From assembly GCF_003946275.1 (NCBI RefSeq), contig NZ_RHNQ01000007.1, positions 1-53,057 of the forward strand: 53,057 nt of DNA. The letters run 5' to 3'. Below, in pieces: positions 1-53,057 of this stretch. The translations under genes and the position numbers were made by a program. Numbering within the stretch: position 1 is the first letter of the stretch; every line of letters begins with the position of its first letter. Source of the DNA: Loigolactobacillus backii. GTDB taxonomy: Bacteria; Bacillota; Bacilli; Lactobacillales; Lactobacillaceae. The notes below the pieces were generated by a model. That model worked only from the letters and a program-made list of their open reading frames with translations, was not told the origin of the DNA and did not search any database.

Positions 1-1633
<1,633 letters not shown>

Positions 1634-1743
1634 AAAATGAAAATTGATTGCTCAATTGATTTTGTTGCTAGCGAGTTATAATTCAAATTGAATTGACTTC
1701 GCAAATGTTTGCTTCTTCCAACCGGTCCGAAGAACGGTTAAAA

Positions 1744-1797
1744 AAAGACCCTACACATTTGATTTGTCGAAACTTTGTTCAGTTTTCAAAGGTCTAC
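1744..1797 (-). other. 16S leader arm of RNase III processing stem, with boxA-like sequence
   Basis: In the transcript this segment reads GACCTTTGAAAAC followed by an AACAAAGTTTC stretch. It is complementary to the spacer segment at about 2-51 downstream of 16S. The complement covers 32 nt with only a few mismatches and continues into a shared GTGTAGG. The CTTTGAAAA core also resembles the boxA antitermination motif of bacterial rRNA leaders. The processing role is inferred from the pairing. Confidence 0.6.
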
Positions 1798-1829
1798 TTC
1801 ATTGAATCATTGTCAGCGACAACTCAATC

Positions 1830-1859
1830 AGTATAGCAGATTAAGCGGTTGCTTGTCAA
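1830..1859 (-). promoter_or_regulatory. rRNA promoter, gene-proximal
   Basis: On the minus strand TTGACA (1854-1859) is followed after 18 nt by TATACT (1830-1835). It is the third of three tandem consensus promoters upstream of 16S. Confidence 0.8.
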
Positions 1860-1919
1860 GCAGTAATTTGAATTTTTATTCAATCAATATTCAAGTTTGC
1901 TTAACGCGACAACTTTTAT

Positions 1920-1948
1920 AGTTTAGCAAGAATCTAATTTGTTGTCAA
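1920..1948 (-). promoter_or_regulatory. rRNA promoter, middle
   Basis: On the minus strand TTGACA (1943-1948) is followed after 17 nt by TAAACT (1920-1925). Confidence 0.8.
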
Positions 1949-2002
1949 GAACTTTTTTCAAAGCTCAGAGCAACTTATGCAGTCGCTTTGACAACAGAGA
2001 TA

Positions 2003-2031
2003 ACTATACCAAGTTTTTTAGTGTTCGTCAA
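2003..2031 (-). promoter_or_regulatory. rRNA promoter, distal
   Basis: On the minus strand TTGACG (2026-2031) is followed after 17 nt by TATAGT (2003-2008). An AT-rich stretch lies just upstream (2032-2070), as in UP-element-driven rRNA promoters. Confidence 0.8.
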
Positions 2032-2185
2032 CAATATTTATTTAAAAAAATAAGTCTATTTTAAAGTACAAACATTAGCCTAGTGACTTGCATAAAAGTT
2101 CGCTTTTTTAATATAAATTCGTTCTATTCGGTCTATTTCCTTCTCCATTAGTAGCATTCAACCAATACTTAATTAATGCCAAAAT

Positions 2186-2521
2186 AAAAAGAGTCTGGGA
2201 CCAAAGCCCTAGCCTCTTATATTTCTGATCATTACTCTAGAACGTGTGCCAAAAGTCTAGGGTCACGTGCCCTATTTTAGTTACGATCGCCAAATTATCT
2301 GTTGCACAGATAATTTGGCGATCGTAACTACTATTCCGCAATTGAAGATTATTAGCCAAGTACGCTAATAATCCTGATGTTCCATCCGTTGTCCATTCAA
2401 CTATGGCAAGCACAGAAAACTGCTTTTTCAAACACGGCTACAGCTAATTCAATAACCGTACAATGGTTATTGAATTAGCCTGTGTTACGTAGTGAACCCA
2501 AAACCGACTTTTGTTCCGCTC
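2186..2521 (-). repeat. T element (copy A) interrupted by a P element, downstream of lysS
   Basis: Read on the minus strand from the lysS stop, the T-type start GAGCGGAACAAAAGTCGG leads into a hairpin of GCTAATTCAATAACC type. The T-type end follows, with AGACTTTTGGCACACGTTCTAG and a GAGGCTAGGGCTTTGGTCCCAGACTC hairpin ending in a T-run near 2186-2190. Between the two halves lies a P element (about 2279-2442) with a perfect 19-bp stem-loop (ACGATCGCCAAATTATCTG and its complement). The terminal hairpin plus T-run probably serves as the lysS transcription terminator. The stretch holds no convincing gene. Confidence 0.7.
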
Positions 2522-2528
2522 CTTTTAT

Positions 2529-4052
<1,524 letters not shown>

Positions 4053-4104
4053 TTAAAATTCCTCCATTCAACATGCTTCACTACTTATCTTGCCAATTTA
4101 ATCA

Positions 4105-4141
4105 TGAAAAAGCAAGTGCAAACTCACGATTACACTTGCTT
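4105..4141 (-). terminator. Possible weak terminator or attenuator overlapping the dusB 3' end
   Basis: In the minus-strand transcript AAGCAAGTG and CACTTGCTT form a 9-bp stem followed by TTTTTC. The stem includes the last codons and stop codon of dusB (4130-4132). It could reduce read-through into lysS or stabilise the dusB 3' end. Confidence 0.45.
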
Positions 4142-5149
4142 AGCCTTTAAATAAGCCGCTTTTTTAGCTTCGCGCTGTTCTGTCTTTTCAACGAAATCAT
4201 CAAAAATAGTATCTACTTCTTGTTCCGTTTCGGCCTTATTAACGGCTACCTTAGTTTTAGCCGCACGGGAAATACCTTTTAGATAGTACGCGGAAGAAGT
4301 TCGAAATTCATGAACGCCAATCTTTTCACCTTTTAATTCAACTAACCGATCCAAATGGAGTTTAGCCGTCTGAATTTTTTCTCTTGGTGTGGGCTCAGGC
4401 AGTAAAACGCCATCACGTAAATATTCATTTGTCCGCTTAAGAATCCACGGATTGCCTAGAGCAGCACGACCAATCATCACTGCCGTGGCACCAACTTCAT
4501 CAAGCATTCGCTTCGCATCTTCAGGCGTTCGAACGTCACCGTTTCCCATAAATGGAATCGTCAGGTGATCCCGAACATCCTTTAGAATATTCCAATCAGC
4601 GTGGCCGGTATACATTTGTTTGCGGGTACGCCCGTGCATGGCCAGTGCTGCAGCACCAGCTTTTTGGGCGGCCACAGCATTTTCAACGGCAAAAATATGG
4701 TCTTCATCCCAGCCAGTTCGCATCTTAACCGTTACTGGTTTGCTAACGGCGGCCGTCACTGCGGCCACCATTTCGTATACTTTATTGGGATCCAGCAACC
4801 ATTTGGCACCAGCATCGGTTTTAACAACCTTGTTCACGGGACAGCCCATATTAATATCAATAATGTCGGCCGTAGTGTGCTGATCCACAAATTCTGCGGC
4901 CGCAACCAAGGTTTCCTTGGTCCCACCAAATATCTGAACACTAACTGGGTGCTCGTTGGGATCGACAAAAAGCATACTCATCGTTTTCGCATTATGGTGC
5001 ATAATGCCACGGTCGCTGATCATTTCGCAGACAACTAGACCGGCACCAAATTCACGACAAGTTAACCGAAAGGCAGCATTCGTTATGCCAGCCATTGGTG
5101 CCACAACAACTTGATTTGGAATCGTGACGTTACCAATTTTCCATTCCAT
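4130..5149 (-). CDS. dusB: tRNA-dihydrouridine synthase
   Basis: An FMN-dependent enzyme that reduces specific uridines in the tRNA D-arm. The N-terminal FMN TIM barrel begins with MAGITNAAFR (about 19-28). The conserved catalytic cysteine lies in NMGCP (Cys103), followed by the VVKTDAGAKWL loop. KMRTGWD and GNGDV motifs follow, and the C-terminal helical tRNA-binding domain occupies about 240-339. Full length at 339 aa. ATG is preceded by AAGGTGGG. The hslO-dusB-lysS order is common in lactobacilli. Assignment to the DusB subgroup is by synteny and length. Confidence 0.93.
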   Translation of the reverse strand: MEWKIGNVTIPNQVVVAPMAGITNAAFRLTCREFGAGLVVCEMISDRGIMHHNAKTMSMLFVDPNEHPVSVQIFGGTKETLVAAAEFVDQHTTADIIDINMGCPVNKVVKTDAGAKWLLDPNKVYEMVAAVTAAVSKPVTVKMRTGWDEDHIFAVENAVAAQKAGAAALAMHGRTRKQMYTGHADWNILKDVRDHLTIPFMGNGDVRTPEDAKRMLDEVGATAVMIGRAALGNPWILKRTNEYLRDGVLLPEPTPREKIQTAKLHLDRLVELKGEKIGVHEFRTSSAYYLKGISRAAKTKVAVNKAETEQEVDTIFDDFVEKTEQREAKKAAYLKAKQV

Positions 5150-5197
5150 AAATTTCCCACCTTATTTAAAACTACTCGAATTTAAAACATCTTACGT

Positions 5198-5224
5198 ATA
5201 ATAGCACAAATGCTCATTTGACAA
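5198..5224 (-). promoter_or_regulatory. Putative dusB promoter with extended -10
   Basis: On the minus strand TTGTCA (5219-5224) is followed after 15 nt by TGC-TATTAT (the -10 at 5198-5203). The short spacer is compensated by the TGn extension. It lies about 50 bp upstream of dusB. Confidence 0.45.
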
Positions 5225-5355
5225 AAGAAGTCAGCTAAGAAGTGTCTAGACTAGCTAATTTAAACCTAATTCTATTATCAAATATGGCCCAAAAATAACT
5301 TACGGCCGCATTAAAAGAACTTAACAACCGCAAATGAATTTAGATCTTTAATAAA

Positions 5356-5521
5356 AAGGGGCCGGACAAAAGTCCTAGCCTCTAATTGTTTCCGAAAAAT
5401 CACTCTAGAACGTGCGCCAAAAGTCTGGGTTTACGTGTCTTAATTCAATACCCCATAGTACGGTTATTGAATTGGTCTACCTTACGCAGTAAACCCAAAA
5501 CCGACTTTTTGTCCCGCTCCC
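5356..5521 (-). repeat. T element (copy B), at the hslO 3' end
   Basis: Minus-strand reading starts GAGCGGGACAAAAAGTCGG immediately after the hslO stop. It passes through the AATAACC...GGTATTGAATT-type inner hairpin and the CAGACTTTTGGCGCACGTTCTAG block. It ends in a GAGGCTAGGACTTTTGTCCGGCCCC hairpin followed by a T-run. It is likely the hslO terminator. The rest of the dusB-hslO gap (5225-5355) shows nothing recognisable. Confidence 0.7.
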
Positions 5522-5534
5522 CTGCTTCAATCTC

Positions 5535-6428
5535 CTAGTTATTCTTCTTTACTTCAGCGGCCATTTTTAACGTTTTTAGTTCCGCAACTGAAAATTCATA
5601 TTTATTACCGCAAAATTGGCAAACGGCCTCTGCACCACCATCTTCATCAATCATTGCTTGAATTTCTTCCGGATTCAAACTAGCAATCGATTTACCAAAA
5701 CGTGCCTTTGAACAGTCACACTTATAGGCAACCGGCATTTTTTCAATGATTTTTAATTCGGCACCAAAAATATCGGTTAAAATTGCCGCTGGTGTTTTAC
5801 CAGCACGCAACATATCCGAAACTAATGGTAACGCCTTTATTTTCTGTTCCAGCTCTTGTGCGGTTGCGTCGGTTGCACCAGGCATCATTTCAATCAAAAA
5901 GCCACCAGCAACATCAATCGAATTATCTGGCTTAACAAAAACCGAAACCCCGATTGATGAAGGAATTTGTTCAGAAGCGGCCATATAGTAGGTAAAGTCA
6001 TCACCTAACTCCCCGGAAACAATCGGCGTTTGTCCGGTAAATGGTTTACCTAGGCCCATATCCTTAGTCACCGCAATCGTACCATTCTTGCCAACTGCAC
6101 CGGCCACATCGATATGGTGCTTCTTATTCAATGGCAGGTGGACATGAGGATTTTGTGCGTAACCCTTGACCGTGCCGCTGGTGTTACCATCCGCAACAAT
6201 TGCACCCACTGGGCCGTCACCCATTACCTTTACTGTCATTTTTTCTGATCCCTGCAGCCCGGCTGAGCTCATTAAAAGTGTTGCAATAAGCGTTCGCCCA
6301 AGTGCTGCCGAAGACGCACTCCAAGTACCATGCCGCCGCTGTGCCTCCGCGACTAGCTGACTGGCATCAACTGCGTAAGCACGAACCGTATCATTGTACG
6401 CTAGGCTCTTAATTAAATAATCCGCCAT
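5535..6428 (-). CDS. hslO: Redox-regulated chaperone Hsp33
   Basis: A cytoplasmic holdase activated by oxidation, through release of zinc and disulfide formation. The start is ATG at 6426-6428 (MADYLIKSLAYN), with GGAGG 7-8 nt upstream; an upstream in-frame ATG has no such site and would add 30 non-conserved residues. The predicted 297 aa matches the family. The C-terminal zinc centre is intact as CDC (Cys237, Cys239) and CQFC (Cys270, Cys273). It lies between ftsH and dusB and is bounded by terminator-like hairpins on both sides, so it is probably monocistronic. Confidence 0.95.
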   Translation of the reverse strand: MADYLIKSLAYNDTVRAYAVDASQLVAEAQRRHGTWSASSAALGRTLIATLLMSSAGLQGSEKMTVKVMGDGPVGAIVADGNTSGTVKGYAQNPHVHLPLNKKHHIDVAGAVGKNGTIAVTKDMGLGKPFTGQTPIVSGELGDDFTYYMAASEQIPSSIGVSVFVKPDNSIDVAGGFLIEMMPGATDATAQELEQKIKALPLVSDMLRAGKTPAAILTDIFGAELKIIEKMPVAYKCDCSKARFGKSIASLNPEEIQAMIDEDGGAEAVCQFCGNKYEFSVAELKTLKMAAEVKKNN

Positions 6429-6485
6429 TCTTAATTCCTCCGTTTGCTTATTTCTATTTATCTTTGTCTTATAAAACTGCAACTC

Positions 6486-6569
6486 AGTAACATAAGAAAA
6501 GAGTGCGCCAAAAGACATTTTCCGCTAGAAAATCTAGCCTGAAAGTAAGTTGCCTTTTGTCCCACTCTT
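6486..6569 (-). terminator. Terminator downstream of ftsH
   Basis: In the minus-strand transcript AAAGAGTGGGACAAAAGG pairs with CTTTTGGCGCACTCTTT and is followed by TCTTAT. The loop contains a second small CTAGATTTTCTAG stem. The stem sequence GAGTGGGACAAAAG is the same as the ends of the T elements, so this is a minimal member of that family acting as a terminator. Confidence 0.75.
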
Positions 6570-6579
6570 TATAAATCAG

Positions 6580-8694
6580 TTAATCATCTTGCTGATCATC
6601 TTTTGGTGCTTCACTAGTTGGCGCTGCATCGGCTGATTCGGGACCAGCTGACTCAGGTTTACTAGTATCATCGGAATTATCCGTTTGATCATTTTTCTTT
6701 TCCTCAGCTTGTTTTTCAGCATCTTGTCGTTCCAATTCTTTCTTGGATTCTTCAAAAGTTGCTGCCTTTTCACTAGGAAATTCGCTGGAGCCACCCATAT
6801 TGGGCATAACACCATCTTTAAACAGGCTCATGATTTGCTTTTCATCAAGCGTCTCATACTTGAGCAAACTTTCAGCAATTAACTTATGCTGCGCACGATG
6901 AGATTGAATAATGTCGTAAGCACGTTGATGTGCCTCGTTCATAATTCGCCGAACTTCATCATCAATGGCGGTTGCAGTTGCTTCAGAATATGGCCGTACA
7001 CCAAATTCTTGTTGCTGCATTGCGCGACCTTCATACTGAATATTACCCAATTTCGAGCTCATCCCGTACTGCGTAACCATTGAGCGAGCGAGTGATGTTG
7101 CCTGTTCAAAGTCATTAGAGGCACCAGTTGATTGCGTACCAAAGATAATTTCTTCAGCTGCTCGACCACCAAGTAAACCGACAAGCTGCTCGTTCAATTC
7201 TTTCTTAGTCATCAAGAATTGATCTTCCCGTGGCAACATAATGGCATAACCACCTGCACGCCCACGAGGAACAATCGTAACTTTACGAACAGTTCGTGAA
7301 TCACTGAGCACCATGCCAACAACTGTATGCCCTGCTTCATGGAAAGCAACCATGTTACGTTCTTTAGGACTAATAACACGATCACGCTTGGCTGGGCCAG
7401 CGATAACACGGTCTTCTGCTTCATCAACATCAGAAGCATCAATTTTTTGCTTACCACGACGTGCGGCAACTAAGGCAGCTTCATTAAGTACATTTTCTAG
7501 ATCAGCACCCACGAAACCTGGTGTTTGCTGAGCAACTACCTTGAGATCAACATCGTCAGCAAACGGTTTGTTTTTAGCATGAACCTTTAAGATTGCCTCA
7601 CGACCCTTAACGTCAGGACTACCAACTAAAATCTTCCGGTCAAAACGGCCTGGACGAAGTAAGGCTGGATCCAAAACATCAGAACGGTTAGTTGCAGCAA
7701 TTACAATGACACCTTCATTACCTGTAAAACCATCTAATTCAACCAATAACTGGTTCAATGTTTGTTCACGTTCATCGTGTCCGCCACCGACACCACTACC
7801 ACGTTGGCGACCTACGGCATCAATTTCATCAATAAAGATGATTGCTGGTGCATTTTTCTTAGCCTGTTCAAATAAATCACGAACACGACTAGCACCAACA
7901 CCGACGAACATTTCAACGAAGTCAGAACCTGAAATTGAGAAGAATGGGACGCCAGCTTCACCGGCAACAGCTTTGGCAAGTAAAGTTTTACCAGTACCAG
8001 GCGGTCCCTCTAAAAGTACCCCCGCTGGAATTCGCGCCCCTAAGGAAACAAACTTCCGCGGATCTTTCAAGAATTCAACAACCTCAACTAATTCCTGTTT
8101 TTCTTCTTCCGCACCTGCGACGTCAGAAAAACGTACTTTGTTAGCTTTTTTATCAGCTGGTTTTACCTTGGACTTCCCAAAATTCATAACCCGATTGTTG
8201 CCACCGCCACCTTGGCCTGATTGGCTCATCATCATATAGAAGAAGAAGATGAACATCACAATTGGTAAGGCATAAAGTAACATCTGAACCCAAAAGCCGC
8301 TGGATTCTTCCGCTTTAGTATTCATGGTGACATTGTTTTTAGAAGCAGCTTGCGTCATTTGCGATACTTGAGAATCACTGTCAAGCATTGTTGTTGTGAA
8401 ACTCTTAACGCTGGAACTGGAACTAGGAACAAGGCCAAAACCACCGCCCGTCGACTTCGACTTTTGTGCTTTGCGGTATTCACCGGTAATCTTATAGACC
8501 CCGTTATTTGGCTGAACACTAAAGTTTTTAATCTTGTTATCTTTTAACTGAGTGACAAACGCACTAGATTGAATTTCCTTTGATTGCGTGTTGGACTGTC
8601 CATTCGTAAAGAAATAGATAACACCCATCAACGCGAGGAAGATAACAATGTAAAATAGACTGTTACGAAAAAGCCCATTTTTCTTATTATTCAT
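6580..8694 (-). CDS. ftsH: ATP-dependent zinc metalloprotease FtsH
   Basis: A membrane-anchored AAA+ protease that degrades misassembled membrane proteins and short-lived regulators. TM1 lies at about 12-30, an extracytoplasmic domain at 31-133 and TM2 at about 134-156. In the AAA+ module Walker A GPPGTGKT is at 230-237 and Walker B IIFIDE at 285-290, followed by the second region of homology with RPGRFDR. The zinc protease motif HEAGH is at 452-456. The C-terminal tail (about 640-704) is acidic and rich in E/K/D/S, as in other lactobacilli. ATG is preceded by GGAGGT. hpt and tilS lie upstream in the same direction. Confidence 0.98.
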
Positions 8695-8758
8695 ATGTGA
8701 CCTCCGTTCCCGTTTTCTTTTTATAGAAATGATAACTTGTCATATCATTTACTAATTG

Positions 8759-8787
8759 ATAATAGCATAACTGACTTTCATTGACCA
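8759..8787 (-). promoter_or_regulatory. Putative ftsH promoter
   Basis: On the minus strand TGGTCA (8782-8787) is followed after 17 nt by TATTAT (8759-8764), preceded by an extended TGC. It sits across the end of hpt and could give ftsH expression independent of the tilS-hpt transcript. Confidence 0.5.
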
Positions 8788-9330
8788 TTATTTCGTCTGA
8801 TAAACGGAAGATTTTAAAATGCCGATATACGGCAGGTTACGGTAGTGTTCGGCATAATCTAAGCCGTATCCAACTAAGAATGCATTGGGTACTTTAAAGC
8901 CAGAATAATCAACGTGCACTGGGACAACTCGTGTTTCTGGCTTATCCAATAACGTACAAATTTTAACTGACTTTGCTTTGCGATATTTAAACAGATCAGC
9001 AATGTAATTCAACGTTCGTCCGGTATCCACAATATCTTCAACAATTAAAACATCACGATTTTCAACACTTGTGTCTAAATCCTTAACGATTTTAACTTCG
9101 CCTGAAGAAACTGTTGCGCCACCATAACTTGAAACATCCATAAAATCAAGTTCAACGTGGGTATCAATTTGGCGAACTAGATCAGCCATGAACAAAATGG
9201 CCCCCTTTAAAACACAGACAACTAAGGGATTCTTACCGGCGTAATCAACCGTCAGTTGTGCGCCAAGGGATTTAGTGACTTCAGTAAGTGCTTTTTGATC
9301 GTATAACACCTGCTCAATATCTTGATGCAT
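8788..9330 (-). CDS. hpt: Hypoxanthine phosphoribosyltransferase
   Basis: Purine salvage enzyme that converts hypoxanthine or guanine plus PRPP to IMP or GMP. The PRPP-binding motif [14 protein letters not shown] is around residues 95-108 and the N-terminal VCVLKGA loop is present. The start at 9328-9330 ([12 protein letters not shown]) is preferred over an upstream ATG at 9351 because GAGGAG lies 7-8 nt before it and 180 aa is the usual size. It begins 13 nt after the tilS stop. The tilS-hpt-ftsH order is conserved across Firmicutes. Confidence 0.95.
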
Positions 9331-9343
9331 AAACGAACTCCTC

Positions 9344-10705
9344 TCAAACATTTCTCAATACAAGTCTGTAATGTATTTTATCAGTTTGTATTTGATTAAA
9401 CAATTGTGCTTTTTTTAAATTTAATAACCATAACCCTTTATTTTGGGCCGTTGTAACTAACCAAAGTCGTTCCCGTTTTTCACTTGGAACTTTTTCATTA
9501 ATCAATAGTCGTTTAACCGACTGGTGACCAGTTTTTATAGCTAATTGATCACCTGGTTGCCGGTGACGCACAATTAACGGTAGCTCTGTTGGTGCTAGGT
9601 AAACCGATAATACGTCATCGCCTGGCCTCAAAGTTGCTTGCTCCGTCACCAGCCCAATCTGCTGCTGATCAACTTGCTGCCACTGACCAACGTTCAATTG
9701 ACACACCGCTGTTTCAGATACTTTTTTCATCTGCCTCGGCCTAAACGCAAATAAATCATAGCTTCTTTCAAACCGCCACGAATTAGCCAAATCAATCCGA
9801 CTCTGGGGTTTAGTAACCGATAAAATTGCCCGCAATAATTGCTGTTTTTGGCTCTCTTTAACGGTGGTGCCTTGCTGGATCAAGCAGCGCTCAACAATTC
9901 GATCTAATAACAACACTTGCTGATCGGGTGAGAAAATTTTAAAGGCACTCACTTTACCCTGAAATCCCGCTACACTAAACTGGCCAATCTGTTGCAATTG
10001 TTCATCCGTAAATTGTTGGTTCACCCGAAGTAGTCGCTGCAGGCGCTCCGAAAACGCAACTGCATGTGCCAATACTTGCTGATTATCCTGCTTTAAAATG
10101 GGCACAACTTGATGCCGAATTTGATTGCGCATAAAGGTTAAATCATTATTGGTGACGTCATCAAAATACTTAATTTGTTGTTGATTCGCGTAGTCGCGTA
10201 ACTCTTGCTTCGAGAAAATAAGTAACGGCCGCATTAGCCTTCCGCTGGCAAAAGTACGTTGGCTTCTAATACCGGTCATCGTTTGAATATCACCACCACG
10301 AACCAAGTTCATTAAAATTGTTTCCAATTCATCATCACCATGATGCGCCGTTAATAGGATTGAATAGTGATGTTGGCGCATTATATCCGCAAAAAAATGG
10401 TAGCGAAACTGCCTTGCCGCCTGTTCAACGCCCGTTAGTGGATGATCCAGCCAACGTGTTTTAAAAAGCGGTAATCGCTGCCTTTGACAGTAAGCAGTTA
10501 AAAATACTTCTTCTTGCTCACTTTGTTGCCGTAATTGATGATTAACGTGTACAACACCAATCTTTGGCCGCAAATTTAGCGGTAACCGTTGTAGCAGTGT
10601 TAATAGGACCATCGAATCTGCCCCAGTCGACACTGCCACCAAAACGCGTTGACCTGCCGACCAAAAATGATTTGTTTGAACGTGCTGCCGAAAGCGTCTT
10701 TCCAC
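9344..10705 (-). CDS. tilS: tRNA(Ile)-lysidine synthetase
   Basis: Modifies C34 of the AUA-reading tRNA-Ile to lysidine, changing its identity from Met to Ile. The N-terminal PP-loop ATPase motif reads STGADS (26-31), a mild variant of SGGxDS. The middle and C-terminal TilS domains follow, giving 453 aa. The start codon is GTG at 10703-10705 with GGAGG 6 nt upstream. A P element (10728-10841) lies immediately 5' of its ribosome binding site, an unusual position for a repeat. Confidence 0.93.
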
Positions 10706-10727
10706 GATCTACCTCCTACATTTATAA

Positions 10728-10841
10728 GAGTGTTGGAAAAAGCGGTTAGCTTCCGAGGATTAGCCTAGATTGACGAATTATCTGTGAAACAGATGATTTG
10801 GCGATCGTAACTAAGCACAGGAAGCTGCCTTTCCCAACACG
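10728..10841. repeat. P element between tilS and the S1-domain gene
   Basis: The outer arms GTGTTGGAAAAAGC and GCCTTTCCCAACAC pair with few mismatches. They differ from the family arms (GTGTTTGAAAAAGC) in a way that is matched on both sides. An inner cassette GACGAATTATCTGTGAAACAGATGATTTGGCGATC is related to the 19-bp stem in the lysS-side copy. An S-like tail (about 10841-10890) with GTATTTTCC follows. Confidence 0.7.
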
Positions 10842-10949
10842 TTTACCCCAAATTGGTCAGATAAACACGATTAAAAGTATTTTCCTAACATAATCCAGAT
10901 CATTCTCTTAGTATAAAATTTACCACTTCAAAAACCGGACTTCTTCTAA

Positions 10950-11057
10950 AACTAAAATAGTGGATCAAAAATACTGGTCATTAGTATTAGTGATCTCATA
11001 ATCACTAACCGAGCCCTAAGACTCGTTACCTAAGTACACAGGATTTCTTGATCCACT
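10950..11057 (-). terminator. Multi-branched hairpin element downstream of the S1-domain gene
   Basis: A closing stem of GAGTGGATCAA-type and TTGATCCACT (11048-11057 with 10959-10968) encloses three clear hairpins. These are CGAGTC/GGCTCG (11020-11025 with 11010-11015), TTAGTGAT/ATCACTAA (11001-11008 with 10987-10994) and AATACT/AGTATT (10983-10988 with 10970-10975). The transcript continues with ATTTTAGTTTTAG. It may serve as a terminator, but the cloverleaf-like layout is more elaborate than a simple one. Confidence 0.5.
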
Positions 11058-11071
11058 CATATTTTTAAAAA

Positions 11072-11557
11072 TTAACTGCGCCGGCCACCACGGCCACCGC
11101 GTTTACCTTCAGTATTTCGTTTTAAGTCAGTTAAACGTGACTCACTGTCTTTAAGGAAGTTTGACAATAAATCATCAAAGTCTTCTTTCTTGTTTTCTTG
11201 GAAATGTTTTCGGCCACCGCCACCACTGTTACCGTGACTCTGAGAACGACCATTGGAACCTGAATGGTTCGAATTATGATGATTTTCATGATTATGCTCT
11301 GGGCGGTGTTCCGTCGCTGGCTTATCAACTGCATGTCGAATTGAAAGTCCGACCTTGCCATCATCACCAACCGACATAACTTTAACCGTTACTTCATCAC
11401 CAACAGATAACACATCATGAATATCTTTGACATAACTATCAGAAATTTCACTGATATGAACTAACCCAGTTTTGTGGTCACCCAAATCAACAAAGGCCCC
11501 GAAATTCGTTATCCCAGAAACTTTACCAGAAACTTTAGCTCCGACTTCAATTGCCAT
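11072..11557 (-). CDS. S1 RNA-binding domain protein (YabR-like)
   Basis: Residues 1-75 form one S1/OB-fold domain (VGAKVSGKVSGITNFGAFVDLG, then VHISEISDSYVKDIHDVLSVGDEVTVKV), a fold that binds single-stranded RNA. Residues 85-140 are low complexity, rich in H, N, S and G. The C-terminus is basic with GGRGGRR repeats, typical of RNA-binding tails. At 161 aa it matches the protein found between divIC and tilS in lactobacilli. AGGAGG lies upstream but with a long 12-nt spacer. The precise RNA target is unknown. Confidence 0.88.
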   Translation of the reverse strand: MAIEVGAKVSGKVSGITNFGAFVDLGDHKTGLVHISEISDSYVKDIHDVLSVGDEVTVKVMSVGDDGKVGLSIRHAVDKPATEHRPEHNHENHHNSNHSGSNGRSQSHGNSGGGGRKHFQENKKEDFDDLLSNFLKDSESRLTDLKRNTEGKRGGRGGRRS

Positions 11558-11639
11558 AAAAAAGTTTTTCCTCCTTAGATCATGTAGCTATAAGTATAGC
11601 ATAGGTCAGCAACAGTGCAAGCGTCAACCTCTTAACAAA

Positions 11640-12041
11640 CTATTCTCCCGGGATCGTTGCCGCTTTATCAGTCGGTAAACTGTAAATTGTTTCGTTTCCT
11701 TTTGAATAATAGTATTTTTGGCGAATAACCTTCTGCAAATAGTCATTATTTTGCAGCTGTTTGACTTGTAACTTTAAATCTGCCTTATTCGTTTTAACTT
11801 GTTTTAACTTAACGGACTGCAGCGCGACTTGCTGATTAGTTTGCGCCAACGTTTGGTTGGAACGATAAATCTGAAAGCCACAAACTGCAAGAATAACAAC
11901 GAGTAAGCCTAACAAAAGCGCGATCCGTCTTTTATGTACTTTTTTAACGTGTTCCAAGTACGCCGCCTTTTGATGTCTAGCACCAGCCAACTTTTGGTAT
12001 GGATTAACATTATCTGCAATTGGTCGTCTAGATTGTAGCAT
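11640..12041 (-). CDS. divIC: Septum formation initiator DivIC/FtsB family
   Basis: A bitopic membrane protein of the divisome that forms a complex with FtsL and DivIB at the septum. It has a short basic cytoplasmic N-terminus (1-39), a TM helix at about 40-58 (ALLLGLLVVILAVCGFQIY) and an extracellular coiled coil at about 60-100. The C-terminal segment carries the family IRQKYYYSKGNETIYSLP motif. 133 aa. ATG is preceded by AAGGA. It lies between rqcP and the S1-domain gene as in Bacillus. Confidence 0.93.
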   Translation of the reverse strand: MLQSRRPIADNVNPYQKLAGARHQKAAYLEHVKKVHKRRIALLLGLLVVILAVCGFQIYRSNQTLAQTNQQVALQSVKLKQVKTNKADLKLQVKQLQNNDYLQKVIRQKYYYSKGNETIYSLPTDKAATIPGE

Positions 12042-12183
12042 ACCCAGTCCTTCTTTCTAAAAAGTCATCGTTAAAACTTAAACCTGTTTTGTAACTAATT
12101 TTGCAAGGCCCTCCGTAAAACTAATACCAAATTTCAGCTTATCAATGCCTAAAATCCGAACACCTTTTTAGACATTTTCCAAT

Positions 12184-12241
12184 AAAAAAACCCTAACAAA
12201 AGCGCGTAATTATACTGAAAGTATAACAAGCTTTGTTTGGG
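12184..12241 (-). terminator. Rho-independent terminator between rqcP and divIC
   Basis: The minus-strand transcript shows CCCAAACAAAGC pairing with GCTTTTGTTAGGG, an inner TTATACTTTCAGTATAA stem, and then a TTTTTTT run. It separates the pth-mfd-flippase-rqcP transcript from divIC. Confidence 0.8.
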
Positions 12242-12262
12242 CTGTCCATGCATTATTCGATT

Positions 12263-12529
12263 TTAATAGATTTTTTCAAATGTTTCCGACACCGTCTCGT
12301 AAAGCTCCTCGGCTGCATCCTTTTTGGTTGTATCCAGCAATTGCTTTACTTTAACGGTCAACGTTTTATTTCCAAACTTAATGGTTAAAACATCCCCTAC
12401 TAAAACATCAGTTGATGATTTAGCAACCTTATCGTTAACTTTAATTCGCCCTTGATCGGCGATATCCTTGGCTACCGTTCGTCGCTTAATAATTCGCGAA
12501 ACTTTCAAAAATTTATCTAAGCGCATCAT
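12263..12529 (-). CDS. rqcP: S4-domain RNA-binding protein RqcP (YabO/Hsp15 family)
   Basis: A small S4-fold protein. In Bacillus the homologue works with RqcH in ribosome quality control, holding the peptidyl-tRNA on the 50S subunit during Ala-tailing. The S4 motif [20 protein letters not shown] begins at residue 2, followed by the [17 protein letters not shown] strand-turn. Two ATGs are adjacent; the second (12524-12526) has better spacing from GAGG and would give 87 aa. It starts 18 nt after the flippase stop. Confidence 0.92.
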
Positions 12530-12547
12530 TTTTCCTCATTTCTTAAT

Positions 12548-14119
12548 TTATTTCCGACTTAAAAATTTTAAATACCGTCTTCCTAATGGTAACGCAAGCC
12601 ACTCACGAATACTAAATAAGTGACCAACAGTTGCTAACAAGACGAAAATAATACCGCCAATCAAAACGGCTAGCAGTGTTAGCAGGCCTGTCAGTAAGCG
12701 TCCGGCGGCCAATTCATTGATCAACCACCTTGTACTTGGCCCAATGAGCAACATCATCACAAAACAAATGACTACTAGTTTGAACATAAACTGCCGGGCA
12801 ACTAAAGCGCGGCGCAATTGATCGTCCGATTGCCACCAAATTAAGCAAAATGTCACCACCAACGCCATAACTGTCACGGCACTGGCACCAGTAATCCCCC
12901 ACCTAAAAGTGGCCCAGCGATTCAATAGCACCTTTACAATTATTCCCAGAAAAAGTGCAATTGTCGTCAGGTGGTACTGATTTTGACTCTGAAGAACACT
13001 ATTATAGGTACTGATTAGGGCAACAAAAATAATGCTGAGTAGGTATAAGCCAATTGCAAGATCCCCCTGAGTACTCCCAAATAGCAGCCGGTTAATACCA
13101 GGAATAAGCGCAATTAGACCTGCCGTTGCCGCAACTGATAACGCAAAGCTCAAATGAATCATCGTGCTGGCCGTTCGGTAAAAACTAGTTATTTGTCGTT
13201 GCTGCCGTGCCTTCGTTAAACTTGGTAACAACGTTGAAGAAAACGACGTGGCCACAACTAGACCAAGTTGAACTAATGGCTGCCCCCGATCATAAACACC
13301 CTTTAAACTTTTGGCCAGTCCTTGACTGACGCCACTAGCAACAAGCCCATTTTTAACGGTAAAGGAATCAACCAACTGTAACAAAATAATCATGGCCGAA
13401 AATAAACAGATCGAGCCACCTTCTAACAGAAAACGTTTCAGCAAATAACGGTAAGAAATAGTGGCATTGGCTCCAGTTAGTTTTGTTTGTTGCTGCCGAA
13501 CAAAATAAACCAAAACGCCCGCTGCGGCTAAAGCACCAAAAAGTGCTCCGCTCATTGCCCAACTACCCATTTTATAAACCGACCAGCCTTGTTTAACGGC
13601 CAAATAAGCGGCAATCAGGATAACGCCAACACGCACAAGCTGTTCGGCAACTTGGGAAATAGCCGTTGGTACCATCTCAAATGTCCCCTGAAAATAGCCT
13701 CGGCTAACAGCCAAATAAGGCATGGCGAGAAACATAAACGAAACGGTTAAAATAAGTGGTTTTAATTGACCATCCCCCATTGCCAACGCAATTTTTCCGG
13801 CACCCAACTGTAACCCTAAGAAAATAACGGCGGACAATCCTGCTAAAAGCAGTCGACTCTGTTTTAATACTTGCCGCCTTGCCAGTGGTGTCTTTTGTTC
13901 CGCAACTAATTTTGAAATAAAGACTGGTAGCCCCGATAAGGCAAAGGTCATCCCAATACCATAAATCGGATAAATCTGTTGATAAACGTAAAAGCCAGTG
14001 TTACCTACCAAATTTTGGAAAGGAACCCGGTAAATTGCGCTTAAAATTTTAGCAATCAGCGAAGCCGCAGATAAGATTAATGCACCGCGCATAACGTGCT
14101 TCATTTGCTGATTTTTCAT
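12548..14119 (-). CDS. MOP-superfamily polysaccharide/lipid flippase (SpoVB/MurJ-like)
   Basis: An integral membrane protein with about 12-14 TM helices, 523 aa. It belongs to the polysaccharide biosynthesis/MATE-like exporter family. The N-terminus AASLIAKILSAIYRVPFQNLVG and GFYVYQQIYPIYG are typical of Firmicute SpoVB/YabM-type flippases placed after mfd. The substrate is probably an undecaprenyl-linked glycan such as lipid II or another wall precursor; which one cannot be told from sequence. Its ATG overlaps the mfd stop by 4 nt, indicating translational coupling. Confidence 0.88.
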   Translation of the reverse strand: MKNQQMKHVMRGALILSAASLIAKILSAIYRVPFQNLVGNTGFYVYQQIYPIYGIGMTFALSGLPVFISKLVAEQKTPLARRQVLKQSRLLLAGLSAVIFLGLQLGAGKIALAMGDGQLKPLILTVSFMFLAMPYLAVSRGYFQGTFEMVPTAISQVAEQLVRVGVILIAAYLAVKQGWSVYKMGSWAMSGALFGALAAAGVLVYFVRQQQTKLTGANATISYRYLLKRFLLEGGSICLFSAMIILLQLVDSFTVKNGLVASGVSQGLAKSLKGVYDRGQPLVQLGLVVATSFSSTLLPSLTKARQQRQITSFYRTASTMIHLSFALSVAATAGLIALIPGINRLLFGSTQGDLAIGLYLLSIIFVALISTYNSVLQSQNQYHLTTIALFLGIIVKVLLNRWATFRWGITGASAVTVMALVVTFCLIWWQSDDQLRRALVARQFMFKLVVICFVMMLLIGPSTRWLINELAAGRLLTGLLTLLAVLIGGIIFVLLATVGHLFSIREWLALPLGRRYLKFLSRK

Positions 14120-17100
14120 TCATTTTCAACCTTTGTTTCTTCTTGAGTGAAAACCGCCAGCCCCTCTAAAAATTGGTTTAACTCTTTCATCCAATCCTTT
14201 TGCTGCATTTTCGGCTGAATAATCAGCGTGGTTACTAGTTTACCATCCGTCATTTTAACCGTCGCCCGTAATTTGGTTGCTGCTAAGGCTTTGAAAACAT
14301 CTTCTGGCTTAATCTTTTTGCTACCCTTTGGTGACAAAGTAACTTTAATTTGATCGTCAACTTGACGAACGCGTTCAACCAACGCACGATCAGCATTTAA
14401 TTTCAGCGCACCCACGTTTAAAAGATTAGTGACCTCAATTGGGTAATCACCAAAACGGTCAATCAAATCAGATTCCAATTCTTGTAGATCATCCTGATTA
14501 GCCATTTCCCGAACACGCTTATAAATTTCTATCTTCTGGCGCTCGTCTTCAATGTAAGCACCTGGCAAATAGGCCTCAACCTTCAAGTCAATTTCAGAAT
14601 CAGTCTTAACGACTTGCTTTTCACCACGTTTCTTAGCAACCGCCTCAGACAACATCTGTGAGTAAAGATCATAACCAACTGAATCGATGAACCCATGTTG
14701 CTGCTTGCCCAATAAATTACCGGCGCCGCGAATTGACAGATCACGCATGGCAATCTTAAACCCAGAACCAAGCTCGGTAAAATCTTTGATCGCAGCCAAG
14801 CGTTTTTCACTTAATTCGGTCAGTACTTTATCCTGTTTATACATAAAATAGGCATAACCAACCCGGCTACTTCGACCAACTCGACCACGCAGCTGATAAA
14901 GCTGTGCTAATCCCATGTGATCGGCATTTTCAACGAACAACGTGTTCACATTAGGCATATCAACCCCATTTTCAATGATGGTTGTGGTGACCAAAACATC
15001 ATAGCCACCGTGAACAAATTCATACAACGTGTTTTCCAATTGGGTTTCCGTCATTTTGCCGTGGGCATAGGTAATGGTCGCATTAGGCACTAAGGCCTGA
15101 ATATTCGCAACGGTTCGTTCAATATCCTCAACGCGATTGTGCAAGTAAAAGACTTGGCCGCCTCGATCAATCTCCCGTTGAATCCCCTCCCGGATTGCCC
15201 CAGCATTTTGTTCCATGACGTAAGTTTGGACCGGGTAGCGATTAGCCGGTGGTGTTTCAATGACCGACAGATCACGGACGCCTACCATTGACATGTTCAA
15301 GGTTCGCGGAATCGGAGTTGCCGTCATGGTCAATACATCAACGGAAGCACGCATTTCTTTTAAACGTTCCTTAGCCTTAACACCAAAACGCTGCTCCTCA
15401 TCGACAATTAACAGGCCCAGGTCTTTGAATTCAACATCCTTCGATAAAATACGGTGGGTGCCGACAACAACGTCAGCCTGACCACTTTTAATATTCGCTA
15501 AAGTAGCGTTAATTTGTTTACGCGTTCGAAAACGCGACATCAATTCTACTTGAACTGGAAAATTGCTAAATCGTTCCAGCATCGTATTGTAGTGCTGCTG
15601 CGCCAAAATGGTTGTTGGTACCAGAAAAGCGGCCTGCTTACCATCTTGAATCGCCTTAAAAATAGTGCGAATTGCAACTTCAGTCTTACCAAAACCGACA
15701 TCCCCAACCAACAAACGATCCATTGGTTTGGTTCGTTCCATATCGTGCTTAATTTCAGCGACACTTCGCAACTGATCATCCGTCTCAGTATAAGGAAAAG
15801 CATCTTCGAACTCTCTTTGGTAGGGATTGTCCCGTGAAAAGGCATACCCTTGTTCGGCCTCCCGTTTAGCGTAAAGTGCGATTAACTCATCGGCAATATC
15901 TTCAATTTTTTCTGAAACTCGCCGCTTAGTCTTAGCCCACTCGCCACCACCAAGTTTATTGATTCGTGGTGTTTTTCCTTCAGCGGAAACGTATTTTTGA
16001 ATTAAATTCAGTTGTGTTACCGGAATGAAAATCTTCGCGTTGTCCTGGTACAGCACCGTAATGTAGTCTTGATGCGCCCCGTCAACTTCCAACGTTTGCA
16101 TACCAACATACTTACCAATCCCGTGATTAACGTGAACAACGTAATCACCAGGATTTAGTTCGTTATAGCTCTTAATTCGCTCTGCGTTGGCCAACGTTTG
16201 GCGGCGAACACGCTTTTTGACGACCTGATTAAATAACTCCTTTTCCGTCACAATTGCTAGGTTAGCCTCTGCCAGTTCAAAACCATTTTGTAAGGTTGCG
16301 GCCACAATTTGGACAATACCGACTTCTAACTGATCAGGCTGGGCCAAAACTGCTTTAATTTTAAAATCGCGTAAAGTCTGACTCACCCGTTCCCGCCGTT
16401 CGTCATCACCGACCATGACAACAACCGTCCGTTTTTCAGTCTGCCACCGATCGACCTCTGCTTTGAATAAAGGCATTTGGCCAAAAAATTGCTGCATATT
16501 CCGATTTTGAACGTCAAAAATATGATCTAAGCGTAAATTGCCCATTCCTTTTTGAAATAATGAAAAATAAATGTGTGTGTGGTGACTTTTCCGCAACAAA
16601 CTGGCCAACTCATTGCCAAACGTCTGCGTGTGTAAAACCCGGTGTTGGCTTAATTCTTCAGTGAACCACTGGGCAGTATCGGCCGCTAGGTTTTTCTCCG
16701 TTTCGGCCATTCGCGGATAATCATCTAAAATCAAGTAGCCCGCCGCAACCAAATAATCGGCTAGAGTTGTCTTCTGACCATAAATCAAATCGCGGTAACG
16801 GTTCAGATCTTCAGTCAGATCACCCTTTTCAAAGGCAGTCAAAACGGGCGCAAAGTTAGTCTCCAATTCTTGCTGCTCAGTACTATCCTTTATTGTTGCC
16901 AGCTCAGCTTGGTAGGCCTTCCTCAATTTTGGGGCAGCCTTTTTCAATAGCTCTGCTGGCGCAACAAAATCAGTTGCCGGTAAAATCGTAAATTGTTCGA
17001 TGTTCTCCAAGCTGCGCTGCGTGCTGGCCTCAAAGTAACGCAATGAATCAACTTCAGTATCAAATAAATCAATTCGAACAGGATTTTCGGCGTTTAACGG

Positions 17101-17646
17101 ATAAACATCAATAATATCACCACGCATGGCAAACTCGCCGGGCTTACCGACCAATTGTTCCCGAGTATAGCCAGTAGCAACAAGTTGCCCCCGCAATTTT
17201 TCTAAATCAATTTCGCCACCAACCTTAACTGGAATTGCACTCTGTTGCCAGATTGCAACAGGCGGTAAGTATTGCCGCATCCCAGAAAGGGAAGTTACCA
17301 CAATTCCAGCTTCCCCCTGGGCTAAAAAGTTTAGTGCCTGAACACGTTCACTACGGTATTCTGGTGAACTCGTTGCAACTTGGGCGGCCATTACTTCATC
17401 AACTGGGAATAACTGAACGGATTCATCTGGTAATAGATTGGTTAAATCATCAACCAATTGACTGGCATTATAAGAACTATTTGTCACAACCAACAATGGC
17501 TGTTTTTTTGCCCGCACCAAACCAGCCAAGACCAGAGTTCTTGCGGAATCCTGTAGTCCGGTGACTAATTGCCGACTATCGGGCTTAATTTGGCCCAACC
17601 AATCACGAAAAGTTGGTGCTTGTAATAAAAGTTCCGTTAAATCCAT
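14116..17646 (-). CDS. mfd: Transcription-repair coupling factor
   Basis: An SF2 DNA translocase that removes stalled RNA polymerase at lesions and recruits UvrABC. The N-terminal UvrB-like domains occupy about 1-360. The RNA polymerase interaction/CarD-like module (GDYVVHVNHGIGKYVGMQTL) lies around 500-520. In the helicase, Walker A GDVGFGKT is at 648-655 and the DEEQ box at 749-752. A C-terminal TRCF domain follows. 1176 aa, full length. A weak AAAGGA site lies about 12 nt before ATG. It starts 9 nt after the pth stop and overlaps the flippase start. Confidence 0.98.
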   Translation of the reverse strand: MDLTELLLQAPTFRDWLGQIKPDSRQLVTGLQDSARTLVLAGLVRAKKQPLLVVTNSSYNASQLVDDLTNLLPDESVQLFPVDEVMAAQVATSSPEYRSERVQALNFLAQGEAGIVVTSLSGMRQYLPPVAIWQQSAIPVKVGGEIDLEKLRGQLVATGYTREQLVGKPGEFAMRGDIIDVYPLNAENPVRIDLFDTEVDSLRYFEASTQRSLENIEQFTILPATDFVAPAELLKKAAPKLRKAYQAELATIKDSTEQQELETNFAPVLTAFEKGDLTEDLNRYRDLIYGQKTTLADYLVAAGYLILDDYPRMAETEKNLAADTAQWFTEELSQHRVLHTQTFGNELASLLRKSHHTHIYFSLFQKGMGNLRLDHIFDVQNRNMQQFFGQMPLFKAEVDRWQTEKRTVVVMVGDDERRERVSQTLRDFKIKAVLAQPDQLEVGIVQIVAATLQNGFELAEANLAIVTEKELFNQVVKKRVRRQTLANAERIKSYNELNPGDYVVHVNHGIGKYVGMQTLEVDGAHQDYITVLYQDNAKIFIPVTQLNLIQKYVSAEGKTPRINKLGGGEWAKTKRRVSEKIEDIADELIALYAKREAEQGYAFSRDNPYQREFEDAFPYTETDDQLRSVAEIKHDMERTKPMDRLLVGDVGFGKTEVAIRTIFKAIQDGKQAAFLVPTTILAQQHYNTMLERFSNFPVQVELMSRFRTRKQINATLANIKSGQADVVVGTHRILSKDVEFKDLGLLIVDEEQRFGVKAKERLKEMRASVDVLTMTATPIPRTLNMSMVGVRDLSVIETPPANRYPVQTYVMEQNAGAIREGIQREIDRGGQVFYLHNRVEDIERTVANIQALVPNATITYAHGKMTETQLENTLYEFVHGGYDVLVTTTIIENGVDMPNVNTLFVENADHMGLAQLYQLRGRVGRSSRVGYAYFMYKQDKVLTELSEKRLAAIKDFTELGSGFKIAMRDLSIRGAGNLLGKQQHGFIDSVGYDLYSQMLSEAVAKKRGEKQVVKTDSEIDLKVEAYLPGAYIEDERQKIEIYKRVREMANQDDLQELESDLIDRFGDYPIEVTNLLNVGALKLNADRALVERVRQVDDQIKVTLSPKGSKKIKPEDVFKALAATKLRATVKMTDGKLVTTLIIQPKMQQKDWMKELNQFLEGLAVFTQEETKVENE

Positions 17647-17655
17647 AAACAGTAA

Positions 17656-18222
17656 CTATCCTTTCCGGTTGTATTGATTCATGATTTGCATAAAATCTGG
17701 CTCAGCCGTCCAACTTTCGACTGCCGCACTCGCTTTTTCGATACTCTCATCAATTAATGGCCGAACATTCTTGGCAAAGGGTGTTAACACCCAATCCACA
17801 ACTGTTCCCCGGCCTGGATGATCCGTTCCAATTCGAATTCGATTGAAATTGCTAGTCCTCAAATAGCTGATCATACTCTTAATCCCGTTATGACCACCAG
17901 CCGAACCATGTTGCCGTAACCGAATTTTTCCAGCCGGCAAATCCATATCATCATAAATAACCAATAGTTCGTCTAACTGCACTTGATAATAAGTCATTAG
18001 CGGCTTAACTGCCCGTCCCGAATCATTCATGTAAGTTTGGGGCTTGACCAAAAACACCTTTTCACCATTTAAAAAGAAAGTACCGTAATTGGCCTCAAAT
18101 TCATTTTTATTTAAAGTGACGTCGTGTGCCTTAGCAATTGAATCAATTGTCATAAAGCCAACATTATGTTTTGTTCCTGCATACTTTTTGCCTGGATTTC
18201 CCAGACCAACGATCATTTTCAT
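17656..18222 (-). CDS. pth: Peptidyl-tRNA hydrolase
   Basis: Releases peptide from peptidyl-tRNA that has dropped off the ribosome. GLGNPG (6-11), the catalytic His19 in KHNVGF and the DDMDL motif are all present. 188 aa. The start at 18220-18222 (MKMIVGLGNPG) has AAGGAG 8 nt upstream; a longer in-frame extension to 18312 lacks a ribosome site and is not conserved in the family. First gene of the pth-mfd-flippase-rqcP unit and divergent from ldh, an arrangement also known in Lactobacillus plantarum. Confidence 0.96.
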   Translation of the reverse strand: MKMIVGLGNPGKKYAGTKHNVGFMTIDSIAKAHDVTLNKNEFEANYGTFFLNGEKVFLVKPQTYMNDSGRAVKPLMTYYQVQLDELLVIYDDMDLPAGKIRLRQHGSAGGHNGIKSMISYLRTSNFNRIRIGTDHPGRGTVVDWVLTPFAKNVRPLIDESIEKASAAVESWTAEPDFMQIMNQYNRKG

Positions 18223-18420
18223 TAGTTCTACTCCTTTTTCAATCTTATAATTCCTATTTTGTGTTACCCACAAAAACTTATTGGCGCAAAACGTCCACTT
18301 GGTATTCGTCAAAAACCATGCCCTAAAAACACGGCCTTAATGACCTCGTTAGACACGAAAAAGGTACGTAAACCTAAAACGCACCACGTCATTTTTAACT
18401 TCAGTTATTTATCCCGGACT

Positions 18421-18429
18421 ATTATAGCA
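18421..18429 (-). promoter_or_regulatory. Putative extended -10 promoter for pth-mfd
   Basis: The minus-strand sequence TGC-TATAAT is a perfect extended -10; no good -35 is visible. It lies inside a GGACTAT...ATAGTCC inverted repeat. The implied 5' UTR is about 190 nt. The rest of the pth-ldh gap (18223-18556) shows no gene. Confidence 0.45.
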
Positions 18430-18483
18430 TAGTCCGTAAATTTTCCCCGCTAACAAAATTATTCCTTAATATTTTTTCAAAGA

Positions 18484-19528
<1,045 letters not shown>

Positions 19529-19545
19529 TTAACTATTCAATCCGT

Positions 19546-19578
19546 AAGAAGCTTGGGCCTATACCTAAGCTTCTTTTT
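19546..19578 (+). terminator. ldh terminator
   Basis: The stem AGAAGCTTGGG with CCTAAGCTTCT is followed by TTTTT. Confidence 0.88.
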
Positions 19579-19756
19579 CTGGCCTACATTACTTCGGTCC
19601 ACCTTCAAATAGTCGCCTAAACATCGAAAAAATGGTGCTTTTTTTCATTTTTAAAGTGATCGTTACTAAAAATTAAGGTCAACTGTCTTTTCTTTCCGGC
19701 CTTTTTTGGGTAGAATAGGGAAAGTTACTGGTCACCATCATAGGAGGGACGACCAC

Positions 19757-21121
19757 ATGAAAAATCGTAACCGCATTTTAGCGGTGAGCTTAGTTGTCGT
19801 TATTTTACTTGGCATTTATATTGTCAAAGGAATGCAGTACCGCAATACTTTTCTACCGCGAACTAGTGTCGCTGGCTTAAGTATTGGCGGTAAAACAACA
19901 ACGCAGGCTAACACAGCACTTAAAGAACATTTTCATAATCAAAGTTTTACTTTTATGGATGGTACTAAAAAAGTTGGATCATTTAAAGGTAAGGACGCCG
20001 GGGTAACACCAAACTTCAAGGACAGCTTAACAACATTACAGGCTAGCCAAAATCCTTGGCTGTGGCCACTACACCTCCTCACTGGTGGTAACGTCAGTGC
20101 CGATCAAAGTCTGGATTTAAATAATCAGACTTTTAACCAATTTTTTAATACAACTAACGAACAGTTAAACAAAGGGCGTAAAGCGAGTCAAGATGCAACC
20201 GTTGCTAAACGCAGCAATGGCTTTGTTGTCACTAAGGCCGTTTATGGTAATCAATTAGATAGTGCCAAATTAAAGACGAGTATTAAAACTAGTTTGACTA
20301 GCGGTAATACAACGGTGCAACTTAAGAATGATTACAGCAAACCAACCGTTACTGGTTCGGCAACCCAATTAAAGACCGCAAAAGCCAAATTGGAAAAGAT
20401 TCATGCCGAAAAGATTACTTACAAAATTAATGGTAAAACACTGCAAGTCCCAGCAGCAACGATCTACGATTGGGAAACCTATAACAACGGTAAAATTGCT
20501 GTAGATACCGCTAAAGTTAAACAATACGTGGTTGGGCTAAATAATCGCTACGCCACTTACAATAAATCAATCGAATTCAATAGTACCAAGCAAGGCAAGG
20601 TTAAAGTGCCTGCCGGTAACTATGGCTGGAGTATTAAGACCAGCAGTGAGTCTGCGGCCCTAGCTAGTGAAGTTTTGAAAGAAAAAGATTTCACCCGCGA
20701 ACCCGTGACGGTTGGGATTGGTTACGGTAAGGATGGCATCGGTAATACTTACGTTGAGGTTGATAAATCTGCGCAACACATGTGGGTTTATAAAAACGGT
20801 AAATCGGTATTAGATACTGATGTCGTGACTGGTAAACCTGGCCAAGATACGCCATCTGGAGTTTACTTTGTTTGGAATAAGCAGCGTAATACTAAATTGA
20901 CCGGTAAAAATGATAATGGCTCAGCTTACTCTTCAGCCGTTAGTTACTGGATGCCGGTTGACTATACCGGTGTCGGAATCCACGATGCCTCGTGGCAACC
21001 AACATTTGGTGGCGATTGGTACAAAACACACGGTTCCCATGGCTGCGTTAACACGCCGCCAACAACAATGGCAAAAGTTTACGCCGATGTTGCTTTAGAT
21101 ACACCAGTGATTATTTTCTAA
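19757..21121 (+). CDS. L,D-transpeptidase (YkuD family) with peptidoglycan-binding domains
   Basis: A cell-wall enzyme predicted to form 3-3 cross-links or attach/cleave peptidoglycan stems outside the membrane. The start at 19757 (MKNRNRILAVSL) is preceded by AGGAGG. An earlier in-frame ATG at 19706 is unsupported. An N-terminal signal anchor lies at about 7-24. A long extracellular region with tandem putative PG-binding-4-like domains lies at about 40-320. The C-terminal YkuD domain has the catalytic motif SHGCVN, preceded by an upstream conserved His in GIHDASW. 454 aa. Monocistronic, ending in a strong hairpin terminator. Confidence 0.92.
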   Translation: MKNRNRILAVSLVVVILLGIYIVKGMQYRNTFLPRTSVAGLSIGGKTTTQANTALKEHFHNQSFTFMDGTKKVGSFKGKDAGVTPNFKDSLTTLQASQNPWLWPLHLLTGGNVSADQSLDLNNQTFNQFFNTTNEQLNKGRKASQDATVAKRSNGFVVTKAVYGNQLDSAKLKTSIKTSLTSGNTTVQLKNDYSKPTVTGSATQLKTAKAKLEKIHAEKITYKINGKTLQVPAATIYDWETYNNGKIAVDTAKVKQYVVGLNNRYATYNKSIEFNSTKQGKVKVPAGNYGWSIKTSSESAALASEVLKEKDFTREPVTVGIGYGKDGIGNTYVEVDKSAQHMWVYKNGKSVLDTDVVTGKPGQDTPSGVYFVWNKQRNTKLTGKNDNGSAYSSAVSYWMPVDYTGVGIHDASWQPTFGGDWYKTHGSHGCVNTPPTTMAKVYADVALDTPVIIF

Positions 21122-21155
21122 TAAAAATCACCTAAACCAGTCAATGAAGTTTCAC

Positions 21156-21209
21156 AAAAAAATGGCAGTAATGACTATCAGATTCAATTAGTCTTTACTG
21201 CCACTTTTT
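21156..21209 (+). terminator. Terminator downstream of the L,D-transpeptidase
   Basis: The stem TGGCAGTAATGACTA with TAGTCTTTACTGCCA is preceded by an A-run and followed by TTTTT, so it could work in both directions. Confidence 0.88.
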
Positions 21210-21338
21210 ATGGCCTAAAATCACGTTTTCCTTAAAATGGCGCCGTTCGACCACACTAATAATCGTTAATTCATTTTGCCAAGGCCCACTGCTAAACAAA
21301 TAATTAATTTGGTTAAGACTTTCTTTCGTGAAAAATTT

Positions 21339-21368
21339 ATGGCATTCACTAATAAACATCACTATACT
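21339..21368 (+). promoter_or_regulatory. Putative promoter for the small ORF and permease
   Basis: ATGGCA (21339-21344) is followed after 18 nt by TATACT (21363-21368). It is placed 35 bp before the 27-codon ORF. The -35 is a partial match. Confidence 0.45.
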
Positions 21369-21402
21369 CAATATAGAAAAAAGCTAAGGAGGAGTCGAAG
21401 CA

Positions 21403-21486
21403 ATGCTTGTCTACTTGTACCGCAAAAATAAGTCTCCGGGTCAAATCAGTGCACATTTAAACGCCGCACAAAAAGATTTGAATTAA
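21403..21486 (+). CDS. 27-codon ORF preceding an APC permease
   Basis: A short ORF begins with MLVYLYRKNKSPG and ends with AAQKDLN, followed by TAA. It has a strong AAGGAGG site 9-10 nt before its ATG and sits downstream of a plausible promoter. Its stop lies 16 nt before the permease ATG, whose own GGAGG follows directly. The N-terminal half is hydrophobic/basic and the rest could be an amphipathic helix. It could be a small partner protein of the transporter or a translated leader that couples translation. I do not recognise the sequence. Confidence 0.55.
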   Translation: MLVYLYRKNKSPGQISAHLNAAQKDLN

Positions 21487-21502
21487 CTCGGAGGATTATT
21501 TG

Positions 21503-23137
21503 ATGAAAGATGATGGATTAGAATTAGCGGGTAACCGCAATTTTATTAAGTGGCCAGTTGTTGCCCTTATGGATTTCGTAACCGTTATCGGTTTCGACGA
21601 TATTATTTATAATTTTCAAAATCAAGGTCTTGGTGTTGTTACATCATGGATCGTTATGCTATTTATTTACGTGCTTCCCTACTCACTAATGGTTGGTCAC
21701 TTGGGCTCGGTCTTCAGTCAAGAAGGTGGCGGTTTAACTTCGTGGGTTCGGGGAACGAGCGGTGACAAAGTTGGTTACTTCGCTGCTTGGTTCTATTGGG
21801 TTGTTGGATTACCATACATTGTCGACGTCGCCAATTCCGTGGTTGTTGCCTTTGGTTGGCTAATCAGCGGTAACGGTAACCTTGAAGCGTACATGTCAAA
21901 AGCGATGTTTGGTATTTTAACCACTGCTATTTTTATCGGTTTTATTTTCTTTGAGCATTTATTCAAAAACAAATCGCTGGAAATTATGAGTGTCATCGGT
22001 GGTGGTGCAATGTTTCTGATGACGGTCCTATTTGTTGTTATGACCATCACTTCCTTAGTTAAGGGATTCCACATTGCAACCCAACCGTTCACGCTAAAGG
22101 CCTTCTTGCCTAAAATTGATGGCCATTTTCTGACGACGCTAGGTTTACTAATTTTTGCCATGAACGGTTCTGAGCTGGCCGCGCCTTACGTTACCGATAT
22201 GAAAAATCCGCGCAAAGATTTCCCAAAGGCAATGATTATGATCGCAATCATGACCGCCTTTCTAACCGTTTTTGGTTCTTTTTCACTAGGTGTTTTCTTC
22301 AACGCGCACCACTTACCCAACGATCTCAAAATGAACGGTTCCTATTACGCCTTTCTTGCTCTAGGCCGCCAATTTGGCTGGGGTAAGATTTTGATGTATG
22401 TCTTTGCGGTTACGCAAGCAATCTATATGTGTGCCCAATTGGCGATCTTACTGGATGCTGGCACACGAGTCTTTCTTGGTGACATCAGCAAAAAATACAT
22501 GCCTAAGCAATTATCTAAACTTAATGCGGACGGGCTTCCGATCAATGGTTACTGGATGACCACCGCAATTTGTGCCATTATTATGTTTCTTGGTGGCTTG
22601 CTCCCCCAAATCAACGATATTTTCAATTGGTTATTGAACCTTAACGGGATCGTTTCGCCCTTTGCAACTTGCTTCTTATTTTGGGCCTTTATGATGGTTC
22701 GCCGGCACAGCGATCGCTACCCAACGCCAGCCTATACTTACATTAAAAACGATCACCTTGCCTTTATCGTTGGTGCTTGGATGTTTTTCATCACTTTCTT
22801 TGCTGCCGTGGCCGCGTTTTTCCCGACGGATGCTAAACCAGGGACAGCACTCTACGCCGATACCTTAATTATGAATGTCTTAGTCACACTGGGCCTGTGT
22901 GCGATTGGTCTAGTTATGCCCATCATTGCTCGCCGGCAGCGCAATAATAATGGTGCCGCCTATACAATTGGTCAATGGCTCATTATTTCACTCATTATTA
23001 TCATCGGTATCATACTTAGTTACACGATCTCACGGGTTACCGGTATTGCCCTATTACTCCGCCTACTCTACATTTTAATCGTTGATGCCCTATTAATTTC
23101 CTGCCTCACTTTTGTTGGCAGAAAAACTCGTGCCTAG
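21503..23137 (+). CDS. APC-superfamily amino acid permease
   Basis: An integral membrane transporter of 544 aa with about 12-14 hydrophobic helices. The N-terminal region (PVVALMDFVTVIGFDDIIYN, then the GGGLTSW loop and YFAAWFYWVVGLPYI) resembles the YjeM/GadC-type branch of the APC family. The substrate is not evident; glutamate/GABA or another amino acid is possible. ATG at 21503 has GGAGG 8 nt upstream. It follows a 27-codon ORF that may be co-expressed. No decarboxylase gene is adjacent, so a decarboxylation antiporter role is not supported by context. Confidence 0.85.
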   Translation: MKDDGLELAGNRNFIKWPVVALMDFVTVIGFDDIIYNFQNQGLGVVTSWIVMLFIYVLPYSLMVGHLGSVFSQEGGGLTSWVRGTSGDKVGYFAAWFYWVVGLPYIVDVANSVVVAFGWLISGNGNLEAYMSKAMFGILTTAIFIGFIFFEHLFKNKSLEIMSVIGGGAMFLMTVLFVVMTITSLVKGFHIATQPFTLKAFLPKIDGHFLTTLGLLIFAMNGSELAAPYVTDMKNPRKDFPKAMIMIAIMTAFLTVFGSFSLGVFFNAHHLPNDLKMNGSYYAFLALGRQFGWGKILMYVFAVTQAIYMCAQLAILLDAGTRVFLGDISKKYMPKQLSKLNADGLPINGYWMTTAICAIIMFLGGLLPQINDIFNWLLNLNGIVSPFATCFLFWAFMMVRRHSDRYPTPAYTYIKNDHLAFIVGAWMFFITFFAAVAAFFPTDAKPGTALYADTLIMNVLVTLGLCAIGLVMPIIARRQRNNNGAAYTIGQWLIISLIIIIGIILSYTISRVTGIALLLRLLYILIVDALLISCLTFVGRKTRA

Positions 23138-23220
23138 TGCATCGTAGCACTCATATTTAAAACCATTAGTTAATTTTCAGAACGCCAAAACTTAACTGGA
23201 ACAAGCCATAATAGATCAGA

Positions 23221-23879
23221 TTCCATTCCGGTGCGCGAGGACGTAACGCGTGGCGGGTTGGCGAGCTAACTTTTACCAAATAAAGGCAAAGCGGGGGTAA
23301 AAGTTAGCTCGCCAAGCCCGCATGATTCTACTTCACAATAGTGGGTGAATTTCGAAACGAAAATCTTAGATATTGCGGACGATGACCATTCAACTAAGGC
23401 ATAAAACACCAAGTTGAAACATGGCTCCAAATGGCCCAAATCGCCATTAAGAATCACCGACACAGCCGGTCCTCGCGCCCCAAAATGAAATCTGGCCGCA
23501 GTGGCACATTTAAAAATTATTTGTTTCTCTGGCAGTTATATCAACCCGTTATTGTGTTGCAAGTCAGTGAAAACTGCCCTTGTCAATGTTATGGCTAATT
23601 AAGACCACCGATAAGTTGCACAGCATTAAGGCTGTGGTTCCCACTCAATGGTACTAACTAAACAATTAAATTGGTCAATAATCATGGCTCAACCACTGCC
23701 AAGGTGAAATGGAGGCGCTGGCGTATCAGCTGTGTCGAAGGTACTTGATGACCGAATTGTGGTCATTTAGTACCTTGCGTGATTGACAAGATCCATTTTC
23801 TTTTCCGTTGGGGTTTAATCGGAAAGAAAATTAGCTTGTCAACGCGCCACGCGTTCCATACGCCAGCGCCGGAATGGAA
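23221..23879. repeat. Giant composite nested palindrome (P-related)
   Basis: The outermost arms TTCCATTCCGG (23221-23231) and CCGGAATGGAA (23869-23879) pair perfectly. Sub-structure 1 has arms GCGCGAGGAC (23233-23242) and GTCCTCGCGC (23469-23478) around a roughly 25-bp stem (23253-23277 with 23296-23321, one bulge). Sub-structure 2 has arms 23714-23726 and 23858-23870, a perfect 13 bp. It encloses a 16-bp hairpin (23738-23753 with 23761-23776, two mismatches) and a two-part hairpin (23783-23790 with 23835-23842). About 23383-23425 carries the CATTCAACTA...CAAGTTGAAACATGG cassette shared with P elements at 46.1 and 47.5 kb. No credible gene is present in 23138-24103. Confidence 0.75.
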
Positions 23880-23985
23880 CCTAACTAAATCTGAGCAAGT
23901 GCAATTCAGTGGCCAAGCAGCATAAACATTATTTTTAATAGCAATATAATTCAATTTAAATATGAACGCTACACGGCATTAGATC

Positions 23986-24043
23986 GTGTTCGGAAAATAC
24001 CTTTACCAGTATTTTCCTGATTAATTTGGCGCAACCGTATTTG
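23986..24043. repeat. S module
   Basis: It reads CGTGTTCGGAAAATACC...GTATTTTCC and then ...TTTGGCGCAACCGTATTTGAAAAAG. It is nearly the same as copies at 37.27 and 45.64 kb. Confidence 0.6.
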
Positions 24044-24075
24044 AAAAAGAGGCCAGGATAAAAGTCCTGGTCTCT
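24044..24075 (-). terminator. Terminator of the DhaM-like gene
   Basis: The minus-strand stem AGAGACCAGGA with TCCTGGCCTCT is followed by TTTTC. The hairpin resembles the terminal hairpin of T elements. Confidence 0.75.
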
Positions 24076-24103
24076 TTCTATTTCTAATCATCATTCTCAT
24101 AAA

Positions 24104-24475
24104 TTAAGCCTTAACTTGTAACGCAAGTAGCTGCTTGTCCAAACCAGCGCGGTCAACACCCGCTTGTAGGCTAACCGCGGCGGTATGTGCGCCTTCAACT
24201 AATGCGACATCATATAAATGAATTGGTTTGGCGCTAAAAGCACTGGCCAATTCTACATTACGTCGGGCGCTCCCAAAATCATAAAAGGCCAATAACTCCG
24301 TTGCTTCATTCGTGTTTACCGCTAATTGAACTTGACTCATGCTAGTCCCAATTTGACCCATGCTATTACCACCGGCAAACGTCACCGGCACATTTTTGGC
24401 AATATGCCGCAACAACCGCGCTAATCCCTCGGCCATCTCTGGTGTATGGGTGACAATAATAATCCCTAAACTCAT
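24104..24475 (-). CDS. dhaM: PTS EIIA-mannose-fold protein, DhaM-like
   Basis: Resembles the phosphotransferase subunit that passes phosphate from HPr to the DhaL-bound ADP of PTS-dependent dihydroxyacetone kinase. The phospho-accepting histidine is expected at His10 in IIIVTH. The conserved GEIGTS-like loop reads GQIGTS and the YDxGSARxNxELA signature reads YDFGSARRNVELA, which points to DhaM rather than a mannose EIIA. 123 aa. ATG has GAGGT upstream. No dhaK or dhaL is present in the window, so it is an orphan here. It could serve a kinase encoded elsewhere. Confidence 0.82.
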   Translation of the reverse strand: MSLGIIIVTHTPEMAEGLARLLRHIAKNVPVTFAGGNSMGQIGTSMSQVQLAVNTNEATELLAFYDFGSARRNVELASAFSAKPIHLYDVALVEGAHTAAVSLQAGVDRAGLDKQLLALQVKA

Positions 24476-24782
24476 TTTTCTTACCTCGTCTTCAAATTGA
24501 CTTCAATAGTCTAAGTATTACTGAGTCACCCTAAAAATTCAACTATTTTTCCGATAAATCTGAAATTATGGTAAAACCGCTTTAGAAGTGATTCAAACTA
24601 ATATTAGTCTATGCTACTTCAGATCTTTTTAGAATTAATTTAGTATGTGTTTAAAAAACGGCCTAACGGGAAAATATGATTAAAATAATTTTCAATCTTA
24701 TTCGTGCTTAAAAATTGTTTTTACGGCCATTTTGATCTGACCACATTCCCACGGCCAGTTAGTAACCACGCCTAATTTAGGC
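24476..24782. other. Gene-free stretch between dhaM and the SteT-like gene
   Basis: AT-rich sequence with no reading frame, repeat copy or strong hairpin that I can support. It must hold the dhaM promoter, but no clear hexamer pair stands out. Confidence 0.5.
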
Positions 24783-24811
24783 TTGGCCAGTTAATTAAAA
24801 TATGGTATGAT
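24783..24811 (+). promoter_or_regulatory. Promoter of the SteT-like permease
   Basis: TTGGCC (24783-24788) is followed after 17 nt by TATGAT (24806-24811), 40 bp before the start codon. Confidence 0.65.
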
Positions 24812-24851
24812 TGTCTCATTAAATTTTAATTAAAGGGAGCTGGGGTTTTAA

Positions 24852-26192
24852 ATGCAACAGAAGGAGAATGTTCAACTCAATCGTTCACTTGGCCTTTGGT
24901 CGGCACTAGCGCTTGTTATTGGGACAGTTATTGGTTCAGGTATCTTTTTTAAACAAGCGAGTGTTCTATCATTGGCCGGATCCACAACCACAGCACTCTG
25001 GGCCTGGTTTCTCGGTGGCGTCATTACGCTAACGGCTGGGCTAACGATTGCTGAAATTGGCGCCCAAATGCCACATACAGGTGGCCTATACGTTTACATG
25101 GAAAAAATGTACGGCAAATTATGGGGTTTTCTTTCTGGCTGGATGCAAATTATCGTTTATGGTCCAGCTATGATTGCCTCATTAGCTGCTTACCTAGCAA
25201 TTTTATTGACTGATTTCTTCCACCTTAGCAGTAATTTACGCATTCCGTTGGCGTTGCTGGCAATCCTATTTATCGGCCTAATTAACTTTCTATCCAATCG
25301 TTTTGGAGCAACGATTCAGATCTTAACAACATTAGGTAAATTACTTCCAGTTGCTGCCATTATTATTTTTGGTCTTTTATTCGGTGATCATGCTGCACTT
25401 AATCAAACAGTCACAACGGCCAGCAGTAGTTCCAACGGTAGCTTTGGTGTTGCCATCTTAGCAACACTCTTTGCTTATGATGGGTGGATCTTAATTGCTA
25501 ATATGGGTGGTGAAATTAAGAATCCGAAAAAAATGTTACCCCGGGCCATTTCTTTTGGAATCATCCTAGTCCTTGTCTGTTACATGTTAGTAACTCTGGG
25601 GGTTTTTCGGACAATGCCCGCGCAACGTATCGTCAACCTTGGTCAAAATGCAACGCCTGCCTTTGCAGTAACAGCGTTTGGTGATATTGGCGGTAAACTA
25701 CTCAATATTGGGGTTATTATTTCAATCTTAGGTTGTATGAACGGAAAAGTCATGACCTTTCCACGGATTATGTACGCCATGGCAAAAAATCACGAAATTC
25801 CCTTTTCTAAAACCTTAAGCTACTTACACCCAAAGACCCGGGCACCATTATTTTCAACAACAGCAATTATGTTAATTGCCGGAATTATGGTTATCTTTTT
25901 CAACCCTGATCGGCTATCCGAAATTTGTATTTTTACCGTTTACGTCTTTTACGTAATGGCCTTCGTGGGTCTCTTTCTATTACGCCGACGTAACCCTAAT
26001 CAAAAACGGGCATTTAACGTGCCACTTTATCCATTAACTCCTATCGTCGCCATTGCTGGTGCCCTATTTGTTATTATTAGTGAAATCCAATCGGATATTG
26101 TTGGTGTTGGCGTTTCGTTCATCTTCGTTGTCATTGGCATTCCGATCTATTACTACGAAAAGGCGCAAGAACGCAAAGAACTGAAAAAATAA
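24852..26192 (+). CDS. Amino acid permease, LAT family (SteT-like serine/threonine exchanger)
   Basis: A 446-aa transporter with 12 predicted TM helices. The N-terminus LGLWSALALVIGTVIGSGIF contains the APC G(S/T)xIGSGIF helix-1 substrate site. The GGVITLTAGLTIAEIGAQMP segment and TGGLYVYMEKMYG closely match the Bacillus SteT-type bacterial LAT proteins, known as Ser/Thr exchangers. The exact substrate is inferred. A GGGAG element lies upstream, with a somewhat long spacer. A dedicated promoter precedes it. Confidence 0.88.
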   Translation: MQQKENVQLNRSLGLWSALALVIGTVIGSGIFFKQASVLSLAGSTTTALWAWFLGGVITLTAGLTIAEIGAQMPHTGGLYVYMEKMYGKLWGFLSGWMQIIVYGPAMIASLAAYLAILLTDFFHLSSNLRIPLALLAILFIGLINFLSNRFGATIQILTTLGKLLPVAAIIIFGLLFGDHAALNQTVTTASSSSNGSFGVAILATLFAYDGWILIANMGGEIKNPKKMLPRAISFGIILVLVCYMLVTLGVFRTMPAQRIVNLGQNATPAFAVTAFGDIGGKLLNIGVIISILGCMNGKVMTFPRIMYAMAKNHEIPFSKTLSYLHPKTRAPLFSTTAIMLIAGIMVIFFNPDRLSEICIFTVYVFYVMAFVGLFLLRRRNPNQKRAFNVPLYPLTPIVAIAGALFVIISEIQSDIVGVGVSFIFVVIGIPIYYYEKAQERKELKK

Positions 26193-26199
26193 ACTAGAG

Positions 26200-26420
26200 C
26201 GTGTTTGAAAAAGCGACCAGATTCTGCTTCGCAATTAAGGATTATTAACATAGACCACTAATAATCCTGAGGCTCCATCCGTTATCCAATTCATTCAACT
26301 ACTACTTCGCAATTACGGTTAGTTATTTGCAAAAATCGCAAATAACTTATGATGCTTCGAATGTTGTCTATTCTTGTGGCAAAAACATGGCATCCGCAGA
26401 AATCTGTTTTTCCAAACACG
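26200..26420. repeat. P element between the SteT-like gene and the IS110 element
   Basis: Outer arms CGTGTTTGAAAAAGC and GTTTTTCCAAACACG. The inner cassettes include an AGGATTATTAACATAGACCACTAATAATCCTGA hairpin, a GTTATTTGCAAAAATCGCAAATAAC hairpin, and the CTCCATCCGTTATCC and CATTCAACTA sequences shared with other copies. Confidence 0.7.
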
Positions 26421-26470
26421 ACCAAGTTCCAAAACACTCGTTAAATTTACCAGACAAACAATCTAAGATT

Positions 26471-26518
26471 AGTTCTGATGTTAATCGATGAAAATCGATT
26501 AATATCAGAACTTTTTTT
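26471..26518 (+). terminator. Strong rho-independent terminator
   Basis: AGTTCTGATGTTAATCGAT pairs with ATCGATTAATATCAGAACT around a GAAA loop, followed by TTTTTTT. It ends transcription from the SteT-like gene side and may also shield the IS110 element. Confidence 0.85.
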
Positions 26519-27960
26519 GGTTACACTGAGAGTGAAGCTAAGGTCGAACATACTCCCTGGGACTTCGAGTCCGTAATTTAAAAAGACCTCCATCACTTTC
26601 AACGCACAAATATGATTTAAGCTTGAGGACCCTCGAGGCCGTGTTTAGGAAATGATATAACACGTTGAACGTGATAGAAATAGCTTCATCATTTTTGGAA
26701 GGAAGCGATATTTTGTCTGATGTTATCGCGTTGGATGTTTCAAAGAATCATAGCTACATTGTTTGGTATCAAGGCAGACGCTGTTTACGTGAATTCGATT
26801 GTTCACATAATCAAGTTGGCTTCCAACAGCTTAAAAAGGTTGCGGCTTCGGCTGATAATCCTGTGTTTTATTTTGAGGCCACTGGTGTTTATTCGCGGCC
26901 GGTGGCTCGTTTTTGCCAAGATAATCATTTCCCCTATGTTCAACTAAATCCACTAGAGGTCCACCTACGATCTGAAAATCTGCGCCGAGTTAAAACGGAT
27001 CAACTAGACGCCCATAAAATTGCCCAGACAGTGATGGATAATAACTTTCGCCTGACTGGTACGTGGTCAAAAAACTATCGCCAATTACGCGAACTAGCGA
27101 GGTTTTATGGCCAAATTATTGCTGAAATTAAATTGAAACAGGTGAGACTTTATACAGCGTTGGATCAGACCTTTCCTGAGGAGGAACAGCTATTTAAAAA
27201 CCGGGTTTCAAAGCTGGCCCTAAATGTTATTTCTTTGTTCCCGCACCCTGATTTTCTTCAAGGCCTATCGCAAACGCGTCTAAAGAATAAATTGATGGCC
27301 CAAACCGCTAAAAAATTATCGAAAACCAAAGGCTTGAAGTATGCCAAAAAATTACTTGAATTCGCTCAACATAGTTATCCAGCCACTGATGCAGATAGTA
27401 TTCAAGTTCAAGAAGTTCAGTACTATTGTTGCCAACTAATTGATTTGACCAAGAAAAAAAATTTTTGATTACTCAGATGGAAGCCTTAGCACAACCAATT
27501 CCAGCCTACAAAATTTACATTTCAATGCCGGGAATTGGTCCGCTATCGGCAGCACAGCTACTCGGCGAGTTAGGTGATATTACTAGATTCGATAATGCTA
27601 ATCAGCTGAACGCCTACATTGGTATTGATTTAAATCGTTATCAATCCGGACGATATCAGCGTCAAGATCACATTAATAAGCGTGGTAATCCTCACGGTAG
27701 AGCGTTGGTCTACCTGATTGTGCGTAATATGATTCGATTACAGGCGACAGCACCTAACCACATTGTCGATTACTACTACAAATTAAAAAAGCGACCCCTC
27801 CCGAAACGAGATAAGGTCGCAACTGTTGCCTGTATGAACAGGACATTAAAGTGTCTCTATGCCATGGTAATGGCGGACACTAAGTACGTCTATGCGTACA
27901 CGGACTCGAAGTCCCAATAAAAATCCGGAGTTAAGTCACTCCATAACTGCATGATAGTTC
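26519..27960 (+). mobile_element. IS110-family insertion sequence (ends not fixed)
   Basis: The element carries a split IS110-type transposase (DEDD domain plus Transposase_20 domain). A 17-bp perfect inverted repeat is present: TGGGACTTCGAGTCCGT at 26558-26574 and its complement at 27900-27916, the latter overlapping the end of the coding region. Subterminal inverted repeats are a known trait of the IS1111 subgroup, whereas classic IS110 elements lack them. Each copy is itself a small GGACT-loop-AGTCC hairpin. Non-coding flanks 26575-26664 and 27921-27990 could encode the guide (bridge/seeker) RNA. Exact ends need comparison with an empty site. Confidence 0.7.
26665..27920 (+). pseudogene. 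IS110 transposase, interrupted by a -1 frameshift
   Basis: Part 1 (to the stop at 27466-27468, at most 267 aa) has the RuvC-like DEDD domain: IALDVSK, the YFEATGVYSRPVARF region and KTDQLDAHKIAQ. Part 2 (from about 27465 to 27920) has the Transposase_20 domain: SMPGIGPLSAAQLLGELGDI, the conserved serine in YQSGRYQ, and KRGNPHGRALVYL. Joined they give about 415 aa, the usual IS110 length, with no residues obviously missing. The break is at an A8 run (27454-27461) in AAG AAA AAA AAT TTT TGA. A -1 slip on A-AAA-AAT would fuse the parts. It is either a dead copy, a slippage site or a sequencing error. The start codon is uncertain; a TTG near 26713 (LSDVIALDVSK) is an alternative. Confidence 0.8.
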
Positions 27961-28110
27961 ATTCTTCAATATTTTTAAAGCATAATATTGAGGCTTATTT
28001 AGTCTATTCAAATTTTTACGTTGTTCGTTGATTCCTAACACGGTTAGAGTCAAACGACAATTCAAAATCAAAATCCTAGAATCTAGTGCTTGACTAAGCG
28101 TAGGAATAGG

Positions 28111-28280
28111 GAGTGTGACAAAAGTCGGTTTTGGGTTTACTGCGTAACGTAAGCTAATCCAATAACCGTACTATGGTTATTGAATTAGCTGTAGTTAGGC
28201 ACGTAAATTCAGACTTTTGGCGCACGTTCTAGAGCAATGTTCGGAAACAGTAAGAGGCTAGGACTTTTTGTCCCAGCCTC
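28111..28280 (+). repeat. T element (copy C)
   Basis: The most complete copy. It starts GAGTGTGACAAAAGTCGG and then TTTTGGGTTTAC. An inner stem CCAATAACC...GGTTATTGAATTAGC follows, then CAGACTTTTGGCGCACGTTCTAG, and it ends with the GAGGCTAGGACTTTTTGTCCCAGCCTC hairpin. TGGGTTTAC near the left can pair with GTAAATTCA-type sequence on the right, giving a long hairpin. It lies downstream of the ABC transporter operon. Confidence 0.75.
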
Positions 28281-28285
28281 AGACA

Positions 28286-28330
28286 AAAATAACGGTTAAG
28301 CCTAAATTGGCCTAACCGTTATTTATTTTC
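28286..28330 (-). terminator. Terminator of the glutamine ABC transporter operon
   Basis: The minus-strand stem AATAACGGTTAGGCC with GGCTTAACCGTTATT is followed by TTTG. An A/T-rich flank on the other side would also allow bidirectional use. Confidence 0.8.
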
Positions 28331-28363
28331 CTAAATTCAATTGCCACTTAAATCAAATCTAAT

Positions 28364-29020
28364 TTAAGCACTCAATCGTTTCTCTAGTACCCGTGACAAC
28401 AAGGACAACGCGTAACAAACGATAAAGTACAAAACAGCCAAAGCCAAGAACATCGGCAAGACATAATTAGAGTTTTGTCCGTAGATAATCTGGGCGTGGT
28501 ACATCAACTCTGGTAACATAATGATCGTTGCCAGTGATGTATCCTTGATTAACGAAACAAACTGACTAACTAACGGTGGAATCATCTTTCTAATTGCTTG
28601 TGGTAAGATAATATGCCACATTGCTTGAACATAGGTCATTCCGTTACTCCGAGCGGCCTCCATCTGTCCTGCATCAACGGCAACAATCCCACTGCGGATG
28701 ATCTCGGCGACCATTGCCGACTCAAACACCGTCATTGCTAAAATTGCAGCCGGAATAACTTCTGGCTTAAAGCCTAAATTTGGCAATCCAAAATAAGTGA
28801 AAAATAAGATCAATAGTAATGGCAAATTACGAATAATATCAATCACAAACCCAATAATTGCCGAGACGTATTTGATTTTAACATAGCGTAAAATACCAAG
28901 TAACCCGCCAATAATGAAACTAAAAATAATTGAAAGTACTGAAACTTCTACTGTGACCCAGAGTCCCTCAAGAAGGTAGCGGATATTGAGCCATGAATAA
29001 GCTTGGATAAAGTTATGCAT
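28364..29020 (-). CDS. Amino acid ABC transporter permease (second)
   Basis: A HisM/GlnP-type membrane subunit of 218 aa with about 5 TM helices. The EAA loop reads EAARSNGMTYVQAMWHIILPQAIRKMIPP. It forms a heterodimer with the neighbouring permease in a polar amino acid importer. ATG is preceded by AAGGAGG. Last gene of the four-gene ATPase-SBP-permease-permease operon, 18 nt after its partner. Confidence 0.93.
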   Translation of the reverse strand: MHNFIQAYSWLNIRYLLEGLWVTVEVSVLSIIFSFIIGGLLGILRYVKIKYVSAIIGFVIDIIRNLPLLLILFFTYFGLPNLGFKPEVIPAAILAMTVFESAMVAEIIRSGIVAVDAGQMEAARSNGMTYVQAMWHIILPQAIRKMIPPLVSQFVSLIKDTSLATIIMLPELMYHAQIIYGQNSNYVLPMFLALAVLYFIVCYALSLLSRVLEKRLSA

Positions 29021-29038
29021 TTACAATTCCTCCTTCAA

Positions 29039-29677
29039 CTAGGCCAACCGTTTTTCAAGATAACGCATGAAGTAACTTAACGGTAAAGTCAAAATTAAGT
29101 ACATTAAACCAACCGCCAAGTATGTGTCCGACGTATTAAACGTCGTTGCTGCCACAACATTGCCTTGGTACATCAAATCAAAACCAGCAACAAAGGCTAA
29201 TACAGACGAATTCTTCACTAAATTAATGAACTGATTGCCCAGCGGTGGAATCGTGATCTTAATTGCCTGCGGAAAAATAATCTGAACCATTGCCTGAGTG
29301 TAAGTAAGACCAGTTGAACGGGCAGCTTCCATCTGTCCAGTATCAACGGCCTCAATTCCAGCCCGAACGGTTTCCGCAATAAATGCCGATGTGTAAATTG
29401 TTAAACCAATTGTACCGGCAGTAAATCCGTTTACTTTAGCAATAAACATGGGAATAACCACGTAAAAGAACATCGTAACAACCAACAATGGAATATTCCG
29501 AAAAACCTCAACGTAAACCCGGCCAATAAATTTAACCCATCGATGCGAACTGATTTCCATAAAGGCAAAGAGTGTCCCTAAAATCAAACTACCCACCAAA
29601 GCTAATAAACTTGAACCTAGGGTAGATAGTAAGCCTGACCATAATTCCGGCCAATAACGAACCAAAATATTAATCAT
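29039..29677 (-). CDS. Amino acid ABC transporter permease (first)
   Basis: A HisM/GlnP-type permease of 212 aa. The EAA loop reads EAARSTGLTYTQAMVQIIFPQAIKITIPPLGNQF. It is paralogous to the adjacent permease. It begins 2 nt after the end of the binding-protein gene and has a GGGGG-type ribosome site. Likely partner in glutamine/glutamate uptake. Confidence 0.93.
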   Translation of the reverse strand: MINILVRYWPELWSGLLSTLGSSLLALVGSLILGTLFAFMEISSHRWVKFIGRVYVEVFRNIPLLVVTMFFYVVIPMFIAKVNGFTAGTIGLTIYTSAFIAETVRAGIEAVDTGQMEAARSTGLTYTQAMVQIIFPQAIKITIPPLGNQFINLVKNSSVLAFVAGFDLMYQGNVVAATTFNTSDTYLAVGLMYLILTLPLSYFMRYLEKRLA

Positions 29678-29679
29678 AC

Positions 29680-30507
29680 CTAATTACCCCCTTCTTCAAA
29701 GCCTTGGACATTGCCGAACCATTTATTAACAATCTTCTGGTATTCACCAGTCTTTTTCATCTGCTTAACCGCAGCATTAACTTTGCGTAAAAATGGTTTT
29801 TGACCCTTGTTAACGGCAATGCCGTATGGTTCCTTGGTAAAAGCACCACCAGCAACAACGTAATTAGGGTCTTCCACGGACATCCCGTAAAGAATCCCAT
29901 TATCCGTTGTTAAGGCAACCCCTTGACCAGATTTCAACGCAGTAAAGGCCTGGGCGTAATCAGATAACTCCAAGATATTTGCTTTTGGTGCGTACTTTCT
30001 AACGTTTTGAACTGAATTTGAGCCTTGAACACCTAAAATTTGGGCGCCCTTATAGTTTAAATCACGGATGTTCTTAATTGAACTACCTTTTTTGACCAGA
30101 ATGGCTTGGCCAGCGTGAAAATATGGTTCTGAGAAATCGACGACCTTTGCACGATCTGGCGTAATCGTCATTGTCGCGATCAAAGCATCGACATTCCCAT
30201 TCTTTAATAACGGAATCCGGGTATTACTCGTTACCTGAACAAGCTTGGCCTTACCATCCTTACCCAGGATTTGTTTAGTAATCGCCCTGGCCATATCAAT
30301 ATCAAAACCTTGAACTTTACCATTTTTAATATTCATTAAACCAAATAAACGTGTATCTGCCTTAACGCCCCAAGTAATCGTTTTACTTTGACGATCATTT
30401 GTTAACACGTCTTGTTGCGACAAACTCTTTTTACCGCACCCACTTAAAATTAAAACCAAACTAAACAGGAAGGCAATCGGTAAAAGATAACGGACAAACT
30501 TTTTCAT
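29680..30507 (-). CDS. Amino acid ABC transporter substrate-binding lipoprotein
   Basis: A periplasmic-binding-protein-like family 3 receptor, 275 aa. The signal peptide has the lipobox LILSGC, so Cys24 is the expected lipidation site. TITWGVKADTRLFGLMNIKNG and QGFDIDMARAI are typical of GlnH/GltI proteins. ATMTITPDRAKVVDFSEPYF is the ligand-site signature. It captures an amino acid, most likely glutamine or glutamate, outside the membrane. AAGGAGG lies 9 nt before ATG. Confidence 0.94.
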   Translation of the reverse strand: MKKFVRYLLPIAFLFSLVLILSGCGKKSLSQQDVLTNDRQSKTITWGVKADTRLFGLMNIKNGKVQGFDIDMARAITKQILGKDGKAKLVQVTSNTRIPLLKNGNVDALIATMTITPDRAKVVDFSEPYFHAGQAILVKKGSSIKNIRDLNYKGAQILGVQGSNSVQNVRKYAPKANILELSDYAQAFTALKSGQGVALTTDNGILYGMSVEDPNYVVAGGAFTKEPYGIAVNKGQKPFLRKVNAAVKQMKKTGEYQKIVNKWFGNVQGFEEGGN

Positions 30508-30521
30508 TGTCCCTCGCCTCC

Positions 30522-31256
30522 TTAGTGGTTAATAATCTTACTTAAGAACTGCCGTGCCCGTTCTTCTTTTGGATGAGCAAAGAAGGATTTAGTATCATCA
30601 TCTTCCAAAACTTCACCATCAGCCATAAAGATCAGCCGGTTAGCAACTTCCTGCGCGAAGCCCATTTCGTGGGTAACGACAACCATGGTCATCCCTTCAT
30701 GGGCAACCTTTTTCATAACATCCAGCACATCACCGATCATTTCTGGATCAAGCGCGGAAGTTGGTTCATCAAATAATAGTGCCTGTGGCTTCATTGCTAA
30801 ACTACGCGCAATCGCAACTCGCTGCTCTTGCCCACCAGACAACATACTTGGTAATGACTCGGCCTTATCAGCCAGTCCAACCAAATCAAGCAGATCCATG
30901 GCCTCTTTTTTACTCTGCTCTTCATTTTCTTTTAAAACTAGCCGCGGTCCCAAAGTAACATTTTCTAGTACCGATTTATTAGCGTACAAATTAAAGTGCT
31001 GAAAAACCATTCCGACATCCCGCCGAATCTTGTTCATATTGGTCTTTTTATCTGCAATATCAAAATTATTAATCACTAATTTTCCTGAAGAAATTGTGTT
31101 TAATCCATTAATAGAGCGGAGCAACGTACTCTTGCCCGAACCTGATGGCCCGATAATCACGACAACCTCGCCTTTATCAATTGTAAGGTTGATGTTCTTT
31201 AAGGCGTGAAAATCGCCGAAGTACTTTTCAACGTTGTGAAATTCAATCATTGACAT
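30522..31256 (-). CDS. glnQ: Amino acid ABC transporter ATP-binding protein
   Basis: A cytoplasmic ATPase of the polar amino acid importer. Walker A GPSGSGKST is at about 36-44, the signature reads LSGGQEQRVAIARSLA (E where Q is usual), Walker B is LLFDEPTSALDPE, and the H-loop lies in VVVTHEMGFA. 244 aa starting at 31254-31256 (MSMIEFHNVEKYF), with GGAGGG 8 nt upstream. A longer frame to 31283 is not supported. First gene of the operon; immediately upstream lie an S module and a P element. Confidence 0.94.
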   Translation of the reverse strand: MSMIEFHNVEKYFGDFHALKNINLTIDKGEVVVIIGPSGSGKSTLLRSINGLNTISSGKLVINNFDIADKKTNMNKIRRDVGMVFQHFNLYANKSVLENVTLGPRLVLKENEEQSKKEAMDLLDLVGLADKAESLPSMLSGGQEQRVAIARSLAMKPQALLFDEPTSALDPEMIGDVLDVMKKVAHEGMTMVVVTHEMGFAQEVANRLIFMADGEVLEDDDTKSFFAHPKEERARQFLSKIINH

Positions 31257-31321
31257 AAAAATTTCCCTCCAAACTAAACTCACCGAGCACGGCTAGGTAA
31301 AGTGTATTCTTCCGTCATTAG

Positions 31322-31617
31322 GGAGTGTTCAGCAAATACTCTCACTAGTATTTACCTCACTAGTTTAGCGTAACTGTGTTTGAAAAACAGATTCCTGCGG
31401 TGTCCGCGCCGAACTTAGTCGCGGACAGTTACGGACTTTATAGCTGTGATCCTTAAACTTTGCCACAAGAATGGCCATCGTTCGTAGCATCAAGATTATT
31501 AGCGTTTTAGGCCGCGACCCAGGTTTCGGTTTATCCTAGTCCGATCGCCAGCGGCAGCGAAGCCAGTAATAATCATCAATTACAGAGTAGAATCTGAACA
31601 CTTTTCCAAACACTCCC
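31322..31617. repeat. S module plus P element upstream of glnQ
   Basis: The S part (31322-31373, diverged) has CAAATACTCTCACTAGTATTT. The P part (31374-31617) has outer arms GTGTTTGAAAAACAGATTC and GAATCTGAACACTTTTCCAAACAC. It contains a GTCCGCG...CGCGGAC hairpin and the CGGTTTATCCTAGTCCGATCG cassette shared with copies at 46.28, 47.36 and 49.22 kb. Positions 31618-31953 hold no gene. Confidence 0.7.
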
Positions 31618-31953
31618 TAGATTCTAAGAATCCTTTGAACCAGAAAGTGATCTCCTAGCAGTACTCAAATAACAAAGACCCAACCTTTTTAAATATAGTT
31701 AAAAGCCAAAGTTACATTTCAATTTTAATTTATTTTTAATCTCAGCGCAAATTAAATTGGCTTACTTTAGTGTAATAATTGTCATATTTGAGCAAAATGA
31801 GAAAAATCTTATTTTTCAAGAATTAAAGAAGCTGTGTTTTAGCATAATCAAGCGCTTAACTAATTGAATAGATATTTTTTATTAAAGTGCCACTAAACCA
31901 AATGGCCATTCATTTAACTCAGTGCTGGTTTTTTATTAAAATTAATAAAAGAA

Positions 31954-32018
31954 GGAGTGCACGAAAGTTGGTTTTGGGTTTAGTAGGCTAATCCAGACTT
32001 TTGGCCCACGTTCTAGAG
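31954..32018 (+). repeat. Short T element (copy D)
   Basis: It reads GGAGTGCACGAAAGTTGGTTTTGGGTTTAG and then CCAGACTTTTGGCCCACGTTCTAGAG. The inner hairpin of other copies is missing, so this looks like a deletion derivative. Confidence 0.65.
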
Positions 32019-32020
32019 TA

Positions 32021-32070
32021 ATAAAAGAAATGGAAGTAGCTAGCTCTTTTGCCCTAGTCGCTTCCATTTC
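32021..32070 (-). terminator. Terminator of the aminotransferase/dehydrogenase operon
   Basis: The minus-strand stem GGAAATGGAAG...CTAG with CTAG...CTTCCATTTC is followed by TTTTATT. Confidence 0.7.
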
Positions 32071-32136
32071 CTTTATTACTTAATATTACACGTATCCAAT
32101 TTATATCTGGCATCTGGGTGCTCTTCCAAACACGCC

Positions 32137-33126
32137 CTATTCCACTGGATGTGTTGCCTGACCACCTTCGATAATCTTTTTGGCATCATCCAAACTAATA
32201 TCGACCATATTTTGAACCGCAACGTTAGTGTAAAAACCAATATGGGGCGTTAAAATCAAGTTAGGCATCTTCTGCAATTCAACAAATTGCTGATTTTTAA
32301 TCGTTTTACCAGTTAAATCAAAGTTATTAAATTCTTGCTCACCTTCAATTGCGTCAATCGCAACCCCAGCCAACTGCTTTTCTTTTAAAGCCGTAACTAA
32401 GGCCTTTGTATCGATCACTGGCCCACGAGAAGCATTAATCAAAACAGCACTAGGCTTCATTAACTGAAATTCCGCCGTACTTAATAAGTGTGTTGAGCTA
32501 GGATTTAAATCTGGATGCAAATCAACGACATCGGCCTTTTTTAATAGTGTTTCCTTATCAACGTAGGTCAAAACATCCTTTAAATCATCATTTTCAACCA
32601 GATCATTTGCCAGCACTGTGGCTCCTAAGGCGTGGAACAGTCGGGCAGCAGTTCCACCAATTCGGCCAGCACCAATAATACCGATTGTTAACGTGTGGAT
32701 TTCGTGGGCAATCAAACCGCCCCAACGGAAATCTTGGTGGGCGCCTCGAGCATCGAATAATTCTAGATTGCGAATTAAACGGAAAGTTTGGGCCAACGAA
32801 TATTCAGCGACAGAACGTGGTGAGTAAGCAGGAACATTGGTCACGATTAAATCATTAGCCTTGGCGGCCGGTAAATCAACCACGTCGTAACCGGCACTAC
32901 GTAAGCCAAGTTGTTTAATGCCGTATTCGTGTAACTTTTGGTAAACGACAGCACTGTCAATTGCCGCGTGCTGCACAATAACAACACCATCGTAGCCTTG
33001 CGCTAATCCAACTGTTTGACTGCTCATGTCTTCCTGGTTGGTGGCCACAGTGACTTGGTTGCGTTTGGCCCAAGCATTAATTGCGGGCATCTCATCATCA
33101 CGAACGCTGTACATTAATATTTTCAT
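32137..33126 (-). CDS. D-2-hydroxyacid dehydrogenase (D-lactate dehydrogenase family)
   Basis: An NAD-dependent reductase of 2-oxo acids to D-2-hydroxy acids, 329 aa. The Rossmann motif GAGRIG is at 152-157. The catalytic Arg234 (NASRGPVID), Glu261 (IDAIEGE) and His295 (LTPHIGFYT) triad is complete. In lactobacilli such enzymes reduce pyruvate or bulkier acids such as phenylpyruvate and 2-oxoisocaproate. Placement 17 nt after an aminotransferase under an aromatic leader peptide favours aromatic or branched 2-oxo acids, but this is inference. AGGAG precedes ATG. Confidence 0.9.
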   Translation of the reverse strand: MKILMYSVRDDEMPAINAWAKRNQVTVATNQEDMSSQTVGLAQGYDGVVIVQHAAIDSAVVYQKLHEYGIKQLGLRSAGYDVVDLPAAKANDLIVTNVPAYSPRSVAEYSLAQTFRLIRNLELFDARGAHQDFRWGGLIAHEIHTLTIGIIGAGRIGGTAARLFHALGATVLANDLVENDDLKDVLTYVDKETLLKKADVVDLHPDLNPSSTHLLSTAEFQLMKPSAVLINASRGPVIDTKALVTALKEKQLAGVAIDAIEGEQEFNNFDLTGKTIKNQQFVELQKMPNLILTPHIGFYTNVAVQNMVDISLDDAKKIIEGGQATHPVE

Positions 33127-33143
33127 TATTATCTTCTCCTAAT

Positions 33144-34328
33144 TTACGATTTCTGGACCAAATAATTTTTTAAGCGTTTAACAGCTTCTTTAAGGTCAGT
33201 CAGACTAGCTGCATAGCTAATGCGAACGTAGCCTTCACCACCGCCACCGAAGCTAGCACCAGGAATCAAGGCCACCTTGGCCTCCTGGGCTAATTCATAA
33301 CAGCATTTAAAGCTGTCCTGAGGCAAACTTGCCGGAATTTTAACAAATAGGTAAAAAGCCCCTTCTGGTTTAACGCACTCAAAGCCAATCGCCTGTAAGG
33401 CGGTGAATAAGTAATCGCGGCGTTTTTCATAAGCCTGTTTCATCTCTTGACCGTCATTTAAGCCGTTTTTAAAAGCCTCTAAGGCCGCATCTTGTGCAAC
33501 CGTGGTCGCGCTAGTGATCGCAAATTGATGCACTTTGCCAATCTCCTGAGCAATAGCTGCTGGTGCCGCCAAGACACCTATCCGCCAGCCAGTCATCGCG
33601 TGGGATTTAGACACACCATTGAGTAAAATCGTTTGTTCCGGCAAAAGCTCAGCCATGGAAACGTGCGGCTCTCCATAAGTTAATTCACTGTAGATTTCAT
33701 CACATAATACAAAAACATTGTATTGACGTAATACTTTGGCCAACGCCTCCAAGTCCTTGCGCCGATAAGTTACACCCGTTGGATTGGTTGGGTAATTTAG
33801 TACAAGCACCTTGGCCCGGGGATGATCTTTTAACGTTGTTGCCAATAGCTCTGGCGATAAAACAAAATGATTAGCCGACGTATCCATAAAGACTGGCACA
33901 CCTTGGTTCACAGTTGTATCTGGTATGTAAAGTGGAAAAATTGGTGTTGGAATTAATACTTCGTCACCTTTTGAAACAATCGTTGTTAGCGCCGAAAAAA
34001 TGGCCTCAGTGGTCCCCGCCGTCACCAAAATTTCGCTGGCCGGATCATAATGCACGTTGTACTTTGTTGCTAAGTAATTTGCCGTGGCCTGCCGAACCTC
34101 AATTTTCCCCGCTGAATTAGTGTAATGACTGTCATTTTGTTCAATAGCACTAACACCGGCGGCCTTAATGTGTTCTGGTGTTGTAAAGTCTGGTTCCCCC
34201 AACGTTAGTTTTAAAATTCCCGGGATCTTCGAAATATCTTGGTTGAATTTTAAAATTGAGGAGGGCTTAACCGCTGCCACCTCAGGCTTTAACAGTTTGA
34301 CTAGTGCACTTAACTTATCTTCTTGCAT
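33144..34328 (-). CDS. Class I/II aminotransferase (PatA/AraT-like)
   Basis: A PLP enzyme of 394 aa. GEPDFTTPEHIK (44-55), NYPTNPTGV, Asp210 in CDEIYSEL and the PLP lysine Lys241 in VSKSHAMTGWRIG are all present, and an Arg for the substrate carboxylate occurs near the C-terminus (GEGYVRISYA). The start at 34326-34328 (MQEDKLSAL) is preferred because AGGAAGG lies 9 nt upstream; two earlier in-frame ATGs have poor spacing. The 240-nt leader contains an aromatic-rich peptide and attenuator, so the substrate is probably Phe/Tyr/Trp and their 2-oxo acids. Co-transcribed with the D-2-hydroxyacid dehydrogenase. Confidence 0.9.
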   Translation of the reverse strand: MQEDKLSALVKLLKPEVAAVKPSSILKFNQDISKIPGILKLTLGEPDFTTPEHIKAAGVSAIEQNDSHYTNSAGKIEVRQATANYLATKYNVHYDPASEILVTAGTTEAIFSALTTIVSKGDEVLIPTPIFPLYIPDTTVNQGVPVFMDTSANHFVLSPELLATTLKDHPRAKVLVLNYPTNPTGVTYRRKDLEALAKVLRQYNVFVLCDEIYSELTYGEPHVSMAELLPEQTILLNGVSKSHAMTGWRIGVLAAPAAIAQEIGKVHQFAITSATTVAQDAALEAFKNGLNDGQEMKQAYEKRRDYLFTALQAIGFECVKPEGAFYLFVKIPASLPQDSFKCCYELAQEAKVALIPGASFGGGGEGYVRISYAASLTDLKEAVKRLKNYLVQKS

Positions 34329-34362
34329 CTCAATCATCCTTCCTGCTACCAAAATTTGTAAT

Positions 34363-34395
34363 AAAAAAACCACAGCGACTAATTCCGCTGTGGTT
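34363..34395 (-). terminator. Attenuator terminator in the aminotransferase leader
   Basis: In the minus-strand transcript AACCACAGCG (34386-34395) pairs perfectly with CGCTGTGGTT (34368-34377) around a GAATTAGT-type loop. A run of T follows (34363-34369). It sits 35 nt before the aminotransferase start codon, so it must be conditional. Confidence 0.88.
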
Positions 34396-34489
34396 GATAA
34401 TTGGCTAATTCATTAAGGTAGCCCACACAGCGGAAATTAATTCTGCACTATGTGGTCAAAACACGTTAAAACACTTCTGGCCGCATAGT
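34381..34489 (-). promoter_or_regulatory. Antiterminator and competing pairings of the attenuator
   Basis: Transcript order runs from high to low coordinates. Segment 0 is ACTATGCGG (34481-34489, right after the leader stop). Segment 1 is CCACATAGT (34447-34455). Segment 2 is TTCCGCTGTGTGG (about 34423-34435). Segment 3 is CCACAGCGGAA (about 34383-34393) and segment 4 is CGCTGTGG. 0:1 pairs 8 of 9, 1:2 pairs 8 bp (CCACATAG with CTGTGTGG), 2:3 pairs 10 bp and 3:4 is the terminator. A ribosome at the leader stop would cover segment 0, letting 1:2 and 3:4 form. A ribosome stalled on the aromatic codons would leave 0:1 and 2:3 to form. The model is inference from complementarity. Confidence 0.75.
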
Positions 34490-34546
34490 CTACGCGAAAT
34501 ACCAAAAGTAAAAGTAGTTATTTAATTGTACATTGATTAGCTGCAT
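34490..34546 (-). CDS. Aromatic-rich leader peptide
   Basis: An 18-codon ORF, MQLINVQLNNYFYFWYFA, ending in TAG. AAGGAG (34555-34560) lies 8 nt before ATG. Seven consecutive codons are Tyr, Phe, Tyr, Phe, Trp, Tyr, Phe, a pattern not expected by chance and characteristic of attenuation leader peptides. It lies directly between a consensus promoter and an RNA segment with mutually exclusive hairpins, upstream of an aminotransferase. Its role would be to sense charged Tyr-, Phe- and Trp-tRNA. Confidence 0.85.
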   Translation of the reverse strand: MQLINVQLNNYFYFWYFA

Positions 34547-34575
34547 ATTAAAAACTCCTTAAATTAACTATCTTA

Positions 34576-34604
34576 ATTCTAACCTTACTATTAGATTACG
34601 TCAA
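34576..34604 (-). promoter_or_regulatory. Promoter of the attenuated aminotransferase operon
   Basis: On the minus strand TTGACG (34599-34604) is followed after 17 nt by TAGAAT (34576-34581). The predicted start is near 34569, giving a 20-nt 5' UTR to the leader peptide. Confidence 0.8.
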
Positions 34605-34613
34605 GTTAAACTT

Positions 34614-34638
34614 AAAATCGGCATTAACGTTGATGCCG
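34614..34638 (-). terminator. Weak terminator at the 3' end of the membrane-protein gene
   Basis: The minus-strand CGGCAT and ATGCCG arms flank the stop codon at 34624 and are followed by ATTTT. It separates this gene from the promoter of the aminotransferase operon. Confidence 0.45.
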
Positions 34639-35568
34639 TGCCCGGCGACTAGGTGCCTGTGGCTCGCGACTAGTTGTTTGCGTAACCGTTTGTGTCTGAG
34701 TTTGTGCCTGGGTTAATCTGGTTGGTTTTTCTTGGGGTGCGTTCTTATCACGGTAGGCAACTTGAACCGCAACACTATAAGGATTATTCCCTGCCATTAC
34801 CCCTGAACGGCCGGCAACCTTATACGGACCGCCTGTCAAATAAGCATTGGCCAGCACAAGTTGGTACTGATTTTGCGCATCTTGCACTTGCATGAGACCA
34901 ATTGAGCTAATTTCGCCAACATTAAGACTATCAATCGCATTTTTACCAGCATAAACGTAAAGGTGATCGCCTTCTTGGCGCATTTCGTAAAATGGTAATG
35001 GCGTGGCTTCACCAATTGCGTAAAATGGCTCAGGATTAGCATGGGCGTGGCGGTAAATTGCCTCATCCGAAAGTCCACCATAATTGAGACTAAGGTACCC
35101 ACTAGCAACTAAGTTAGTGACCATTTCATTAATATTCTGTTGAGTTAATTCATCCACCGTCACTTTCGCCGGTAAGAGTTTATCCTGATTAAAAAGGCCT
35201 GCTGCTGGCATAACTCTTGTCCGACCAGCCGTCGCATTCGCTTTACCACTTCCAAGCATTGGATCGTCACTGGCTGAGGCTGCCTTACCACCTAACATTT
35301 TTTCAATTTTAGGTGAAATATCAAATTTCGCAGTTTTAGTTGTAAAGTAATAAATTACGTTTAAGGTTAAGAAATAGGCCAAAACAAAGAATAAGAGCAT
35401 AAATAATAATCCCCGTCCCCAAACTTGCAGCCGTAAAAAATGGAAAGCCAAATAACCAATATAAATATCACCTAAGATACCTAGAATGGTATAAACACGG
35501 TTTTTCAGCTTAACGTTCATATTAAAAAAGCCTAAATAGTGATTAAGCATATCTAAAAGACTAAGCAC
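34624..35568 (-). CDS. Conserved membrane protein of unknown function (lactobacillar)
   Basis: 314 aa. Two TM helices lie at about 29-45 and 51-72. A cytoplasmic or extracellular region of about 240 residues follows, with no enzyme motif I recognise, and the C-terminus is Q/T/R-rich (TQAQTQTQTVTQTT, then RRARHQR). It looks like a family restricted to lactobacilli; possibly DUF6681, which I could not check. The start is GTG at 35566-35568 with AAGGAGG 8 nt upstream. It follows the Ser/Thr-rich gene by 21 nt and is probably co-transcribed with it. Confidence 0.75.
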   Translation of the reverse strand: MLSLLDMLNHYLGFFNMNVKLKNRVYTILGILGDIYIGYLAFHFLRLQVWGRGLLFMLLFFVLAYFLTLNVIYYFTTKTAKFDISPKIEKMLGGKAASASDDPMLGSGKANATAGRTRVMPAAGLFNQDKLLPAKVTVDELTQQNINEMVTNLVASGYLSLNYGGLSDEAIYRHAHANPEPFYAIGEATPLPFYEMRQEGDHLYVYAGKNAIDSLNVGEISSIGLMQVQDAQNQYQLVLANAYLTGGPYKVAGRSGVMAGNNPYSVAVQVAYRDKNAPQEKPTRLTQAQTQTQTVTQTTSREPQAPSRRARHQR

Positions 35569-35589
35569 AAATAATTCCTCCTTTCCAGA

Positions 35590-36096
35590 TTAGTTCGCCG
35601 TTGTGGTTGTATCCTGCGTTGCTCCAGTGGTACCTGTTCCGGTTTGATTTTGGGAAGTTGAATTTTGTGTGTCTTGCCCACCTGTAGTTGTCGCCGAACT
35701 AGCCGTAGTTGGCGTACTAGAACTGCTGGCGGCTGTACTGCCCGTCGTCGCCTTATCGCTGGCCGAACTAGCATCAGTGGTTGCGGCCCCGCTAGTTTGA
35801 TCAGTTGATGTTTGGTTGGCCTGATCACTACTTGTGCTTGGTGTCGAAGCTGTCACACTACTGCTACTCTCAGCCGGTTCGCTAGTAGATTCACTGGCCC
35901 TGCTGTCCCGTGAAGAAGACGCTTCTGAGTGACTACTTGATGACGTAGCGGCTGAGCTATCATTATTTGTTTTAGTTGTTGTCTGTTCCTGCTTGACTGG
36001 TGCAACTTTGTCAGCGACAACGTTAGTCGCTGCTAAACCAAGCACGATTGAAACAATCGCAAATGGCGTGATAAATGGCGGCGTTCGGTATGCCAT
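35590..36096 (-). CDS. Ser/Thr/Ala-rich membrane-anchored or secreted protein
   Basis: 168 aa. The start at 36094-36096 (MAYRTPPFITPFAIV) has GAGGGGG 8 nt upstream, so the longer frame to 36141 is rejected. A hydrophobic segment lies at about 8-28 (signal peptide or anchor). The remainder is low complexity: runs of S, T, A, Q and D without cysteine or a sortase motif. Such regions are often glycosylated wall-spanning stalks. Function unknown; the pairing with the next membrane protein suggests a joint envelope role. Confidence 0.7.
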   Translation of the reverse strand: MAYRTPPFITPFAIVSIVLGLAATNVVADKVAPVKQEQTTTKTNNDSSAATSSSSHSEASSSRDSRASESTSEPAESSSSVTASTPSTSSDQANQTSTDQTSGAATTDASSASDKATTGSTAASSSSTPTTASSATTTGGQDTQNSTSQNQTGTGTTGATQDTTTTAN

Positions 36097-36271
36097 TGTC
36101 AATTCCCCCTCATTTAATTTTATTAAACCATATAAATGCATAGAAAGCTTGACTAAAAGCTAAAGAATTCATTAAAGAATGTGTGGTTTGCTAGTAAACA
36201 AAAAAGAGGCCAGGCATAAAGTCTAACTTCTACGTTTCAACATAATTATTATACCGCAATTTAACAACGGC

Positions 36272-36703
36272 CTACTTTAACTTTTGCTTACAAGTGCCAC
36301 ATAATCCGTAAAGTTCAAAGTTATGGCTGTCAATTTCACAGTCAGGAATCTGTTCAGAAAAGAAATCCAACGGGCACATGGCAAGCTCGATTACCTTACC
36401 ACAGTTTCGGCAAATAAAATGGTGGTGGTGTGGGTGCTCAAAATCACATTGGTATTTGACGGTTGCCTGTTCACCACGATTGCGTTGCTCCACAATTCCA
36501 ATTTCGGCAAAAGCTTTAATATTTCGATAAATCGTATTATGACTCATACCTGGATATAAGGCGCGCATATGACCATCCACGGCCGTAACGTTAATGTAGC
36601 TGTGCTGAAACTGACTTAGATAAAGCAGCATATCCCGCCGTTGCTTAGTGACCTTATACCCATTTTGTTTCAATAAGGTTAATGCATTCCCTTTTACTTG
36701 CAT
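36272..36703 (-). CDS. Fur-family metalloregulator (Zur/PerR/Fur type)
   Basis: A dimeric metal-dependent repressor of 143 aa. An N-terminal winged helix (VTKQRRDMLLYL, then MSHNTIYRNIKAFAEIGIVEQ) is followed by a metal-binding half with HPHHHHFIC. Two CxxC pairs (CRNC and CGTC) form the structural zinc site. AAAGGGG precedes ATG. The promoter region carries a 23-bp sequence close to the Bacillus Zur box (36729-36751), which suggests autoregulation and favours Zur. Sequence alone does not separate Zur from PerR or Fur. Confidence 0.85.
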   Translation of the reverse strand: MQVKGNALTLLKQNGYKVTKQRRDMLLYLSQFQHSYINVTAVDGHMRALYPGMSHNTIYRNIKAFAEIGIVEQRNRGEQATVKYQCDFEHPHHHHFICRNCGKVIELAMCPLDFFSEQIPDCEIDSHNFELYGLCGTCKQKLK

Positions 36704-36728
36704 AGGAAGCCCCTTTCACCATCTATTG

Positions 36729-36751
36729 TAAAACGTAATCATTATTGTTTA
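36729..36751. promoter_or_regulatory. Zur-box-like operator
   Basis: The sequence TAAAACGTAATCATTATTG continues with TTTA. It matches the B. subtilis Zur consensus (TAAATCGTAATnATTACGATTTA as remembered) at about 19 of 23 positions. It lies 26-48 bp upstream of the Fur-family start codon. Confidence 0.5.
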
Positions 36752-36941
36752 AAAATTATCTAACCAAGTTTAGCATAGTTGTTCCAATAAAAAAAGTTGC
36801 TTGATCAGACATCGCACCACGAATGCCAGTCTAAAACGGATCCATTAGATTGTTACTCTTTTCACTTGCATAACATTAAAAAAAGTCCTATGCTAAATGT
36901 AAGCAATTTCTTAAAACAATTATAATTGATAAACAAAAAAC

Positions 36942-36970
36942 TTGTTCTTCTAAAAAAATGGTTGTATGCT
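36942..36970 (+). promoter_or_regulatory. Promoter of the 65-aa gene
   Basis: TTGTTC (36942-36947) is followed after 17 nt by TATGCT (36965-36970), 64 bp before the start codon. Confidence 0.55.
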
Positions 36971-37033
36971 ATTGTTATTACACATAAAAATCAGTTAAAC
37001 ATTGTACCTTAACTGATCAAGGAGGCTTTAAAT

Positions 37034-37231
37034 ATGAAATTTGGAAACTTTTCAAATAGCTGGTACCGCATTTCTTTGGATACCGAGCAGCAGATTTTCT
37101 ACGCAACGAGTAAGCAACATCCTGAGCAAATTGCCAGTGGTATCACAATTGATGACGCAGTTCGTAAATTGACCGTTCAAACACAGCACATAGATTCCTT
37201 TAAGGGAAATAGTCAAGATCAAACTGCCTAA
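37034..37231 (+). CDS. Small protein of unknown function (65 aa)
   Basis: A clear small gene with AAGGAGG and good spacing before ATG, a promoter upstream and a hairpin terminator just after. The sequence begins MKFGNFSNSWYRISLD and includes HPEQIASGITIDDAVRKL. The strand-strand-helix pattern with a charged start and a G-T-DDA helix cap is loosely like the HicB N-terminal fold, but no HicA toxin or DNA-binding part is present, so I do not assign a function. Divergent from the Fur-family gene across a 330-bp gap. Confidence 0.65.
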   Translation: MKFGNFSNSWYRISLDTEQQIFYATSKQHPEQIASGITIDDAVRKLTVQTQHIDSFKGNSQDQTA

Positions 37232-37232
37232 G

Positions 37233-37256
37233 GAAAGCTCAAGGGCTTTCTCTTTA
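37233..37256 (+). terminator. Terminator of the 65-aa gene
   Basis: GAAAGC and GCTTTC arms with a CTTT tail lie directly after the stop codon. Confidence 0.6.
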
Positions 37257-37271
37257 TACATAAATGCTTAA

Positions 37272-37379
37272 GTCGTGTTTGGAAAATATGTTCACTAGTA
37301 TTTTCTAGACTAATTTAATGTAACCGTGTTTGAAAAGGTAGATTCTAAGGATTAGCCTAAACGCCTTTCCAAACACTCC
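37272..37379. repeat. S module plus minimal P hairpin
   Basis: S is at 37272-37321. The minimal P (37324-37379) is a single hairpin with arms GTGTTTGAAAAGG and CCTTTCCAAACAC (one mismatch) around a 25-nt loop containing GATTCTAAGGATTAGCC. It ends at the stop codon of the kinase-like gene. Confidence 0.7.
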
Positions 37380-37955
37380 CTAATCAGCTACTACCTCTTG
37401 CTTGATTTGCGTCATCAAGTGATCAGTCTGTTGCTTAGCTTGCTGCCAATCGTCGTTAATAATGACGTGAGCAGCTTTTTTTAATGCCGCCGGAATGATT
37501 AAATCCCGCTGATATTCTTGACTTGCCAACCGCTGGGCAATCATCTTAGTATTATCACCACGCTGGCTTAGGCGCTGAACAAGCACTTTCGGATCATCAA
37601 CCATTAAATAAATTAAAACAACTCGCGTTCCAAGTGTTTTAACGTAAGTTGCTGCACCCTTAGTATCCAAAACAATACTTGCAAAATTATTTTTCTGCCA
37701 AGCCTTAGCCAACCCTTCATGCGATGAGCCATAGCTATAATCGGCGTACGTCACCCGTTCGATAAAGTGGTTCATTGCAAAAGTGGTTGGTGTTTCAAAA
37801 TAATAATCAACGCCATTGGTTTCGGCGTGGCGTGGTGGACGCGTTGTGTGCGTTACTACCCGCGGAATATTGTAAGCTTGGCTCAAATAATGACTCACCG
37901 TAGTTTTACCACTCCCGGTCGCCCCAGTAATCACAAATAATCGTTGTCCCGTCAT
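37380..37955 (-). CDS. Guanylate kinase-like P-loop protein
   Basis: 191 aa with P-loop GATGSGKT (11-18), the GMP-binding-like TTRPPRHAETNGVDYYF and the lid region RLSQRGDN. It resembles guanylate kinase but diverges from the housekeeping Gmk, and it is not next to rpoZ/priA where gmk normally lies. It is likely a paralogue that phosphorylates a nucleotide or has a regulatory role. AAAGGAG lies 7 nt before ATG. It stands alone between a repeat and the ECF gene's terminator. Confidence 0.8.
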   Translation of the reverse strand: MTGQRLFVITGATGSGKTTVSHYLSQAYNIPRVVTHTTRPPRHAETNGVDYYFETPTTFAMNHFIERVTYADYSYGSSHEGLAKAWQKNNFASIVLDTKGAATYVKTLGTRVVLIYLMVDDPKVLVQRLSQRGDNTKMIAQRLASQEYQRDLIIPAALKKAAHVIINDDWQQAKQQTDHLMTQIKQEVVAD

Positions 37956-38039
37956 TTTCCGACTCCTTTAAATTAGCTAATAACCCTATCTTAACGGTAA
38001 CGAAAAAAGAGTGCAATCAATTTTGCTGCAAGAATTTTT

Positions 38040-38106
38040 AAAAAGACGTTCGGCTTTTACGCTACAATTACGAAGTAGAACCTGAACGCTTTTGCAAACA
38101 CTCTCT
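38040..38106. repeat. Truncated P element
   Basis: The right-hand part is recognisable (ACGAAGTAGAACCTGAACGC, then TTTTGCAAACACTCTC). The left arm is degenerate. Confidence 0.45.
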
Positions 38107-38115
38107 AATTGAATA

Positions 38116-38158
38116 CAAAAAAGGGCCGCGCCAAAAATAAATCTTGGCACAGTCCTTT
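38116..38158 (-). terminator. Terminator of the gdhA-pdxK-ECF operon
   Basis: The minus-strand AAAGGACTGTGCCAA arm pairs with TTGGCGCGGCCCTTT and is followed by TTTG. A few mismatches. Confidence 0.7.
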
Positions 38159-38188
38159 ATAATTCTTATTTGAAATGCGGAACAAAGA

Positions 38189-38743
38189 TTAGTTCATTCT
38201 ACTTCCAGTAGCTCTAAATGCACCACGTAATAAATAATATAGTATTGGCACAATAATCGCCGTTGAAATAGAATTAATGATCGTTGCCGGTAAACTAAGA
38301 AAAGCTGAGACTACGGCAACTTTAAAAAGAGTTCCCGCCATTAAGGCTTCAACGATTGAAACCAAATAAGAAGTAAAAATCTTAGTGACACCTGCTACAA
38401 TCCCAATTGTGACAATATGGCTGGTCCGATCATCAAATTTAAACAGCCGGTAAGTTGTGTGCACAACTAAAGCAATAACTAAAACTTCTAAAACGGTTAG
38501 CCACGAAGTCGCCGCGTAACCATTTAATAAATCAAAACCACCCAACCCAACTGCACCAGCAATTGCACCATTACGCGCGCCTAGAAATAAAATGGCAAGT
38601 ACTGTCAGTGCATTTCCAAAATGAATAAATGGGCGGCCAACTAGTGCCGGAACCGGAATTCGTAAAACGGAAATTCCAATAAAGATGATTGCGGCAAATA
38701 GGCCAGTAAAAATAACTGCTCGTAATGAGTTTTTCTGTCGCAT
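38189..38743 (-). CDS. ECF transporter S component, probably for vitamin B6
   Basis: 184 aa, hydrophobic, with about 6 TM helices. The N-terminal AVIFTGLFAAIIFIGISVLRIPVP and PFIHFGNALTVLAILFLGARNGAIAGAVG motif is characteristic of small ECF S components that dock on a shared EcfAA'T module. It starts 4 nt after the end of a pyridoxal/pyridoxamine kinase gene, which points to a PdxU-type vitamin B6 importer. The substrate is inferred from context. Confidence 0.85.
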   Translation of the reverse strand: MRQKNSLRAVIFTGLFAAIIFIGISVLRIPVPALVGRPFIHFGNALTVLAILFLGARNGAIAGAVGLGGFDLLNGYAATSWLTVLEVLVIALVVHTTYRLFKFDDRTSHIVTIGIVAGVTKIFTSYLVSIVEALMAGTLFKVAVVSAFLSLPATIINSISTAIIVPILYYLLRGAFRATGSRMN

Positions 38744-38747
38744 CTAC

Positions 38748-39608
38748 TTACTCCTCTTGTCTTTTTTGCACGGTTTCAATTAATTCAGTAATCCCCGCCG
38801 CGTAGTTAACACCGTAGCGAACGTCACTTCCTGCTACTTGCGTTCGCTTAATTGCCTCTGTAACAAATTTTAGAGCAACTTCAGTGGCCGTTCGCAGTGC
38901 TAGACCGCGCAATACACCGCCAAATAATACACTAGCAAAAATATCACCGGTACCGAAATAATGACCCGTTAAACGCTTTTGCTGATAACTCCACGTTAAT
39001 GAATCTTTCAATTCGGCGCCAATAATACCAATTGTACCATCAATCAACGGCACACCAGTAATAACAACTGCCGGAATACTGAAAACTTCAGTTAACTTCT
39101 GAGCTAGTGCCTTAGCTGTTGCAAGGGTACAAGGTACCGTACTCATATTTTCACCTAAAAGTAATTGTGCTTCGGTTAAATTGGGGGTTAATAAATCAGC
39201 TCGTTTGGCCAAATGGCGCATTTGTTCAACGTATTCTAGTGTAAAACCACTATAGAGTTGACCTTGATCAGCCATCACTGGATCAACTAAGACCTTGGCC
39301 TGTTCTGTTTTTAAATCAGTTAGGTGCCGCAAAATAACCCGTAATGGTTTGGCACCTAAATAGCCAAAGTAAAGCGCAGAAAATTTTAAGTCTAGACTTT
39401 GCCAGTGTTCGATGATTCGTGGCATTTCGGCCGCCAAATCAAGGTAACTTGGTGTTCCGAAGCCACCAGTATGCGTTGATAATAGCGCAGTTGGCAATAA
39501 ACAGGGATTGAAATCAAGTGCGGCAAAAAGCGGTAATGATGCGCACAGCGAAACTTGACCGACACAAGAAAGATCTTCACTGATTAAAATCTTTTGCTGC
39601 TCAACCAT
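38748..39608 (-). CDS. pdxY: Pyridoxal/pyridoxamine kinase (PdxK/PdxY family)
   Basis: A ribokinase-fold enzyme of 286 aa that phosphorylates B6 vitamers to give PLP precursors. ILISEDLSCVGQVSL at the N-terminus, LLSTHTGGFG, VDPVMADQGQLYS and the anion-hole/catalytic motif HYFGTGDIF are present. A ThiD-type HMP kinase is the main alternative; the STHTGGFG loop supports B6. It starts 3 nt after the gdhA stop, with AAGGA inside the gdhA end, so translation is probably coupled. Confidence 0.87.
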   Translation of the reverse strand: MVEQQKILISEDLSCVGQVSLCASLPLFAALDFNPCLLPTALLSTHTGGFGTPSYLDLAAEMPRIIEHWQSLDLKFSALYFGYLGAKPLRVILRHLTDLKTEQAKVLVDPVMADQGQLYSGFTLEYVEQMRHLAKRADLLTPNLTEAQLLLGENMSTVPCTLATAKALAQKLTEVFSIPAVVITGVPLIDGTIGIIGAELKDSLTWSYQQKRLTGHYFGTGDIFASVLFGGVLRGLALRTATEVALKFVTEAIKRTQVAGSDVRYGVNYAAGITELIETVQKRQEE

Positions 39609-39611
39609 TGA

Positions 39612-41051
<1,440 letters not shown>

Positions 41052-41063
41052 TCAGGTAATCAA

Positions 41064-41229
41064 AGAGGTTGGGATAAAGGTCCTACCTAGTCACCTGCTA
41101 TTTTCTGAACCTTATTCTAGGACGTGGGCCAAAAATCTGGGTTCACGTGCCTTTCAATAACCATAGTGCGGTTATTAGATTAGCTTACATTACGCAGTAA
41201 AACCAAAAACCGACTTTTGTCCCACTCCG
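41064..41229 (-). repeat. T element (copy E) between gdhA and eno
   Basis: The minus-strand reading starts GAGTGGGACAAAAGTCGG and continues TTTTTGGTTTTAC. It contains the AATAACCGCACTATGGTTATT hairpin and the CAGATTTTTGGCCCACGTCCTAG block, and ends AGGTAGGACCTTTATCCCAACCTC. Positions 40959-41063 show no feature other than the gdhA ribosome site. Confidence 0.7.
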
Positions 41230-41321
41230 AATCAATGCCGCTACACCATCCAACAAACTTGCTCATCTTTCGCACATTCACGACAATTCACTACTCTCTT
41301 AACCATCAATTAACTAGTGGT

Positions 41322-41410
41322 ACGTGTTTGAAAAAGCAGATTCGGCAACAAAGCCCGTCATGGCCATCAACCACTACGAAGTAGAACTTGACCGCTTCTC
41401 CAAATAATCA
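41322..41410. repeat. Degenerate P element
   Basis: The left arm ACGTGTTTGAAAAAGCAGATTC is intact. The right arm GACCGCTTCTCCAAATAATC has decayed. It includes ACTACGAAGTAGAAC, as in the 38.1 kb copy. Confidence 0.5.
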
Positions 41411-41481
41411 CTGATTATCTGATAGATAACATTATAGCACAATTAAAATACGGAAAGAATACTATGAGATAATATTTTTAT

Positions 41482-41525
41482 AAAAAAAGAGTGCGATAAA
41501 AGCTAACATGCTTTTATCACACTCT
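41482..41525 (-). terminator. Enolase terminator
   Basis: AGAGTGTGATAAAAGC pairs with GCTTTTATCGCACTCT and is followed by TTTTTTT. The stem is a relative of the T-element end sequence. Confidence 0.88.
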
Positions 41526-41536
41526 CATTTTAAAAA

Positions 41537-42826
41537 TTAATCAGCGTCAACGTCATTTGGAAATTGAGCAACGGATGCTTGACCATTTAATTCTTCTTCA
41601 ATGCGTAATAATTCGTTGTACTTAGCAATACGTTCTGAACGAGCCATTGCGCCGGCCTTTAATTGACCACCAGATACGGCAACGGCAAAGTCAGCAACAA
41701 ATGGATCTTCAGTTTCGCCTGAACGATGTGAGATCATTGTTGTGTAGCCATTCTTCTTAGCTAAGCGAATTGCTTCAATCGTTTCTGAAACTGAACCAAT
41801 TTGGTTTAATTTGATTAAGATTGAGTTAGCAACGCCGGCCTTGATACCCTTACGGAAAATTGAAGGGTTTGTAACGAAGATATCGTCACCAACCAATTGT
41901 ACTTGGTCGCCAAAGTCTTTTGTGAATTTAGCAAAGTTTTCCCAATCGTCTTCTGAGAATGGGTCTTCCATTGAGATGATTGCTGGGAATTTCTTCTTCA
42001 AATCTTTATAGTAGTTAGCCATTTCGTCAGCGTTAAAGCTGTGGCCTTCGAAGTTATACTTCTTAGCATCTTTATCATAAAATTCTGATGAAGCAGCATC
42101 TAAAGCAATACCGATATCAATGCCTGGTTTGTAACCAGCTTGTTCGATAGCCTTATAAAGCATTTCAACAGCTTCAGTTGTTGACTTCATGTCAGGAGCA
42201 AAGCCACCTTCGTCGCCAAGGCCTGTTTGGAAACCAGCATCTTCCAAAACTTTTTTCAAAGTATGGTAAGTGTTAGCAATCTTTTCAAGACCATCACGGA
42301 AGCTTGTCTTCTTAAGAGGTGTAATCATGAATTCTTGGAAATCAATACCATTGTCAGCATGAGCACCACCGTTGATAACGTTATGGAACGTTTGTGGTAA
42401 TTCAATGTTAACTCCGCCTAAATAACGGTATAATGGTGTGCCTAATGCATTAGCAGCAGCACGTGCAGTTGCCATTGATACGCCTAAAATAGCGTTGGCA
42501 CCTAAACGAGCTTTGTTTGGTGTGCCATCAAGGTCGATCATAATTTGATCAATTTCAGCTTGGTTAAAAGGTGAAACGCCCTTCAAAGCATCGTTGATTT
42601 CTGTGTTAACGTTGTTGACTGCTTTGCTAACACCCTTACCTTCAACACGATTGCCACCGTCACGTAATTCAGTTGCTTCAAGTTCACCTGTTGAGGCACC
42701 TGATGGAACTGATGCGCGACCTAATGTACCATCTGTTAAGATAACGTCAGCTTCGACAGTTGGGTTACCACGAGAATCGAAAACTTCGCGAGCTTTGACA
42801 CTTTCAATTACTGCTGATTTAGCCAT
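41537..42826 (-). CDS. eno: Enolase
   Basis: Converts 2-phosphoglycerate to phosphoenolpyruvate in glycolysis. 429 aa. SRGNPTVEADV near the N-terminus, GDEGGFAPD, EDPFSEDDWENF and the SHRSGETEDPFVADFAVA catalytic/metal region are all conserved. AAGGAGG precedes ATG. Its own promoter has a cre-like site immediately upstream, and a strong terminator follows, so it is monocistronic. Codon use is biased as for a highly expressed gene. Confidence 0.98.
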   Translation of the reverse strand: MAKSAVIESVKAREVFDSRGNPTVEADVILTDGTLGRASVPSGASTGELEATELRDGGNRVEGKGVSKAVNNVNTEINDALKGVSPFNQAEIDQIMIDLDGTPNKARLGANAILGVSMATARAAANALGTPLYRYLGGVNIELPQTFHNVINGGAHADNGIDFQEFMITPLKKTSFRDGLEKIANTYHTLKKVLEDAGFQTGLGDEGGFAPDMKSTTEAVEMLYKAIEQAGYKPGIDIGIALDAASSEFYDKDAKKYNFEGHSFNADEMANYYKDLKKKFPAIISMEDPFSEDDWENFAKFTKDFGDQVQLVGDDIFVTNPSIFRKGIKAGVANSILIKLNQIGSVSETIEAIRLAKKNGYTTMISHRSGETEDPFVADFAVAVSGGQLKAGAMARSERIAKYNELLRIEEELNGQASVAQFPNDVDAD

Positions 42827-42910
42827 AAAATTGTTTCCTCCTTAAAAGAACGTTGCGTATGTAAGTAACGTCAAAAGCAGACGTTGCCCCACCACATAAT
42901 TTCACTTAAT

Positions 42911-42939
42911 ATGTTAGCACCTTATTTTTTGATTGACAA
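42911..42939 (-). promoter_or_regulatory. Enolase promoter
   Basis: On the minus strand TTGTCA (42934-42939) is followed after 17 nt by TAACAT (42911-42916). Confidence 0.75.
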
Positions 42940-42942
42940 CTT

Positions 42943-42984
42943 TGGAAAGCGCTTTTTTAAAAATAACTTTAAAAAGCGCTTCCT
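42943..42984. promoter_or_regulatory. Paired cre-like sites forming an inverted repeat between aroA and eno
   Basis: GGAAAGCGCTTTTTT (42944-42958) and AAAAAGCGCTTCC (42971-42983) each contain the AAGCGCTT core of CcpA sites. Together they form a long stem. The nearer site abuts the eno -35, the position expected for CcpA activation. As RNA it may also form the 3' hairpin of the aroC-aroA transcript, though no T-run follows. Confidence 0.55.
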
Positions 42985-42989
42985 AACCC

Positions 42990-44282
42990 CTAGTTAAGTA
43001 GGTTTGTTAAATCGGTAAAAAAGGCCGGATACGAAACATTAATCGCCTCAGCAGCATTTAAGGTCAAATGGCCTTGACTGATTAAAGCGGCGACGGCCAA
43101 CATCAAACCGATGCGGTGGTCACCATGACTATCAAGTTGATCACTGGTAACAGCCTTCAAAGGTGTTGGCCCTGTAATCACCATCCCATCAGGTTGTTCT
43201 TCAATCTGGGCACCTAGCTTGCGGAGCTCAGCTGTCACAGTGGCAATCCGATCAGTTTCCTTAACCCGCAGTTCTGCGGCATCTTTAATGACGGTCGTTC
43301 CTTGGGCCTGGGTTGCCGCCAGTGCGATTAACGGAATCTCATCAATAACATTGGGAATTTCTGTGCCGCCCACTTCAGTTGCCTTAAGTGAGCTAGTGGA
43401 CACAATTAAATCACCGCTAACCTCGAAGTCAGAATCAATATTTTCGACGCGAATATCAGCACCCATGCGGCTAAGAACGTCCAAAAATCCTGTTCGTGTT
43501 CCGTTTAAACCAACTTGTTTTAGACGTATTTCACTGTTAGAAACTAATATTGCCGCCAAAATAAAGAAAGCGGCCGACGACATATCACCGGGAACACGAA
43601 AGGATTGCGCTTTTAGCTGCGGTTGCGGTGGCACCGTTAGGGTTAGCCCCGTAATATCTACCTGCCCGCCAAATTTGCGCAGCATTCTTTCCGTATGATC
43701 CCGGGTCTGCGCCAGCTCAGTTAAATGGGATGGTTCATCAGCCTGCATGGCCGCAAACATTAAAGCGCTTTTTACCTGGGCACTGGCCACCGGGATCGTT
43801 TCGTCCAGAGCAGTCAACTTGTGATTACTTCGAATCGTTAATGGTAAATAGTTATCATCCGTTGCCGTGATTGTCGCGCCCATTTTTTGTAAAGGTGCAA
43901 TCACCCGCTGCATTGGTCGCTTGCTTAAAGAAGCATCACCACTAAACGTTATTGGAAATGGCTGTTTACTTAACAATCCCATTAAGAGACGCGTGGACGT
44001 TCCTGAGTTTCCCAGATCAATTGCCTGTTTGGCCGGTGTAAAGCCATTGAAACCGACACCTTCAATCGTTACTGAATCAGTGGTGCGTTGAATTTTAACG
44101 CCAAGTGCTTGTAAGGCACTAATTGTGTGTAAACAGTCGTCGGAAAAAAGAAAATGACTAATTTTGCTGGTTCCTTGAGCGATCGCACCAAACATAACAC
44201 TGCGGTGGGAAATACTTTTGTCACCGGGAATCATTAATTCACCCTGTAAATGCGTGGCAGCCGTTACTAATTCTTTTTGCAT
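42990..44282 (-). CDS. aroA: 3-phosphoshikimate 1-carboxyvinyltransferase (EPSP synthase)
   Basis: Sixth step of the shikimate pathway: shikimate-3-phosphate plus PEP gives EPSP. The N-terminal GDKSISHRSVMFGAIA and LGNSGTSTRL motifs are intact, as are the C-terminal KETDR and DHRIGLMLAVAAL. 430 aa. GAGGAG lies 7 nt before ATG. It is 15 nt downstream of aroC and next to eno, whose product PEP is its co-substrate; the neighbouring promoter nonetheless separates them. Confidence 0.97.
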   Translation of the reverse strand: MQKELVTAATHLQGELMIPGDKSISHRSVMFGAIAQGTSKISHFLFSDDCLHTISALQALGVKIQRTTDSVTIEGVGFNGFTPAKQAIDLGNSGTSTRLLMGLLSKQPFPITFSGDASLSKRPMQRVIAPLQKMGATITATDDNYLPLTIRSNHKLTALDETIPVASAQVKSALMFAAMQADEPSHLTELAQTRDHTERMLRKFGGQVDITGLTLTVPPQPQLKAQSFRVPGDMSSAAFFILAAILVSNSEIRLKQVGLNGTRTGFLDVLSRMGADIRVENIDSDFEVSGDLIVSTSSLKATEVGGTEIPNVIDEIPLIALAATQAQGTTVIKDAAELRVKETDRIATVTAELRKLGAQIEEQPDGMVITGPTPLKAVTSDQLDSHGDHRIGLMLAVAALISQGHLTLNAAEAINVSYPAFFTDLTNLLN

Positions 44283-44297
44283 ATTTTTACTCCTCGT

Positions 44298-45473
44298 CTA
44301 GTACTGCGCTAGTTCGTCATGGTAAGCCTTAACCTGCGTTTGCAAACGAGGTAAGGCGTCGGCGTCAAACTTCGCCAAAACGGCCTGCGCTAGCGTAATC
44401 GCCACCATTGCCTCGGCTACAACTGCAGCGGCAGGTACCGCCGTCGTATCCGAACGCTCCACGTTAGCAACGTATGCCTCTTTAGTGTGAATATCGACAC
44501 TACGCAGTGGTTTATATAACGTTGGAATTGGCTTCATAACCCCTTTAATGACTAGCGGCATTCCGTTAGTCATCCCACCTTCAAAACCGCCGAGATGATC
44601 ACTGCCGCGGTAGAAGCCTTTAGTTTCGCTATAAAAGATTTCATCCATATCCTGACTACCAGGATGATCCGCCAAACTAAAGCCATCCCCAAACTCAACC
44701 CCTTTAAAAGCATTGATACTAATAATTGCCTGGGCCAATTTAGCGTCAAGTTTCGTATCGGCACTGACATAGCTACCGAGACCAACCGGCAAACCAGTGG
44801 CAAGCACTTCAACAACACCGCCTAATGTATCACCAGCCTTTTTTGTTTGATCAATTAGGCTGTGCATTTCAGCGGCTGCGGCTGCGTCATAAGTACGGAC
44901 ATCGCTGGCATTGGTCACCGCCGCTAGTGCTTTCAAATTACTAATTTTTGGTAATTTAGTTAAATCGGCTTTCACCGTTCCTAATTGCTGAACAAAACCT
45001 AATACCTCGACACCAATCGCTTGAAGTAATTGTTTGCAGAGACTACCAACTGCAACCCGCATCGTTGTTTCCCGTGCACTGGAGCGTTCCAAAACATTTC
45101 GCAAGTCCGCGTGTTGATATTTTTCGCCACCGACCAAATCAGCGTGCCCCGGCCGCGGCTTGGTTACTTGCCGAACTGAGTTGGCCGCCGTGGCTTCGGC
45201 CGTGGGACTCATAATCTCATCCCAATGAGCATAGTCGCGGTTAGTCACCTGAAGTGTAATTGGTGAACCCAAGGTTTTTTGATGACGAATGCCAGATGTG
45301 ATCTGAACCTGATCAGACTCAATCTTCATTCGATTTCCACGGCCGTAACCTTGCTGCCGTCGTTTTAAATCAGCATTAATTTGTTCCACCGAAACCATTA
45401 GGCCGGCGGGAATTCCTTCAATAATTGCCGTTAGTTGTGGACCGTGTGATTCACCTGCTGTTGTGTAGCGCAT
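44298..45473 (-). CDS. aroC: Chorismate synthase
   Basis: Last step of the shikimate pathway, FMN-dependent conversion of EPSP to chorismate. The N-terminus MRYTTAGESHGPQLTAIIEGIPAG and the RPGHADLVGGEKYQHADLRNVLERSSARETTMRVA region are hallmarks, and GG(F)EGGMTNG is present. 391 aa. AAAGGTGG lies 7 nt before ATG. First gene of the aroC-aroA pair. No leader peptide or T-box is visible upstream in 45474-45640. Confidence 0.97.
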   Translation of the reverse strand: MRYTTAGESHGPQLTAIIEGIPAGLMVSVEQINADLKRRQQGYGRGNRMKIESDQVQITSGIRHQKTLGSPITLQVTNRDYAHWDEIMSPTAEATAANSVRQVTKPRPGHADLVGGEKYQHADLRNVLERSSARETTMRVAVGSLCKQLLQAIGVEVLGFVQQLGTVKADLTKLPKISNLKALAAVTNASDVRTYDAAAAAEMHSLIDQTKKAGDTLGGVVEVLATGLPVGLGSYVSADTKLDAKLAQAIISINAFKGVEFGDGFSLADHPGSQDMDEIFYSETKGFYRGSDHLGGFEGGMTNGMPLVIKGVMKPIPTLYKPLRSVDIHTKEAYVANVERSDTTAVPAAAVVAEAMVAITLAQAVLAKFDADALPRLQTQVKAYHDELAQY

Positions 45474-45639
45474 TTTATTGCCACCTTTCTCATCTTAAAC
45501 TCATTTTTATTGCTATTAGCTTAGCATAAGTCAACGACCTTGTGGAAATTAATTAGCGAATGGTCAAAAAGGATGAACGCTGTTTTCTTTCGAATTGAAG
45601 TACTAAGCCACAAATTCAATACTGGCCATTTAACTAGAT

Positions 45640-45702
45640 CGTGTTTGGAAAATACCTTTATTAGTATTTTCCTAACTATTTTGGTGTAACCGTGTTTGAC
45701 TA
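45640..45702. repeat. S module
   Basis: It reads CGTGTTTGGAAAATACC, then TTTATTAGTATTTTCC, and ends with GGTGTAACCGTGTTTGA. The remainder of 45474-46082 has no gene that I can support. Confidence 0.65.
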
Positions 45703-45989
45703 CTTGATTAAGGCGCGGCCAAGTTATTTACTTGCCGGTCAACAAAATTTCCAGTAAAAATATATCAGGCCCCAAAATTAAGTAACCGATTTCTTTACTA
45801 ATTTATTAGTCTTTATTCATAATTTCTTCACAACTTATCTCTATCATTAATAGTGTTGAAAGATTTGGTTGACTGACGTCTTAAAACTAGTTGCCCCGCG
45901 CCTTTTTAGTGCTTGAAGGCTCTGAAAAGTATAAAAATTAGTTTACGTCCTTAAAGGAGCACCAGAATATAAATTATTGTAGATAGAAA

Positions 45990-46026
45990 TGGCATCAGGA
46001 TAAAAATCCTGATGCCATTTTATATA
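45990..46026. terminator. Isolated bidirectional hairpin
   Basis: ATGGCATCAGGAT and ATCCTGATGCCAT form a perfect 13-bp stem around an AAAA loop, followed on the plus strand by TTTATAT. No gene abuts it; it may be the remnant of a T element end. Confidence 0.55.
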
Positions 46027-46082
46027 CTCGGTTTTACGGGGAGATTTAACAGATAAAGTGCCTGCTTATAATTTGGTGTAAA

Positions 46083-46460
46083 CGTGGTCCAAGAAGCAGA
46101 TCTCTGCGGTTGCCATGTTTCAACTTGGCGGTTTTTGCCGTAGTTGAATGGACAACGGATGAAGCATCAGGATTATTAGCGTGTTTTTGCTAATAATCTT
46201 CAATTGCGGAATAGTAGCTGCAGAAGTCGCTTTAGCTGTTTCACAGCAAAAGTGTCTTCTTAGGCTGCGACTCGGACTTCGGTTTATCCTAGTCCGATCG
46301 ACATCGTTAGTAATCCTCAAAATCTAGGCACTTCTTACCTGCAGCAAACGTGGCCCAAGAAGCAGATTTCTGCGGTTAGCTACAGAAGTCGCTTTAGCTG
46401 TTTCACAGCAAAAGTGACTTCTTAGGCTAATCCTCAAAATCTAAACGCTTCTTGGGCCAC
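46083..46460. repeat. Two tandem P elements with re-written arms
   Basis: The second copy (46349-46460) has perfect 14-bp arms GTGGCCCAAGAAGC (46350-46363) and GCTTCTTGGGCCAC (46447-46460), instead of the usual GTGTTTGAAAAAGC form. The first copy starts with the same altered arm (GTGGTCCAAGAAGC) and includes the AACTTGGCGG...CCGTAGTTGAATGG, ATTATTAGCG...GCTAATAAT and CGGTTTATCCTAGTCCGATCG cassettes. Both share AGAAGTCGCTTTAGCTG and its complementary partner. It ends 10 bp from the stop of the DUF975 gene. Confidence 0.75.
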
Positions 46461-46470
46461 TCTCTCTTTT

Positions 46471-47211
46471 TTAATGTTCAATCACTTTTGGTTCTGTCTT
46501 TATTTGTTCATCGCGTGCGCGTTTTAATTCATCGTAGTAACCCGCGTAGGTTGCGTTTTTATATGGATTCAACCAAAGGAAACCAAGACCAAAGGTGATC
46601 ACCGATAAAATGTCCCAACCTAAAAAGCTTAGTTGCAGCACAAAATAATCAATTTTGTGACCATACATCAACGCCCGACTCTCAGTAATACTACCTAAGA
46701 AACTAACTGGTGCGTCGCCCGATACATCTCGTCGGTCTTTATAGACAAAATAACTTTGCTTATACGCATAGGATTTAACAATTCCAGGAATAATAAATAG
46801 GAGTGACCATAACCAAACGTAAATCATTTGGATAAAGAACAAACCAATTGTCCCCCAAAAATAGGGTTGTGAGAAAACTTGGAAGGCATCCCGTAATGGA
46901 TGAACTTCATAATCACGATTACGCACCCAATCTAAGAAAGTATACTGAATTCCGACTAAGAAAACCGTTGAAACAATACTACCAATCATATTACCACCGT
47001 TATTGCCACCATTAGTGGAATAGTCAGCCGCATGACTAATTGATTCTTTAACATCATTTAAGTTAAAGCCCATCCAGCCCAACGCTACAATAAATGCAGC
47101 GATGAGTACTAATTGAATAATCGTTGGAATTAGATTCAACAAAATACCATTAAGCCAATTACCGCGCAATAAATCCTTGGACTGTTCCTTTAACTCACGT
47201 CTTGTTTTCAC
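46471..47211 (-). CDS. DUF975-family membrane protein
   Basis: 246 aa with about 5-6 TM segments. The N-terminus MKTRRELKEQSKDLLRGNW and the central LLFIIPGIVKSYAYKQSYFVYKD are signatures of DUF975, a membrane family of unknown function widespread in Firmicutes. A GN-rich loop lies at about 66-75. The start is GTG at 47209-47211 with GAGGT 7 nt upstream. P elements flank both sides. Confidence 0.87.
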   Translation of the reverse strand: MKTRRELKEQSKDLLRGNWLNGILLNLIPTIIQLVLIAAFIVALGWMGFNLNDVKESISHAADYSTNGGNNGGNMIGSIVSTVFLVGIQYTFLDWVRNRDYEVHPLRDAFQVFSQPYFWGTIGLFFIQMIYVWLWSLLFIIPGIVKSYAYKQSYFVYKDRRDVSGDAPVSFLGSITESRALMYGHKIDYFVLQLSFLGWDILSVITFGLGFLWLNPYKNATYAGYYDELKRARDEQIKTEPKVIEH

Positions 47212-47316
47212 GCTATTTACCTCGTTTCTAAGATCAAATCAATTCTAAACTTTGTACCCCAACTCATGATAATCAATTATAACTGTTTTAAGTGGGTAAA
47301 GACAAAAAAGCTGCCA

Positions 47317-47578
47317 GAGTGTTTGAAAAAGTGGTAGATTCTGAGGATTACTGACGATGTCGATCGGACTAAGATGAACCGAAGTCCGAATCGCAGCCTA
47401 AACAGCCGAATCACCTTTGAAAAAGGTGATTTGGCTGTTGTAGCTACTATTCCGCAATTGAAGATTATTAGCAAAAACACGCTAATAATCTTGATGCTTC
47501 ATCCGTTGTCCATTCAACTACGGCGAAAACCGCCAAGTTGAAACATGGCAACCGCAGGAATCTGCTTTTTCAAACACG
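47317..47578. repeat. Long P element
   Basis: Outer arms GTGTTTGAAAAAGTGG and GCTTTTTCAAACAC. Cassettes in order: GATCGGACTAAGATGAACCG, the ACAGCCGAATCACCTTTGAA hairpin, GCAATTGAAGATTATTAGC with its hairpin partner, TCCATCCGTTGTCC, and CATTCAACTACGGCG with CCGCCAAGTTGAAACATGG. It carries the largest set of cassettes shared with other copies. The rest of 47212-47772 has no gene. Confidence 0.75.
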
Positions 47579-47772
47579 TTTATACTACATAATCAAAAAA
47601 TCACAACCATAAAAAACTGCCAAAAACCACCTAATTTAACGAGGCCCTCATTATCCGTAAAATTAAAGTCGACTGAGTGTTTTAATTTTCTTTTCATAAA
47701 CTAACGGCTATGCTAAGATTATAGACATTAAGCCTTAATTTATTCGGTTGTTTGGTGAAGGAGTGAAGTTTT

Positions 47773-49157
47773 ATGTCAGTTTGGGACAAAATGTTAAAAA
47801 AACAGAGTCTCGATAAGTATTTGGCTAAAGATAAACAGTTTGTTAAATCAATGAATGCTTTCGATCTGATGTCCTTGGGTATTGGGGCGGTTATCGGTAC
47901 TGGTATTTTTATCTTGCCAGGAACCGTTGCCGCGTTGAAGGCCGGCCCGGCCATCGTATTGTCATTTGTCGTCGCCGCCATTGTTTGTTCAATTGCTGCT
48001 ATGTGTTACGCTGAATTTTCTTCGGCCATGCCCATTGCCGGTTCGGCCTATTCTTACGGAAACGTTGTTTTTGGAGAATTTACTGGCTGGGTTTTAGGCT
48101 GGGCGCTCATCCTTGAGTATATGTTGGCTGTGGCCGCTGTGTCCACAGGATTCTCGGCTTACCTTTCCTCGTTTTTACAGGGCTTTGGCCTAGAAATCCC
48201 TAAAATATTTAGTGGCCCCTTTGATCCGGCTCACGGAACTTACCTTAACCTTTTTGCCGTTTTAATCGTTTGGCTAATCACTTGGATGCTTAGTCACGGG
48301 ATGAAGGAATCTGTTCGGATCAATAACGTAATGGTCATCGTCAAAATAACGATCATTGTCATCTTCTTACTTGTCGGCGCCTTCTACGTTAAACCGGCTA
48401 ATTGGCACCCCTTCTTACCATTTGGCGTTAAGGGCATTTTTAAAGGTGCTTCAACCGTTTTTTTACCTATTTAGGCTTTGATGCCGTTTCGTCTTCTGCC
48501 GCCGAGGTCAAAAATCCTCAGCGTAACATGCCGATTGGTATCATTGGAACACTGATTGTGGCGACAATCTTATACATTTTAGTTTCCGCCGTTTTAACTG
48601 GCATGGTGTCTTATAAAGACTTAAACGTTGCTAACCCAGTGACCTACGCCCTGCAAAAGGTTGGGCAAAATTGGGTTGCCGGTATCATTTCAATCGGTGC
48701 CCTGGCCGGTATGTTTACCATGATGATCACTATGATTTACAGCAGTTCACGCTTGGTGTACTCAATTGGCCGTGATGGTTTACTGCCAAAGTTTTTAGGC
48801 CAACTACAAAGTAAAACGCATTTACCTCAGCACAGTTTAATTCTGGTGACGATCATTATTTCTATCTTAGGTGGCCTAATTCCACTAGACGAATTAACCA
48901 ACTTAGTTAACATTGGTACTTTGATCGCCTTTACCTTCATTTCCATCGGCATTATTCCGTTACGCCGCCACAAGGAAATCAAAAATACTGGTTTTAAAGT
49001 TCCTTTGTCACCCGTTCTACCAATTATTTCCGCAATTTTTTGTATTGGTTTAATGGCCATCTTACCCGCAGAAACCTGGATTGCTTCGTTGATTTGGTTT
49101 GCCATTGGACTACTCATTTACTTCACTTACGGCATTCACCACGAAAATATTTCTTAA
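47773..49157 (+). pseudogene. APC-family (cationic-type) amino acid permease, frameshifted
   Basis: Residues 1-233 (to a TAG at 48472-48474) contain the APC helix-1 motif IGAVIGTGIFILPG. The rest continues in the -1 frame (GFDAVSSSAAEVKNPQRNMP, then RDGLLPKFLGQL) to 49157, giving about 460 aa if joined, a normal length for YfnA/CAT-type permeases. The break falls in a T7 run (48458-48464): one extra T would restore ...STVFFTYLGFDA. The sequence there is T-TTT-TTA in frame, a classic -1 slippery heptamer. It is a pseudogene, a sequencing error or, less likely, a slippage site. AAGGAG precedes ATG. Confidence 0.85.
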
Positions 49158-49174
49158 TCTGAAAAGGCGGCTAG

Positions 49175-49391
49175 GAGTGTTTGAAAAGGCGGTTAGATTC
49201 TGAGGATTACTAACGTTGTCGATCGGACTAGGATAAACCAAAGTCCGAGTCGCAGCCTAAACAGCCGAATTACCTTTGAAAAAGGTGATTTGGCTGTTGT
49301 AGCTAACCGCAGGAATCTGCTTTTTCAAACACGTTTACATTAAATTAGTCCGAAAAATACTAGTGAGAGCATTTTCCAAACGTGAACTAGA
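49175..49391. repeat. P element plus reversed S module
   Basis: P (49175-49333) has arms GAGTGTTTGAAAAGGCGG and GCTTTTTCAAACACG, the GATCGGACTAGGATAAACC cassette and the ACAGCCGAATTACCTTTGAA hairpin cassette. The S module follows in inverse orientation (GTCCGAAAAATACTAGTGAGAGC). Positions 49392-49542 hold no gene. Confidence 0.7.
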
Positions 49392-49542
49392 TTCTGAAGA
49401 CAGTGTTTTAGTTTGGCGATTTTTGTCCCATTTAAAGTTCTCCAGACTATAACAAAGCATCCCTAAATCACCGAATTATTTATGAAAGCGACTGTTTGGT
49501 GCTCGAATTAACTACAGAAGCTCAATTTTCAAACACGTTACC

Positions 49543-49594
49543 AAAAAATAAGGTTGCTGGCAAAATTAATTCTGCCAGCAACCCTATTTTTTAC
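49543..49594 (-). terminator. tyrS terminator
   Basis: GGTTGCTGGCA pairs with TGCCAGCAACC, flanked by A- and T-runs on both sides. Confidence 0.9.
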
Positions 49595-49608
49595 TCTAAA
49601 TTAGCGAA

Positions 49609-50865
49609 CTATTTCACACGTGCTAAGAAATAACGTTTCTTACCCCGGCGAACAATCACAAAGCGGCCATCAAAGGCAGCCGCAGGATCAACAGTGAATT
49701 CCAGATCCCGAATTCGGTCACCATTAATTGTAATGGCGCCATTAGTGACGTCCTCACGAGCCTGACGCTTAGATTTTTCAATCTCGGTATCAACCAAAAA
49801 CTGAACAACATTATTAGGTTCTGTTGAAATCGTCATTGATGGCACATCCGCGAAACCTTGCTCGATTTCCGCCGCAGTTAATTCTTTTAAATCCCCCGAG
49901 AAAAGCGCTGCGGAAATATGTTCGGCCTGCTTAACAGCAGCCTCACTATGCACAAATTTGGTAACTTCTTGGGCTAAACGACGTTGGGCTTCTCGTTTTT
50001 CTGGCTGTGTTTTAACCTTATCGGCCAAGGCAGCAATTTCTTCTTGCGACAAGAAAGTAAAGTATTTCAAATATTTAATAACATCACGATCATCTTGGTT
50101 TAACCAGAATTGATAAAATTCATAAGGTGACGTCTTTTCCGGATCAAGCCAAACTGCCCCACCAGCGGTCTTCCCAAATTTAGTCCCATCGGCCTTTAAC
50201 ATCAGTGGGATTGTCAACGCGAAGGCCTTTGCATCAGCACCTTCTTGCTTATGAATTAAATCAATTCCGGCCGTAATGTTTCCCCACTGATCAGCGCCAC
50301 CAATTTGTAGTTGAACGTCTTCATGGCGGTATAAGTGTAAGAAATCAATTGATTGCAGAATTTGATAAGTAAATTCAGTAAACGAAATACCAACTTCCAA
50401 ACGACTGGCCACAACCTCCTTATTCAACATCGTATTTACGTTAAATAATTTACCGTAATCCCGTAGAAAATCTAATAAAGAAAGTTTGGATAACCAATCA
50501 TAGTTATTAACAATCCGAAAATTGTCCGTGCCAAATAATTTCTCCATTTGCGCGGATAAATGATCCTGATTGTGTTGAACTTGAGTCATCGATTGCAAAA
50601 CACGTTCTGAATTTTTACCTGATGGATCGCCAATTGCGCCGGTGCCCCCACCAATAACAATCACTGGATGATGGCCAGCTAGTTGAAATCGTTTCAACAT
50701 CATGAACGGAATCAAGTGTCCAATATGTAAGCTATCGCCGGTTGGATCAACGCCACAGTATAAACCAATCTGTTTTTCACTCGTTAATTCGCGCAACCCA
50801 GCTTCATCCGTCGTTTGGTTAACGGCGCCCCGCCACTTAAGTTCATCAATAATATTCTCCGTCAT
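49609..50865 (-). CDS. tyrS: Tyrosine--tRNA ligase
   Basis: A class I aminoacyl-tRNA synthetase of 418 aa. The HIGH motif lies in DSLHIGHLIPF, the KMSKS-type loop is KFGKT, and a C-terminal S4 domain is present (QAREDVTNGAITINGDRI). The start at 50863-50865 (MTENIIDELKWRG) has GGAGG 7-8 nt upstream; the frame extending to 50910 lies inside the leader. Controlled by a T-box leader immediately upstream. Confidence 0.97.
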   Translation of the reverse strand: MTENIIDELKWRGAVNQTTDEAGLRELTSEKQIGLYCGVDPTGDSLHIGHLIPFMMLKRFQLAGHHPVIVIGGGTGAIGDPSGKNSERVLQSMTQVQHNQDHLSAQMEKLFGTDNFRIVNNYDWLSKLSLLDFLRDYGKLFNVNTMLNKEVVASRLEVGISFTEFTYQILQSIDFLHLYRHEDVQLQIGGADQWGNITAGIDLIHKQEGADAKAFALTIPLMLKADGTKFGKTAGGAVWLDPEKTSPYEFYQFWLNQDDRDVIKYLKYFTFLSQEEIAALADKVKTQPEKREAQRRLAQEVTKFVHSEAAVKQAEHISAALFSGDLKELTAAEIEQGFADVPSMTISTEPNNVVQFLVDTEIEKSKRQAREDVTNGAITINGDRIRDLEFTVDPAAAFDGRFVIVRRGKKRYFLARVK

Positions 50866-50904
50866 TTTATAACCTCCGTTAATACTGTTTAAAATTATCA
50901 TAAC

Positions 50905-51137
50905 TAACAAAAAAAGTCCCCGACCAAGTCAAAAACTTGATCAGGGACGAAATTTTTCCGCGTTACCACCCAAAGTTATAGCTACTGCTATCACTCTTTC
51001 ATTTGTATCGAAATGACCCGTGACATCCGCGTAAAAAGTGTAATTCGCGTTGTAACTTCGGTTAGTTTTCAGCCACCACTAACTTTCTGAACGATTAGTT
51101 ACGCCACTACTGTACTTCTTATGTCCGTTATGAAATT
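50905..51137 (-). promoter_or_regulatory. T-box riboswitch leader of tyrS
   Basis: The minus-strand transcript carries the T-box sequence GGGTGGTAACGCGG (50959-50972). A terminator follows (GTCCCTGATCAAGT pairing with ACTTGGTCGGGGAC, then TTTTTTT, 50909-50948), together with stem I structures upstream. Uncharged tRNA-Tyr is expected to bind and promote read-through. TAC triplets in the stem I region (e.g. within GAAGTTACAACG) are candidate specifier codons; I could not fix which. Confidence 0.9.
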
Positions 51138-51143
51138 AAGTTC

Positions 51144-51172
51144 ACTATAGCTTACGCCGCGGTGCCTGTCAA
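51144..51172 (-). promoter_or_regulatory. tyrS promoter
   Basis: On the minus strand TTGACA (51167-51172) is followed after 17 nt by TATAGT (51144-51149). Confidence 0.85.
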
Positions 51173-51280
51173 GCCGCCACCCAGAACGCGTTAATCAACC
51201 AGTCAGTCCCTTTTTATGGACATAATCAATATTGACGTAATCGGTTTAGGTACGCTAATAGGCCCTCTTTTTTAGATTCA

Positions 51281-51856
51281 CTACTTCAAGTAGAATTTCA
51301 AATTGGGCTGCTTGTTAAGCTGAATCGCCGCTTTAATCCAGAGGAAGCCTAGACTATCTAGAAGTGGACTATCTTGCAACGATAGTGCCTGGGGTACAAA
51401 GCCCATTTGCTTAGCCAAATCCGTTACTTGTTTCACTGCAGCCTGATCGTCGCCAGCAAAGAATTGAACGCTGCCCTCTGGCTTAATCATGTTGGCAGAG
51501 CCTGTTTGGTTGAAGCCCTTAACAACTGCCGTATCCGGTAAAGTTTCTTGAAGTAACTGGGTTTGTGACTTGCCAGCGAAAGTTTTTGGACCAGAAAAGT
51601 CACTAGTAATGGCGTTAGTCACGTCAACCAAAATCTTACCCTTCAAATCGGCCTTTAACTGCTTGGCCAAATCAAGCACTGTCTGACCAGGAACCGCTAA
51701 GATTAGTAAATCAGCAGCCTTAGCCACATCGGCATTGGTTTGGTAATCGGCTGTTGCCTTTCTTGAACCAAGCAATGGTGTATAGCCATTCGTCGTTAAA
51801 TTCTCTTTTAAAGCCGTGCCAACTTGGCCACTAGCTCCTAAAATTCCAATTTTCAT
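51281..51856 (-). CDS. NADPH-dependent F420 reductase-like oxidoreductase
   Basis: A 191-aa Rossmann protein. The N-terminus MKIGILGASGQVGTALKENL gives the GxxGxxG nucleotide site. LLILAVPGQTVLDLAKQL and VVKGFNQTGSANM match the F420-oxidoreductase/NADP-binding family found in bacteria that lack F420. The substrate is therefore unknown. AAGGAGG lies 6 nt before ATG. Stands alone. Confidence 0.82.
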   Translation of the reverse strand: MKIGILGASGQVGTALKENLTTNGYTPLLGSRKATADYQTNADVAKAADLLILAVPGQTVLDLAKQLKADLKGKILVDVTNAITSDFSGPKTFAGKSQTQLLQETLPDTAVVKGFNQTGSANMIKPEGSVQFFAGDDQAAVKQVTDLAKQMGFVPQALSLQDSPLLDSLGFLWIKAAIQLNKQPNLKFYLK

Positions 51857-51976
51857 AATCGGCCTCCTTAAAAACTTTTAAATCAACTTCATTTTACTAC
51901 AAACTAATTTTACTAGTACCGATTTTTACTTACTCGTTTTTCAATTAATTCTATCTAGATGCAGATTTTAAAGAAA

Positions 51977-52309
51977 CTAATTCTTATCAGGTCGACGTTT
52001 ATACCAACCTAAGCCGATTGCAATAAGCACAAGGCCGCCGCCTACCCAAATTAGATAATTTTCTTGTTGTGATTGCGTTCGCGGCAGACGTTCAACTGCT
52101 AGGTTTCTTACCTCAGAATGATTTGGTTTACTGACTAAGTGCGGTTTCTTTGTCTCCAGCGGCTGGGAAGATAAATCAACTTGACCCGAATTGACGTTAC
52201 TATCAGTTTGTTCGGACCCAAACACGTTTGATTGCAGCAGCATCCCTACGCCGGCCACCATTAAGCAGTTAAGCATTAAATATAACCACCTTTTATTATA
52301 TCCACTCAT
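51977..52309 (-). CDS. Small sortase-type cell-wall-anchored protein
   Basis: 110 aa. An N-terminal hydrophobic signal lies at about 8-30 (LYLMLNCLMVAGVGMLL). A short polar region follows. The LPRTQ motif at 75-79 is an LPxTG-like sorting signal, followed by a hydrophobic segment (about 85-102) and the basic tail YKRRPDKN. The mature exposed part would be only about 45 residues, too short for an adhesin. GAGGGG lies before ATG. The terminal Q in place of G/E is atypical, so sortase anchoring is likely but not certain. Confidence 0.75.
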   Translation of the reverse strand: MSGYNKRWLYLMLNCLMVAGVGMLLQSNVFGSEQTDSNVNSGQVDLSSQPLETKKPHLVSKPNHSEVRNLAVERLPRTQSQQENYLIWVGGGLVLIAIGLGWYKRRPDKN

Positions 52310-52411
52310 TATTAGCCCCTCTCACTCACGGAGTCAAATACCCTATACCTTATTTACAACTGTTCATTAGGCAAAATTGTAATTAAAGAATGTAGAATTT
52401 TACTGACGGCC

Positions 52412-52873
52412 TTAAACTAACTTTTCCCCAATTAACGTTAGACCCATTTCACAAGTTTGTGCTAAAACATGCTTTACTTCGCCTTTAAAATAGTACTTCT
52501 TTGCCATTTGTAAATTGGGACCAACCAGACCAATGCAAACAGTTCCCGCCGGCTCACCAGCGAGCGCTTCCGGACCAGCGGCGCCCGTAAAAGAAATCGC
52601 GTAGTCCGTCGCCGCCAGATCTTGGGCCTTAATTGCCATTTGTTGCGCAACCTCATTACTGACGACACCATACTGCCGAATCAATTTCGGCGCCACGCCC
52701 AGCAATTGCGTTTTTGATTCGCTTGAATAAGTGATAAAGCCCCCTGGATAAACGTCACTAGCCGCCTCAGTTGCCGCCAATTGGGTTTGAAATTGACCAC
52801 CAGTCAAACTTTCAGCTGCAGTTAAGGTTAATCCTCGTTCTGCTAAAAGTTGTGTTAATTCAGAAAATTCCAT
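52412..52873 (-). CDS. CinA C-terminal domain protein (PncC-type)
   Basis: A 153-aa stand-alone CinA domain. TAAESLTGG near the N-terminus, GGFITYSSESKTQLLGV and FTGAAGPEALAGEPAGTVCIGL are the family motifs; proteins of this type hydrolyse NMN to nicotinate mononucleotide (PncC activity). The N-terminal molybdopterin-like half of full CinA is absent, and the normal cinA-recA context is not here. This is therefore a separate gene rather than a truncated cinA. GAGGTG precedes ATG. Nothing further is recognisable to the right edge. Confidence 0.88.
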   Translation of the reverse strand: MEFSELTQLLAERGLTLTAAESLTGGQFQTQLAATEAASDVYPGGFITYSSESKTQLLGVAPKLIRQYGVVSNEVAQQMAIKAQDLAATDYAISFTGAAGPEALAGEPAGTVCIGLVGPNLQMAKKYYFKGEVKHVLAQTCEMGLTLIGEKLV

Positions 52874-53057
52874 TTATACACCTCATTTTCAAAAGAACGT
52901 TCAAAAAAAGAACAACTATTGCCACATGTATTTTTTCCCACAAATTATCAATTACGTTTTTTGCAAACCTACTTTTTTTCGAAACTGTCAAATCTTTTGT
53001 GTAAATAGATCTTTCTCATAGATTGATTTTTTATTCTTTATTTAATCAAAGTAAGAT

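Follow-up and report, generated by a model that had tools for sequence, protein, structure and literature searches.

The attenuators of the enterobacterial trp, pheA, and his operons combine a leader open reading frame (ORF) that carries codons of the pathway with alternative RNA helices and an intrinsic terminator. The element described here, from Loigolactobacillus backii (Lactobacillaceae), resembles two of them in part: one of its helices (A:B) bears sensing codons, like the 1:2 pause hairpin of trp, and its chain of segments recalls the A-F chain of his. It differs from all of them by the mixture of Tyr, Phe, and Trp codons in its leader, by a segment (segment 0) that lies right after the stop codon and opens a five-segment chain, longer in other genera, and by its occurrence in a lineage known for T-boxes.

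Closer in phylogenetic terms, the his and ilv-leu leader peptides of Firmicutes are examples of attenuation in low-GC Gram-positives (PMC2965389, PMC9413887, PMC5794164). They carry His or branched-chain codons, unlike the aromatic codons studied here, and the accessible parts of these three articles do not describe aromatic leaders in Lactobacillaceae. Our literature search, which left most subscription journals outside its scope, returned no description of aromatic leader peptides in this family and only one paper on the "trpB motif". This motif, RF04312 in Rfam, was put forward as a strong candidate for a riboswitch; it counts more than 900 representatives, most of them located before an ABC transporter (PMC11109978). 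Its authors did not exclude a classic attenuator, and a leader ORF is not mentioned in the part of the article available to us (Narunsky et al. 2024, PMC11109978).

Organization of the leader region

We analyzed a stretch of 53,057 nucleotides (contig NZ_RHNQ01000007.1 of assembly GCF_003946275.1), hereafter the window. An earlier note, made from the letters alone, had placed in it a promoter, a Shine-Dalgarno (SD) sequence, an ORF of 18 codons, several complementary segments, and a terminator. All are present, at the positions it gave. The element spans 34604-34363 on the minus strand, as do all its parts, and precedes an aminotransferase and 2-hydroxyacid dehydrogenase gene pair. The promoter TTGACG-17-TAGAAT (34576..34604) agrees with the consensus at 10 of 12 positions. 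Since the scanned region holds four promoter-like sites, for 2.9 expected from shuffles, it is by itself weak proof. Downstream lie the SD sequence AAGGAG (34555..34560) and the leader ORF MQLINVQLNNYFYFWYFA (34490..34546), which starts with ATG at 34546-34544, stops with TAG at 34492-34490, and has seven aromatic codons in an unbroken row (YFYFWYF).

The RNA segments start within the ORF. Segment A (ACTTTTGG, 34502..34509) lies in the Tyr-Phe-Trp codons and pairs with segment B (CCAGAAGT, 34473..34480). Segment 0 (ACTATGCGG, 34481..34489), immediately 3' of the stop codon, pairs with segment 1 (CCACATAGT, 34447..34455) with one mismatch among nine positions. Segment 1 can alternatively pair with segment 2 (34423..34433), segment 2 with segment 3 (34385..34394), and segment 3, which is the 5' arm of the terminator, with segment 4 (CGCTGTGGT, 34377-34369). 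The latter and a T-run form the 3' part of the intrinsic terminator (34363..34377), which has the most pairs among the four terminator-like sites of the scan. The T-run ends 34 nt upstream of the aminotransferase ATG at 34328. The fold of the leader region beats 200 of 200 dinucleotide shuffles (z -4.34). The locus has three of the features expected of a leader-peptide attenuator: a short ORF with an SD sequence between promoter and first gene (its translation being inferred), a run of codons for amino acids of the pathway, in this case the seven aromatic ones, and mutually exclusive antiterminator and terminator helices, for which covariation is the evidence and 2:3 the weakest case.

The presumed regulated gene encodes a class I/II aminotransferase (33144..34328, minus strand; PF00155), whose match to the PRK07309 model is slightly below the cut-off (559.7 bits vs. 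576). The D-2-hydroxyacid dehydrogenase gene, identified by model searches (32137..33126, minus strand), starts 17 nt 3' of it and presumably belongs to the same operon. Of 12 loci read by eye, 11 have a gene of this type after that of the aminotransferase, L124 being the exception. We infer that the aminotransferase uses aromatic substrates; with a hydroxyacid dehydrogenase, such an enzyme is the expected route to aromatic lactates, e.g. phenyllactate.

Conservation of the leader ORF

A close orthologue of the aminotransferase was found in only 2 of 8 genomes of the genus, that of the window included (100% and 97%), and 18 paralogous loci (35-55% identity) have no convincing leader. At the family level, the aminotransferase has a match at E 1e-130 or better in 156 of 301 genomes. 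Conservation of the short ORF in orthologous leaders had been set by the earlier note as a test of its reading, and the ORF passes it. We fetched the 30 closest loci: 29 have an aromatic-rich leader preceded by an SD sequence, and in the thirtieth (L040) a contig end 149 nt before the gene cuts the leader region off. Among 40 further loci taken down the same list, 27 have the leader and 13 lack it. Finally, 18 of 80 loci from named organisms carry it, 17 of them with an SD match; this set overlaps the others (for example, L109 and L031 have identical sequences). The leader-bearing named loci belong to Agrilactobacillus, Lactiplantibacillus, an uncultured Lactobacillus, Secundilactobacillus, Sporolactobacillus, Liquorilactobacillus, Lentilactobacillus, Pediococcus, Bombilactobacillus, and Weissella. 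The leaders commonly end, before the stop codon, in NSRFYFWFFQY, TSFYFWYFR, RYFYFWFFHKHL, or NNFYYYFGFFR.

Among the 80, the streptococcal and enterococcal loci showed no leader of the window's form; a short ORF containing four aromatic residues is present at two S. suis loci. A search of the plasmid collection returned nothing. In Bifidobacterium (L122 and L125), a short ORF MQGTRFTYWWHGFDL lies upstream of a related aminotransferase gene, followed in L122 by a hydroxyacid-dehydrogenase-like gene.

Covariation of the alternative helices

Terminators were called in 79 aminotransferase leaders, of which 75 were usable: 39 with a short chain of segments as in the window (31 non-redundant) and 36 with a longer chain (23 non-redundant). 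Covariation was assessed on the 31 short-chain leaders, the window included, leaving the 36 longer ones out. Every helix shows compensatory changes across this set. The fraction of paired cells is 96.2% in A:B (4 of 7 pairs changed on both sides), 94.5% in 0:1 (6 of 9), 96.3% in 1:2 (5 of 8), 84.4% in 2:3 (5 of 11), and 96.0% in 3:4 (10 of 10). For each helix, the observed percentage was reached by none of 500 shuffles and by none of six slid versions, the latter being at most 66% paired vs. 84-96% for the real helices. Two caveats apply: the number of doubly changed pairs of 2:3 was equalled by 72 of 500 shuffles, and the shuffles ignore the relatedness among leaders. The four pairings proposed beforehand (0:1, 1:2, 2:3, and 3:4) all covary, 2:3 the least.

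A fifth helix, A:B, had not been noticed. It joins the Phe-Trp codons to the segment behind the stop codon, CTTTTGG pairing with CCAAAAG. Where the Trp codon TGG is replaced by CGG (Arg: L057, L203, L206) or TTG (Leu: L217), segment B has the matching base, and the same is true where the Phe codon TTT has become TTC (L219, L222, L223, L242). L057, L203, and the L219 group retain one or two other mismatches in A:B. Exchanges of TAT and TTT (Tyr/Phe) in the leaders of transketolase genes (tkt) are also compensated in B. The longer chain is found in Lactiplantibacillus, Liquorilactobacillus, Sporolactobacillus, Weissella, Bombilactobacillus, and the tkt leaders, and by eye its parity looks the same as that of the short chain.

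A proposed ribosome-dependent switch

We propose the following mechanism, in which translation of the leader, ribosome stalling, the order of co-transcriptional folding, and the physiological response are inferred. Without a ribosome on the aromatic codons, A:B would cover segment 0, helices 1:2 and 3:4 would form, and transcription would terminate. When charged Tyr or Phe tRNA (perhaps also Trp tRNA) is scarce, a ribosome stalled on the aromatic codons would open A:B and free segment 0, so that 0:1 would form, segment 2 would capture segment 3, and the aminotransferase operon would be transcribed in the absence of a terminator. When charged tRNA is plentiful, the ribosome would reach the stop codon and cover segment 0 itself, resulting again in 1:2, 3:4, and termination.

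To model the nascent RNA, we folded the part beyond a ribosome edge, which was placed 12 nt downstream of the first A-site base. With the ribosome upstream or absent, A:B is predicted to form in the window (0.99). The probability of 0:1 is 0.00-0.01 when the A-site is 10-13 codons before the stop, 0.75-0.89 from N9 to Y15, 0.38 on F16, and 0 on A17 and on the stop codon, where neither A:B nor 0:1 forms; the zero at the stop is a consequence of the masking rule. In 30 of the 31 leaders, this probability rises above 0.5 at an aromatic codon and does not reach 0.2 at the stop. Averaged over the 31, it amounts to 0.80-0.89 at positions nine to five codons upstream of the stop, and at positions eight to five 87-97% of the codons are aromatic. 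With a ribosome placed 11-13 codons upstream of the stop, the average has fallen only to 0.61; in these models, A:B clearly hides segment 0 in the window, but not as a general rule. Within the limits of such predictions, the strongest mechanistic argument for the window is how well codon position fits helix availability, a fit that is shown here along with the leader ORF, the helices, and their covariation.

The later steps are less well resolved by folding. For complete transcripts at equilibrium, the terminator is favored at nearly every ribosome position and falls below 0.5 at any position in only 2 of 75 aminotransferase leaders. If the ribosome sits on W14 or Y15, the terminator of the window drops to about 0.3 even in this full-length fold, and the near-identical leader of a sister species (L002) has no such dip (0.89 and 0.91). 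We regard this approach as uninformative on the switch, the terminator being dominant. As long as segment 4 is unmade, helix 2:3 of the window has a probability of 0.82 at every ribosome position, so the decision would have to be kinetic; no kinetic simulation was made. The test of segment 3 on nascent RNA gave 0.76 in both states for the window. Over the aminotransferase leaders, mean segment-3 sequestration moves only slightly, from 0.59 to 0.68 (a shift above 0.2 in 17 of 75 leaders vs. 11% of 300 shuffled versions). The segment-3 and equilibrium counts omit 7 of 151 leaders in which the terminator finder failed (L055, L238, L239, L241, L293, L298, and L300).

In the absence of expression or ribosome data, we consider it very probable that the element senses aromatic aminoacyl-tRNA through ribosome-mediated transcription attenuation. 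The earlier note had suggested attenuation, and both the conservation of the ORF in orthologous leaders and the covariation of the pairings it named support this. Its idea that the leader reads all three aromatic amino acids stands only in part: as signals, Tyr and Phe are favored over Trp, which is absent from some leaders and whose codon is partly held by the A:B pairing. Trp is missing from the last 12 residues in 14 of the 79 aminotransferase leaders (a set with some duplicate genomes); 13 truly lack it, and L211 has a Trp further upstream.

Related leaders before other genes

We searched the family with a model built from all 31 leaders, at a threshold of E 0.01 or better, and obtained matches in 78 of 151 genomes, training sequences included. 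Among 40 further matches that were read, 26 have leaders with aromatic runs (20 identified by script and 6 by eye), six have runs of Ile, Val, or Ser codons, and eight are without a clear leader. The 26 aromatic leaders stand before genes for transketolase, shikimate dehydrogenase, DAHP synthase, aminotransferases, hydroxyacid dehydrogenase, a membrane protein, and TrpX-like binding proteins. Downstream genes were named by eye unless a model was run. The transketolase of L089, the DAHP synthase of L356, the shikimate dehydrogenase of L345, and the serC of L360 score over the model cut-off, and the TrpX-like protein of L353 is below it (340.9 vs. 390). The genome of the window itself has a second aromatic leader, ending in QLNNPYYYYWFFN before the stop codon, upstream of tkt, aroE-like, and aroF-like genes (L089, G000:C86:19948-20183, minus strand).

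The membrane protein gene occurs under an aromatic leader or beside the aminotransferase gene (L337, L338, L339, L351; L119, L124). The copies in L119 and L124 are PTS_EIIC_2 proteins (PF13303), and no NCBIfam model matched the one in L337. We see this protein as a candidate aromatic amino acid carrier. In L353, L358, L373, L306, and L198, TrpX-like binding proteins have Tyr/Phe-rich instead of Trp leaders and are possible Tyr/Phe transporters. The Ile- or Val-codon runs were found at weak matches of the aromatic model (L346, L349, L355, L366, L374). The remaining one, L360 (G093:C43:85748-85882), has the leader MTNLLTNIVTSSSWSTDLSV before serC and is possibly a serine-sensing form. That Ile-, Val-, and Ser-codon leaders lie in register with the aromatic model suggests that the sensors are exchangeable.

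These leaders bear on the alternative that survives best, although we judge it unlikely, namely that the peptide itself (QLN..FYFWFF) arrests the ribosome in response to some small molecule, such as an aromatic amino acid in free form, and not because charged tRNA is lacking. Constraint on the peptide does exist, since the order of the aromatic residues is conserved and an [LVMI]N pair lies upstream of the sensing codons in 67 of 79 aminotransferase leaders, for 19.5 expected from shuffled peptides. Yet F, Y, and W replace one another, and R, L, or G also occur in their place, with the RNA pairing largely kept, and related leaders carry Trp, His, Ile, Val, or Ser codons before similar RNA, which fits codon sensing. 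The pair is also found in 53 of 72 RF04312 leaders, for 23.2 expected from shuffled peptides, and in Trp and aromatic leaders alike this LN-type pair lies mostly within CAATTGAAT.

Relation to the trpB motif

The best-scoring Rfam match of the element in the window is RF04312. The model matches weakly but end to end, from segment 1 onward, at 31.8 bits for a gathering score of 59, and the element is absent from the genome matches of this model at E 0.001. Thus, the score rules out filing it under RF04312: it works like this motif and is not a member. Nor was there an RF04312 match in 20 other aminotransferase leaders. The other weak Rfam matches of the element are Spot 42 and Esr41, which are enterobacterial sRNAs.

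At E 0.001, 137 of 246 Lactobacillales genomes have RF04312 matches, as do 12 of 250 sampled genomes of Bacilli. We studied 78 loci (14 from the Bacilli sample, 24 from Lactobacillales, and 40 hand-picked from the Lactobacillales matches across scores and genera) and searched them for an ORF with ATG and SD that ends between -60 and +15 of the motif and has a Trp within its last ten residues. Such a Trp-codon leader, typically ending in SWQNWRR, was found at 69 of the 78 loci, vs. 10 of 1560 shuffles and 0 of 78 on the reverse strand. Among the nine missed, L257, L287, and L296 have the Trp with an unusual start or SD, L198 and L306 have aromatic leaders, and L196 (54.5 bits) has a His-run leader (HHHH) before a hisZ-like gene (218.3 bits vs. 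a cut-off of 271.65). The last three (L200, L294, L305) resemble plain terminators behind other genes, and we do not regard them as true RF04312, but kept them in the denominator of 78. Downstream genes over their model cut-off are trpX (L191, L197) and trpB (L252). L197 lies in the same genome as the window (G000:C57:17845-17943, minus strand), where an RF04312-like element below cut-off (48.2 bits) with a leader ending in NRQFWQSQQ precedes trpX.

Like the window, RF04312 has, in this order, a leader ORF, segment 0 at the stop, hairpin 1:2, antiterminator 2:3, and terminator 3:4; unlike it, its leaders mostly have Trp codons. Its helices 0:1, 1:2, 2:3, and 3:4 covary over 56 non-redundant leaders, with the reservations that the number of pair types of 0:1 was reached by 104 of 500 shuffles and that one slid version of 2:3 equals the covariation score, not the pairing. 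Mean segment-3 sequestration is 0.47 at the stop and 0.75 at the Trp codons, with a shift above 0.2 in 47 of 69 leaders vs. 6.9% of 276 shuffled versions. From these comparisons of sequences, we conclude that RF04312 in Lactobacillales is a putative Trp leader-peptide attenuator; Fusobacteria and Clostridia were outside our sample. The aromatic model overlaps 5 of 31 right-strand RF04312 loci and begins in the leader only at L306, which has an aromatic leader. This is the only locus in register, making the model weak proof of a shared origin, and a common origin of the two kinds of leaders is plausible, not proved.

These results also leave very little room in the window for a riboswitch with direct ligand binding, the kind initially proposed for the similar trpB motif. 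In favor of such a reading, the hairpin and terminator are conserved, and RF04312 was published as a strong riboswitch candidate, as far as the accessible part of that article goes (PMC11109978). Against this stand the Trp-codon ORFs of RF04312, far in excess of the shuffles, and the aromatic ORFs before aminotransferases, whose codons agree with the pathway downstream.

Independent detection and T-boxes in the genome

One may still ask if an unselected aromatic ORF simply happens to lie beside an ordinary terminator. Aromatic patterns do run elsewhere without a leader-like setting, with any match in 50 of 301 genomes; we set aside the matches lacking such a setting. We built a covariance model from 27 leaders, none of them from the genus of the window; besides the window, the first alignment had 30 leaders, and three of these were omitted as well. 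This model finds 34519-34360 (minus strand) in the window at E 7.8e-12, the next best match being at 0.14. In the whole genome, it recovers the element at E 3.7e-10 and the tkt leader on contig C86 at E 1.5e-5; no aromatic leader was seen at its four weaker matches (E 0.011 to 0.82). Since the model derives from other genera, the E value of 7.8e-12 means that the element is more than chance, and with conservation and covariation pointing the same way a fortuitous arrangement is scarcely credible.

The earlier note had remarked that lactobacilli mostly sense amino acids with T-boxes, including at tyrS in the window. This fits the genome, where we found 39 T-box matches, 14 of them above the Rfam cut-off; one just short of it (91.9 bits vs. 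93) lies at 50940-51133 of the window (minus strand), directly before a tyrS-like gene. By eye, T-boxes precede tyrS-, trpS-, and tyrA-like genes, hence both types of sensors share the aromatic genes. Even though T-boxes (RF00230) are the usual sensor of the lineage, we can practically discard one as the sensor here, as none of the 39 matches falls on the leader of the window, the tkt leader (C86), or the trpX leader (C57).

A possible modular class of attenuators

Beyond the attenuator of the window, we lean slightly towards the view that Lactobacillales have one modular class of attenuators, in which a domino chain started at the stop codon is kept and the sensing codons are exchanged: Trp in RF04312, which would hence be no riboswitch, Tyr/Phe/Trp, His, and probably Ile, Val, and Ser. 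The window would hold the aromatic form, within an aromatic regulon that includes the aminotransferase, tkt-aroE-aroF, DAHP synthase, and transporters. The wider interest of its leader is this regulon and the tie to an orphan motif: the riboswitch candidate RF04312 would gain a testable identity, and uncharacterized transporter genes would be tied to aromatic amino acids. Aromatic lactates such as phenyllactate are generally known to be relevant to fermented food and the gut. For the family, the finding would add a widespread aromatic leader-peptide system to a lineage thought to rely on T-boxes.
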